Positions 1-64,000 of a stretch of DNA of 64,000 bases are shown here, in pieces. The notes below the pieces were generated by a model, which worked only from the letters and a program-made list of their open reading frames with translations, was not told where the DNA came from and ran no database searches. The stretch is taken from the NCBI GenBank assembly GCA_023255735.1, contig JAGDVP010000001.1, positions 1 to 64,000 on the forward strand. Direction: 5' to 3'. The translations under genes were made by a program, and so were the position numbers. This DNA comes from Halothiobacillus sp. Its GTDB lineage: Bacteria > Pseudomonadota > Gammaproteobacteria > Halothiobacillales > Halothiobacillaceae. Positions within the stretch are counted from its first letter, which is position 1, and every line of letters begins with the position of its first letter.

Positions 1-164
1 TTAGATTACGAGAAAATTCCACTTCTGAATACCGCTAGTTTTCGGGGGGATTACCGTTCACCTAAACCCCAATACCCCAAATATCAAGGAGGCTAATAGC
101 ACCCAAAAAGTAGCTTGAACGAATAGTTGAGGCGACAACTACATTGACATGCTCTGGGGCAAAG

Positions 165-206
165 AAAAAAGCCTAAAATTGCGTTGTGGCGCGGTTTTAG
201 GCTTTT
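165..206 (-). terminator. Rho-independent terminator, likely for the tRNA-Arg transcript
   Basis: GCCTAAAA...TTTTAGGC stem; on the minus strand it is followed by a CTTTTTTCTTT tract. Confidence 0.65.
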
Positions 207-253
207 AAGTGCTTGATATTTAAGCGCCGTCCAAAAGGCTTGAACGCATGAGT

Positions 254-330
254 TGGTGTCCACGGAGGGAATTGAACCCCCGACCTAGCCCTTAGGAGGG
301 GCTCGCTCTATCCAGCTGAGCTACGTAGAC
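254..330 (-). tRNA. tRNA-Arg (anticodon CCU)
   Basis: Reverse complement gtctacgtagctcagctggatagagcgagcccctCCTaagggctaggtcgggggttcaattccctccgtggacacca: acceptor GTCTACG/CGTGGAC, T-loop GGTTCAATTCC, encoded CCA. Confidence 0.95.
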
Positions 331-385
331 TTAAGCCGTATGCTATCACAGTGCGGGGGCGGGCTAAATTGTGGCGGTTAGTGGG

Positions 386-604
386 CTAATCCATTTCGGG
401 TTCGACCCAAACGTCGGGTTCATCAAGTGGGAACGAGACATGGACGATGATCGGGCGGCAGCATACTGAGCAGTCTTCGACATAATCTTGTGCCCCTGCG
501 CTGGCGTCGAGCAACAGGTCGATGGTTTCCCAACAATAGGGGCACTGTACTTGCACTTCGGGTTGTAGATCCACGAGCGATTTCCTTATTGAGTTATTTG
601 GCAA
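386..604 (-). CDS. CPXCG-motif cysteine-rich small protein
   Basis: CPYC...CSVCC motif pair in a 72-aa acidic protein. Confidence 0.75.
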
Positions 605-612
605 GCTTAGAT

Positions 613-640
613 GAAAAAAGCCCGCAATGCGCGGGCTTTG
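613..640 (-). terminator. Rho-independent terminator downstream of icd
   Basis: Minus strand AGCCCGCGCATTGCGGGCTTTTTTC. Confidence 0.75.
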
Positions 641-662
641 GGTTTGAGTGTGGGGTAGGGTT

Positions 663-1931
663 TTAGCCCATGTGTTTGATCATTTCGTCGCCGAAGGCAT
701 CGCTACCGATTTGGGTGGCGTCATCCATGAGGCGGGCAAAATCGCCGGTGACTTTTTTGCCGAGAATCGCGCCTTCAACGCCTTTGATGATGAGATCGGC
801 GGCTTTTATCCAGCCCATGTGTCGCAGCATCATTTCGGCCGATAGGATGATGGAGGCGGGATTGGCTAAGTTTTTGCCGGCAATGTCGGGGGCGGTGCCG
901 TGAGTGGCTTCAAACATGGCGACGGTGTCGGACAAGTTCGCACCTGGGGCGATGCCGATGCCGCCCACTTGGGCAGCCAAGGCATCCGAGATGTAGTCGC
1001 CGTTGAGGTTTAAGGTGGCCACCACGTCATAGTCTTCGGGTTTGAGCAAAATTTGTTGCAAGAAGGCATCGGCAATGCCGTCTTTGATGATGATTTCGCG
1101 GCCGGTTTTGGGATTGGTGCATTGGTGCCAGCCGCCGCCGATTTCGACCGCGCCGAATTCTTTTTTCACCAAGTCGTAGCCCCATTGTTTGAAGCCACCT
1201 TCGGTGAACTTCATGATGTTGCCTTTGTGCACGAGGGTAAGCGAGCTCCTGTCGTTGTCGATGACGTATTCCATCGCTTTGCGCACGAGGCGTTCGGTGC
1301 CCTCGCGCGAGACGGGTTTGATGCCGATGCCGGAACTTTCTGGGAAGCGAATTTTGGTCACGCCCATGTCGTTTTGTAAAAAGTCGATCACTTTTTTGAC
1401 TTCGGGGGTGCCGGCTGCCCATTCAATGCCGGCGTAGATGTCTTCGGAGTTTTCGCGGAAGATCACCATTTCGGTTTTTTCAGGGTGTTTGAGGGGGCTT
1501 GGGGTGCCTTTGAAATAACGCACGGGGCGCAGGCATACGTATAAATCGAGCTGTTGGCGCAGCGCGACATTGAGTGAGCGAATGCCGCCGCCCACGGGGG
1601 TGGTGAGTGGGCCTTTGATGGAAACCACAAAATCTCGCACGGCGGTCATTGTTTCGGCCGGCAAGCCGCTTTTATCTGTTTCATATACGGTGGCGGCTTT
1701 TTCGCCGGCGTAAATTTCCATCCAGGCGATTTTTTTGGTGCCGTCGTAGGCCTTGGCGACGGCTGCATCCACGACTTTGCGCATGACGGGGGTGATGTCT
1801 ACCCCAATGCCATCGCCCTCAATGAACGGGATGATCGGGTGATCGGGCACGATAAGCGAGCCATCGGGATGAGCGATGATGCGCTCGCCTTGCGGTACGT
1901 GGATTTTTTCAAAAGCGGTCATGGCGGGCAT
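663..1931 (-). CDS. icd: NADP-dependent isocitrate dehydrogenase
   Basis: [41 protein letters not shown] motifs; 422 aa. Confidence 0.95.
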
Positions 1932-2025
1932 GGCAATTCCTTGGGTGAGGGGGCTAGATGCTGAAGTTTGAAGTATATCGTGAAGTTTTTATGAATCGCG
2001 GTGCAATTTTATCGGTTTTTTAGCT

Positions 2026-2053
2026 CTTGAAAAAAAAACGGCTACCCCCATGA
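2026..2053 (+). promoter_or_regulatory. Sigma32-type heat-shock promoter of groESL
   Basis: CTTGAAA (2026-2032), 13 nt, CCCCATGA (2046-2053); matches the sigma32 consensus CTTGAA-N13/14-CCCCATNT. Confidence 0.85.
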
Positions 2054-2134
2054 ATGAGGTTCGTAATCTGGCGCGCATGGGTTGCTTAAACAGATGCGCA
2101 AATTTTTAACTGCAACAACTTTGGAGTGATCTTA

Positions 2135-2431
2135 ATGAAAATCCGTCCCCTGCACGACCGTGTCTTAGTTAAGCGTGTCGAAGAAGAGCGCAAAACCGCA
2201 TTTGGTATCGTGTTACCCGATTCTGCCGCAGAAAAACCCAACCGAGGTGAAGTCGTTGCTGCAGGCCCTGGCAAAAGCAATGAAAAAGGCGAAATACGCC
2301 CGATGGGTGTGAAAGTGGGCGACAAAGTATTGTTTAACCAATACGCCGGCACCAAAGTTAAAGTGGATGGTGAAGAAGAGCTGTTAATAATGATGGGCGA
2401 AGACGACCTTTTGGCCGTTATCGAAGGCTAA
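2135..2431 (+). CDS. groES: Co-chaperonin GroES
   Basis: [18 protein letters not shown]...; GGAG SD 8 nt upstream of ATG 2135 (the ORF track extends to an upstream GTG). Confidence 0.97.
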
Positions 2432-2449
2432 TCCCCTTAACTTTACTAA

Positions 2450-4108
<1,659 letters not shown>

Positions 4109-4169
4109 ATGCTCGTCGCGCCATCCCTTAGCGTGATGGTGCGCTAGTCTTTGAGATTGTTTCGATTAA

Positions 4170-4198
4170 ACGCCCCGAGTTTCGGGGCGTTTTTTTTT
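4170..4198 (+). terminator. Rho-independent terminator of groESL
   Basis: ACGCCCCGAGTTTCGGGGCGTTTTTTTTT. Confidence 0.85.
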
Positions 4199-4561
4199 GC
4201 GCTAAAACCTGGGCGGGTGGGTTTAGCTCTGGTGTTAGCTCTGGGCGCTCGGCATTGCCCGCGCCCGCAGACGAGTTTAGGCGGTGGGGTGGGCCGCTTG
4301 GGGGGAGTTTACTTAAAAATTCCCGCTTGGCGCGTGGGTGTTGTCTTTGTGAAAAAGCCCAATATGTAGTGGTTTATTGAGTTTTTGTTATCGATGTGCT
4401 GTGGGTTAGTTTTGAATTTTTGTCTAGTTTTGGCTTTAGGTTAGTGCGCTATCTAATTAGAAAGCTTGAGAAAAAATCCTTTGCGTTACAAAATGCGCTT
4501 AAGAAATTCGCAGGAATTCGTTCAGGCGAATGGTATGGATTGAATCAATGGGGGTTAAGTC

Positions 4562-5782
4562 ATGTTTGATAATTCCTCGAGCCCTTGGGATCGGCGCAAA
4601 TTTATGGGCGCCGTCTTAGGCGGCAGCTCAGCGGTTTTCGGTTTAATTGCGCCTGAAAATGTATGGGCCGCGCGTTTTGTCAATGCCGTGCAAACGTCAT
4701 CCGCGCCGGATTACACCCGCTATGTGTTTAATTTAAATGGGCCGGTTGATTTCAAAAGCTTTGGTATTGAGAACCCGCCGCGTTTTGTGGTGGATTTAAC
4801 CGGCACGCAAACTCAGCATTTATCGATCCCACCTGCGGCGGCAAGCTCGGTGGTTAAGGGTTTGCGGGTGGGTGTGCAAGATGGCACAAACTTGCGGTTA
4901 GTGTTTGATTTAAAAGCCATGATTAAACCGCGCCTCGTGCTTTTGCCGCCCAGCGATGGCTTGGGGTATCGTTTGGTTGTTGATTTGCCGCACGATAAGG
5001 CGGCCACCTTGGTGGCCAGAGAGCCTTCGGATCCTGAAAGCAAACCCAAAATTCAAACTGGCCGCACCTTTCGTGAATTGGTGGTCGCGATTGATCCCGG
5101 CCATGGCGGTAAAGATCCGGGCGCGGTGGGTTATCGCGGCACGAAAGAAAAACACATCGTGCTTGATATTGGCCGGCGTTTGCGGGATATGGTGGCCGCT
5201 GCCCCAGGCTTGCGGCCGGTGATGACCCGTGATTCAGATAAGTTTATTCATTTGCGTGGCCGCACCGCGATTGCCCGCAATGCGAAAGCCGATTTGTTTA
5301 TTTCGGTGCATTCGGATGCGTTTCGGGTAACTTCGGCGCGCGGGGCGTCGGTGTTTTGCTTAAGTCAGCATGGTGCCACGTCTGAGGCGGCGCGCTGGAT
5401 GGCCAATCGCGAGAACGAGGCGGATTTTGTGGGGGGCGCTTCCATTTCCGATCACGATCAAGATGTGGCTTCTGTGTTGCTGGATTTATCTCAAACTAAA
5501 ACGTTGGAAAATAGCTTGGATTTTGCCCACCGCGTGCTCGGGCAAATTGGTGATGTGACCGACTTGCATTCAAAGCGCGTGCAACAAGCTGGGTTTGTGG
5601 TGCTTAAATCGCCCGATATCCCCTCGATTTTGGTGGAAAGCGCGTTTATTAGTAATCCGGAAGAAGAAGCGCGGCTGCGTACAGTTAAATATCAAAATGA
5701 AATTGCACGCTCAATTTTGGCGGGGATCAATACCTACTACGCGGCGCGCGCACCGGAGGGTACACACTACGCGATGCTGTAA
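4562..5782 (+). CDS. amiC: N-acetylmuramoyl-L-alanine amidase with Tat-type signal and AMIN domain (AmiC-like)
   Basis: N-terminal DRRKFMGAVLGGSSAVFGL twin-arginine signal; AMIN domain; VAIDPGHGGKDPGAVG, SVHSDAF, ILVESAFISNPEE amidase_3 motifs. Confidence 0.88.
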   Translation: MFDNSSSPWDRRKFMGAVLGGSSAVFGLIAPENVWAARFVNAVQTSSAPDYTRYVFNLNGPVDFKSFGIENPPRFVVDLTGTQTQHLSIPPAAASSVVKGLRVGVQDGTNLRLVFDLKAMIKPRLVLLPPSDGLGYRLVVDLPHDKAATLVAREPSDPESKPKIQTGRTFRELVVAIDPGHGGKDPGAVGYRGTKEKHIVLDIGRRLRDMVAAAPGLRPVMTRDSDKFIHLRGRTAIARNAKADLFISVHSDAFRVTSARGASVFCLSQHGATSEAARWMANRENEADFVGGASISDHDQDVASVLLDLSQTKTLENSLDFAHRVLGQIGDVTDLHSKRVQQAGFVVLKSPDIPSILVESAFISNPEEEARLRTVKYQNEIARSILAGINTYYAARAPEGTHYAML

Positions 5783-5938
5783 TGCGCCAATCGCATGAAA
5801 TTAGGCGCGCGGCAGTTTTGTCGCGCGTTTTTTTATGGCGCGCTTTTCGGGCTTTTCCGCGTCCATGGCTGGCGCGCATTTGTTTTTATTGGCCTAGGCG
5901 GTGAAAATACGGGCTTCGCCTTATTTTCTTGGAACGTC

Positions 5939-7825
5939 ATGTCAGTGATTGCGCGCCTGCCCTCTGCTCTTGTGAACCAAATTGCTGCGGGCGAGGTGGT
6001 AGAGCGGCCTGCGAGCGTGGTTAAAGAATTAGTTGAAAATGCCATTGATGCCGGTGCGCAGCGTATTGACGTCTTCATTGAAGAGGCGGGCACCCGGCTT
6101 ATTCGCGTTCGCGATGATGGGATTGGGTTAAGTTGTGATGATTTGCCGCTGGCGTTTGCCGCGCATGCCACCAGCAAAATCCGCTCATTGGATGATTTAG
6201 AAGCGGTGGCGAGCATGGGTTTTCGCGGTGAGGCTTTGGCCAGTATTTCTTCCATTGCGAAAGTGCGTATCACCTCGCGACAAGCCGATGCACCGCATGG
6301 CTGGTGCCTTGCGCCTAATGAGGCGTTAGAGCCCAAACCCGCCGCTCATCCCCAAGGCACTACCGTTGAGGTGGCTGAGCTTTTTTATAACACCCCCGCC
6401 CGGCGTAAATTTTTGCGCACTGATCGCACCGAGTTCTTGCAAATTGATTTGCTCATGCGCCGATTTGCCTTGGCGCATCCGTGCAAAGGGTTTTCGCTAA
6501 CCCACCAGGCCCGCTTGGTGTTTGATTTGCCGCTGGTTGCCATGGCGCAGGCCGCAGAGCAATTGCCTGTGCGCATTGCCGCGCTCTTGGGTGATGAGTT
6601 TCTTAACCGAGCGCGCCGGATTGATTCGGCGGCGTCTGGTTTAAGTTTAAGCGGCTGGATTGCCGACCCTGCCTATGCGCGGGCATCAACCGATCAGCAA
6701 CTATTTTTCTGCAATGGCCGCATTGTGCGCGATCGCTTGATTGGCTTTGCCATTCGCCGTGCCTACTCAGATGTATTGCATCACGCCCGCCAGCCGGCTT
6801 ATGTGTTGGCGCTAACACTTGATCCGCGCGCGGTGGATGTGAATGTTCACCCAACCAAAGCCGAGGTGCGCTTTCGCGATGCGCGCGCGGTACAAGATTT
6901 CTTATTTCGCGAGATTCATCGGGCACTGGCGCAAGGGGTTGATGCCGCAGGCGGGGCGGGGCAATTCGACAGCGAGCCACGGGTTGAGTGGAGGGGCGAG
7001 CCTACCCCAAGCGGCTTAAATTTAGCTACCGATGCCCGCTCATACTCGTCGCCGCGCGCCGCGCCTATTGAGCAAAACCAAGGGTATCTGAATTTACTCG
7101 CCACCAGCCGCGCGCCCGTGGCAGCGCCTCTGCCTGCCTTATGTTCGAGCCCGCTGGCCTATGGCACACCAGCGCAGGGCGGCGTGGCAAGCCCGTTTGG
7201 CGTGGCAGAGGGTGATGCGGCGGAAGTGCCCCCGCTGGGTTATGCCGTCGCGCATTTGCATGGTGTGTATATTTTGGCGCAAAACGCGCAGGGGCTTGTG
7301 ATTGTCGATGCCCATGCCGCCGCCGAGCGCATTATGTATGAACGCCTGAAAACCGCGTTTGCAGCCAAACAAATGACGCTACAACCCTTGTTGTTGCCGG
7401 TGAGTTTTAGTGTTTCGGAGCGCGAGGCCGATCAATACGCTGAGCAAAAAGACGCCTTTGCCCGTTTGGGCGTGGTGCTGGAGCGCGTTGCGCCCACCCG
7501 CATTAGAATCACCGCTTTGGCCGCGTTATTGCGCCATGCTGATGCCGAAGCCCTGGCGCGCACCTTGTTTGCTGCCCTCATTGAAGCGCCCATCGCGTGG
7601 GATGAGCCGCAACCCTTGCACGCCGAGCCCATCCATGCCGTGTTGTCGCGCATGGCTTGTCATGGCTCGGTGCGGGCTAATCGCATCCTCACCCGCCCGG
7701 AGATGGATGCGCTCTTGCGCGATATGGAGCGCACCGAGCGCGCCGATCAATGCAATCATGGCCGCCCCACCTGGCGGCAGTTCTCGATGACCGATCTTGA
7801 TCGGCTGTTTATGCGGGGGCAATAA
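5939..7825 (+). CDS. mutL: DNA mismatch repair protein MutL
   Basis: IARLPSALVNQIAAGEVVERPASVVKELVENAIDAGA; start refined to ATG 5939. Confidence 0.96.
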   Translation: MSVIARLPSALVNQIAAGEVVERPASVVKELVENAIDAGAQRIDVFIEEAGTRLIRVRDDGIGLSCDDLPLAFAAHATSKIRSLDDLEAVASMGFRGEALASISSIAKVRITSRQADAPHGWCLAPNEALEPKPAAHPQGTTVEVAELFYNTPARRKFLRTDRTEFLQIDLLMRRFALAHPCKGFSLTHQARLVFDLPLVAMAQAAEQLPVRIAALLGDEFLNRARRIDSAASGLSLSGWIADPAYARASTDQQLFFCNGRIVRDRLIGFAIRRAYSDVLHHARQPAYVLALTLDPRAVDVNVHPTKAEVRFRDARAVQDFLFREIHRALAQGVDAAGGAGQFDSEPRVEWRGEPTPSGLNLATDARSYSSPRAAPIEQNQGYLNLLATSRAPVAAPLPALCSSPLAYGTPAQGGVASPFGVAEGDAAEVPPLGYAVAHLHGVYILAQNAQGLVIVDAHAAAERIMYERLKTAFAAKQMTLQPLLLPVSFSVSEREADQYAEQKDAFARLGVVLERVAPTRIRITALAALLRHADAEALARTLFAALIEAPIAWDEPQPLHAEPIHAVLSRMACHGSVRANRILTRPEMDALLRDMERTERADQCNHGRPTWRQFSMTDLDRLFMRGQ

Positions 7826-8799
7826 TGATGGCGCAGTTAAATCCTGCACAACCCATTCTGGCCTTATTGGGGCCGACAGCCTCCGGCAAAACGGCCATCG
7901 CGCTTGAGTTAGCGGCACATTATCCCGTGCGCATTATTAGTGTTGACTCGGTGATGATCTATCGCGGCATGAATATTGGCACCGCCAAGCCGAGCGCGGC
8001 ACTATTGGCGCAATTTCCGCATGCCTTGGTGGATATTTGTGATCCGGCGGAACCCTACAGCGTGCGGGCGTTTTGCGATGATGCGCTCGCGGCCATTGCG
8101 GGCGCACAAGCCGAGGGCTGCGTGCCGTTGCTGGTTGGCGGCACCATGATGTATTTTCAAGCCCTGCTCAATGGGTTATCTGCCTTGCCGACGAGTGACC
8201 CAGCGCTGCGCGAAGCGGTCATGAGTGAAGCGCAGCGGCTTGGCTGGCCCGCGTTACATGCTCAATTGCAAAAAATTGATCCTATCGTGGCCGCCCGCGT
8301 CCACCCAAATGATCCACAGCGCATTGGCCGTGCGCTGGAGGTTTATCGAGCCACGGGGCGCTCATTAAGCCAGTGGCAACAAGACAACCCGCCCACCTCG
8401 CCCTTAGATGGCTTAGCCGTGCACCGCTTTGGGTTGTGGCCTTCCTCACGGGCGCATGCGCGCACCGCAATGGCGGAGCGGTTTGATCAAATGCTGGCGG
8501 ACGGCTTAATTGACGAAGTGGCCGCCTTGCACCAGCGTGGTGATTTGCACCCCGCGCTGCCTGCCATTCGCGCCGTGGGATACCGGCAAGTGTGGGATTA
8601 TCTCGATGGACAAACCGATGCCGCCACCATGCGCGAATTGGCGATTACCGCCACACGGCAATTGGCCAAGCGCCAAATCACCTGGATGCGCAGCCAAACA
8701 ACCACCCAATTTTTCCCCACCGAACAACGCGCGAATCTTCTGGCCAAGATGGCGAAAATCATCCAATCAGCGGAACCAAGCGGCAAGCGGGCACTCTGA
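7825..8799 (+). CDS. miaA: tRNA dimethylallyltransferase MiaA
   Basis: LLGPTASGKTAIALELA, SVDSVMIYRGMNIGTAKP; overlaps mutL stop. Confidence 0.95.
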   Translation: MMAQLNPAQPILALLGPTASGKTAIALELAAHYPVRIISVDSVMIYRGMNIGTAKPSAALLAQFPHALVDICDPAEPYSVRAFCDDALAAIAGAQAEGCVPLLVGGTMMYFQALLNGLSALPTSDPALREAVMSEAQRLGWPALHAQLQKIDPIVAARVHPNDPQRIGRALEVYRATGRSLSQWQQDNPPTSPLDGLAVHRFGLWPSSRAHARTAMAERFDQMLADGLIDEVAALHQRGDLHPALPAIRAVGYRQVWDYLDGQTDAATMRELAITATRQLAKRQITWMRSQTTTQFFPTEQRANLLAKMAKIIQSAEPSGKRAL

Positions 8800-8941
8800 A
8801 GCCCGCAGCGATTTGCATGAATCCGGCGCCGGTTACGATTTCCTAACGTCATTTGCCCCTGCGCCGTGATACGCTAATTCCCCGTGGATTTTAAAACAAA
8901 CCCCGCAACGGAAGCGGTTAACCATAGCTAGGAAAATAATC

Positions 8942-9208
8942 ATGGCAAAAGCCCAATCACTTCAAGAACCCTATTTAAACGCCCTGCGACGCGAACATGT
9001 GCCCGTCTCCATTTACCTTCGCAATGGCATTAAATTGCAAGGCCAAATCGATTCTTTCGATAATTTTGTCGTGTTGCTTAAAAATAATGTGAGCCAACTC
9101 GTCTATAAACATGCCATCAGCACCATCGTGCCCACGCGTGAAATTCAATTTGATTTTGACGACGATGGCTTCGCAAAAATTGAACAATCGGGAGAAGAAG
9201 GCCTTTAA
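8942..9208 (+). CDS. hfq: RNA chaperone Hfq
   Basis: [53 protein letters not shown]. Confidence 0.97.
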
Positions 9209-10515
9209 TGCAATTTTTTGAACGCCACGAAGGCGGCGAGCGTGCCGTATTGCTGCATGTGGTTTCCCGTCAGGCCAGCCGGGCAGAAGATTTAGACGAG
9301 TTTCGGGATTTAGTTGATTCCGCCGGCGCCACCATTCTCGATGTGTGCCTAGCCAGCCGAGAAGCGCCCGATCCGCGCTTATTCATCGGCAAAGGCAAGG
9401 CGGCAGAATTAGCCGAACTGGTGCAGCGCACCGAGGCCGATTTAGTGGTGGTGAACGCCCAGCTCTCGCCCTCGCAAGAGCGCAACCTCGAAAAATTGCT
9501 GGAATGCCGCGTACTCGATCGCACCGGCCTTATTCTGGACATCTTCTCGCAGCGCGCACGCTCGCACGAGGGGAAATTGCAAGTTGAACTCGCTCAGCTC
9601 AAGCATTTATCAACCCGTCTGGTGCGCGGTTGGACGCATCTCGATAGCCAGCGGGGCGGTGCCATTGGCTTGCGCGGGCCTGGCGAAACTCAGCTTGAGC
9701 TGGATCGCCGCCTGATTCACGATCGCATCAAACAGCTCCAAGAGCGCATCGCCAAGGTGCGCCGCCAGCGCCATGAAGGCCGCAAGAGCCGTCAGCGCTC
9801 CGAGGTGCCCCTGGTATCCTTGGTGGGTTACACCAATGCCGGAAAATCAACCCTGTTTAATGCGCTCACCGCTGCCGATACCTTCGCCGCTGATCAGCTA
9901 TTTGCAACATTGGATACCACCTTGCGGCGCATGGAGCTTAACCCCAGCCAACCCTTAGTGCTGGCCGATACCGTCGGCTTTATTCGCCACTTACCCACCG
10001 AACTGGTCACCGCCTTTCGCTCCACCTTAGAGGAAACGCTGGAGGCCGATTTGCTTATTCACGTGGTGGATGCCGCAAGTGATGAGCGCGATCGGCAAAT
10101 GGCCGATGTCGAGGTGGTGCTCAAAGAAATTGGTGCCGATAGCCTGCCACGGCTCACGGTGATGAATAAAATTGACCAAATCGAAGGCCGCGCGCCGCAA
10201 GTGGATACCAACGAGGCGGGTGAGATTGAACGCGTCTGGGTTTCTGCGCATACCGGCGCCGGGATGGCCGAACTCTGCAGCGCCTTATCGGCGCGGTTAA
10301 GCCCGACCCGCGTTCATGTGAAGGTTTTTGTGCCGATGACGCTGGGCGGCGTGCGCGCGCGGCTGATTGATGAAGGCTCGATGCGCGCTGAAACATGGCA
10401 AGATGACGGCGCGGGCGAGCCGGGCTGGTTGATTGAGCTTGAGCTCACGCCCGCCCGATGGTCGCAATGGCTTAAGCATTACCCAAAATTGCAGCCGGGT
10501 GTGCATCTGAGCTGA
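9208..10515 (+). CDS. hflX: Ribosome-associated GTPase HflX
   Basis: GETQLELDRR, GYTNAGKSTLFNALT, ADTVGFIRHLP. Confidence 0.95.
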   Translation: MQFFERHEGGERAVLLHVVSRQASRAEDLDEFRDLVDSAGATILDVCLASREAPDPRLFIGKGKAAELAELVQRTEADLVVVNAQLSPSQERNLEKLLECRVLDRTGLILDIFSQRARSHEGKLQVELAQLKHLSTRLVRGWTHLDSQRGGAIGLRGPGETQLELDRRLIHDRIKQLQERIAKVRRQRHEGRKSRQRSEVPLVSLVGYTNAGKSTLFNALTAADTFAADQLFATLDTTLRRMELNPSQPLVLADTVGFIRHLPTELVTAFRSTLEETLEADLLIHVVDAASDERDRQMADVEVVLKEIGADSLPRLTVMNKIDQIEGRAPQVDTNEAGEIERVWVSAHTGAGMAELCSALSARLSPTRVHVKVFVPMTLGGVRARLIDEGSMRAETWQDDGAGEPGWLIELELTPARWSQWLKHYPKLQPGVHLS

Positions 10516-10605
10516 CAACCTGTGAGCGATCGCGCCGGCAGCGCATCGGTTGATCACAATCGAAAACAGGTTCTCATGAACGCGTGAACGACCCATCCTT
10601 GGGGG

Positions 10606-12063
10606 TTAGCTTGGGAACGGGTCGCTGAACGTTCGCCAAGCGCTGGAGCCCAGTTGCATTTCGGCATCATTGAGCAAACAGGCATCAAGCCTCGCCCGCA
10701 GCGCTGTCTCATCCATTTCCATGCCAATTAGCACCAGTTCTTGCCGTCGGTCGCCATATTCAGGGTGCCAATGTTTTGCAAGATGTACGCGGAAATCTTC
10801 ATCGTCTGGCCATTTGCTTTGATCGACCGCGCTCCACCAAAGGCCAGCCTTGCCATAGCGCGCAGCCGCCCCCGCTTGACTCCAGGAACCCGCCTCATTA
10901 AAGCGGCTGGCCAACCAATACAACCCCTTAGAGCGCACCACCCCGGGCCAAGGTTCTTGTACCAAAGCCCAAAAGCGCTGCGGGTGAAAAGGCCGATCCG
11001 CACGGTACACAAAGCTTGTGATGCCGTATTCCTCGGTTTCGGGCACATGCGAGCCGCGCAGCTCTTGCAACCAGCCGGGCGCTTGCGCCGCCTGCTCAAA
11101 ATCAAACAGCCCCGTACCCAAAACCCGATCAAGCGGCACTTGGCCAAATTGTGCCCGCTCAATGCGCGCCCGTGGATTCAGTGCACGCAGTATTCCTTCA
11201 AGGCGCTGCAGATCTTCTGCGCTAACCATGTCTGCCTTGTTGATGACCAACACATCACAAAATTCGATTTGCTCAATCAGCAGATCGACCACACTTCGTG
11301 CATCATCCTCGCCCAGCGATTCGCCGCGATCTTGTAAAAAGTCTTGCGAGCTATAATCGCGCAAAAAATTAAACGCATCGACTACGGTCACCATCGTGTC
11401 CAAACGTGCAATCTGCGACAAGGAAATGCCGGTTTCATCTTCAAACGTGAAGGTTTCAGCCACGGGTAGCGGTTCGGAAATTCCGGTTGATTCAATCACC
11501 AGGTGATCAAATCGCCCCTCATGGGCGAGTTTCGAAACTTCTGTTAGTAAGTCCTCGCGCAAGGTGCAGCAAATGCAGCCATTGCTCATTTCTACGAGTT
11601 TTTCCTCGGTGCGGGATAGCGCAGCACCGCCTTCGCGAATTAAATTGGCATCGACATTGACCTCGCTCATATCGTTCACAATCACGGCCACCCGCTGGCC
11701 TTCCCGATTATGCAAAATATGATTGAGGAGCGTGGTTTTGCCGGCGCCTAAAAAGCCAGAGAGTACCGTGACGGGTAAGCGGTTGGGTTGCATGGATTTT
11801 TTCTCCAAAGAAAGCGATGAAGTGTTTAGGTTGGGATGCCGTGTGGGCGGCGGTGGGGGAACGGGGTCAAACCCGCCGGGATGCCAGGGGTGGCAGCGCA
11901 ATATTCGGCGTGCCGCGAGCCAGCTCCCGCGCAGGGCGCCGTGTGCCTGTAGCGCCTCAAGGGCATATTGCGAACAGCTGGGATAAAAACGACAAGATGA
12001 GCCCATAACCGGGCTTAGAATGAGCTGGTAGGCACGCACGCCGCCCATTAGCAAGCGTTTCAT
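10606..12063 (-). CDS. In-frame fusion: YidD N-terminal domain joined to COG0523 metallochaperone GTPase
   Basis: N-terminus [38 protein letters not shown]...[14 protein letters not shown] is YidD; from residue 91 [27 protein letters not shown]...[13 protein letters not shown] is COG0523 (Walker A, CxCC). No stop codon between them. Confidence 0.88.
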
Positions 12064-12500
12064 GCGGTGGCACCGTGCGCGGGTGTGATTGCCGGTGGCG
12101 ATGCAATCACCTCAATAAACTCATCGCGCACCGCGTTATAAAAGCAGTTGGGGCGGCCGGTATGACAAGCAGGACCAATTTGATCAACAAGAAGCAATAC
12201 CGCATCGCCATCGCAATCAAGACGCGCTTCGATCAAGGTTTGCTGATGCCCCGAAGTTTCGCCTTTGCGCCACAACGCTTGGCGTGTGCGCGACCAATAG
12301 CATACGCGGCGAGTGATTAGGGTTTCTTGCAGCGCGGCACGGTTCATCCACGCCAGCATGAGTACCTCGCGCGAATCGTATTGCTGCGCAATGGCCGTAA
12401 TTAAGCCGGATGTATTCCACGCCACGCCATCCAGCACATCCATTAATGGCCGGCGCGCACCGAGTGACAGCTTTTCTAATTCGAGAAAGACAGCAGACAT
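12060..12500 (-). CDS. hisI: Phosphoribosyl-AMP cyclohydrolase (HisI; candidate zinc-regulon copy)
   Basis: [57 protein letters not shown]; start refined to ATG 12500 with AGGGGG SD; 4-nt overlap with the downstream yidD fusion. Confidence 0.9.
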
Positions 12501-12534
12501 CGGCAACCCCCTGGCGGTGAAATCCTGCATTTGA

Positions 12535-12557
12535 GCAATGTTATATTATAACACTCT
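12535..12557 (-). promoter_or_regulatory. Zur-box-like operator upstream of hisI
   Basis: Perfect 7-1-7 palindrome TGTTATA-T-TATAACA (12539-12553); 18/22 positions match the gammaproteobacterial Zur consensus GAAATGTTATANTATAACATTTC (consensus from memory); 35 nt before the hisI ATG. Confidence 0.8.
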
Positions 12558-12570
12558 TATTTGCGGGCAA

Positions 12571-12596
12571 ATAAAAGCCCCGCGGTGGCGAGGCTA
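12571..12596 (-). terminator. Rho-independent terminator of the cytochrome c transcript
   Basis: Minus strand AGCCTCGCCACCGCGGGGCTTTTATTT. Confidence 0.65.
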
Positions 12597-12650
12597 AGTT
12601 TTGCGGCGACGCGCCGTTAGGGTAAAAGCGCCTGCACGGGCGCTCAGCGG

Positions 12651-12950
12651 TTATTTGAACTGAGCAAAATAGGCTGCGACATTCTGCATATCTTCATCGC
12701 TTAAGGCTTTGGCCATCGGTACCATGATGGGATTTGTGCGTGCGCCATCACGGTAGCCTTTAAGGGCATCAATCAGGTATTCGGCGTGCTGACCGGCAAG
12801 GTTCGGGTAGGTTTTAATCACCGAATGGCCTTCTTTACCGTGGCAGGCGAGGCAAACGGCGGCTTTTTTCTCTCCAGCGGCCAAATCGGCGGCAGCGGCG
12901 TTGATGAGGGGGAGCAGACACAGGGTGCAGGTGAGGATGAGTTTTTTCAT
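12651..12950 (-). CDS. Periplasmic class I cytochrome c
   Basis: Signal peptide; CLACH heme motif; NPIMVPMAKALSDEDMQNVAAYFAQ with axial Met. Confidence 0.9.
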   Translation of the reverse strand: MKKLILTCTLCLLPLINAAAADLAAGEKKAAVCLACHGKEGHSVIKTYPNLAGQHAEYLIDALKGYRDGARTNPIMVPMAKALSDEDMQNVAAYFAQFK

Positions 12951-13031
12951 TTTAAATGTTCCTTGTAAATTTAATGACGATGTATGTATCGCCCGAACCC
13001 AGCTGCGCGCCGAGTTGGGCTGTGGGGTGAG

Positions 13032-14264
13032 TTAGCCGTTGTTACGCAGCCAAATCCAAATGCCAACACCCATAAAGGCGGCAACCCACGTGATGGTGGC
13101 GGCCAGCGAGCCCATCCCGAGGCGGGCGACGGTGCTGTCGGCTTGGTAGGGGCCTTGCACTCGTCCGGCTTTGTATACCAAGGTGATGATAAAACCGCCC
13201 ATGAGCCCGCCAACTCCCACGATAGTGAACAAAAACAAGGCAAAAGAGGGCACATCCCAGTGCACTTTGTAATCGAGGACGTTGTAGTTAAATGGCGCCA
13301 TATAGGCCATGCGCAGCACTTCCCGGAAAATGGCCACCAGCCCAGCCATACCAACGCTTAACGTGAGAAGCTTATAGCCTTGGCCGTCAGGATGGGTTCG
13401 GGTAAACCAGAAGGCAGCCGTTAATACCGCAAGATAAATCAGCAGCAGCCAAGTCATGGGGTGAGTCCAGGCGTGAATATCAACTGGTAAATCCGCAAGC
13501 CACCACAGAAACAAAATGATTTGCAGACCCGCGCCAATGAGCGCAATTTTGGAGCCTAGACCCCGCGCAAATGCCAAATACGCGGGCGTACGGTCGGCAC
13601 GCACCTTGAAATAATCGCCATAGGCGATTAAAAATGCGCCGAATACGGTCACGCTCATGGCCATAAAAAAGCCAAAGCGGGGTAATTCGTAGGTGTGGAT
13701 GCGGGCGCCCGACATATCCACCTGGCCGCCCGGTGTGTACCAAGCCACCCACTGTTCCGGGTGCAAGCCTTGATAAGCCAAAATGTGCATGATGAAGCCA
13801 TCAAGCAGGAACATGGCCAAACCGAAAGCGCCCAGCCAAAAAATCCAGCCCGGCGCATGATCGCCATGATTTTTCAAATAAAAGCTGAACCAAGCGAGAT
13901 AGCCGATGGTGAGGGTGAAAATAAAGCCAATGACCCAAGCGGCGGAGAGTAGGTTTGAGGTGTACCACTGCGGATCATAGATCGTTTGGGTAAAGAGCAA
14001 GGGCGCGACCCCCAGTACCACCAATAACGACACACCGACTTTGGCGACTTTGGTTGTGGCCTCGGAAAGTAATTGCCAGTGCGGATCATGGCGGCGAGTG
14101 AAGGCATATAAACCCATTAGCGCTGCGCCTAAGCTGATATTGACAAACAAAATGTGCGGCACCCAAGTGAGCACCATCAACACCTGAAAAATCAGCGGGT
14201 GTGAGGGAATGCCCGTGGGGTCTTGTAGCGTGTGCAGCATGGCTTGTGTGGTTGCGGCATCCAT
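13032..14264 (-). CDS. Multi-pass membrane protein, divergent CydA-like (subunit II of candidate cytochrome complex)
   Basis: PHILFVNISLGAALMGLYAF resembles the CydA N-terminal heme-ligand helix; many TM segments; 1-nt overlap with the upstream gene. Confidence 0.6.
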   Translation of the reverse strand: MDAATTQAMLHTLQDPTGIPSHPLIFQVLMVLTWVPHILFVNISLGAALMGLYAFTRRHDPHWQLLSEATTKVAKVGVSLLVVLGVAPLLFTQTIYDPQWYTSNLLSAAWVIGFIFTLTIGYLAWFSFYLKNHGDHAPGWIFWLGAFGLAMFLLDGFIMHILAYQGLHPEQWVAWYTPGGQVDMSGARIHTYELPRFGFFMAMSVTVFGAFLIAYGDYFKVRADRTPAYLAFARGLGSKIALIGAGLQIILFLWWLADLPVDIHAWTHPMTWLLLIYLAVLTAAFWFTRTHPDGQGYKLLTLSVGMAGLVAIFREVLRMAYMAPFNYNVLDYKVHWDVPSFALFLFTIVGVGGLMGGFIITLVYKAGRVQGPYQADSTVARLGMGSLAATITWVAAFMGVGIWIWLRNNG

Positions 14265-15661
14265 CAGTTAGCTCCTTTTTCGGTTGAGATTGAGGTATTG
14301 GCAGCCACAACCGGCGGTTTACTGGACGAGAGCTGTGCGATATACAAAGCAATCGCGGCGCGTTCATCGGCAGGCAGCGGCATTTTCGGCATATACGGAA
14401 TGAGGCCGTGGTAAAGCGCACCATCTAAATAGGCTTGAATCATTTTGGGCTCATTGGAATGGCCAAAAAGCGCCGGCAGTGGCCGCAGCGCCCCGTTAGG
14501 CTCCAAGCTATGGCAGTTGGCGCACATCATATGGGTGAGCAAATCGCCGGCGCGCAATTCATTCTCTGGGGTAATTTTTCGCAAATCGGCCGGCACGAAA
14601 TAATCGGTTGCTAGTACCCCTTTGGCTTTAATTAGGGGCATATCTGAAACCACACCCTTGCCCGGCACATCGCGCGCGAAGAATTGGTTGGAGTAAATGT
14701 ATTGCCCAGCTACATAGGGCTTGCGCATGGATTCGCGCGAGCGCTCCTCTGGCCACAACCCGAACAAACCAATGGCCAGCGTCATCGCCACGGCAAAGCC
14801 TTGAGGCAAGCGCAGTGGCTTCCACGCGCTGAATACAAAATAAACCACGGTAGCGATGAGCAAGGCGGCAAGTGTGCTGCCATATTTCGGCATCATCTGC
14901 GTTTCCATAATCAGGCGCGCGTTGGGCGGGAGTGTGGCGGTGTACCACATAAACATCACAAACATCAGCGCCATGCCCGCCAGCCCCATTTTGGCAAGAA
15001 AGCGTGTAACTTCGATGCGGGTATCACGATCTTTTAAAGTTGCCGCAATAATGCCGCCCACCGCACCGGCCACCGCAAACATGAAGGCGGTACGAATCCC
15101 TAAATGCGCGAAATAATTCAAATTAAACGCAGCGTCGAAGGTGGAGCCGGTCGAATACCAGCGATCATTGCCCGGCCACATCATGAAACTTAAGATGGGC
15201 ACGATCAGAATCATGGTTGCCCATGAGGCCACCGCGAACGACCACGCAAGTTTCAGATAGGTTTTGTTATCAATCTTGCCTATGAGATACACCATGGCGT
15301 ACACGCCTAACACTTCGACAAAAAAGAACACCCATTCACTGGCCCACAGCCACACAAAATTATGAATCAGGCCACTGATGCCGCGCGGGCTTGCGACCGT
15401 GACCGAATACCAAATGCCAGGCCCTGTGATGGAGCCGACGATGTATGAAAACACCAGCAAAAACATGCCGTATTTTTTTAAATACAGCATAATTTCTGGC
15501 TTGTTCTCGTTGACCGATTTTTGTGCAAGCAAGGCAAATAGCCATGCCGCCCCCACGGAGGTGTGTGATGCCAGCACATGGATTGTGCCGATAATCCCCA
15601 TCACCCATGCCGTTCCAATTCCGGGCACATACCATTGCGGGTATAGCCCCAGCATTTCATT
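14264..15661 (-). CDS. CydA-like membrane cytochrome with C-terminal cytochrome c domain (subunit I)
   Basis: IHVLASHTSVGAAWLFAL, WLWASEWVFFFVEVLGVYAM, YFAHLGIRTAFMFAVAGAVGGIIAATLKDRD CydA-like segments; C-terminal MMCANCHSLEP CXXCH domain. Start inferred at MNEMLGLYPQWYV; the ORF opens at 15697. Confidence 0.65.
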   Translation of the reverse strand, partial: NEMLGLYPQWYVPGIGTAWVMGIIGTIHVLASHTSVGAAWLFALLAQKSVNENKPEIMLYLKKYGMFLLVFSYIVGSITGPGIWYSVTVASPRGISGLIHNFVWLWASEWVFFFVEVLGVYAMVYLIGKIDNKTYLKLAWSFAVASWATMILIVPILSFMMWPGNDRWYSTGSTFDAAFNLNYFAHLGIRTAFMFAVAGAVGGIIAATLKDRDTRIEVTRFLAKMGLAGMALMFVMFMWYTATLPPNARLIMETQMMPKYGSTLAALLIATVVYFVFSAWKPLRLPQGFAVAMTLAIGLFGLWPEERSRESMRKPYVAGQYIYSNQFFARDVPGKGVVSDMPLIKAKGVLATDYFVPADLRKITPENELRAGDLLTHMMCANCHSLEPNGALRPLPALFGHSNEPKMIQAYLDGALYHGLIPYMPKMPLPADERAAIALYIAQLSSSKPPVVAANTSISTEKGAN

Positions 15662-16042
15662 CATAGCGCGCTCCTCTAAGTTTTTGTTATTTAGCATTTT
15701 CTAATGCACAGGCCTTATTGCATGAGGTGTGCCACTTTTAACTCGATGAATTAAAATGCTATTAACTCGTTTTATTGCGCCAAATATCCTGATTTATCCC
15801 AAGGCGTTAAGGCAAAAGCCCTAACGCATGGATTCATCGCCAACGACGGTTCGGTGGCGTGCAAGAGCCGCGCTTTACTCCGTGAAAAGCCCGAACGCTG
15901 CCCGCATGGGTTTGGGGCGGCCAAAGAAATTGGCCAATAAACTTGCGACTTGATGACACCCTCACTAAACTTATGCGTCATTTGATTATCTGTTTTGTCA
16001 CAACGCACAGCGGCAGTGCCCAATACTTCGGAGTAAATACGC

Positions 16043-17179
16043 ATGGCTTGGAACGAACCCGGTGGTGGAAAAGATCAGGATCCTTGGTCTAATCCCCGCC
16101 GCAGCGGCAAACCGCCCAATATTGACGAGGCCATTAACCGCTTACAAAAGAAATTTGGCGGTGCGATGGGCGGCGCAGGCGGTGCTAAAGGCGTTGCCGT
16201 GGTGGGCGCGCTATTGGTTGGCGTTTGGTTGCTCTCGGGTATTTACACCATTGATGCGGGTCAGCGCGGCATTGAGTTGCAGTTTGGTAAATACACCGAC
16301 ACCACAACCGCAGGCCCCCATTGGCATTTGCCGTACCCCGTGGGTTCGGTTATCAAGGTTAATGTCGATGAGTTCCGAGATAAACAGCTCAAAATGTCGG
16401 CGCTTACCAATGATGAAAATATTGTTGAAGTGCGCATTGGTAGCCAGTTTGTTATTTCAGATCCGGTTAAATATCTATTTAACGTGCGCGATCCCGATGG
16501 CACCTTATCGGATGTGATGCAAAGCGCGATTCGTGAGGTGATTGGCGCCAAAAAAATGGATAACGTTTTAACCGATGGCCGCACCGAAATTGCAAGCCTT
16601 GTGCGGGATCGCATGCAGGAGATGTTAAGCGGCTACGATACCGGGCTTAAAGTGCAATCGGTCAATTTGCAAGATGTGCAACCCCCTGAAGCGGTGCAGC
16701 CCGCCTTTGAAGATGCAATCCGCGCGCGGGAAGATGAGCAGCGGTACATCAGTGAAGCCTCTGCTTACTCCAACAAAATCATTCCGCAAGCGCGGGGCGA
16801 GGCGGCTCAAATTGATGAGCAAGCTAAAGGTTATGAATCTAAAGTCACCAACCTTGCCTTAGGGGAAGCATCTAAGTTCACCCAGCTTTTAAAATCCTAC
16901 CAAATGGCGCCCGATTTAACCCGCGAGCGCATGTACCTTGATACGGTGGCCGGCGTGTTGGCAAAAAATAAGAGCGTTGTGATTGATTCAGGCCAATCGA
17001 GCAATGTGTTTTATTTGCCCTTGGGTGGCGATCAGCGATCTACGCCTGCAACAAAAGCACCGCTTGATCCGCTGTCTTTGCCTTTGCCCGCCGTGCCTAG
17101 CTTATCGGATGCAACCGGCACGCGCGGTAGTGTAACGAGCGATAACCGCAGTGATTTACGCACGAGGAAGGCCCCATGA
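16043..17179 (+). CDS. hflK: FtsH protease modulator HflK
   Basis: MAWNEPGGGKDQDPWS, SPFH domain, DVQPPEAVQPAFEDAIRAREDEQR. Confidence 0.95.
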   Translation: MAWNEPGGGKDQDPWSNPRRSGKPPNIDEAINRLQKKFGGAMGGAGGAKGVAVVGALLVGVWLLSGIYTIDAGQRGIELQFGKYTDTTTAGPHWHLPYPVGSVIKVNVDEFRDKQLKMSALTNDENIVEVRIGSQFVISDPVKYLFNVRDPDGTLSDVMQSAIREVIGAKKMDNVLTDGRTEIASLVRDRMQEMLSGYDTGLKVQSVNLQDVQPPEAVQPAFEDAIRAREDEQRYISEASAYSNKIIPQARGEAAQIDEQAKGYESKVTNLALGEASKFTQLLKSYQMAPDLTRERMYLDTVAGVLAKNKSVVIDSGQSSNVFYLPLGGDQRSTPATKAPLDPLSLPLPAVPSLSDATGTRGSVTSDNRSDLRTRKAP

Positions 17180-18057
17180 ACCTAATTAATCGGGTAGTTT
17201 TGCCAGTTATCGCGTTAGTTTTTTTTCTGCTTACCACCGCGACCTTTCAGGTGAAACAGTATCAAACCGCGCTGGAATTCCGTCTGGGTGAAATTATAAA
17301 AGATGATTTTAATCCCGGCTTGCATTTCAAGTTGCCCTTTATTAACACGGTCAAGTTATTTGATAAACGGGTGTTAACCATGACCTCGCAGCCGGAGCGG
17401 TTTCTCACCAGCGAGAAGAAAAATCTGGTGGTGGACTACTACATCAAATGGCAGATTATAAATGCCGCAGATTTTTATAAAGCGACCCGGGGTGATGAGC
17501 GCATTGCGATGAATCGCATGGATCAAATCGTGCGGGATGCGATGAAGAGCCAAATTTCGAGTCGCACCGTAAATGAAGTGGTGTCGGGTGATCGAGATCA
17601 GTTTATGCGCAACGTGATTGAAACCACCAACCGCGATATGCAAGGTTTGGGGATTAAAATTAGCGATGTGCGCATCATGCAAATTGAGCTGCCACAAGAA
17701 GTGCGCAAATCGGTGTATGCACGGATGGAAAAAGAGCGGTTTGCCGTGGCCCAATCCATTCGTTCGCGCGGTGAGGAGCAAGCTAAAAAAATCACGGCTG
17801 ATGCTGATCGGCAGCGCGATGTCATTTTGGCTGAAGCTAATCGACAAGCGGCCGAGATTCGGGGCGCGGGTGATGCCGCCGCGGCGGCTACGTACGCCCA
17901 AGCGTATGGTCAAGACCCTAAATTCTTCGAATTTTATCGCAGCTTAGATGCGTACAAGCAGGCCTTTGATCAAGGCGGCAGCACGTTCGTGATGAATCCG
18001 GACAGCCCTTTTTTCCGCTATTTCCGCGCACCGAGCGATGCCAGTAGCAAACCATAA
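17176..18057 (+). CDS. hflC: FtsH protease modulator HflC
   Basis: SPFH domain; YARMEKERFAVAQSIRSRGEEQA; 4-nt overlap with hflK. Confidence 0.95.
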   Translation: MNLINRVVLPVIALVFFLLTTATFQVKQYQTALEFRLGEIIKDDFNPGLHFKLPFINTVKLFDKRVLTMTSQPERFLTSEKKNLVVDYYIKWQIINAADFYKATRGDERIAMNRMDQIVRDAMKSQISSRTVNEVVSGDRDQFMRNVIETTNRDMQGLGIKISDVRIMQIELPQEVRKSVYARMEKERFAVAQSIRSRGEEQAKKITADADRQRDVILAEANRQAAEIRGAGDAAAAATYAQAYGQDPKFFEFYRSLDAYKQAFDQGGSTFVMNPDSPFFRYFRAPSDASSKP

Positions 18058-18082
18058 AACCCTGTGGGCGCGGAGTTGAGCC

Positions 18083-18268
18083 ATGGATGGTCAGTGGCTC
18101 AAAGTGCTGGGGTTAGTGCTAATTATTGAAGCAATGCTCCCATTTATTAGCCCCAAAGGCTATCGCCAAGCCATGCTGCAGATGGCACAAACACCCGATA
18201 AAACATTGCGCAGTTTGGCATTGGTGGCGCTTTGTGTGGGGGCGGCGCTCGTTTATTTCGCGCGCTAA
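18083..18268 (+). CDS. DUF2065 (YjeT-like) small membrane protein
   Basis: 61 aa, two TM segments, LVLIIEAMLPFISPKGYR; conserved position between hflC and hisZ/purA. Confidence 0.85.
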   Translation: MDGQWLKVLGLVLIIEAMLPFISPKGYRQAMLQMAQTPDKTLRSLALVALCVGAALVYFAR

Positions 18269-18407
18269 GAGGCAATGATTTTATCCAAGCGCGCCAATGG
18301 GTGCGTCTTGGATTTTTTGTGGCGGGCGTTGTAGCGCCGCTCAATTTAAACCCGGCTTAATTAGCCAAGCTTGCCCGCAATTTCGGGTTTGGAATTTAGG
18401 AAAATAT

Positions 18408-20895
<2,488 letters not shown>

Positions 20896-21068
20896 GTCGA
20901 TGGCCGGCCTGATTTGCCTCAGCCGGCACACTAATTTAGGTCTTTTTTCACGCAATACTTTATTTTTTTGAAAACTTAAGTAAAATCATGCGCCTTGAAT
21001 TTTGAAAGGCGCGGTGGGTTTTACTTAACGTAAAATGATCTGCACCGAAACACAGGATAAATTGACTC

Positions 21069-21329
21069 ATGGTATCAATCCGTTTAGCCCGCACTGGCGC
21101 CAAAAAGCGCCCGTTCTATCATTTAGTTGTGACCGATAAGCGTATTGCGCGTGATAGCGGTGCGTACATTGAGCGCGTCGGATTTTTTAATCCGGTTGCT
21201 CGTGGCGCCGAAGTGCGTTTGCAAATTAACACCGAGCGTTTGCAGCACTGGGTGAACCAAGGAGCGCAGCCGAGCGACCGTGTTGCCGCCTTGATGCGTG
21301 AAAGCAGCAAGCAAGCCGTTGCGGTTTAA
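21069..21329 (+). CDS. rpsP: 30S ribosomal protein S16
   Basis: [42 protein letters not shown]. Confidence 0.97.
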
Positions 21330-21335
21330 GTTATT

Positions 21336-21893
21336 GTGAAAACCCCGCCCAATCCTGCCGAATCGGTAGTGGTCGGAACCTTTGGGCGTGCGTTTGGGAT
21401 TAAAGGCTGGTGCTGGATTACCTCCTACACACGGCCTATTGAAGGCATTACCCAGTATCGAACATGGTTTGTTGCACCCCCGGCAGATGAGGCTAAATCG
21501 CCTGACTCGTTGCGCGGCGATTGGCTGAAAGTGAGTGCTTTTGCTAATCAAAGTCATGGTCTGGTCGCCAAATTGTCGGGCGTCGATAACCGGACTCAAG
21601 CTGAGGCGCTTACTGGGTTTCAAATTTGGGTGCCGGCACAGGCCATCCCTAAGGCTGCGGAAGGTGAATATTACTGGCGCGACTTGATCGGTTGCCAAGT
21701 AGTTCATGTGTCGGGTCAAGTATTTGGTACGGTGCACGAGTTAATTGAAACGGGCGCAAATGATGTACTGGTTGTGCAAAGTACCGATGGGGAAAAGCGC
21801 GAGCGACTCATTCCCTTTATCCCGGATGCCGTTTTGGTTTCGATTGATCTCACACATCGTGTGATTACCGTCGATTGGGATCCGGAATTTTAG
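21336..21893 (+). CDS. rimM: 16S rRNA processing protein RimM (GTG start)
   Basis: VVVGTFGRAFGIKGWCWITSYT; between rpsP and trmD. Confidence 0.93.
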   Translation: MKTPPNPAESVVVGTFGRAFGIKGWCWITSYTRPIEGITQYRTWFVAPPADEAKSPDSLRGDWLKVSAFANQSHGLVAKLSGVDNRTQAEALTGFQIWVPAQAIPKAAEGEYYWRDLIGCQVVHVSGQVFGTVHELIETGANDVLVVQSTDGEKRERLIPFIPDAVLVSIDLTHRVITVDWDPEF

Positions 21894-21917
21894 GTTGCAA
21901 GCTTCGTTGCGTGCGTT

Positions 21918-22688
21918 ATGAACATTGTGGTTGTAACGCTGTTCCCTGAGCTGGTTGAGGCGGTTGGCATGAGCGGTATACCGCGGGTGGCGATTGAGCA
22001 AGGCGCTCTGGCGCTCAGTTGCGTATCGCCGCGTGATTTTGCGACTAATCGCCATCGCACGGTGGATGATCGCCCGTTCGGTGGCGGGCCTGGCATGTTG
22101 ATGATCGCTGAGACCTTGTCTCAATCGATTGAGTCTGCGAAAGCGACCGCGCCCGATGCGCCCGTGGTGTTAATGTCGCCACAGGGCGCGCGATTGAATC
22201 GGCAAAAAGTTCAGGCATTGGCGGCACTGCCGGATTTAATTTTGGTGTGCGGCCGTTATGAAGGCATTGATCAGCGGGTTGTCGATGCGTTGATTGATGA
22301 GCAAGTGTCGATTGGTGATTACGTGTTATCGGGGGGGGAGCTCGGCGCTATGGTGGTGATTGATGCCATCGCGCGGCGATTGCCGGGGGTGTTGGGTGAT
22401 GCACAATCGGTAGTGCAAGATTCCTTTGAAACGGATTTGCTCGATCACCCCCATTACACGCGCCCCCTGCGGTGGCAGGGGGCTGATGTGCCGATGGTGC
22501 TGAGATCGGGGAATCACCGCGCCATTGATGAGTGGCGCTGGCAGCAACGGTTATCGGGTACGGCGCGCGCAAGGCCGGATCTTTTTTATGAGCCCGGGCT
22601 TGATGATCAAGCCCGGGCATTATTGACGGCAGAATGGCAGCATGCTGCCGAAACGATTGAAAAGTTAGGTAGGTTAAGTGATGAGTAA
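21918..22688 (+). CDS. trmD: tRNA (guanine-N1)-methyltransferase TrmD
   Basis: [39 protein letters not shown]. Confidence 0.97.
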
Positions 22689-23028
22689 GATCATTCAAGC
22701 GCTCGAAGCTGAGCAAATGAACCGCGCTATTCCGGTCTTCGGTCCGGGCGACACGGTGGTTGTCCAAGTTAAAGTAAAAGAGGGTGACCGGGAGCGCCTG
22801 CAGGCCTTTGAAGGAGTTGTTATCGCCAAGCGTAATCGGGGTATCAACTCGGCCTTTACGGTGCGCAAAATCTCAAATGGTGAAGGTTTGGAGCGTGTGT
22901 TCCAAACGTATAGCACCGCGATTGGTTCAATCGAAGTGAAGCGTCGGGGTGATGTTCGTCGTGCCAAGCTGTACTTCTTGCGTGGCCTAACCGGCAAGAA
23001 AGCACGTATTCGCGAAAAATTGAGTTAA
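22681..23028 (+). CDS. rplS: 50S ribosomal protein L19
   Basis: [46 protein letters not shown]. Confidence 0.97.
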
Positions 23029-23092
23029 TTTTATTATTGTGAGTCGGTTGATGCTGATTTTTACGATCAATTAAACCGCAACCCTTGAAAAA

Positions 23093-23128
23093 GCCCCGTG
23101 TGTCCATAAGACGCATGGGGTTTTTTTT
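23093..23128 (+). terminator. Rho-independent terminator of rpsP-rimM-trmD-rplS
   Basis: GCCCCGTGTGTCCATAAGACGCATGGGGTTTTTTTT (stem with G-U pairs). Confidence 0.8.
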
Positions 23129-23160
23129 GACTTTATTTTTACAAGGGAGGCGCAAGCGCT

Positions 23161-25044
23161 ATGAGTCAGCCAGAAATTCGAGGGTTCCAAACCGAGGTTA
23201 AGGAGCTGCTGCAGCTCATGATCCATTCGTTGTATTCCAATCCTGAAATTTTTCTTCGGGAATTAGTTTCCAACGCGTCGGATGCCTGCGATAAATTGCG
23301 TTTCGAAGCAGTATCGGACGATGCGCTGTATGAAGGCGATGAAACCTTACGCATCCGGGTGAGTTTTGATGCGGCGGCCAAAACAGTCACGATTAGCGAT
23401 AACGGTATCGGTATGAATCGCGATGAAGTGATTGACAATATCGGCACAATTGCGCGTTCAGGCACCAAAGCCTTCATTCAAAAATTAGGGCAGGATCAAG
23501 CCAAAGATTTGTCGCAAATTGGCCAATTTGGTGTGGGATTTTACTCGGCTTTCATTGTCGCAGAAGAGGTCGTTTTAACGACGCGCCGAGCGGGCATGGG
23601 CGCAGAGCACGGGGTACGCTGGACGTCACGCGGTGAAGGTGAGTACACCTTAGAAACCGTTGAATCTACCGAGCGTGGTACAAGCATCGTTTTAAAACTG
23701 CGCGAAGATCATGTCGATTTTGCCGATGATTGGCGCCTGCGCTCAGTGATTCGAAAATACTCCGATCACATCACCTTCCCCATCGAAATGGTCAAGGCGG
23801 CGAGCCCGACATCCGACGAGGACGAAGCCACCGCCCCCGAGTTGCCCACTTGGGAGCGCATTAACGATGCCACCGCGTTGTGGGTACGACCAAAATCTGC
23901 TATCAGTGATGAAGAATACACGGAATTTTATAAGCACGTGGGGCATGATTGGGAGGCGCCATTGGCCTGGTCGCATAATCGGGTTGAGGGTAAAACAGAG
24001 TATACCTCCTTGCTTTACATCCCCGCGCGCGCGCCATTTGATTTGTGGGATCGTGAAACCAAGCAAGGCATTAAACTGTATGTGAAGCGCGTGTTCATTA
24101 TGGATGACGCCGAAAAGCTCATGCCGCGCTATTTGCGTTTTGTGCGCGGGGTGATTGATTCAGCCGATTTACCTTTGAACGTATCGCGCGAAATTCTGCA
24201 ATCCAACCGGGTGCTTGACACTATTCGCCAAGGCTCCGTCAAGCGTATTCTCGGCATGTTAGAGCAAATGGCTTTGAACGAGCCCGAAAAATACGCCAAA
24301 TTCTGGGGTACCTTTGGCCAAGTGTTAAAAGAGGGTGTGGGTGAAGATTTTGCCAACCGTGAACAAATTGCGGGCTTGTTGCGGTTTGCTTCAACGCACA
24401 CCGGCAACGATACGCCATCGGTGAGCTTGAAAGATGCGATTGATCGGTTGCCTGAAGGTCAGGATGAGATTTATTACATCATTGCCGATTCGTATGCCGC
24501 AGCTTTGGCATCGCCGCATTTGGAGATTTTCCGCAAAAAAGGCATCGAAGTGTTGTTGCTGTCGGATCGGATTGATGAGTGGCTCATGTCTCAACTCACT
24601 GAGTTTTCTGGCAAAAAACTAAAATCGGTGACACGCGCCGAAGTGTCGGTTGATGACACCGAAGAAGACACCACCCCAGATGCCAAAGAAACTCAAAGCG
24701 CCTTGGTTGAGCGCTTGAAGAGTGTGTTGGCCGCCTTGGTGGATGATGTGCGTGTCTCAAAACGTTTGGTTGATTCACCCGCGTGTTTAGTCACCACGGA
24801 AGAAGAAATGAGCCTGCACTTGCAGCGCTTGCTTAAAGAAGCCGGCCAGGCGGCACCCACGGTTAAGCCGATTCTAGAAATTAACCCGCAGCACCCCTTG
24901 TTGCAGCGGGCTGCGGCGGAATCCGATGCGGCGCGCTTTGAAGATATTGCCCGGGTGTTGCTCGGGCAAGCGACTTTGGCCGAAGGCGGTCATTTAACTG
25001 ATTCAGCCGATTTTGTGCTGCGGCTCAATCGCTTGCTGGTCTAA
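23161..25044 (+). CDS. htpG: Chaperone HtpG (Hsp90)
   Basis: [54 protein letters not shown]. Confidence 0.97.
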
Positions 25045-25064
25045 ATAAACGCGCAATAAATGCC

Positions 25065-25102
25065 GCCCCCATTCGATGGCGATTGAATGGGGGCTTTTTT
25101 TG
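25065..25102 (+). terminator. Rho-independent terminator of htpG
   Basis: CCCCCATTCGATGGCGATTGAATGGGGGCTTTTTTT. Confidence 0.85.
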
Positions 25103-25245
25103 GCTTGAATTTTGCTCTGAGTGTGTCTTGTTACACCCTGTTTTTAATCATTAACCTTATTTTTAAGGCATTAACAAATTCAGGCATTCATGTCCGAGCC
25201 TGTCCGTGCGATAATCCCGACATAATTTTGTCATGGGGCATCACC

Positions 25246-26163
25246 TTGATCCATCAGCGTACATTAAGAAACAGTATCAGAGCCACGGGGATTGGTTTGC
25301 ACACGGGGGAGCAAGTTAAGTTAACCCTTCGTCCGGCCGCGCCGGATACCGGCATTATGTTTCATCGGGTTGATTTAGCCGAGCCTATGAGTATTTCAGG
25401 CCACGCCTTTAGTGTGGGAGAAACTCAGCTTTCAACGACCTTAATCAAAGAGGGCGTCAAAATCTCCACGGTCGAACACCTCATGTCGGCGCTTGCTGGA
25501 CTTGGCATTGATAATTGTCATGTGGAAATTGATGGGCCTGAAATGCCTATTATGGATGGCAGCGCCAGCCCATTTGTTTTCTTAATTCAGTCGGCCGGCA
25601 TCGAGGAGCAAGACTCGCCCAAGCAATTTATTCGGATATTGAAAGCGGTTGAAGTGATTGATGGCGATCGCTGGGTGCGTTTTGATCCGCACGATGGTTT
25701 TCGGGTGGCAATGTCGATTGATTTTAACCATCCTGCATTGGAAGACTCCGCGCGCTTGGCGGAAATTGATTTCTCATCAACCACCTTCGTTAAAGAAGTG
25801 GCGCGTGCGCGTACCTTCGGTTTTATGCGCGATTTAGAGATGATGCGTCAACGGAATTTAGCGCTCGGCGGGAGTGTCGATAACGCAATCGTTGTGGGTG
25901 ATTCGCATATTTTGAATGAAGATGGCTTGCGCTATGGCGATGAGTTTGTGAAACACAAAATTCTTGATGCCATTGGGGATTTGTATTTGCTTGGTTGCAG
26001 CGTGATTGGCGCGTTTACAGGCCACAAATCCGGCCACTATCTGAACAACCAGTTACTCAGATCGCTGCTTGCCCAGCCCGACGCGTTTGAGCGCATCACC
26101 TTCGAGCGAGAAGAATTGCCCCCGGTGACCTTCGCGCGGCCGGTTGCACACGCGGCGGATTAA
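25246..26163 (+). CDS. lpxC: UDP-3-O-acyl-N-acetylglucosamine deacetylase LpxC (probable TTG start)
   Basis: [61 protein letters not shown]; homology begins at TTG 25246 rather than the upstream ATG. Confidence 0.93.
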
Positions 26164-26195
26164 TTCGATCAGTGCGCGCCCGATCGCCGCATGCC

Positions 26196-26226
26196 ACCCG
26201 CGTTGGTTTAGCGCGGGTTTTTTTTA
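26196..26226 (+). terminator. Rho-independent terminator of lpxC
   Basis: ACCCGCGTTGGTTTAGCGCGGGTTTTTTTT. Confidence 0.75.
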
Positions 26227-26685
26227 TTTTTTGGGTGGTTCATTGGGCGATTTTTCAACGTATGGAGCGCCCTGCTGCGCTAATTTGCGCAATGTGCGTG
26301 CCAGCGGCTCGTGTTCTTCATGCATGGCCATATCCCGCAGCAATTCACGCGTGTTGGCTCCTATCTGCCGATGGATTTTGGGTGCTTGGGTTTTAGTGGC
26401 TTCAGTCACAATCTGTGTTTCAATCGACTGAATAAAAGGAAGCCCGGGGATTTGCCGAGCTTTTGTATTGAGTGTGTCCAGCCATTTAGGCGCTTGAAAA
26501 CGAATCTGGGTCGCAATCGCCGCGTGGTGCACGGCGAGCACTAAAACCCCGTCACGGACATTCAGCACATATACCTGGCCGACGAGATTTTTTGGCGCCA
26601 CTTCGTGTAGCAGGTAATCGAACATGCGTATTTGCCCTGCGCGTTCGGCAAACGGTTTTAGGGCATTATAACGGGTGGGTTTCAT
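26224..26685 (-). CDS. dciA: DciA-like helicase loader (DUF721)
   Basis: NALKPFAERAGQIRMFDYLLHEVAPKNLVGQVYVLNVRDGVLVLAVHHAAIATQIRFQAPKWL is a DUF721 pattern; between lpxC and secA. Confidence 0.75.
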   Translation of the reverse strand: MKPTRYNALKPFAERAGQIRMFDYLLHEVAPKNLVGQVYVLNVRDGVLVLAVHHAAIATQIRFQAPKWLDTLNTKARQIPGLPFIQSIETQIVTEATKTQAPKIHRQIGANTRELLRDMAMHEEHEPLARTLRKLAQQGAPYVEKSPNEPPKK

Positions 26686-26937
26686 GGGGAATCGGTCTGC
26701 ATCTTGTCATTAATTTGGGCTAGTCTACGGCTTCGATAGAGTGTTTGGGGGGATTTACTTGCGCGCAGGGGCAAGCTTCGCAGGAAAAGTCCCGCGCATC
26801 CCTACCAATTGGGCGGCATCTGCCGTACCATTTCATACTATTTTTTCGGTGATTCGGGCGCAGGCTCGAGTCTCGCGTTTTGAGCATTGCGTGTTCGCGT
26901 GCCTTTAATTTATACACTTCAACGGAAAGTTTTGTTC

Positions 26938-29694
26938 ATGATCGCAAGTTTTGTCCGAAAGATTTTTGGCACCCGTAACGACCGCATAATTAAGCAAATG
27001 GGGCGCTCTGTCCTGCAAATCAATGCACTTGAGCCCGCCATGCAGGCACTGGATGACGCGGCGCTTCGCGCGAAAACCGATGAATTTTATCAGCGCTGGC
27101 AAAGTGGCGAAACGCTCGATCAGCTGCTGCCAGAAGCATTTGCGGTTTGCCGTGAGATGAGCCGGCGGGTTTTGGGCATGCGCCATTTTGATGTACAGCT
27201 GATCGGTGGCATGGCGTTGCACATGGGCAAAATTTCTGAGATGCGCACCGGCGAGGGTAAAACCTTGGTGGCAACTTTGGCCGTTTATTTGAATGCACTC
27301 ACCCGCCAAGGCGTGCATGTAGTCACGGTAAATGATTATTTAGCGCGGCGTGATGCGGAATGGATGGGGCGGCTTTATAACGCGCTCGGGCTTTCTATTG
27401 GCGTTGTGGTGCCCAATATGGATACCCGCGCAAAGTATGATGCGTATCGCTGCGATGTGACCTATGCCACCAATAACGAGCTCGGGTTCGATTATCTGCG
27501 CGATAACATGGCGTTCAATCCAGATAACGTGATGCAGCGGGAATTGGTTTTTGCGATTGTCGATGAGGTGGATTCGATTCTGATCGACGAAGCGCGCACG
27601 CCCTTGATTATTTCAGGCCCGGCGGCGGATTCATCCGAAGCGTACCAAAAAATTAATGGCCTAATGCCTGAGCTTAAAAAACAAGCCCGTGAAGAGCCTA
27701 AAGATGATGAACCGCCGCTCACCGACGAGGAGCGGGGCGATTTCACGGTAGATGAAAAGAACAAGCAGGTTTTTTTAACCGAGCAAGGGTTCGAGCGAGC
27801 GGAAAGCCTGTTGATTCAAATTGGGCTGCTCCAAGAGGGCGAGTCGCTTTACGACGCCCACAATATTATGTTGCTCAGCCATTTAAATGCCGCCTTACGC
27901 GCCCACGCGATTTATCGGCGCAACGTGGAATACATCGTTCGCGATAATGAAGTCATTATTGTCGATGAATTCACCGGGCGCACTCTAGCGGGTCGTCGTT
28001 GGTCTGAGGGCTTGCATCAAGCGGTTGAAGCCAAAGAAGGCTTGCCCATTCAGCCGGAAAACCAAACGCTGGCTTCGATTACCTTTCAAAACTTCTTTCG
28101 GTTGTATAAAAAATTATCCGGCATGACCGGCACAGCCGATACCGAAGCGCGGGAGTTTGCCGAAATCTATAACTTGGAAGTAGTGCAAATCCCGACCAAC
28201 CGAGCCGTTCAGCGCATCGATTTGGGTGATTTGGTGTTTTTAACGCCGGCCGAAAAATATGAAGCTATTGTTAAGGATGTGCTGGCGGCGCGCGGCCGCA
28301 ATCAGCCTACCCTCGTGGGCACGGCCTCGATTGAAACCTCAGAAATTGTCTCCCATGCCTTAACGCAAGCCAAAATTCCTCATAACGTACTGAACGCGAA
28401 ACAGCACGAGCGCGAGGCGGAAATTATTGCCGAGGCGGGGCGCCCAGGTGCGGTGACCATTGCTACCAACATGGCCGGCCGAGGTACCGACATTATGCTG
28501 GGCGGGAATTTAGAGCAGGAGTTGCTGGCACTGGGATTGGACGCCAGCGACAGCGCCAAAGCCCAAGTGAAAGCGGCTTGGCAACAGCGCCATGATGCGG
28601 CGATAGCCGCCGGTGGGCTGCATGTGATTGGCACCGAGCGGCATGAGTCGCGGCGGGTAGATAACCAGCTGCGCGGTCGTTCAGGGCGCCAAGGCGACCC
28701 GGGTTCTACCCGCTTTTTCCTCTCACTTGAGGATAATCTCATGCGGGTTTTCGCCTCTGATCGGGTCGGTAGCCTCATGAAAAAACTCGGTATGCAGCAG
28801 GGCGAAGCCATTGAGCACCCGTGGGTTACGCGTGCGATTGAAAATGCCCAGCGCAAAGTTGAGGGGCATAATTTCGATCAACGTAAACACCTGTTGGACT
28901 ACGACAATGTCGCCAATGAGCAGCGTAAAGTGATTTACGATCAACGCCGTGCCGTGATGGCCACCACGGATACCGCGGCCATTATTTCGCCTATGCGCCG
29001 TGAGGTCATAGCTGAGCTGTTCACTAAATACATTCCGGCCGAGGCATTAGAGGAGCAATGGGATATAGCAGGATTAACCCAAGTCTTGGCTGTGGATTTC
29101 GGCCAAGACATGCCCATCGCCGACTGGTTAGCCAGCGATAAGGAACTGCATGCAGAAAGCTTATTTGAAAAAATTCTAGCGACGCTGGAAGAAGATTATG
29201 CGGTTAAAGAGGCCATTGTCGGTACCGATTCGCTGCGGCAATTTGAAAAAGGGATTTTATTGCAAGTGCTCGATAGCCACTGGAAAGAGCACCTCGCGGC
29301 TATGGATTATCTGCGCCAAAGTATTGGTTTGCGTGGCTATGCCCAGAAAAACCCGACGCAGGAATACAAGCGTGAAGCGTTTGAAATGTTCAGTCGCATG
29401 CTCGATGAATTGAATTTGAATGTGATTAAAGTGCTTAGTCGCTTAACCATAGCGCCCAATCCGGCAACGGGTGAAACCGTACTCGATGAGCTGCTCGATG
29501 AGGTGGTCGAGGCGCAATATTTTGACGAAAGCCAATTGCAGTTGCGGCATGATTCGGTCGATGGGTCTGCCCACGACGCGCCAGCGCCGGCGGATCAGGC
29601 GCCCGTTCGGGTTGAGCCAAAGCTGGGTCGCAACGATTTATGCTGGTGCGGTTCGGGTAAAAAATACAAACACTGTCACGGCAAATTAGTCTGA
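26938..29694 (+). CDS. secA: Preprotein translocase ATPase SecA
   Basis: [41 protein letters not shown]-terminal [17 protein letters not shown]. Confidence 0.98.
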
Positions 29695-29755
29695 GGCGGG
29701 TTTAATCGTTAAAACGGCGATAAAAATCTTAATACAAGGAATTAAAGGATTGGCT

Positions 29756-31078
29756 ATGAATAAATTGGGTTTAGGCATTGCGGTGGTCGTGATCGGTGGG
29801 TTGGCGGCAGTGCCTTATATCACCGGGGTGGTGATTGAGCGGCAGCTCTCGGGGATGAAAGCCTTGCCAGGTATGGGGGCGGGCGGGGTGTGGTCGGTGG
29901 ATTCCTATCAGCGCGGCTATTTAAGCTCCGAGGTCACCTCAAGCTTAACTTTCAACACCGGCGATGAGCAGGTGGTGCTTCATTTTAAGCAGGACATTAG
30001 TCAAGTGCCGAGTTGGGATGGCCGTTATGCCAGCATTCGCAGTGTTTGGGTGCCCGATACCAATGTTAAGCCTGAAGTGGAAAAGCTATTTAATGGCAAG
30101 GAACCTGTGGTGTTTAATACCGCACTTAATATTTTGGGTGGCTCGCATACCCGGGGCGATATAGCGCCGGTGAACGTTGAGGGGTTGGATTTTAGTGGCG
30201 GCAAAGTCACCATTGATACCGCCCGTAACGGACATTTCGGTTATGGCATGGTGATTGATAACTTTTCAGCTATTGACCCAGAGAGCCGCACGGGCTCAGA
30301 TATTCCTGTGGTACTAAAAGGGATTAATTTAACTGCCGAGGGGCAGATGGCTGCCAATGGTATTGCTTGGGATGGTCAAGCCGAACTTAAAGTCGCGTCC
30401 CTTTCAAAAGGGCAAGAGGGCTCGATTCAGGGTTTAGGCATTACCATGAGTTCTAAACGCACTGGTGATGACTTTGCCGTTACGACGGGTTTTGATGTGG
30501 CTAAGGCCGATTTCCCGAATATGCCGGCGGCTTCGAGGAATATGACAAACTTAGCCTACCATTTCAGCTTATCCCGACTGGATGCACTCGCCATTGAAAA
30601 AATTTATATGCAAATTCAGCAGGCGCAAAAACAAGGGAAGACGGATCAAAAGCAGCTCACACAAGCCATGACCCTAACTTTGATGAGTGAGATGCCTGCG
30701 CTCTTGAACCGAGGGCCCCAATTTGAACTTAAACCGGCCCGCATGACCATGCCTTCTGGCGATGTGGTGTTGAATTTCTCTGTCGCATTGCCACCCGGTC
30801 ACGCGACTGAGGTGATGAGTAACCCTATGAGCCTGCTTAATCTGCTCGATATGCAGGGCGATTTTACTGTACCGCAAGCCGCACTGAAGGCGATGCTCAG
30901 CGAATCGGGGCAAGCCGATGATGATACGCAGCTCAATGCGCTGATTCAGGCGGGTTATGTGTCTCGTGATAACGGCCTGCTTAAAACCAAATTTACCTTT
31001 AAATCGGGTCACTTAACGATTAACGACAAGCCATCCGATGATTTGCTTGGCAGCTTGGGGGCTTTAGTCCCCCGGTAG
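29756..31078 (+). CDS. DUF945 (YdgA-like) family protein
   Basis: N-terminal TM/signal [24 protein letters not shown], long beta-rich domain typical of YdgA/DUF945. Confidence 0.7.
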
Positions 31079-31151
31079 TTTTTTGCGTGGTTATGCTGAT
31101 TACGGCCTCAAAATGGGGTCGTTTTTATTTTATTTGATGTCGAGGTTTCCC

Positions 31152-32393
31152 ATGCCCGTTGGATTACATGCCCCTGTGCCCGGTTCATTAAAGCCCATTC
31201 CCGGCATTGCGTTGGGCATTGCTCAAGCCGAGGTTCGAAAGCCCAATCGGGATGATTTACTGGTTATCACCCTGCCTTCGACGGCAACGGTGGCGGGGGT
31301 GTTTACCCAAAATAAATTTTGCGCCGCGCCGGTGCAGCTTTGCCGGCAATTTTTGGTGATGAGTGCAGAGACGGGCTTGCCGCCGCGCGCGCTGATTATT
31401 AATACCGGAAACGCCAATGCGGTGACCGGCGAGGAGGGTTTGGCGCGGGCGTCCACGGTTTGTGCCGAGTTGGCCAAGCAGTTAGGTTGCACGCTTGAGC
31501 AAGTGTTGCCGTTTTCAACTGGCGTGATTATGGAACCCTTGCCGGTGGAGCGGATCATCGCGGGCATTCCGGCCGCGCTGCACAATTTGCATGAAGACAA
31601 CTGGCTGCGGGCGGCGGGCGCTATTATGACCACCGACCTCGTGGCCAAAGGGATGTCCACCACCTGCCAAATTGAAGGTCAAACCGTGACCGTGACCGGT
31701 ATTGCCAAAGGTTCGGGGATGATTCACCCAAATATGGCAACCATGCTGGGCTACATCGGCATCGATGCGCGCGTGCCGCAGGCGGTATTGCATACCTTGT
31801 TAAGCACGGTGAGTGATGAGAGCTTTAATCGTGTGACTGTGGATGGTGATACCTCAACCAATGATTCCTTTATGTTGCTCGCCAATGGCCGCCTTGATGC
31901 GCCGTTGATTGATGCCATTGAGGGTACGGCCTACCAAACCTTATATGCAGCAGTTAAGCGCGTGGCGGTGTATTTGGCGCAGGCGCTCGCGCGTGATGGC
32001 GAGGGGGCGACCAAATTTGTCACCATTGTGGTGGAAGAAGGGCGCCATGCCGCCGAGTGCGTGCAAATTGGTAAAGCAATTGCCCATAGCCCCTTAGTTA
32101 AAACCGCATTATTCGCATCGGATCCCAATTTGGGGCGAATTTTAGCGGCCATTGGCTACGCGGGCATTGCTGATTTGGATGTGAGCCGAGTCGGTTTATG
32201 GCTCGGGGATGTGGAGGTTGTGCGACTGGGCGGGCGTAACCCTGAGTATATCGAGGCCAATGCTGCGGCCGTGATGAAGCAAGATGATATTACGATGCGC
32301 ATCACCTTGGGGCGGGGCACTGCGCAAGGTCAGGTTTGGACCTGCGATTTCTCTTATGACTATGTAAAAATCAACGCGGAATACCGCTCTTAA
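31152..32393 (+). CDS. argJ: Bifunctional ornithine acetyltransferase / N-acetylglutamate synthase
   Basis: [42 protein letters not shown]; start refined to ATG 31152. Confidence 0.96.
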
Positions 32394-32396
32394 GTT

Positions 32397-33437
32397 GTGA
32401 CCAAAACCTGTGAAACTCAGATCGCGTTGGCGGTTATTCCCGCCGGTTTTGATGCCGCCGGTGGCTCGCAGTATTGGTTTGAGCGTCGCCCCAGTGGGGT
32501 GGATTTTGCCGGTATGCTGGCATTGCCCGGGGGCAAAGTGGCTGAGGGTGAAACGCCGCCTCAAGCCTTAGCGCGCGAGCTTCGCGAGGAGCTGGGTATA
32601 ACCCTCACCCAAGCCCGCTTATTAATCGAAATTCCTTGGGTTTATCCCGCTGTGCCGCCTGCCGTGCCAAAGCGTTTGCGGCTCTGGGTTTATCGCGTGG
32701 AATCTTGGCTGAACCAATCGCAAACCCCCATTCAAGGCAGTGAAGGCCAAGCGGTGATGCCGGTCTTAATCGATTGCACCCAGGCGCGCGCCCTCATGGC
32801 ACAGTTGCCCGCGGCCAATCGTGGGATCGTCGCCGCGCTCTGCTTGCCGCCGCGCATCGCCATAAGCCAGCCGTGTGCAGCGGGCGACTTGGGGTTTGAA
32901 GCCTGGCTTACCAGCTTGCAGGCCACGGCAACCTTATTGCATTCGCGTTTTAAGGGCGCGGCAGTCATGCACCTGCGACCGCAGCGGGATTTAAGCCGCC
33001 ATGAGTGGCAGCGCGCGGTGGCTGTGGTTCAGGCGCAGCGGGTGCCGGTTTGGGTGAATGCGGATTTAGCCATCGCGATGGCCTCGGGCGCCGATGGCGT
33101 GCATCTTAATCGGGCGCGATTGTTTACGGAGCCTAAGGAGGCGGTGCTGGCATGGCAAAGCCTGAACCGTTGGGTGAGTGCCTCTGGGCATAATGTAGGT
33201 GAAATTGATCGAGCCAACCAGTTGGGCGTGGATGCCGTGTTGATTTCCCCCGTGCTGCCAACGCCAAGCCACCCCGATGCGCTGGGTATCGGTTGGGCAA
33301 AATTTGCCGATTTAGTGCGAACAGCCACCATGCCCGCCTATGCCTTGGGCGGGGTGAGTGAGGCGAATTTGGCCGAAGCGCAGGCGCTCGGTGCGCAGGG
33401 GATTGCGGCAATTCGGGGCTATGGGGTGCCCAATTGA
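32397..33437 (+). CDS. Nudix (MutT-like) hydrolase fused to ThiE/TenI-like domain
   Basis: Nudix box GGKVAEGETPPQALARELREELGI; C-terminal MASGADGVHLN, GVDAVLISPVLPTPSHPDALGIGW, YALGGV ThiE-like motifs. Confidence 0.88.
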   Translation: MTKTCETQIALAVIPAGFDAAGGSQYWFERRPSGVDFAGMLALPGGKVAEGETPPQALARELREELGITLTQARLLIEIPWVYPAVPPAVPKRLRLWVYRVESWLNQSQTPIQGSEGQAVMPVLIDCTQARALMAQLPAANRGIVAALCLPPRIAISQPCAAGDLGFEAWLTSLQATATLLHSRFKGAAVMHLRPQRDLSRHEWQRAVAVVQAQRVPVWVNADLAIAMASGADGVHLNRARLFTEPKEAVLAWQSLNRWVSASGHNVGEIDRANQLGVDAVLISPVLPTPSHPDALGIGWAKFADLVRTATMPAYALGGVSEANLAEAQALGAQGIAAIRGYGVPN

Positions 33438-33487
33438 GCCGATGCGCCCCCCTGTGGCATGGGTTTTTTTGACTAAAAGCGGGTGAC

Positions 33488-33976
33488 TTATCGCTTGAGA
33501 AAGTTGCTTGCCAGCCCGCCGAGCAGCCCGCCCAAAGCACCCAAACCACCTTGGCCTTGCGTAGCGGATAATAACTGCCCGCCGCTTGATGATTGATCAA
33601 TCACTTGCGGCAGCAGGTTTTGCAAACCTTGAAGTGCCTGCGCTTGGCTTAAGCCTAAACGTTCAGCGAAGGCGGCAATTTTGTCACTGCCCAGTGCGTT
33701 GGCCAGCGCGTCGGCGGATACCGGCTCGTTCGCACCATCACCCAACCACGAAGCGACGGCACTGCTCAAACCGCCTTGCTGCAATTGCGTGACAATTCCA
33801 GATAAATTCAGCCCTGATAGCAACGATGAGGGGGCGTTTTGGATTGCACCATCGGGATGTGTGCTGCCATTGAGCAAAGAGCCCATGGCGCCGGTCAAGT
33901 CGTTGAGATCGACTTTACCATCGCCATTTTGATCAAAAGAGGTGTTGGCTAGGTTTAATAATGCCTGTAAATCCAT
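33488..33976 (-). CDS. YidB/DUF937-like protein with N-terminal EF-hand motif
   Basis: NTSFDQNGDGKVDLNDLTGAM (DxNGDGxVxLxD EF-hand loop); Gly/Ala/Leu-rich YidB-like remainder; start refined to ATG 33976. Confidence 0.65.
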   Translation of the reverse strand: MDLQALLNLANTSFDQNGDGKVDLNDLTGAMGSLLNGSTHPDGAIQNAPSSLLSGLNLSGIVTQLQQGGLSSAVASWLGDGANEPVSADALANALGSDKIAAFAERLGLSQAQALQGLQNLLPQVIDQSSSGGQLLSATQGQGGLGALGGLLGGLASNFLKR

Positions 33977-34102
33977 GGGGTGAATCCTTAACATCTGGGT
34001 GAGTTGGTTTTTATGATCTTTTTCGTGTGCAACGGCAGCGAAAGTACCTAATTTATATCTCAATGGGATGAAAAAGGGATGAACCTTGAGCGCAGCTTAA
34101 AT

Positions 34103-35761
34103 TTAGTCGGGTTTGAAGCCTGAGCTAATAGGATAGCGGCGGTCGCGGCCAAAGGCTCGCCTGCTGATGCGAATGCCGGGCGGTGCTTGGCGGCGTTTAT
34201 ATTCGTTAATTAAAATCAACCGCACAATGCGCCGCACGATGGTTTCGTCAAGGCCGGATGCAATCATGTCCGCAACGGATTGATCTTCCTCGACAAAAGC
34301 GATAATAATGGCATCTAAGAGGTCATAGGCGGGCAGGGCATCTGAATCCTTTTGATCGGCACGCAGTTCGGCCGAGGGTTCGCGTTCAATGATGCGGGTG
34401 GGAATGGGCAAAAACTCGGTGGTACGGTTTGCATTGCGCCAGCGAGCCAACGCATAAACCAATGTTTTTGGCACATCTTTAATCGGCGCAAAGCCCCCCG
34501 CCATATCGCCATACAAGGTGGCGTAGCCCACCGCCATTTCAGATTTATTGCCGGTTGTGAGCAGCATGCGGCCAAATTTGTTGGAAAGCGCCATTAAGAG
34601 CACACCGCGCGCCCGGGCTTGCAGATTTTCTTCGGTTGCATCCTCCGCTAAGCCGGCAAATAGCGGGCTTAAGGTTTCGCGCAGGGTATTGAATACGGGT
34701 TCAATCGATAGGGTTTCGCAGCGCACGCCCAAAGTGGCGCATTGCGTTGCGGCATCATCTAGGCTCATCTGTGAGGTGTACCGGGAGGGCATGCGTACGG
34801 CCAGCACGTTATCGGCACCCAGCGCATCGACCGCAAGTGTTAGCACCAATGCCGAATCAATCCCACCCGATAACCCGAGCACGACGCCGTTAAACCCATT
34901 TTTGCCCACATAATCGTGGATGCCGGTGGTCAGCGCGCTATACACTTCGGCCTCGCCTTGTGGCCAGGGATGGGATGCGCCGTGCGCGGTAATTTGCCCA
35001 TCGGCTGCCATATCGACCCAGCCTAAGTCTTCCTTGAATGCGGCGAGCGCGCTGACCACATGTGCACCCGTTGCCACAAAAGATCGGCCATCAAATACCA
35101 ATTCATCTTGCCCGCCCACCAAATTCACGTACACAATCGGACAGCCTGACGCTTGGATGCGCTGCGCTACGACCTCGGTGCGATCATGGGTTTTATGGCG
35201 ATGATAGGGGGAGGCGTTCAAACTCAAGATCACTTTAGCGCCTGCTGCCACGGCATCGGCAATGGGTTCATGCTCCCAAATATCCTCACAAATGGTAATG
35301 CCGAGCGCGACGCCGTCTATGGTGACGACGCAGGCGGCATCACCGGGCACAAAATAGCGTTTTTCATCAAACACACCGTAGTTAGGCAGGGCGCGCTTGG
35401 CATAGTGTGCAATGACTTGCCCCCGATCAATCACCAGCGCCGCGTTAATTAATTGCGTGCTGTGCGGTGTGCGGCGTTGAGGCGCGCCAATCACGACGGC
35501 GATATCCTGCGCGGCTGCAGCAATACGGGCAATTTGCGCGTTACATTGGGCTAAAAAATCAGCCCGCAAGAGCAAATCTTCAGGCGGGTAGCCGGTGAGG
35601 GTGAGTTCGGGAAACACGATGACGCGCGCATTGAGCTCTTGCTTGGCGCGCTGGAGTGTTTCAATCACCCGATCGGCATTGGCCACACAGTTGCCGACTT
35701 GAGTGCCAATCTGTGCAAGTGCAATGCGAATCGAGCCCGCTTGCGTCTCAGGGCAGTTCAT
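34103..35761 (-). CDS. nadE: Glutamine-dependent NAD+ synthetase
   Basis: N-terminal nitrilase domain ([17 protein letters not shown]) and C-terminal [20 protein letters not shown]. Confidence 0.95.
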
Positions 35762-36645
35762 ACGTGCGATGCGCCTAAAAGTTCCGCCATGGCGCGTCCC
35801 ATCGTGGTGGGGTCGCGCACGATGTGCACCCCAGCCGCCGCGAGGGTGCGGAACTTATCTTCTGCGCTGCCGCGCCCGCCGGAGATGACCGCGCCGGCAT
35901 GCCCCATGCGTTTGCCACTCGGCGCCGTGGCACCGGCAATGTAGGCGACAACCGGTTTATTGAATTGTTCTTGAATAAAATGCGCGGCCTCTTCTTCGGC
36001 ATTGCCCCCAATTTCCCCCACCATAATCACTGCATGGGTTTGCGGGTCGTCGGCAAAGAGTGCGAGGCAGTCGATAAAATCCATGCCATGGATTGGGTCA
36101 CCGCCGATGCCCACACAGGTGCTTTGGCCTAAGCCTGCCGCGGTTGTTTGCGCGACCGCTTCGTAGGTTAGGGTGCCCGAGCGGGACACGATGCCGATTT
36201 TGCCGGGGCGGTGGATGGCGCCCGGCATAATGCCGATTTTGCATTCACCGGGGGTAATCAGGCCGGGGCAGTTGGGGCCTACGAGCCGCACATCAGGGTA
36301 ATCGGCGGCCAACACGGCTTTTACGTTCAGCATATCGAGCACCGGAATGCCCTCGGTAATGCACGCAATTACCTCAATACCGGCATCGGCGGCCTCTAAA
36401 ATGGCATCAGCGGCAAACGCGGCGGGCACATAAATCATGCTGGCGGTGGCACGGGTTTCTCGCACCGCATCGTGCACGGTATCAAACACGGGGCGATCTA
36501 AATGGCGCTGGCCGCCTTTGCCGGGCGTAACGCCGCCGACAAAATGGGTGCCATAGGCAATGGCCTGCTCGGAATGAAAAGTGCCTTGTTTGCCGGTAAA
36601 CCCTTGGCAGATGACGCGGGTTTGTTGGTTGATTAGGATACTCAT
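35758..36645 (-). CDS. sucD: Succinyl-CoA synthetase alpha subunit
   Basis: [65 protein letters not shown]. Confidence 0.97.
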
Positions 36646-37847
36646 GCGCCCACTCCTTTAGTTTGCGATGGTGGGGTCTTTGATGTTTGAGATAGCTGCA
36701 CGACCCGTGCTGCGGCCGCAGCTAAATCGTTTTCAGCAATTAAATTTAAGCCCGATTCAGCAAGCAAGCGCCGACCTTCGGCCGCATTGGTGCCCTCTAA
36801 GCGCACGACCGTGGGCAGCGTTAGCCCCACTTCATGGGCGGCGGCAATAATGCCATTGGCAATCAAATCGCAGCGCACAATGCCGCCGAAGATGTTCACC
36901 AAAATGGCGGTAACGCGCGGATTGGCCAGAATCAGCTTAAAGGCCGCGCTCACCTTTTCGGTGGAGGTGCCCCCGCCTACATCCAAAAAATTAGCTGGGC
37001 TGCCGCCGGCCGATTGAATTAAATCCATGGTGGCCATCGCCAAGCCCGCGCCATTGACCATGCAGGCGATTTCGCCGGATAGTGCGATGTAATTTAAGCC
37101 GCTGGCTTGCGCGGCGACTTCAGTGGGGTCTTCTTGAGTGACATCGCGCGCAGCGAACAGGGCTTTTTGGCGATAGCCGGCATTGCCATCGAGGGTAATT
37201 TTGGCGTCTACGGCTAATAAATCTCCGCCGGCAGTCACGGCGAGCGGGTTGATTTCTATTAAATCGGCATCGTGGCGAATAAAAGCATCGTACGCCCCCC
37301 GCAAAAGGGCGGGGAATTGCTTTAAGGCGGTATCAGTTAGGTTTAAGGCAAAGGCTAAACGCCGTGCCTGATAGCCCATCAAGCCCACGGTGGGGTTAAT
37401 GTGCAACCGGAAAATGGCGTCAGGGTGATCGTTAGATACTTGCTCAATATCCATGCCGCCGTGCTGGGAGGCAATCACCACAATCCGTTGTGCGGCGCGA
37501 TCAAGGGTGAGAGCTAAATACAATTCACGCGCAATAGCGCTGGCCGGTTCAATCAGTAACTGATGCACGGGTAATCCGGCGGGGCCGGTTTGATGCGTGA
37601 CGAGCGTTTTGCCCAGCAATTGTGCCGCTTTTTCGCGCACGTCATCCGGCGAGTGGGCAATAAGCACCCCACCCGCTTTGCCGCGCGCGCCACTATGAAT
37701 TTGCGCTTTGATGACCCATTTGCCGCCCACTGTGGGCGGGAGTTGATCGTCGGCCGCTTGCGCCGGATGCGTGATGGTAAGCCCGGGCGCGACTGGCACA
37801 TTAAAGCCAGCGAGTAGGGCTTTTGCTTGGTATTCGTGTAAGTTCAT
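36642..37847 (-). CDS. sucC: Succinyl-CoA synthetase beta subunit
   Basis: [64 protein letters not shown]. Confidence 0.97.
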
Positions 37848-37988
37848 GGCTGCTTTAATTCTGAGTGCAAAAATAAGCGTCTATTTTGGCTTACAGCGGC
37901 GATTGTGTATAGGGATTGTGGCGGTTTGTTCGCCTTCCCAGCGGTTTGGCGCAATTAATCGCCAGGGTTTGAACCCATCGTGCCCATT

Positions 37989-38015
37989 AAAAAGCCCTGC
38001 ACTTGGCAGGGCTTT
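37989..38015 (-). terminator. Rho-independent terminator of the DUF302 gene
   Basis: AAAAAGCCCTGCACTTGGCAGGGCTTT; T tract on the minus strand. Confidence 0.7.
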
Positions 38016-38065
38016 GGGTTGGGCGGCTAGCTAGTTTGCTAAGCTAATTAACTCGGGCGGGCAGA

Positions 38066-38731
38066 TTAAATTTCGCCTTTTGACCCGCGCTCTAACATTT
38101 CCCACATGGTGTCGCGCACGGCTTTGGTCGATTTAATTAAATCTTCGTTACTGCCCATGTTTTGACCCATTTTTAGCATCATGTCCATGTTGAGGGTGGC
38201 AATCCACAGGGTGCCATCGGCTTTCTGGAAAACCGCAACGCGGCAGGGCAGATAGGCGGCCATGCTAGGAGCAAAATCAACCATTTTGCGGGCAGTTTCC
38301 GGGTTGCAATACGAGGCGATAAACAGGGTGCCGGTTTTGATGCCGCGCGCTTCGAGCTCAGATGATAAGGGCAGCTCACCGACGGCTTTGATGTTGCGCT
38401 CGGTGGCAACCGACTCTAATGCCGCTTTGACATCATCGAGTGTGAGGCCGGGTTGAACTTGCTTCTCCCAAATTGTGGTGTAGCCAATTTCGCCTTTGCT
38501 GGCAATCCAGCGGTTCAACATGACGGCGGTTTCATCGGCAGCACCGGGGGCTAAATTGGCTGCGGCGGCCATTAAGCCTTGGGGATTTTTGTTGATGACT
38601 TCAACAATCGGCTTCATGCCGGAGCTGAGCATACCCGGCATAATTTGCAACATGCCGGGCATAACGGCAAAAAAATAAGCGCCTGCCGCAATCGCTAAAA
38701 TACCAATAAAGGCGAGTAAGTTACGAATCAT
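38066..38731 (-). CDS. DUF302-domain protein with N-terminal TM helix
   Basis: Start inferred at MIRNLLAFIGILAIAAG; DUF302-like LFIASYCNPETARKMVDFAPSMAAYLPCRVAVFQKADGTLWIATLNMDMM. Confidence 0.75.
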   Translation of the reverse strand: MIRNLLAFIGILAIAAGAYFFAVMPGMLQIMPGMLSSGMKPIVEVINKNPQGLMAAAANLAPGAADETAVMLNRWIASKGEIGYTTIWEKQVQPGLTLDDVKAALESVATERNIKAVGELPLSSELEARGIKTGTLFIASYCNPETARKMVDFAPSMAAYLPCRVAVFQKADGTLWIATLNMDMMLKMGQNMGSNEDLIKSTKAVRDTMWEMLERGSKGEI

Positions 38732-38926
38732 GGTGGGGTTTCCTCGACTGGTGAGCCCAAGTCTATTGTGATTTTCTAAAGTGAAAGTTAAAGGCTGGCA
38801 AGGGTACCGCGCTGTGCAGGTAAACCAAGTCAATTATTTTTATTGATGGATGTATTCATGTGATTACAGCTATTAACTATTAGCTTTGCGCTTGGGGTTT
38901 TGCACGGCAATTCTCTGTTTAAGTTT

Positions 38927-39664
38927 CTAACGCGGGGTAAAATCACCAAAACGGAGTTGCAAGGCGGTGAGCGCCACAATCGGGGCGGTTTCGGTGCGCA
39001 GCACGCGTGGTCCCAGCGTGATGGGGGTAAAGCCTTGCGCGCAAGCGGTGGCGATTTCGGTTTGCGTAAACCCGCCCTCGGGGCCGATGAGGACGGCTAT
39101 GCTGCGGGGTGGGGCGGTGGGCATTGGGTTTGTCGCGGTGATTTTGGGGTGCAAAATCCATTTCATCTCGCAGCCGGCGGCTAGGCTAAGCGCCTGCTCG
39201 AAGGGGGTTATGGGGTCGATCAAAGGGATAAAATTGCGCCCAGATTGCTCGCACGCACTAATGGTGATGTCGATAAACCGGCCGTGGCGTTTATCGGCGC
39301 GCTCGCCTTTGAGTTCCACCACGCTGCGCTGGGTGGTGATTGGGGTGATGCGAGAAACCCCCAGCTCGACAGCTTTTTGCACAACCCAATCCATTTTCTC
39401 GCCTTTGCCCATAGCTTGGAGGAGGTGCGTTTCAAGGGGCGACTCGACGCTTTGCTCAAAGGGTTCCCCTAGCGTGACTTGGCCAGACTTTTTATCAAAA
39501 GTAACCACGCCCTCGGCCACGCGGTTGGCGCCATTAAATACGGTGATGCGCTCCCCATCGGATAAGCGCAGCACGTTTTTTAAATAATTAAATTGCGCGG
39601 GCAGTAAGGCCACCTGCTCGCCACTTTGCCATTGGCCGGCTAAATAAACCCTCAGCGCGCACAT
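38927..39664 (-). CDS. rsmE: 16S rRNA m3U1498 methyltransferase RsmE
   Basis: HLLQAMGKGEKMDWVVQKAVELGVSRITPI, LIGPEGGFTQTEI, LGPRVLRTETA; start refined to 39664. Confidence 0.95.
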   Translation of the reverse strand: MCALRVYLAGQWQSGEQVALLPAQFNYLKNVLRLSDGERITVFNGANRVAEGVVTFDKKSGQVTLGEPFEQSVESPLETHLLQAMGKGEKMDWVVQKAVELGVSRITPITTQRSVVELKGERADKRHGRFIDITISACEQSGRNFIPLIDPITPFEQALSLAAGCEMKWILHPKITATNPMPTAPPRSIAVLIGPEGGFTQTEIATACAQGFTPITLGPRVLRTETAPIVALTALQLRFGDFTPR

Positions 39665-39666
39665 GG

Positions 39667-41013
39667 TTAAGCGCGCGTTGCGGCGTTGACCGCGTTGAGG
39701 GTAGTGGTTGCCAGCATTTGCCATTCGGCATCGCTTAAAATATAGGGTGGCATCCAATAGAGTGTGTCACCGAGCGGCCGCAGTAGGACGCCGGCATCCA
39801 GCGCATGGCGATAGGCGCGCTGGCCTCGGCGCTCGCTGCGGGGGAAGGGGTGCCCATTTTTTGCGCATAAATCCATTGCAATCATCATCCCCCGGCGTCG
39901 CACATGCGCAAGGTTTGGGTGCTGGCGCAGGGGGGTAAGCAGGGTTTCTATCATGGCTGACCGAGCCTGGTTGTGTTTAATGACTTGATTTTGCTCGAAC
40001 AAATCGAGCGTGGCGAGTGCGGCCACGCAGGCGAGCGGGTTGCCGGTGTAGCTGTGTGAGTGTAAAAACGCCCGGCTGGCGGGTGCCTCGCAGTAGAAGG
40101 CTTGATACAGCGTTTCGGTTGTGAGCACCGCGCACAGGGGTAAATAGCCGCCGGTAATGCCCTTCGATAAACACAAAATATCCGGCGTGATGTCGGCTTG
40201 CTCGCAGGCAAACAGGGTGCCGGTTCGACCAAAACCGACGGCAATTTCATCCGCAATTAAATGAATATTAAATTCATCACACAGTGCCCGCACCCCAGCT
40301 AAATACGCCGGTTCGTGCATGCGCATGCCGGCTGCGCATTGCACTAAGGGTTCGATAATGAGGGCGGCGACTTCATCGCTGTGATGCAAAAGCAGGGCGC
40401 GCAGGCCGAGCAAGGCGCGCTCGGTTACCATTGCACACGGCTCATCGGGCAGGGCTTGGCGGCAGTCGGGCGAGGGGGCAATGAGCGCAGGCTTGATTAA
40501 TGGGGCGTAGGTTTCACTAAAAATCGCAATGTTGCCGACGCCCAGCGCCCCCAGTGTTTCACCGTGATAGCTGCCCTCAATGGCGATAAAACGGGTTTTG
40601 TTGGGCAAGCCTGTGTTTCGCCAATAGTGAAAACTCATTTTTAGCGCGGCTTCAATGCCGGATGATCCGTTATCGGTGAAAAATACCCGCGTGAGCAACG
40701 CCGGGGTAATCGCTTTTAAGCGTTCTGCCAGCTCAACTACGGGCGCATGGCTAAATCCGGCTAAAATAACGTGCTCAAGGGTATCGAGCTGGGCTTTGAT
40801 GCGCGCGTTAATTGTGGGGTTGGCATGGCCGAATAAATTAACCCACCACGAGCCGATGGCATCTAAATAGCGCCGGCCATCAAAATCGATGAGCCACGCG
40901 CCTTCACCCCGCGCAATGGGGATGGGCGGCAGGGATTCGTGGTCTTTCATTTGCGTGCAGGGGTGCCACAGCACGGCTAAATCGCGGTTAATCCAGGCTT
41001 GATTAAGGCTCAT
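39667..41013 (-). CDS. bioA: Adenosylmethionine-8-amino-7-oxononanoate aminotransferase
   Basis: LWHPCTQMKDHE, FFTDNGSSGIEAALKMSFHYW, LIADEIAVGFGRTGTLFACE, LCLSKGITGGYLPL. Confidence 0.95.
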   Translation of the reverse strand: MSLNQAWINRDLAVLWHPCTQMKDHESLPPIPIARGEGAWLIDFDGRRYLDAIGSWWVNLFGHANPTINARIKAQLDTLEHVILAGFSHAPVVELAERLKAITPALLTRVFFTDNGSSGIEAALKMSFHYWRNTGLPNKTRFIAIEGSYHGETLGALGVGNIAIFSETYAPLIKPALIAPSPDCRQALPDEPCAMVTERALLGLRALLLHHSDEVAALIIEPLVQCAAGMRMHEPAYLAGVRALCDEFNIHLIADEIAVGFGRTGTLFACEQADITPDILCLSKGITGGYLPLCAVLTTETLYQAFYCEAPASRAFLHSHSYTGNPLACVAALATLDLFEQNQVIKHNQARSAMIETLLTPLRQHPNLAHVRRRGMMIAMDLCAKNGHPFPRSERRGQRAYRHALDAGVLLRPLGDTLYWMPPYILSDAEWQMLATTTLNAVNAATRA

Positions 41014-41450
41014 TTTTGGGTTGGTCGGACAAGGAAATTACTGCTATCAATGCCGGTCACCTCAACGATGGTGCCGACGGGGAGATCCTCCCCGAGCACG
41101 CGCCAACGAGAATCGCCTACCCGAACCCAGCCTATGCCATTAACAATTGGGGCTTCGAGTGTGAACTGCCGGCCAATATATTGCTCGCCCCGACGATTGA
41201 GTGTGGGGTGGTCTGAGGTTTGGTTGCGCGGCCGGAAAACACGGCGCCCCAAAAGCACCGTCAACACGGAGAGCACAGCAAACAAACTTAACTGAACAGG
41301 CCAGCCCAAACCGGGCATAAAAAACACGGTGCCGCCAACGATGAGCGCGGCGCCGCCCATCCATAAAAAGAAGCTAGATGGCGCAAAAATTTCAACGACG
41401 GCCAGCATTAAGCCCACAATAAACCAGCCCCAATAATCAAATTGAATCAT
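41010..41450 (-). CDS. NfeD family membrane protein
   Basis: Short NfeD: TM region plus OB-fold C-terminus; 4-nt overlap with bioA, downstream of a slipin gene. Confidence 0.85.
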   Translation of the reverse strand: MIQFDYWGWFIVGLMLAVVEIFAPSSFFLWMGGAALIVGGTVFFMPGLGWPVQLSLFAVLSVLTVLLGRRVFRPRNQTSDHPTLNRRGEQYIGRQFTLEAPIVNGIGWVRVGDSRWRVLGEDLPVGTIVEVTGIDSSNFLVRPTQK

Positions 41451-41486
41451 GATGGTCTGCCCGCTGTGCCGAAGTGAATCACCGTC

Positions 41487-41840
41487 TTATTGCGCGATTT
41501 GCCAACCATCGCTGCCTTTAACGAGGTGGAGCATGCGCGTGCTTTTTTGTGCACCGGCAAAAGGGGTGTTGACTTCGGTTTCAACATTGCAATTAAAGCC
41601 GGAGCCTGCTTCATCCTTTTGGCAGCCTAGGTTTTTAACCGATTTAATTTCAACCTTGGCCATTGCCGCACTAATTTGTGCGCCGCCGCCCATGCTGCTC
41701 GCCTGTGCCATCGCCTTGCTCATGCCCGCTTTTAAGGCCTGCTCAATATCGCTGGAGGAGGGTGCACCGCCCGAGCAGGCGGTTAACGCCAGTGCAGTCG
41801 ATAAAATTAAAGTTGTGAAGTACATTTTGCGCATAAACAA
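41487..41840 (-). CDS. Small predicted lipoprotein
   Basis: Signal peptide with lipobox LALTACSGG; 117 aa. Confidence 0.75.
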   Translation of the reverse strand: MFMRKMYFTTLILSTALALTACSGGAPSSSDIEQALKAGMSKAMAQASSMGGGAQISAAMAKVEIKSVKNLGCQKDEAGSGFNCNVETEVNTPFAGAQKSTRMLHLVKGSDGWQIAQ

Positions 41841-41861
41841 TTCCCAAATCAGTGGTTGACG

Positions 41862-42773
41862 TTAAGCCGGCTTTTTGAATGCTTCTTTGGCGAGTTCAGC
41901 AATGCCTTCCAGCGAGCCCAACATGTTGCTGGCTTCAATGGGGAGCATGATAACTTTTTGATTCGGCGCCGTGGCAACCGATTGAAAGGCCTCAATATAT
42001 TTGGTGGCGACAAAGTAATTAATCGCCTGCACATTGCCGCCTGCAATGGCTTCACTCACTGATTTTGTGGCGTAGGCTTCGGCTTCAGCCAAGCGCTCAC
42101 GGGCTTCGGCCTCGCGGAATGCAGCTTCTTTGGCGCCTTCGGCCTTCAGGATTTGCGATTGTTTTTCGCCTTCCGCCGTTAAAATAGCCGATTGCCGCTC
42201 GCCTTCGGCTTCTAATATGGAGGCGCGCTTATTCCGTTCCGCCTTCATTTGCCGACCCATGGCTTCGATTAAATCAAAAGGCGGCGTGATGTCTTTAATT
42301 TCAATGCGGGTGATTTTGGTGCCCCAAGGCGAGGTGGCTTCATCCACCACGTTCAGCAGGCGGGCATTGATTTCATCCCGGCGTGACAGCACTTCATCTA
42401 AATCCATGGAGCCCATGACGTTTCGAATATTGGTGATAACCAAATTTAAGATCGCGTAATCGAGCATGTGCACTTCATAAGCGGCGCGGGCAGGATCCAG
42501 CACTTGAAAGAACACCACGCCATCGACTTTAATCATGGCGTTGTCACGGGTAATAATTTCTTGTGAGGCGACATCGAGCACTTGCTCCATCACGTTGATT
42601 TTTCGACCAATCCTCTCGATATACGGCACGATAATGTTTAAGCCCGGCTCTAAGGTTTTGGTGTAGCGACCGAACCGCTCGACGGTATACATCATGCCTT
42701 GCGGGACTTGCTTGATCCCCGCAAATAGGGTGGCTGCGGCTAAAATCAGTAAAACAATGGCAAACGTTCCCAT
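41862..42773 (-). CDS. SPFH/slipin (QmcA-like) paraslipin
   Basis: VPQGMMYTVERFGRYTKTLEPGLNIIVPYIERIGRKINVMEQVLDVASQEIITRDNAMIKVDGVVFFQV. Confidence 0.93.
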   Translation of the reverse strand: MGTFAIVLLILAAATLFAGIKQVPQGMMYTVERFGRYTKTLEPGLNIIVPYIERIGRKINVMEQVLDVASQEIITRDNAMIKVDGVVFFQVLDPARAAYEVHMLDYAILNLVITNIRNVMGSMDLDEVLSRRDEINARLLNVVDEATSPWGTKITRIEIKDITPPFDLIEAMGRQMKAERNKRASILEAEGERQSAILTAEGEKQSQILKAEGAKEAAFREAEARERLAEAEAYATKSVSEAIAGGNVQAINYFVATKYIEAFQSVATAPNQKVIMLPIEASNMLGSLEGIAELAKEAFKKPA

Positions 42774-42867
42774 GAATACGACTCCTTAAAAAATTGCTTA
42801 AATTCCCCATATCTTGAGTGTGCGTATCCTAAATGACAATACCATTGAAACCCGCCGCGGGTTGGAT

Positions 42868-43731
42868 TTAAGCGGGTGGGGTTTGCGGGGCGGTGGGAAG
42901 AACGCCGGCATCTTGGCAAAGGGCAATAATGGGCGCCGCTTGATTCATGGTGTAAAAATGCAGGCTAGGCGCACCAACCCGCACCAGTTCAGCCGTGAGA
43001 TCAACCACCACATCGTGACCAAAGGCTCGCAGGCTCTCTGTGTCATCATGAAACGCTTCGAGCCGTTTGCGCAGCCAGCGGGGTAAATCGGCACCACAGG
43101 CATCCGAAAACCGCGCAAGCTGGGTGTAGTTGCTGATAGGCATAATCCCCGGCACGATCGGAATCGTAATTTGCCGCTTTTCACAGTCATCCACAAAGCG
43201 GCTATACGCCTCTATTGAATAAAAGTATTGGGTGATGGCACCATTCGCGCCTGCATCCACCTTCTCCTTAAAGTGCTGCAAATCAGCCGCAGCATTCAAC
43301 GATTGCGGGTGAAACTCAGGATAAGCGGCCACTTCAATGTGAAACCCGTCACCGCTATGTTCCCGAATAAACGCAACCAACTCACTGGCGTAGCGAAAAT
43401 CGCCCGGATCGCGCATGCCCGAGGGTAAATCGCCCCGCAAGGCGACAATGCGTTTAATGCCCAGCGCTTGGTATTGATCGAGTATGGCCGCAATGCCCGC
43501 GCGGGTGGAGCCGATGCACGATAAATGCGGCGCGGCAGGCACGCCAGACTCTAATTGAATGGCGGTTACGGTAGCAAAACTGCGCTCTTGGGTTGAACCG
43601 CCCGCGCCGAAGGTCACCGAGAAATACTCAGGCCGAAGTGCGGTGGTTAATTCCGTGGTGATGGCGCGCAATTTAGCCGCGCCCTCATCCGATTTGGGCG
43701 GAAAAAACTCGCAAGATAAAGGAATTGTCAT
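42868..43731 (-). CDS. metF: 5,10-methylenetetrahydrofolate reductase
   Basis: SCEFFPPKSDEGAAKL, SVTFGAGGSTQERSF, PHLSCIGSTR, ALRGDLPSG. Confidence 0.96.
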   Translation of the reverse strand: MTIPLSCEFFPPKSDEGAAKLRAITTELTTALRPEYFSVTFGAGGSTQERSFATVTAIQLESGVPAAPHLSCIGSTRAGIAAILDQYQALGIKRIVALRGDLPSGMRDPGDFRYASELVAFIREHSGDGFHIEVAAYPEFHPQSLNAAADLQHFKEKVDAGANGAITQYFYSIEAYSRFVDDCEKRQITIPIVPGIMPISNYTQLARFSDACGADLPRWLRKRLEAFHDDTESLRAFGHDVVVDLTAELVRVGAPSLHFYTMNQAAPIIALCQDAGVLPTAPQTPPA

Positions 43732-43757
43732 GCTGTTGCCTCTGAAGGTAGGCCGGA

Positions 43758-45164
43758 TTAGTACCGGTAGCTATCGGGCTTATAGGGACCATCGACGGAT
43801 ACGCCGAGATACTCGGCTTGCGCGGGGCTCATGCGGGTTAACACTCCGCCAAACCCGGCCACCATGTAGCGTGCTACTTCTTCATCTAAGGCTTTGGGCA
43901 ACACTTCAACCCGCAATAACGCCGCTTGGCGTTCGGCTGTTTGATCGGCAAATTTTTCTCTAAATAAATGCAGCTGCGCCAGCACTTGATTCGCAAATGA
44001 GCCGTCCATGATTCGGCTGGGGTGGCCTGTGGCGTTACCGAGGTTCACTAAACGACCTTCGGATAACAAAATCAGGTAGTTGTCGGTATCGAGGTTGGGC
44101 TCACTGCCGGGGGCAGTTTCGCGGTAAACCTTGTGGACTTGGGGTTTGATTTCTTCCCAGAACCAATTTTTGCGCATAAATTCGGTATCAATTTCGTTAT
44201 CGAAATGGCCGATATTGCTGACCACAGCGCCATTTTTGAGTGCTTTGAGCATCGGCGCATCGCAGACATTAACATTGCCGGTGGTAGTGACGATAAGATC
44301 AATTTTACCGAGTAACGCGTGATCCACGCCGCGGTCATCTCCGGTATTCACGCCATTGAGGTAGGGCGACACCACCTCATAACCATCCATGCAGGCTTGC
44401 ATGGCGCAGATGGGGTCAATTTCAGTGACTTTAACAATCATGCCCTCTTGTCGCAGCGAGGCGGCTGAGCCTTTGCCCACATCGCCGTAACCTATCACCA
44501 GCGCTTGCTTGCCAGAGAGCAAATGATCGGTTGCGCGCTTGATGGCATCATTTAATGAATGACGGCAGCCGTATTTATTATCATTTTTGGATTTGGTGAC
44601 CGAATCATTGACGTTGATGGCGGGGATTTTCAGCGTGCCGGCATTGAGCATGTCGAGCAGGCGATGCACGCCCGTGGTGGTTTCCTCAGAGACGCCATGA
44701 ATGCCCGCAAGGAGCTCTGGGTGTTTTTGGTGAATAACACCCGTTAAATCGCCGCCGTCATCCAAAATTAAGTTCGGCGTCCAGCCATCAGCGCCGCGCA
44801 CGGTTTGCTCAATGCACCACCAATATTCTTCTTCAGTTTCACCTTTCCAAGCAAAAACCGGGATGCCCGCCGCCGCTATGGCCGCTGCCGCATGATCTTG
44901 CGTGGAAAAAATATTGCACGATGACCAGCGCACGCTTGCGCCAAGATCAACCAGAGTTTCAATCAGCACGGCGGTTTGAATCGTCATGTGCAAGCTGCCC
45001 ACGATACGCGCGCCTTTAAGGGGCTGCGCCGCGCGATATTGGGCACGGATGGTCATGAGCGCGGGCATTTCACGCTCGGCAATACGAAGCTCTTTGCGAC
45101 CAAATTCGGCCAGCGAGAGATCGGCGACTTTAAAATCAGTGAAGGGAAGGGCGGGTTTGTTCAT
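43758..45164 (-). CDS. ahcY: S-adenosylhomocysteine hydrolase
   Basis: [66 protein letters not shown]-terminal PDSYRY; start refined to 45164. Confidence 0.97.
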
Positions 45165-45184
45165 CGGGTTTTCCTCAGTCCAAC

Positions 45185-45215
45185 AAAAAACCTGCGATAA
45201 GGGGCAGGTTTTTTT
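45185..45215 (-). terminator. Rho-independent terminator between SAH riboswitch and ahcY
   Basis: AAAAAACCTGC...GCAGGTTTTTT with an 8-nt loop; the symmetric hairpin works in both directions. Confidence 0.75.
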
Positions 45216-45238
45216 GAGCGCGGTTGAAATGAAATCCG

Positions 45239-45289
45239 GTTTTCTCAAGCCTCACCCCGAGCCGGGGTTGCAGCGCTCCTTGAGAAAAC
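45239..45289 (-). ncRNA. SAH (S-adenosylhomocysteine) riboswitch aptamer upstream of ahcY
   Basis: Minus strand GTTTTCTCAAGGAGCGCTGCAACCCCGGCTCGGGGTGAGGCTTGAGAAAAC: 11-bp P1 (45279-45289 with 45239-45249), SAH-core AGGAGCGCUGCAAC...GAGGCUUG, internal CCCCG/CGGGG hairpin. Confidence 0.9.
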
Positions 45290-45309
45290 GGCAGGTAATT
45301 GATAAACGA

Positions 45310-46482
45310 TTATAGCCCGGCATCAGCGCGGAGTGCAGCCGCTCGATCGGTTTTTTCCCAGGTAAAATCGGCATCTTCGCGGCCAAAATGGCCATAAGCG
45401 GCGGTTTTAAGATAAATGGGGCGGATTAAATCCAGCATTTTTACAATCCCATACGGGCGTAAATCAAAATGGGTGCGCACCAGTTCAGTGATTTTATGAT
45501 CTGAAATTTTGCCGGTGCCGAAGGTATCAATGCTAATTGAAGTGGGTTCAGCTACGCCAATGGCATAGGAAACTTGGATTTCGCAGCGATCAGCCAAGCC
45601 TGCCGCGACAATATTTTTGGCAACGTAGCGCCCCGCGTAGGCGGCAGACCTGTCCACTTTAGAGGGGTCTTTGCCTGAAAATGCACCCCCCCCGTGTCTT
45701 GCCATGCCACCGTAGGTATCTACGATAATTTTGCGCCCGGTTAAGCCGCAATCGCCCACCGGCCCGCCAATCACAAAATTACCCGTGGGATTGATGTGGT
45801 ATTGAGTGTTGGCATCTAACCAATGCGCGGGCAGGGTCGGCTTGATGATGAGCTCCATCACTGCTTCAATTAAATCGCTCTGGCTCACCTCGGGGCTGTG
45901 TTGCGTTGAAAGCACCACGGCATCAATACCAACGGGCTTGCCTTTTTGATAGCGAAAGGTGATTTGCGATTTCGCATCGGGGCGCAGCCAAGGTAAGGTG
46001 CGGGATTTTCGCACCATGGCTTGGCGCTGCACGAGCCTGTGCGCATAGGTGATGGGCGCAGGCATCAGTACGTCGGTTTCGTTGGTGGCATAACCAAACA
46101 TCAGGCCTTGGTCGCCCGCGCCTTGCTCTTCGGCGGAAAGCTTATCTACCCCTTGGGCAATATCAGAGGATTGTTTGCCGATGGCGTTCAAAACCCCGCA
46201 AGTGTTGCCATCAAAGCCCAGCTCAGAGCTGTTGTAACCAATATCGACAATCACTTTGCGCACGAGCTCGTCCACATCCACCCAGGCAGAGGTGGTCACT
46301 TCACCGGCCAATACCACAAACCCGGTTTTTACCAAGGTTTCGCAGGCTACGCGCGCATGAGGATCTTTGCTCAAAATGGCATCTAAAATGGCATCGGAAA
46401 TTTGATCGGCAATTTTGTCTGGATGGCCTTCGGCAACCGATTCAGAGGTAAATAAGTGGGTATGCTCGCGGTGCGTGCTCAT
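45310..46482 (-). CDS. metK: S-adenosylmethionine synthetase
   Basis: [63 protein letters not shown]. Confidence 0.97.
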
Positions 46483-46600
46483 GAACAAAATCCTTAACGG
46501 GTGGATAGTTTGAAATCGGCGCAGAGTTTAGCAGGCTTGGCGCCGGTTTTTTGGGTGGTATGCGAGCAAAACCCCCGTGCGAGACAGGGGCAATCGGGTT

Positions 46601-47437
46601 TTAATAGCCGAAGGTGCCTTCAAGCAATTTTTCACTGCCCGCGTATTCTTGATCATTAGCCGGGGTGAACGCGCGCAATTGAGATGCTTTAAGCAACGCC
46701 TCGCCAGCAGGCGTTTGACTTAAGCTAATCAGCGCGTTTTGCAAGGCTTCCTTCGTGGCTGGGGACACAGCCGGGCTGACGCTAACCGCCAAAAAGGGCA
46801 AAGGCGCTGTCGTTGTGACTGTATTTAAGTTTGGGTATCCGGCGGCGATCGGGGTGGGAATAATAGCCGCATCAACCGCGCCACTGAGCACGGCATCAGC
46901 CGCCTCTCGGTTCGATTCTTTGGTCACTAAAATGGGCTGCTGCACGGGGTTGGGGAATAATTGATACAAGGTGAGCGCGCTCACCGAAGGTGAAGGCTGC
47001 ACCGCGATTTTTTTGTTAATTAATTCAGAGGGGTCAAGTACCGCGTTGTTGGGGCCGGTGACGAGCGATTGCGTGACCGTGCCCTTAAGTTTTGCGATGA
47101 CATGCCAATGCTGGCGTTGCACGCGAAAATCTGTCGTCGGTGCCGCATCAAGCGCAATATCAAAAGGCGATCCGGTGCGTGTGGCCTGCCAGAATGCCAG
47201 ATAGTTAGGGAAGGTTTCGATTGTAATCGGCGTGCCGGTAAGCTCGCTGATTTTTGCCACCAATGGGCCAAAAGATTTCTCAATTTCGGCTTGCGGTAAA
47301 AACGGCGGGATCGCAAATTTCAACGCGCCCGCCTGCGCCGAGACGCCAAACACAAGGCCAATTATAAGCAAAGTGCTTTGGATCAGTAAGCCCCACATGC
47401 GGCGGCGGTGGTGTCTGATGGGTTGATAATTAAGCAT
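46601..47437 (-). CDS. PhnD-like phosphate/phosphonate-type ABC transporter substrate-binding protein
   Basis: Signal peptide; LKFAIPPFLPQAEIEKSFGPLVAKISELTGTPITIETFPNYLAFWQATRTGSPFDIALD, EAADAVLSGAVDAAIIP. Confidence 0.75.
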   Translation of the reverse strand: MLNYQPIRHHRRRMWGLLIQSTLLIIGLVFGVSAQAGALKFAIPPFLPQAEIEKSFGPLVAKISELTGTPITIETFPNYLAFWQATRTGSPFDIALDAAPTTDFRVQRQHWHVIAKLKGTVTQSLVTGPNNAVLDPSELINKKIAVQPSPSVSALTLYQLFPNPVQQPILVTKESNREAADAVLSGAVDAAIIPTPIAAGYPNLNTVTTTAPLPFLAVSVSPAVSPATKEALQNALISLSQTPAGEALLKASQLRAFTPANDQEYAGSEKLLEGTFGY

Positions 47438-47957
47438 TTTGATGATGTCCTTTAAGCTGAATTTTAGTTTTTTACGATAAGCGCCCTGCCGAGGCCAATT
47501 GAACCCCCGCCTTGGCATAGGAAGGTTGGCTGCAAGCCTTGAGTTTCCAAACGCAAAGCCGCGCGAAGACCGTTCAAGCGAAGGGTTTTCAATCGGGTGT
47601 TATCAAAAAGTAAAACGCGCTTTTTGTCCAATGCTGACTTGGCGTGGTTCCATAGGCGAAATTAATCAGGCGGCTGACCTCGTCCCGCGGCACTGTAAAC
47701 CGCAGGTAAATGCCGCCGCCGCCGCCCGTGCTCGGTTTATGAGCGCTGTAAATACCGCTAAACGCGCCGTTGCTGGCATTTCCCTCGAAAAACTCATGAT
47801 TCACTTGGTTGCCAACTGAGGCATTTGCGGTAACAATGCGAAAAGTTTTAGTTACCTATGGGCGCCCCCCGTCATTTTTAATTGGACGTGTTTGTTTTAT
47901 GGGGCGTGGTAATTCAGTTTGCATCCTTACCTTTGAACTTTAAGACTGGAGAGACTT

Positions 47958-49946
47958 ATGTCTACGCGTAGAGAGCTGGCCAATGCGATTCGTGCCTTAA
48001 GCATGGACGCCGTCCAAAAAGCAAACTCAGGCCACCCGGGTGCGCCTATGGGAATGGCCGACATCGCCGAAGTGCTGTGGAACGGCTATCTGAAACATAA
48101 CCCCAAAAACCCCCATTGGCCCAATCGCGATCGGTTCGTTTTGTCTAACGGCCATGGCTCTATGCTCATCTACTCGTTGTTGCATCTCACCGGTTATGAG
48201 TTACCAATGGAAGAGCTTAAAAACTTCCGTCAACTGCACTCTAAAACCCCTGGGCACCCAGAATATGGCTACACGCCCGGCGTTGAAACCACCACCGGCC
48301 CCTTAGGCCAAGGCATTACCAATGCCGTAGGGTTTGCGTTGGCAGAAAAAATGCTGGCGGGTCAATTTAATAAACCAGGCCATACCGTTGTCGATCACTA
48401 CACCTATTGCTTCTTGGGTGATGGTTGCATGATGGAAGGCATTTCGCATGAAGCCTGCTCATTGGCGGGCACCTTGGGTTTAGGCAAACTGATTGCCTTC
48501 TATGATGATAACGGTATCTCCATTGATGGCCATGTTGAAGGCTGGTTTACCGATGATACCCCCGCCCGTTTTGAAGCCTATGGCTGGCATGTGGTGCGCA
48601 ATGTGGATGGCCACGACAGCGATGCGCTCGACGCGGCGATTCGCGAAGCGCGCTCGGTGAATGATAAACCCACCCTCATTTGCGCCAAAACTGTGATTGG
48701 TTTTGGTGCGCCGAACTTATGCGGCACCCACGATTGCCATGGCGCAGCGCTGGGTGAAGCTGAGGTTAAAGCCACGCGCGATAACTTAGGTTGGCACCAC
48801 GAGCCATTTGTTATTCCCCCTGAAATTTATGCAGGTTGGGATGCCACCGAAGCAGGTATCAAAAACGAGTCGGCTTGGAATGACGCAATGAGCGCCTACG
48901 CCAAAGCGTACCCTGCCGAAGCGGCTGAGCTTAAACGTCGTTTGGCGGGAGATTTGCCGGCAGACTTCATTCCCAAAATGGATGCCTTCATTAACGAAGT
49001 TGCCGCAAAAGGCGAAACCATTGCCTCTCGTAAAGCCTCACAAAATAGCATTACGGCGTTAGCGGCTATTTTGCCCGAACTGGTCGGCGGCTCGGCTGAT
49101 TTGGCGCCCTCAAATCTCACTACATGGAAAGGTTGCCGCGCGGTTACCGCCACAGAATCCGATGCAAATTACATCCATTACGGTGTGCGCGAGTTTGGTA
49201 TGTCGGCCATCATGAATGGCATGGTGCTGCACGGTGGCTTTGTGCCGTTTGCCGCCACCTTCCTTATGTTCTCTGAATATGCGCGCAACGCCCTGCGTAT
49301 GTCGGCATTGATGAAAATCGGTAGTATTTTTGTGTACACCCATGATTCCATTGGTTTGGGCGAAGATGGTCCAACCCATCAGCCGGTTGAGCAAATTGCG
49401 ACCCTGCGCATGATCCCCCGCATGCAAACTTGGCGCCCCTGCGATGCAGTGGAATCGGCGGTTGCTTGGAAATCCGCCGTTCTGCGTCGTGATTCACCGA
49501 GCACCTTGATTTTCTCACGTCAAAATTTGGCGCACCAAGCACGCACGCCCGAGCAAATCGCCAACATTGCGCGCGGCGGTTACGTGCTGCGTGATTGTGC
49601 GGGCACGCCTGATCTTATCTTGATCGCCACCGGTTCTGAGGTAAGCCTTGCCATGGGCGCGGCGGATAAACTTATGGGCAAAAACGTGCGGGTTGTTTCA
49701 ATGCCCTGCACCGAGCTCTTCGATGCCCAAGATGCCGCCTATCGTGAAGCGGTTCTGCCGAATGCGGTTCGTGCTCGGGTTGCCGTTGAAGCTGGCGTTA
49801 CCGGTTTCTGGGGTAAATATGTGGGTCTGGATGGCAAAGTCGTGGGTATTGATACCTTTGGCGAATCTGCCCCAGCCGGTGATTTGTTTAAATTATTTGG
49901 TTTCACGGTGGATCATGTCGTTGCAACGGCTCAATCCATTCTGTGA
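47958..49946 (+). CDS. tkt: Transketolase
   Basis: [56 protein letters not shown]. Confidence 0.97.
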
Positions 49947-50062
49947 TTTGCCAATAGTCAAAGCCTGATTTGAACGCGATTCATTCATACGCTTTGGCAA
50001 TTGCTTTGCGCCTTTAAATTGGGCGCGAGGCGACAATAAATTTCTAAAACCTTAAAAAATAA

Positions 50063-51070
<1,008 letters not shown>

Positions 51071-51231
51071 TGGTTGAAAAGTGCGCGCGCTAATGGCGCG
51101 CGATAAAAACCGCAATCTATCGACAGGGTTAAATTTCCTGTCGATATTCAAATTTTAAATTGTTTGCTTTACGAATCCGTAAATCAAACCATTTAACTTT
51201 GACACTTTAAATTTTGTAGGGAGCTTATTGC

Positions 51232-52431
51232 ATGCCTAGTTTTTTACGTATGACCGATCTTGATTTAGCGGGCAAGCGGGTATTTATTCGAGCCGATTTG
51301 AATGTGCCTGTAAAAGACGGCAAGGTCACTTCGGATGCGCGGATTACCGCCTCGATGGCGACCATCAAATTTTGCATGAATGCAGGCGCTAAAGTCATGG
51401 TGACCTCGCATCTGGGGCGCCCAGAAGAGGGCGTTTATTCCGAGGAAAACTCGCTGGCACCGGTTGCCACCGAGATGAGTGCGAAATTGGGCAAATCGGT
51501 TCGTTTGATTAAAAATTGGGTTGATGGCGGGTTTGATGTCGCCAATGGCGAGGTGGTGCTGCTGGAAAACGTGCGCTTTAATGTGGGTGAGAAGAAAAAC
51601 CTAGACGCCACCGCGCAAAAATATGCCGCCTTGTGCGATGTGTTTGTAATGGATGCCTTTGGCACGGCGCATCGGGCTGAAGGCTCAACCCACGGTATTG
51701 CCAAATTTGCCCCGGTCGCTTGCGCGGGTATTTTACTGGCCGGTGAACTCGAAGCGCTCGATAAAGCCCTAGCCAACCCCGCTCGCCCCATGGTGGCCAT
51801 TGTGGGTGGCTCGAAGGTTTCAACCAAACTCACCGTCTTAGAGGCACTCGCAGAAAAAGTGGATCAAATGGTGGTGGGCGGCGGCATTGCCAACACATTT
51901 ATTAAGGCCGTGGGGCATAACGTGGGTAAATCTCTGTGCGAGGAGGATTTAGTGCCCACCGCGCAAGCCTTGATGAAAAAAATGACCGCACGGGGTGCCA
52001 CTATTCCGGTCGCAGTGGATGTGGTGGTCGGTACCGAACTGCCGTTTTTACCGGGCAATGAGCATACCCCCGCCACGATTAAACCGGTTGATGATGTTGA
52101 CGACAACGAAATGATTTTCGATATTGGCCCCAAGTCAGCCCAAGAATTAGCCGACATCATCATGCGCGCGGGCACCGTGGTATGGAATGGTCCGGTGGGC
52201 GTTTTTGAATATGATCAATTCGGCGCTGGCACCAAAACCATCGCTCAAGCAATTGCTCAGACCAAAGCCTTTACGTTGGCCGGTGGGGGCGATACGATCG
52301 CAGCCATTCAAAAATATGATATCTACGATCAAGTCAGTTACATTTCTACCGCTGGCGGTGCTTTCCTTGAGTATCTTGAAGGGAAAACCTTGCCTGCAGT
52401 GGCCATTCTTGAACAACGCGCCGCATCTTAA
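51232..52431 (+). CDS. pgk: Phosphoglycerate kinase
   Basis: [40 protein letters not shown]. Confidence 0.97.
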
Positions 52432-52440
52432 AGGAAATTT

Positions 52441-53916
52441 ATGCACGTTTTAAATCCTCCGGGTTATTTGACAACATCTCGCCGCACCAAAATTGTCGCA
52501 ACCTTGGGTCCTGCTAGTGATTCCCCGCAAATTATTTCAGATTTAGTGCGCGCGGGCGTTGATGTTGTTCGGCTTAACTTTTCCCACGGCAAAGCCGCCG
52601 ATCATCAACAACGTGCGGAAATGGTACGCAAGGCGGCTCAGGAGCAAGGCCGGTATGTCGCCATTTTAGGGGATTTGCAAGGGCCTAAAATTCGGATCGA
52701 CCGATTCAAAACCGGTAAAGTGGAGTTAGCCGAAGGCGCTGCCTTTGTGTTGGATGCCGAATTAGATCGAGATAGCGGCGATGAAACCAGGGTGGGGATT
52801 ACCTACAAAGCGTTGGTCACCGATTCCCGCAGTGGCGATGTGTTGCTGCTGGATGACGGGCGAATCGTGCTGCGCGTTGAGTCCGTTCAAAGCAGTAAAA
52901 TTCACACCACGGTGGTGGTGGGTGGTGAGCTTTCGAATAATAAAGGCATTAATCGTCAAGGCGGCGGTTTGTCTGCGCCTGCGATTACGGACAAAGATCG
53001 TGAAGACATAAAAACCGCCTCGTTAATCGGAGTGGATTATATCGCGGTATCGTTTCCCCGCTCAGGTGAAGACATACACGAAGCCCGGCGCTTGTTGCAA
53101 GCAGCGGGCTGCAGTGCGCACATCGTGGCTAAAATTGAACGCGCTGAAGCAATTGAATGTATTAAAGATATTATTCAAGCCTCTGATGCCATCATGATTG
53201 CCCGGGGTGATTTGGGTGTGGAAATTGGCGATGCCGAGCTTCCTGCTGTGCAAAAAGCCTTTATCCGTATGGCGCGCGATATGAATCGCCCGGTGATTAC
53301 CGCCACCCAAATGATGGAAACCATGATTACTAACCCGATTCCCACTCGGGCGGAAGTATTCGATGTGGCTAATGCAGTGCTCGATGGTACCGATGCGGTT
53401 ATGTTGTCGGGTGAAACGGCGGCAGGTAAGCATCCCGTGCGTGTGGTTGAAACCATGGCGCGTATTTGCCAGCGAGCCGAATATCAAATTGAAGCCAAGC
53501 GCACGCAACCCCCCTTAGATATTCCATTTGAGCGAATCGACCAGGCGATTGCGTATTCTGCGATTTATACCGCCAATCACTTAGATGTGACGGCGATTGT
53601 GGCTTTAACGGAATCGGGCGCCACACCGCTGTGGATGTCGCGCGTATCAACCGATATTCCCATCTATGCGTTTACCCGCAATGAGGTGGCCGCGCGGCGC
53701 GTGGCACTGTATCGCGGTGTTCAAGCGGTGCATTTCCCTTATGAATCGACCGATCATGCCGAAGTGAACCGCATGGTGATTGAAGCCTTAACGAAGATGG
53801 AGCGTCTGGATGATGGTGATATTGTCATCATTACGAAAGGCGATTTAATGGGTGAAATGGGCGGCACCAATGCCATGAAAATTGTGCGTGTTGGGCAAAT
53901 TATCAACCCCGACTAA
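52441..53916 (+). CDS. pyk: Pyruvate kinase
   Basis: RRTKIVATLGPASDSP, GVDVVRLNFSHG, IMIARGDLGVEIG, ITATQMMETMI. Confidence 0.97.
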   Translation: MHVLNPPGYLTTSRRTKIVATLGPASDSPQIISDLVRAGVDVVRLNFSHGKAADHQQRAEMVRKAAQEQGRYVAILGDLQGPKIRIDRFKTGKVELAEGAAFVLDAELDRDSGDETRVGITYKALVTDSRSGDVLLLDDGRIVLRVESVQSSKIHTTVVVGGELSNNKGINRQGGGLSAPAITDKDREDIKTASLIGVDYIAVSFPRSGEDIHEARRLLQAAGCSAHIVAKIERAEAIECIKDIIQASDAIMIARGDLGVEIGDAELPAVQKAFIRMARDMNRPVITATQMMETMITNPIPTRAEVFDVANAVLDGTDAVMLSGETAAGKHPVRVVETMARICQRAEYQIEAKRTQPPLDIPFERIDQAIAYSAIYTANHLDVTAIVALTESGATPLWMSRVSTDIPIYAFTRNEVAARRVALYRGVQAVHFPYESTDHAEVNRMVIEALTKMERLDDGDIVIITKGDLMGEMGGTNAMKIVRVGQIINPD

Positions 53917-53923
53917 GTTTATT

Positions 53924-53948
53924 CGCCGCGATAGCGCGGCGTTTTTTC
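53924..53948 (+). terminator. Rho-independent terminator of pyk
   Basis: CGCCGCGATAGCGCGGCGTTTTTT. Confidence 0.8.
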
Positions 53949-54021
53949 GTGGGTGTGGCTTGGGCTTTTTTGACTGATTTTTGGGCTTGATTTTTATTTT
54001 TAACCTCACTGGAGAGACAGA

Positions 54022-55086
54022 ATGGCGCTTATTTCCTTACGTCAATTATTAGATCATGCGGCAGAACATGCCTATGGCATGCCCGCGTTCAATGTCAACA
54101 ACATGGAACAAATTCACGCAATTATGCAAGCGGCGGATGCGGTCAACAGCCCGGTCATTTTGCAAGGTTCAGCCGGCGCTCGCTCTTATGCCGGCGAGCC
54201 TTTCCTGCGCCATCTCGTGCTGGCTGCGGTTGAAATGTACCCCCACATTCCGGTGGTGATGCACCAAGATCACGGCGCTGATCCGGGCGTATGCTTCCGT
54301 GCCATTCAATCGGGTTTTAGCTCGGTGATGATGGACGGCTCACTCATGCCCGATATGAAAACCCCCTCATCGTTTGAGTACAACGTGGAAGTGACCCGTA
54401 AAGTTGCCGAAATGTCGCATTTTGTTGGCGTATCGGTTGAAGGTGAATTGGGCTGCTTGGGTTCACTTGAAACCGGCAAAATGGGTGAAGAAGATGGTCA
54501 CGGTGCTGAAGGTGAGCTTGATCACTCGATGCTGTTGACGGATCCTGAAGAAGCGGCTGAATTTGTTAAACGCACCGATGTGGATGCTTTGGCTATTGCC
54601 ATCGGCACCTCACATGGCGCGTACAAGTTCACGCAAAAGCCCACGGGTAAAGTGCTGCGTATTGATCGGGTGAAAGAAATTCACGCGCGCATCCCCAATA
54701 CCCATTTGGTGATGCACGGTTCGTCCTCGGTGCCTGAAGATTGGTTAGAAATTATCAACAATTACGGCGGCGATATGGGTCAAACCTATGGCGTACCGGT
54801 GGAAGAGATTGTTGAAGGCATCAAATACGGCGTGCGTAAAGTGAATATCGATACCGATTTACGCATGGCATCAACCGGGGCGATTCGCAAACACCTGCAT
54901 GATAACCCCGCGAACTTTGACCCACGTAAATTCTTCAAAGAAGCAACGAAAGCCATGAAAGGCATTTGCCAAGCCCGTTTTGAAGCGTTTGGTGCCGCCG
55001 GTAAAGCGTCATTAATCAAGCCCATCAATCTGGACGATATGCATAAGCGTTATGCCTCGGGCAGCTTAAAGCAGCAAATTAAATAA
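54022..55086 (+). CDS. fba: Class II fructose-bisphosphate aldolase (Calvin-cycle subtype)
   Basis: [46 protein letters not shown]. Confidence 0.95.
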
Positions 55087-55108
55087 CTTTTAGTTTAATT
55101 CACAAATA

Positions 55109-55134
55109 ACCCGCGTTTATCGCGGGTTTTTTTA
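55109..55134 (+). terminator. Rho-independent terminator of fba
   Basis: ACCCGCGTTTATCGCGGGTTTTTTT. Confidence 0.85.
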
Positions 55135-55199
55135 TGGGCATCGGCCAAATTGCTCGGGTTTGGCAAAACAGGCTGGGCGGTTAGCACGCCTGCAATCGG

Positions 55200-57098
55200 T
55201 TATAACGTCTGCGCTTTGAGCACGCTGCCGGGTTGTTTTTTTGCCTGCGACTTAATCAGGCTAATTTGTTCGGTGAGGGTTTGGCTGTGAATAGCGTAGT
55301 GTGCCGGGCGGGTTAATGCGGCGAGTGTAAGGCTGCAAAAAGGGTATTGTTTTGGCCGGCCTTCTCGATCGGTGGTTTCGATAAAGCCGCGCGCTTGATC
55401 CACTTCATCGTACAAGGTGGGGATTTTCTGATCGAACGCTTGGATCATGTGCGCGCATTGCCCGCGCCAATCGGGCGATTGAAATAAAATTACAAAATCA
55501 TCGCCGCCCACATGGCCTAAAAAATCGTGGGCTGGGTGAATATGATCGTTCAAAATTTGCGCTAAGAGCAGCAGCACGCGATCACCGCGTTGATAGCCGT
55601 AATAATCATTAATCGCCTTGAAATAATCGAGATCGGCATAAACCAAGGTAAAGGCGGTGCCGGTTTCAAGCCAGCTGCTGAGCGCTTCATTGATGGGTAC
55701 ATTGCCCGGCAAGCCACTTAACGGGTTTAAGTGTTGCGCTTGGCGCACTTGCTCGGTGGTGTATAAGCGCAATAAATCAATTAGTTGGCCTACGCCGGCG
55801 TAGGCTCGTTGCCGAGTGATGATAAATACATCATGAAAGTTTCGATGATCGCGCTCGCTTAATCGGCGGCTTAATAGCGTGAGCGATTCGGATTCATCCA
55901 CAATGACCGGATGCTGATCCATCAGGCGGCTAATCGAGCGGCGCTCATTTAAGGGGCGGCCGTAAGGGCTGGCATATAGGTTCATTAAATCGTGCCGCCA
56001 GGCAATACCCACGGGCAGGCTGCCATCTAAAACCGGTAGGGCGCGTAATTGGGCATCGGCGAGAAACAATGCCATGACCGCATCGAGGCGCTCGGTTATT
56101 TGCACGCAGGGCGCTGGCTGAATCAGGGTTTGAATCAAGCGTTGCTGGGTTCGGGCGCCGTTTATATTCGAGCTAAGCTGCGCCAATAGCTCATCGGATA
56201 GCGTCCGAATTGGGTTCGCGCTTGGTTGGCCGAACAGATACCCTTGCAGAAAATCAACACCGAGTTCAACCAGCACCCGTGCCTCTGAGCTAAGCTCAAT
56301 ACCTTCAGCCACCACCAGCGCCCCAGATTCTTTGGCGAGCTGAACCACTGAGCGAACAAATCGATATTTTTTTGGGTTTTGGTCAATGCCGCTTAACATC
56401 GCGCGATCAATTTTGACAATATCGGGCTGGCGATCTAGCCAATGCAGCAAGCCGTTGTAACCGGCGGCGAAATCATCCAGAGCCAAGGTAACCCCGCGTA
56501 GGCGCAATTGATCTAAATTGCGTTGCAAAATCTGCGGCTGCTCAGTGGTGTGCTCCTCGGTTAATTCAATCACAAGCCGTTGATAGGGCAGGGCATGGTT
56601 GCGCAAGGCATCCAGCAAATTTTCTACTGAAAACTTAGGGTGGCCCAAGGCTTCGGGGGATAAATTGACAAATAGCCGGCCATTGAGTTTAAGCGCGGTA
56701 AATTGGGTAATGGCTTGAATCGCTAAATGAAATTCCAGCTGTAATCGACGATTGGCGGCCGTGGCGATCGTAAGTAAATCACCAATATGGGCAAAACCTG
56801 TGGCTTTCGGTGGGCGAGCTAAGGCCTCGTAGCCATAAATTTCGAGGTTCATTACATCAATTAACGGCTGAAATGCCATGGCAATAGATTGGCTGGCAAT
56901 TAACTGTTCAATTCGTTGGGTTGCGCCTAAGGCGCTGATTTGTGCCTCTAAAAAAGAGATCGCGGTGGGCGGGTTCAGTATAAATGCGGGCGGGTGGTTT
57001 TGCGTGGGTGCAGGATTGGTTGTTAAAAAATCATTAATAAAATCATAAGACTGTGTGGGTTTTTGCATAAGGTTACGATCTCCAAAGCGGGGCGGCAC
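55200..57098 (-). CDS. Cyclic-di-GMP signalling protein, EAL-CBS-GGDEF architecture
   Basis: N-terminal GYEALARP, NLSPEAL, ELTEEH, DDFAAGYNGL, KIDRAML, VAEGIE (EAL residues); central CBS-like region; C-terminal YADLDYFKAINDYYGYQRGD...HVGGDDFVILF. Confidence 0.85.
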   Translation of the reverse strand: MPPRFGDRNLMQKPTQSYDFINDFLTTNPAPTQNHPPAFILNPPTAISFLEAQISALGATQRIEQLIASQSIAMAFQPLIDVMNLEIYGYEALARPPKATGFAHIGDLLTIATAANRRLQLEFHLAIQAITQFTALKLNGRLFVNLSPEALGHPKFSVENLLDALRNHALPYQRLVIELTEEHTTEQPQILQRNLDQLRLRGVTLALDDFAAGYNGLLHWLDRQPDIVKIDRAMLSGIDQNPKKYRFVRSVVQLAKESGALVVAEGIELSSEARVLVELGVDFLQGYLFGQPSANPIRTLSDELLAQLSSNINGARTQQRLIQTLIQPAPCVQITERLDAVMALFLADAQLRALPVLDGSLPVGIAWRHDLMNLYASPYGRPLNERRSISRLMDQHPVIVDESESLTLLSRRLSERDHRNFHDVFIITRQRAYAGVGQLIDLLRLYTTEQVRQAQHLNPLSGLPGNVPINEALSSWLETGTAFTLVYADLDYFKAINDYYGYQRGDRVLLLLAQILNDHIHPAHDFLGHVGGDDFVILFQSPDWRGQCAHMIQAFDQKIPTLYDEVDQARGFIETTDREGRPKQYPFCSLTLAALTRPAHYAIHSQTLTEQISLIKSQAKKQPGSVLKAQTL

Positions 57099-57313
57099 CC
57101 AAGCTAAGCTCAGGCATACGGTGGCAGATCACATCCCCAGGCTCATAATGAGAAGGGCTGCGAGCATGTCAGGTGCGCGTGACAATTCAGTGAATGGGGC
57201 GGCGGCTTGCGGCTTTGTGGGCTTATGTGTGTAAATTTGGCTTATAAAATTGTTTATCCCCAAAGCAATGGCGATAATGGCAAACTTAGAAAAATCGGTA
57301 ACGGACATCTCTC

Positions 57314-58828
57314 ATGCAAGACGATACCTTGGTTGCAGCCGTTGATCTCGGCTCGAATAGTTTTCATATGTTGATTGCCCGAGTGCATGGCGGCCAAATT
57401 CAAATCATCGACCGCATGAAAGAAATGGTGCGGCTCGCCGGGGGGTTACAGCCGGATGGCAAATTGGCCGAAGATGCCATGGAACGCGGCATCGCCTGCC
57501 TTACCCGCTTTGGCCAGCGCTTGGCGGGTATGCCACGGGGTAGTGTGCGCATTGTGGGCACCAATACGCTGCGTGCCGCTAAAAATGGCACGCAATTTAT
57601 TAAACGCGGCGAGAAGGCCATCGGACATCCGATTGAAATTATCGCAGGGCGTGAGGAAGCCCGTTTGGTGTTTTTGGGCGTGGCGCAGAGTGAGGCGCCC
57701 ATTGAAGGCCCCCGTTTGGTGGTCGATATTGGCGGCGGCTCAACTGAGTTGATTTTGGGTCAGCACTTAAGCCCGTTCAAAATGGAAAGTGTACCGATCG
57801 GCTGCGTGGCCTTGATGCGGGATTTTTTTGCCGACGGGATATTTAATGCCGAGCGGTTAGAGCACGCCAAAGTCCGCGCCGAATTAGAGCTTAGCCCCTA
57901 CAAGGCCGCGTACCTGAAATCAGGCTGGGTGCAGGCGCAGGGTAGTTCCGGCACAGCGCGCTCATTGGCCAATGTCGCCAAAGCCAATGGTTGGGGTGAT
58001 GGCACGATTACGGCCGCAGGTTTGCAGCGTATTTTAGCGGCGGTTTTAGCGGCAGGCTCGGTTGAAAAGCTTAAATTGCAGGGGTTATCGGATGACCGTA
58101 AACCCGTGTTTGTGGGCGGATTAATTGCCATGCAGGCGGTGTTTGCCGCGCTTAAAATCGAACAAATGCTGGTGAGTGATGGCGCATTGCGTGAGGGCTT
58201 GGTGTTCGACTGGCTCGATCGCAGCGATCATGATGACATTCGCCAAGCCACGGTGCAGCGTTTGCAGCGCTTATTTACGGTAGATGGCCGTCATGCGGCG
58301 CGCATTGCCAAAACCTCCTCAGTTCTATTGGCACAAGTGGCACCCGATTGGGGGCTTTCTTGTCAACCCGATGCCATTGATGCGCCGCGTTATGCCGAGT
58401 GGCTTGATATTGCCGCCCGGTTGCATGAAATTGGTTTGGCGGTGAGCCATTCAGGCTTTCATCACCACGGGGCGTATATTATTAATTACGCGGACATGCC
58501 GGGCTTAACCCGCGCGGCGCAAACCATTATCGCCAGCCTGGTGCACACCCATCGGCGCAAATTTAAACCGCAGCGGTTTGAGCTCATTGATGAGCGTTTG
58601 CGTGGCCAAATTATCAAGCTCGCGGTTATTTTGCGTTTAGCCGTCTTGCTGCATCGTGATCGCTCACCCCAAGCCAAAACGCCCAAACTCAGTTTAAAGG
58701 CGCAAGAAAACACCCTACATTTGCGGTTCAGCAAAGGTTGGTTGGCTGCGCGGCCTTTGACGGTGGTGGATTTAGAACTTGAGCGTGATTTTTTATCGAT
58801 GGCGTCCATTGATTTACGCTTCTCATAA
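57314..58828 (+). CDS. ppx: Exopolyphosphatase / Ppx-GppA phosphatase
   Basis: VAAVDLGSNSFHMLIARV, VGTNTLRAAKNG, VVDIGGGSTELILG. Confidence 0.94.
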   Translation: MQDDTLVAAVDLGSNSFHMLIARVHGGQIQIIDRMKEMVRLAGGLQPDGKLAEDAMERGIACLTRFGQRLAGMPRGSVRIVGTNTLRAAKNGTQFIKRGEKAIGHPIEIIAGREEARLVFLGVAQSEAPIEGPRLVVDIGGGSTELILGQHLSPFKMESVPIGCVALMRDFFADGIFNAERLEHAKVRAELELSPYKAAYLKSGWVQAQGSSGTARSLANVAKANGWGDGTITAAGLQRILAAVLAAGSVEKLKLQGLSDDRKPVFVGGLIAMQAVFAALKIEQMLVSDGALREGLVFDWLDRSDHDDIRQATVQRLQRLFTVDGRHAARIAKTSSVLLAQVAPDWGLSCQPDAIDAPRYAEWLDIAARLHEIGLAVSHSGFHHHGAYIINYADMPGLTRAAQTIIASLVHTHRRKFKPQRFELIDERLRGQIIKLAVILRLAVLLHRDRSPQAKTPKLSLKAQENTLHLRFSKGWLAARPLTVVDLELERDFLSMASIDLRFS

Positions 58829-58839
58829 ACGCCACCCTG

Positions 58840-60675
58840 ATGCCGCTTGATAAAAAATCCTCGCCCCGCATTGTTCGGCGTGCGGTGCCGCCCATCCCCG
58901 CCGAGATGGCCTCATTTAACCCAAATCTTGCCGCGATTTTGGTCAACCGAGGTATCACCATGCCGCAGCAATTAGATGCGAGCCTTAACTTTTTGCTGCC
59001 AACCGCCCAGTTGCCGGGCATAGACGCCGCAGCCGCTCTTATCGCAGAAGCCCTGCAAGCCCAAGCCCACATTTTAATCGTGGGCGATTTTGATGCCGAT
59101 GGCGCCACCGCCACCGCCCTCTGTGTGCGCGGCTTGCAGGCGATGGGTGCGCAGCATGTGGCTTATACCCTGCCCGATCGGGCACGCCATGGTTACGGCT
59201 TATCACCCGCAGTGTTGCGTGATTGGCTGGCGCAAGCCGATGCGCCGCCTAGTTTAATCATAACGGTTGATAACGGCATTAGCGCCTTTGCCGGGGTTGC
59301 TGCAGCACGGGCTTTGGGCGCACGGGTTGTGATTACCGATCATCATTTACCCGGGGATGCGCTGCCGCCGGCCTGTGCGATTGTGAACCCCAATTTAGCC
59401 GATTCGCTATTTGCATCCAAAGCCTTGGCCGGCGTGGGCGTGGCGTTTTATGTGCTGGCGGCGGTGCGGGAAAAGCTCACTGCGCAGGGTTGGTTTACCC
59501 GCGAAAGGCCGCGGCCTAATCTTGCCCAATGGCTGGATTTAGTCGCGGTGGGTACCGTGGCCGATGTGGTGGCGCTCGATGACAACAACCGCCGCCTCGT
59601 AGCGCAAGGGCTTGAGCGCATTCGCGCGCTGCACAGCGTGCCGGGTATTTCTGCCCTGTTCGCCGTGGCAGGCAAAGACCCACGCCATGCTACCAGCCAA
59701 GATTTAGGTTTTGTGGTGGGGCCGCGCTTAAATGCGGCGGGCAGGCTTATAGACATGCGCATTGGGGTGGCGTGTTTGCTGGCTGATGACCCCGCCGAGG
59801 CGCGGCGTTTAGCGCTTATGTTGAATGAAATTAACCAAGATCGGCGCGCAATCGAACAAGACATGCTGTATCGGCTGCAAAAAAGTGGCCAATCAGAGGC
59901 TATCAATGAGCTGAATATCCCGCGTCCCACGCATCCGGCTGATTGGGTGCTGTTTGATGTAACCTTTCATCAAGGGGTGATCGGCATTGTCGCGGGGCGC
60001 TTAAAGGAGCGTTGGCAACGGCCGGTATTTGTGTTCGCCCCTGAAGATGTAATGGCGGACACGCAGCCAACTATGCCACCAGATGCAAGGCTTAAAGCCT
60101 CGGGGCGCTCGATTGCGGGGATTCATCTGCGCGATGTGCTAGTGTCCATGGCAACCCGCGCACCGGATTTGATGCTGGCTTTTGGCGGACACGCGATGGC
60201 CGCCGGGTTAAGCCTTGAGTACCGTAACCTACCCAAGTTTCGCGCGCTTTTTGCAGAAGAAATGGCGAAATACGCCTCGCAGCTGCCTGATGCCGCAGTA
60301 ATTTGGTCCGATGGTGAATTAAGTGCGCTTGAGCTCACGCCACAGTTCGCCCAAACCCTGCACGCCAGCACGCCTTGGGGAACCGATTGCCCCGAACCCC
60401 TGTTCGATAACGCGTTTGAAGTGATCGAACGCATCCCGCTCAAAGAGGGGCAACACTGGCGGCTAAGCCTGCGCCTACTCACTCGGCAGCCACAAAACAC
60501 CACCGCATCGTTTGCACAGGTACCGGCAGAACCGATTGCCGCCATTTGGTTCGGCATTGGCGATCAACTGCCGCCGGGTCGTTTCTGGCATTTAGCTTAT
60601 CGCCTCGGCATGAATTACTTTCGTGGGCAAGAAACGCTGCAATTGATGGTGGTCAGCGGCGCGGCTTGCAAATAG
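58840..60675 (+). CDS. recJ: Single-stranded-DNA-specific exonuclease RecJ
   Basis: ILIVGDFDADGATATALCVRGL, VVITDHHLPG, GPRLNAAGRL, AFGGHAMAAGLSL. Confidence 0.95.
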   Translation: MPLDKKSSPRIVRRAVPPIPAEMASFNPNLAAILVNRGITMPQQLDASLNFLLPTAQLPGIDAAAALIAEALQAQAHILIVGDFDADGATATALCVRGLQAMGAQHVAYTLPDRARHGYGLSPAVLRDWLAQADAPPSLIITVDNGISAFAGVAAARALGARVVITDHHLPGDALPPACAIVNPNLADSLFASKALAGVGVAFYVLAAVREKLTAQGWFTRERPRPNLAQWLDLVAVGTVADVVALDDNNRRLVAQGLERIRALHSVPGISALFAVAGKDPRHATSQDLGFVVGPRLNAAGRLIDMRIGVACLLADDPAEARRLALMLNEINQDRRAIEQDMLYRLQKSGQSEAINELNIPRPTHPADWVLFDVTFHQGVIGIVAGRLKERWQRPVFVFAPEDVMADTQPTMPPDARLKASGRSIAGIHLRDVLVSMATRAPDLMLAFGGHAMAAGLSLEYRNLPKFRALFAEEMAKYASQLPDAAVIWSDGELSALELTPQFAQTLHASTPWGTDCPEPLFDNAFEVIERIPLKEGQHWRLSLRLLTRQPQNTTASFAQVPAEPIAAIWFGIGDQLPPGRFWHLAYRLGMNYFRGQETLQLMVVSGAACK

Positions 60676-60697
60676 ATATGTTATTACATACCATCTA
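60675..60697 (+). promoter_or_regulatory. Candidate second Zur-like operator upstream of the iota-CA-like gene
   Basis: GATATGTTATTACATACCATCTA matches GAAATGTTATANTATAACATTTC at 16/22 positions by hand; AT-rich context. Confidence 0.35.
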
Positions 60698-60784
60698 TCT
60701 CTATAAGTAAAAGATTATATGAATAAATTTTTTTCTATAAACTGAGTGTGATTGATTTCTTGGTAACTGCTGGAGTAGTGAACG

Positions 60785-61384
60785 ATGAAGCGTACTTTGA
60801 TCAAAGTAGCAACTTTTGGGCTTGTATTGGCGTTGGGCGTAAATGGGGCAGTGTATGCAACGACTCAGGAATCTGTGCCCACGGCGTCAACCGCAAAACT
60901 GGGCAAGCATCATGCTCAACCAATCACGGTTGAGGATGTACTACAGGCGCAAAAAGAGTGGGGAGATGGCATCGTTGAGATCGGTAAAATTTTTACGGCG
61001 GGTGGCGATTACAAAGCAGCAGCAAGCAAATTTATCGACCATTATTACGCTTATGGTGATGGAAAAGTTTTATTTAAGCCCACCCGTGCAGCGGCTGATC
61101 AATTTCGTGAAACCAAAGAAGGTGCCTTGTCTTACTTTGTAACAGGTATTGATAAGGAAGATCATGGATTCGCGATTCAGCCTTGGAGCAAAGTCCGGTT
61201 TGAGAACTCAGATGTTGATATTGAAAATGGTGATGCAATTGCGTTGGGTAATTACTTTTTTACCGATGCAAAAACCAATGAAGAAGTAAAAGTGGAGTTT
61301 ACCTTTGGTTATAAACGCGCCAAAGATGGCCATTTAGAAATATTCCTGCACCATTCGTCTATTCCTTATCAAGAGGCACATTAA
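60785..61384 (+). CDS. Secreted iota-class carbonic-anhydrase-like protein (COG4337 / CaMKII-association-domain fold)
   Basis: Signal peptide MKRTLIKVATFGLVLALGVNGAVYA; KVLFKPTRAAADQFRETKEGALSYFVTG, GFAIQPWSKVRFEN, ALGNYFFTD, VEFTFGYKR, C-terminal LHHSSIPY. SD ctggag before ATG. Confidence 0.6.
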   Translation: MKRTLIKVATFGLVLALGVNGAVYATTQESVPTASTAKLGKHHAQPITVEDVLQAQKEWGDGIVEIGKIFTAGGDYKAAASKFIDHYYAYGDGKVLFKPTRAAADQFRETKEGALSYFVTGIDKEDHGFAIQPWSKVRFENSDVDIENGDAIALGNYFFTDAKTNEEVKVEFTFGYKRAKDGHLEIFLHHSSIPYQEAH

Positions 61385-61386
61385 AA

Positions 61387-61412
61387 CCCAAGCCCTCGCA
61401 ATGAGGGGCTTG
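61387..61412 (+). terminator. Strong hairpin after the iota-CA-like gene (terminator or 3' stabiliser, no clear U tract)
   Basis: CCAAGCCCTC-GCAAT-GAGGGGCTTGG. Confidence 0.5.
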
Positions 61413-61525
61413 GTGGTAATCAAGCAAGTGAGATCTAGCGCAACGAAACCTACCTGGGGAATTAACGGGGATGACTCTTTAATTTCTCGGCGAAATAGCT
61501 GAAAAAATCAGTCCGCTTATGGGAT

Positions 61526-63004
61526 TTAACCGTTGGTATACAACCAATCGAGAATGGCATCTTGCACGCGCGAGCCGCCGCCGTTTTGTACATTGGGTTC
61601 ATTTTGCAAAATCACCACCACATACCGCCGCCCTGATTCAGTGAGAATATACCCCGCGCCGGCGCGCACATCGCGCAGAGTGCCGGTTTTAAGGTGAATC
61701 ATGCCGCGAGCCGCTTCGCCTTTCATGCGTTTGCGCATGGTGCCATCAATGCCGGCGATGGGGAGGGATGCCATCAGCTCCGGCATGGTAGGGCTATCCC
61801 AGGCATAGCGCAAAAGCTGCCCCATTTCGCGCGGGCTGATGCGGTCTTTGCGCGAGAGCCCTGAGCCGTTTTCAATATCAAAGCCCGGCCAGTTAAACCC
61901 TTGGCGTTTAAGCCAGCCATCGATAGCCATTTTGGATTTAAGCAGGGTGCCCGGCGCGCCCTCGAGCTCCGCGCCAATGGTCAGGAAAATTTGCCGCGCC
62001 ATGAGGTTGTTTGACCATTTATTTTGCAGATACAAATACTGAGTTAAATTTTCAGAATTGTGCTGCGCTAAAAATACTGCGTTTTTGGGTACGAGGCCTT
62101 CGCTCCAGCTGCCATCAATTTTGCCGCCTTGCTGCGCAAACAGATGCACGAATGCCGCATAAAAGGCATCGTTGGCATTGCCGGCGACCAAGTAATATTG
62201 ATCGGGTTGGCATTCGGTACTGATGGTGCCGGTAATATTTAAGGTAGGGGTGTTGGTATCTGAATTTAAAACGGCAATAGCAGGCTGGTTGTTTTTGCCG
62301 CTGCAATCGCCTTTGTTGAGCTTGATGTCGTTGTTTACGGTTAAGTTTTGATTGGGCGGCCAGGCTTTAACAATGGGCCCTTTGCCGGCTTGATCGGGCG
62401 GGGCGATCAGCACGCGGGTGGCTCTATTATCGAGCAGCAGGGCTTGCGGTAGGGCGTTGTAGACGCGCTCAGGGTGGCCATCAAACTCGCTCGGGTCGGC
62501 CGGTCCCGGATCAAAATAGCTGTTATCGAGCACGAGCTTGCCGGTAATTTGCTGAATGCCTAAATCATGAATTTGCCGGATTAAATCCCACAAATCTTCG
62601 CTGCGAAACCATGGGTCGCCCACGCCTTTAATGTATAAATTGCCGCGAATCACCCCGTTGACAGGCAGGGCATCGGCATAGACCCGGGTCGGCCATTGAT
62701 AGTTTGAGCCGAGCACATCCAACGCCACAACCGAGGTAACGAGTTTCATGACCGAAGCGGGGTTGAACAAATCATCGGGCAGGTGAGTGAGCAGGGGTTT
62801 GTTGCTATCAACCGCCTGCACCCAAATGCCTAAGTCATCTAGATTGAGTTTTTGTTTTTTGAGCGCATCCAGCACGCTGGTGGGGATGGCGGCTTCGGCG
62901 GCATAGAGCGCAGGCGCAAAAATAACAAGAGAACAAGCCAGCGCACACATGACAATAAGACGCAAAAATGGCTGAAAAACTCGGGGCATAAGGGTGCTCA
63001 GCAA
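61526..63004 (-). CDS. dacB: D-alanyl-D-alanine carboxypeptidase/endopeptidase (PBP4 family)
   Basis: FNPASVMKLVTS (SxxK), ENGSGLSRKDRIS, HLKTGTLRDVRAGAGY (KTG); signal peptide. Confidence 0.93.
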   Translation of the reverse strand: MLSTLMPRVFQPFLRLIVMCALACSLVIFAPALYAAEAAIPTSVLDALKKQKLNLDDLGIWVQAVDSNKPLLTHLPDDLFNPASVMKLVTSVVALDVLGSNYQWPTRVYADALPVNGVIRGNLYIKGVGDPWFRSEDLWDLIRQIHDLGIQQITGKLVLDNSYFDPGPADPSEFDGHPERVYNALPQALLLDNRATRVLIAPPDQAGKGPIVKAWPPNQNLTVNNDIKLNKGDCSGKNNQPAIAVLNSDTNTPTLNITGTISTECQPDQYYLVAGNANDAFYAAFVHLFAQQGGKIDGSWSEGLVPKNAVFLAQHNSENLTQYLYLQNKWSNNLMARQIFLTIGAELEGAPGTLLKSKMAIDGWLKRQGFNWPGFDIENGSGLSRKDRISPREMGQLLRYAWDSPTMPELMASLPIAGIDGTMRKRMKGEAARGMIHLKTGTLRDVRAGAGYILTESGRRYVVVILQNEPNVQNGGGSRVQDAILDWLYTNG

Positions 63005-63077
63005 AACAAAAGATAACGCGAAATCGGGTTTGGTGTAGCCGGGCTCAGGGGAAGTCCGGCGGGCTGCGTGGCGCTGT

Positions 63078-63365
63078 TTAGCCTAGGTGAAATTGGCAAA
63101 GGTAGGCAGTATCGACCGTGCAGCGCATTTGTAGTTTGGCGTTGGCGGGCGCTTCAAACACGGTGCCGGCGGGCGCGGTAAACTCGGGTGCATCATTAAT
63201 CGAAACCCACATTTGGCCTGCAACCACCGTCATGGTTTCTGGCGCTTTTAACTGAAACACATGCGTGCCCGGCAGCATCACACCCACGGTGGCGCCGGCA
63301 TCGCCATGATCAAAGCGCAGCGATTGCACGGTATCATTAAAAAAGCGGTTATGAACGATCGACAT
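63078..63365 (-). CDS. ppnP: Pyrimidine/purine nucleoside phosphorylase (DUF1255, PpnP-like)
   Basis: GVMLPGTHVFQLKAPETMTVVAGQMWVSI, small cupin; start refined to 63365. Confidence 0.88.
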   Translation of the reverse strand: MSIVHNRFFNDTVQSLRFDHGDAGATVGVMLPGTHVFQLKAPETMTVVAGQMWVSINDAPEFTAPAGTVFEAPANAKLQMRCTVDTAYLCQFHLG

Positions 63366-63543
63366 AAGTAACTCCTGACGGGCTGCTAGGATCAAATGGG
63401 CTGAAAAATATCAGGCTATTCTAGCCAAAAGCCGCAATAAACCTAGGATAATTTTGTAACATCGTGCGGGTTTGATGCGTGAATTTGGGGTGCTTTGCGC
63501 TACACTACGCGACCTTAAAATTTTTGTTTCTTGTGGCGATGTT

Positions 63544-64000
63544 ATGCTTGAAATTAATCCGATAATGTTTCGAATCAAAGAGTTAATCTCGCGGGCGGCA
63601 GCGCTTCGGGGGTATCTTTGACTTTGATGTCAAAAAAGAGCGCTTAGAGGAGGTTGATCGTGAGCTTGAGGTGCCGGATGTATGGAATGATCCGGCTCGG
63701 GCGCAGGCCTTAGGCAAAGAGCGCGCCGCGCTTGAGCGTGTGGTGCACACCCTAACGGATATGGCGCAAGGTTTGAGCGACAACGCCGATTTGCTCGAAA
63801 TGGCCGCCGAAGAAGACGATCAGGCTTCCGTGGATGCCATTGAAAAAGATATTGCTGAATTTGAACAGCAAATCGCCGATTTAGAATTTCGGCGGATGTT
63901 CGCCGGCGAAATGGACGCCTCTAACGCATATTTGGATATTCAATCGGGAGCGGGTGGCACCGAATCGCAAGATTGGGCGAGTATTCTGCTGCGTATGTAT
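63544..64000 (+). CDS. prfB: Peptide chain release factor 2 (programmed +1 frameshift; truncated by window end)
   Basis: ATG 63544 [25 protein letters not shown] then TGA 63619-63621; +1 shift gives [39 protein letters not shown]...[19 protein letters not shown]. Confidence 0.96.

Follow-up and report, generated by a model that had tools for sequence, protein, structure and literature searches.

The first reports of metal-free carbonic anhydrases (CAs) date from 2021. In all2909 of Anabaena/Nostoc, alanine at Thr106, Tyr124, His197, or Ser199 abolishes activity and Lys180 is dispensable; in a domain of the Bigelowiella enzyme, Thr486 and Tyr503 are essential, and the His and Ser mutants show four-fold and eight-fold losses, respectively (PMC8132391). 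The characterized COG4337 enzymes show hydration and little dehydration (PMC8132391), and COG4875-type iota-CAs are reported to be metal-dependent (PMC8425729, PMC8132391).

The window—i.e. the whole 64-kb stretch of DNA analyzed here—carries a gene that very probably encodes an exported single-domain iota-CA of the COG4337 (metal-independent) branch, aiding periplasmic CO2/bicarbonate equilibration in a RuBisCO-bearing host. The best PDB score belongs to Bigelowiella natans Bn86287 (7C5X/7C5Y), whose first domain is ~53% identical to the window protein and has the same active site. Identity to all2909 (7C5V/7C5W) is 42%, and the pocket Lys180 that is dispensable there corresponds to Phe172 in the window protein.

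Gene, export and origin

The gene, its predicted export signal and its neighbors are as follows.
60785..61384, + strand: probable COG4337 iota-CA gene, 199 aa (homology, alignment, fold)
60785..60859, + strand: predicted signal peptide MKRTLIKVATFGLVLALGVNGAVYA with its cleavage site following AVYA (sequence reading, hydropathy, unordered N-terminus in the model)
58840..60675, + strand: recJ, on the left; in sister species that lack the CA gene it is next to dacB
61526..63004, - strand: dacB-like D-Ala-D-Ala carboxypeptidase, right flank, convergent, named from sequence only

The reading frame runs from an ATG start to a TAA stop without internal stops, and its product comprises a signal peptide and a single COG4337 domain. 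An earlier note had proposed an iota-class COG4337 protein from a set of sequence blocks, all of which are found in the 199 residues (FKPTRAA, FRETKEGALSYF, GFAIQPWSKVRFEN, ALGNYFFTD, VEFTFGYK, and HHSSIPY), and had made the proposal depend on a significant match to that group. Such matches are present and span the ~160-aa domain: phmmer against the PDB returns 7c5x (E = 1.9e-120, its three domains scoring 133–145 bits each) and 7c5v (E = 6.7e-29), both iota-CAs, and no other strong match. Together with the active-site residues and predicted fold described below, these data support the proposed identity. The NCBIfam model NF047901, "metal-independent carbonic anhydrase", gives a hit of 114.5 bits (E = 4e-33), below the curated cut-off of 350 bits of this narrow equivalog model, so that the protein is homologous to its members but is not filed under it. 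In a Pfam search, no family scored above its cut-off.

The HisI (phosphoribosyl-AMP cyclohydrolase) profile has no match to the window protein in Pfam or NCBIfam. Misannotation of homologs under that name, anticipated in the earlier note, does occur: of 25 annotated plasmid homologs, 10 are called "phosphoribosyl-AMP cyclohydrolase" and the other 15 "hypothetical protein". A true hisI lies close to the COG4337 gene in Phaeobacter and Thioclava, and this proximity may be the source of the misnaming.

The N-terminus, MKRTLIKVATFGLVLALGVNGAVYA followed by TT, reads as a basic start, a hydrophobic core, and an A-x-A end, with a hydropathy maximum of 2.41 over 12 residues. The protein, called secreted in the earlier note, is thus likely exported as judged from these features, and sequence and context together point to a periplasmic role.

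Among 10 genomes of the genus, only the window's own carries a COG4337 gene. In three sister species (G003, G005, and G007), a gap of 53–75 nt with nothing in it separates the ends of the recJ and dacB alignments, and no COG4337 copy was found elsewhere in these genomes. The gene region has a GC content of 41–46%, vs 52–60% in most flanking stretches. Given the empty junction in three sisters and the AT-rich gene, a recent lateral gain is likely; repeated loss is the less probable alternative, with which it would agree that members of the same family (G010, G015, and G017) carry homologs, 62–68% identical to the window protein. These homologs are also its nearest relatives by path in the tree, although the node that groups them, the window protein, a Rhodobacter MAG, and B. 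natans is weakly supported (89/95). Phage-borne COG4337 copies were looked for and none was found. Plasmids from two different genera, Klebsiella pneumoniae (L109) and Stutzerimonas (L112), carry COG4337 genes that are nearly identical, encode a signal peptide, have an IS nearby, and are annotated as hypothetical.

Active site, fold and proposed chemistry

Residue equivalences to all2909, counted through the alignment, are listed below.
61082..61084, + strand: Thr100, equivalent to catalytic Thr106, whose Ala mutant is inactive; invariant in 34/34 sequences
61133..61135, + strand: Tyr117, equivalent to catalytic Tyr124, the proposed proton shuttle
61169..61171, + strand: Phe129, equivalent to Phe138 of the proposed CO2 pocket
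61349..61351, + strand: His189, equivalent to His197; kept in 33/34 sequences
61355..61357, + strand: Ser191, equivalent to Ser199

The Thr/Tyr/His/Ser pocket expected from characterized iota-CAs is therefore present (T100, Y117, H189, and S191), as is the C-terminal HHSS of COG4337 iota-CAs. In an alignment of 34 homologs, the Thr, Tyr, Phe, and first Ser are invariant, and the His is absent from a single sequence.

An AlphaFold model, built from an input alignment of the window protein and the fetched loci only, has a mean pLDDT of 79, held down by 41 unordered N-terminal residues; residues 51–190 mostly reach 90–98 by block. The model contains helices at 49–71, 76–87, and 111–119 and four long strands. 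In this prediction the protein is a cone-shaped barrel built of three helices and an antiparallel set of four strands, the arrangement that marks COG4337. In the fold comparison called for in the earlier note, the predicted model superposes on the solved COG4337 iota-CAs: the top five Foldseek hits are 7c5x, 7c5y, and 7c5v entries (rmsd 1.4–2.1 Å), followed by generic NTF2-like structures at ~4 Å or worse.

By analogy with the characterized relatives, the window protein would be catalytic, would share their mechanism, and would act independently of metal. After export and removal of the signal peptide, a cone-shaped alpha+beta barrel of ~155 residues would bind water and CO2, with Thr100, Tyr117, and Ser191 deprotonating the water and Phe129 lining the CO2 side of the pocket. 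The proton would pass out via Tyr117 and bicarbonate would be released, with no need for a metal. The enzyme may in this way speed up periplasmic CO2/bicarbonate equilibration, as a complement to the carboxysomal CsoSCA inside the cell and to the DAB inorganic-carbon pump. The little dehydration seen with characterized COG4337 enzymes is odd for an equilibrating CA and speaks against this explanation.

Host carbon metabolism

The host assembly, 2.06 Mb in 29 contigs with a completeness of about 94%, encodes two RuBisCO large subunits, CsoS2, CsoSCA, and one DabA. No alpha-CA or Pro_CA-type beta-CA was found in this ~94% complete assembly or in nine other genomes of the genus. The central-carbon genes named in the earlier note (tkt-gap-pgk-pyk-fba) are found in the window, their reading frames having been read by eye. 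The argument from an autotrophic host that was built on them is plausible locally, given the host RuBisCO, CsoSCA, and DabA, and fails as a general rule. Specifically, in a sample of 369 Gammaproteobacteria, COG4337 occurs in 13 genomes and RuBisCO in 187, the window's genome being the only one with both. RuBisCO is thus found in 1 of 13 COG4337 carriers vs 186 of 356 noncarriers (Fisher P = 0.001 for depletion, phylogeny ignored). A class-level link between COG4337 and autotrophy was accordingly rejected, and because COG4337 does not track RuBisCO in Gammaproteobacteria, the autotrophy argument is weak. Within the family, alpha-CA and iota-CA do not overlap in any genome, with carriers too few to weigh (four iota, three alpha).

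Elsewhere in the host, a carboxysome operon (L077:7255-10719, contig C4) contains csoS2-csoSCA with dab genes downstream, a LysR-type regulator gene in front, and no RuBisCO genes. Both RuBisCO large-subunit genes lie on contig C29 (L052:6167-17666) with cbbQ/cbbO-like neighbors. This arrangement differs from that of G009, in which RuBisCO and CsoSCA are ~4 kb apart.

COG4337 neighborhoods, alternative roles and known systems

We compared the neighborhoods of 48 COG4337 loci, a small set used without phylogenetic correction. In seven of them, an unexported COG4337 gene lies amid zinc-starvation genes, its partners being COG0523 GTPases, an extra hisI or thrS, pyrC-like genes, DUF1826, a znu transporter, and a Fur-type repressor.
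G372b: COG0523, pyrC-like gene, Fur family gene, iota-CA gene; box 42 nt upstream
Sagittula: two COG0523 genes, iota-CA gene, DUF1826, znu, repressor
Phaeobacter: hisI, COG0523, thrS, iota-CA gene, DUF1826
Thioclava: thrS fragment, iota-CA gene, hisI
Paracoccus seriniphilus, Sphingomonas, and Tritonibacter: unexported COG4337 gene in a Zur-type cluster

The gene types of these clusters have been assigned to Zur regulons, with the hypothesis of replacement enzymes that use another metal or none; gamma-CA was named there and COG4337 was not (Haas et al. 2009, PMC2770081). The presence of COG4337 relatives in such clusters suggests that some members spare zinc. The window itself contains a zinc-starvation operon, hisI-zigA (10606-12555), with a perfect box, and a weaker site in front of the CA gene.
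10606..12063, - strand: ZigA-type COG0523 zinc metallochaperone GTPase (NF038288, 690 bits, cut-off 600)
12060..12530, - strand: hisI, true phosphoribosyl-AMP cyclohydrolase (NF000768, 159.6 bits)
12539..12553, unstranded: perfect Zur-type palindrome TGTTATATTATAACA, preceding hisI-zigA
60679..60693, + strand: weak Zur-box-like site TGTTATTACATACCA, differing from TGTTATANTATAACA at 3 positions, ~92 nt before the start codon
The zigA reading frame as called has YidD fused at its N-terminus (TIGR00278).

Exported forms keep different company. Nine exported COG4337 genes adjoin an OmpR-type response regulator, beside which a sensor kinase was read in eight cases. Seven of these eight kinases are similar outside the kinase core as well, and many pairs can be aligned over almost their full length at 29–47% identity or more, whereas decoy kinases match them in the core only; the kinase of the Rhodobacter MAG is the exception. 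The shared N-terminal sensor region is found in L083, L098, L100, L102, L107, L108, and L113, and the kinase family occurs in both Alpha- and Gammaproteobacteria, with gene orientation varying between loci. The idea that all exported genes have one and the same two-component system nearby was considered and rejected, as the kinases of Asticcacaulis, G145, G372a, and the Rhodobacter MAG differ. Signal peptides split the two sets completely (0/7 in the zinc group, 9/9 in the sensor group, the latter count including Agrobacterium rubi, for which a start codon further upstream than the annotated start was used). Two exported proteins (L083:8004-9008 and L086:7210-7908) have lipobox-like LLSGC and MVSGC motifs and are probably lipoproteins.

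In two members of a sister genus in the same family (G015 and G017), the exported iota-CA gene is divergent from a gene for a SulP transporter (Sulfate_transp + STAS).
L078:6056-8333, divergent: iota-CA/SulP pair
L079:5048-7390, divergent: iota-CA/SulP pair
The L079 iota-CA has a twin-arginine-like signal (MNRRAFLQ). In G165, whose COG4337 member is unexported, a SulP gene is also close by, at a distance of two genes. The window gene has no zinc-cluster, sensor-kinase, or SulP neighbor.

These neighborhoods bear on what the window protein does. One possible, though doubtful, reading is that it spares zinc—i.e. that it is a Zur-repressed enzyme made when zinc is scarce, replacing zinc-dependent CA activity. 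Unexported COG4337 genes do sit inside Zur-type clusters at seven loci, and the exact GTTAYRNYRTAAC occurs at five of these vs 1 of 41 others (P = 7e-5, for loci that were sorted by gene content and are phylogenetically nonindependent), the single other locus being this window's hisI-zigA. Within the 64 kb, only two sites have 3 or fewer mismatches to TGTTATANTATAACA, namely the perfect one at hisI-zigA and the one ~92 nt before the CA gene. The chance of such a 3-mismatch site is ~0.5% when judged against other parts of the window and 2.5% when the upstream bases are shuffled, which makes it suggestive, not proof, and near the gene there is no exact or 1-mismatch GTTAYRNYRTAAC. Against this reading, the members of zinc clusters all lack the signal peptide that the window protein has, no zinc gene adjoins its 3-mismatch site, and the near relatives G010, G015, and G017 are without a box. 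The broader proposal of a Zur box general to COG4337 promoters was rejected, the best upstream site in most loci being no better than chance.

Less probable still is that the enzyme mainly handles acid from extracytoplasmic sulfur oxidation, ahead of any part in carbon supply. The host resembles an acid-producing sulfur oxidizer, judging from its family, a periplasmic CA would fit, and most COG4337 carriers in the class sample are without RuBisCO. However, such buffering requires conversion of HCO3- to CO2, which characterized COG4337 enzymes barely catalyze, and no acid-stress genes adjoin the window gene. A noncatalytic NTF2-like binding protein that has retained the fold is very improbable: NTF2-like folds have many functions and generic ones rank after the CAs in Foldseek, but every residue important by mutagenesis is retained in the window protein, and Thr, Tyr, Phe, and the first Ser are conserved in all 34 sequences. 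An exported iota-CA that serves periplasmic CO2/bicarbonate equilibration is the reading we prefer, and the SulP anion transporter beside the exported homologs of G015 and G017 counts in its favor.

Taking the loci together, we tentatively envisage two COG4337 groups, one unexported, under Zur, and zinc-sparing, taking over from zinc CAs when zinc runs short, the other exported and either controlled by its own conserved two-component system or paired with a SulP anion transporter; the window gene might then be an exported member, laterally acquired by a carboxysome-bearing sulfur oxidizer and under weak Zur control. In the literature searched, consisting mostly of nonsubscription papers, papers on COG4337 were not linked to Zur or DUF1826, so the zinc and sensor-kinase neighborhoods may be unreported. 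They make the proposal that these enzymes serve in metal-poor settings testable, the expectation being that the unexported group is induced when zinc is depleted or zur deleted. Family membership is ordinary in itself; interest attaches to the link with zinc sparing. In addition, a carboxysome-bearing genus with an exported CA in one species and none in its close sisters offers a natural comparison for the contribution of a periplasmic CA.

As an enzyme, the window protein is a further member of an already known family. Bn86287 comes from a eukaryotic alga and has three tandem domains, whereas the window protein has one domain and a bacterial signal peptide. With all2909 it shares a single-domain build, similar length, and the same active site (1.4–1.5 Å in the fold comparison). 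With COG4875-type iota-CAs (LCIP63, BteCA-iota, and Xanthomonas 3H51), it has the C-terminal HHSS and the fold in common, and only marginal sequence similarity (3h51, E = 0.35). Thiomicrospira is reported to have a carboxysomal iota-CA in place of CsoSCA (cited in PMC12628692). Both are cases of an iota-class CA in a sulfur chemolithoautotroph, but the Thiomicrospira enzyme resides inside carboxysomes, whereas the host of the window has CsoSCA and its iota-CA carries a signal peptide.
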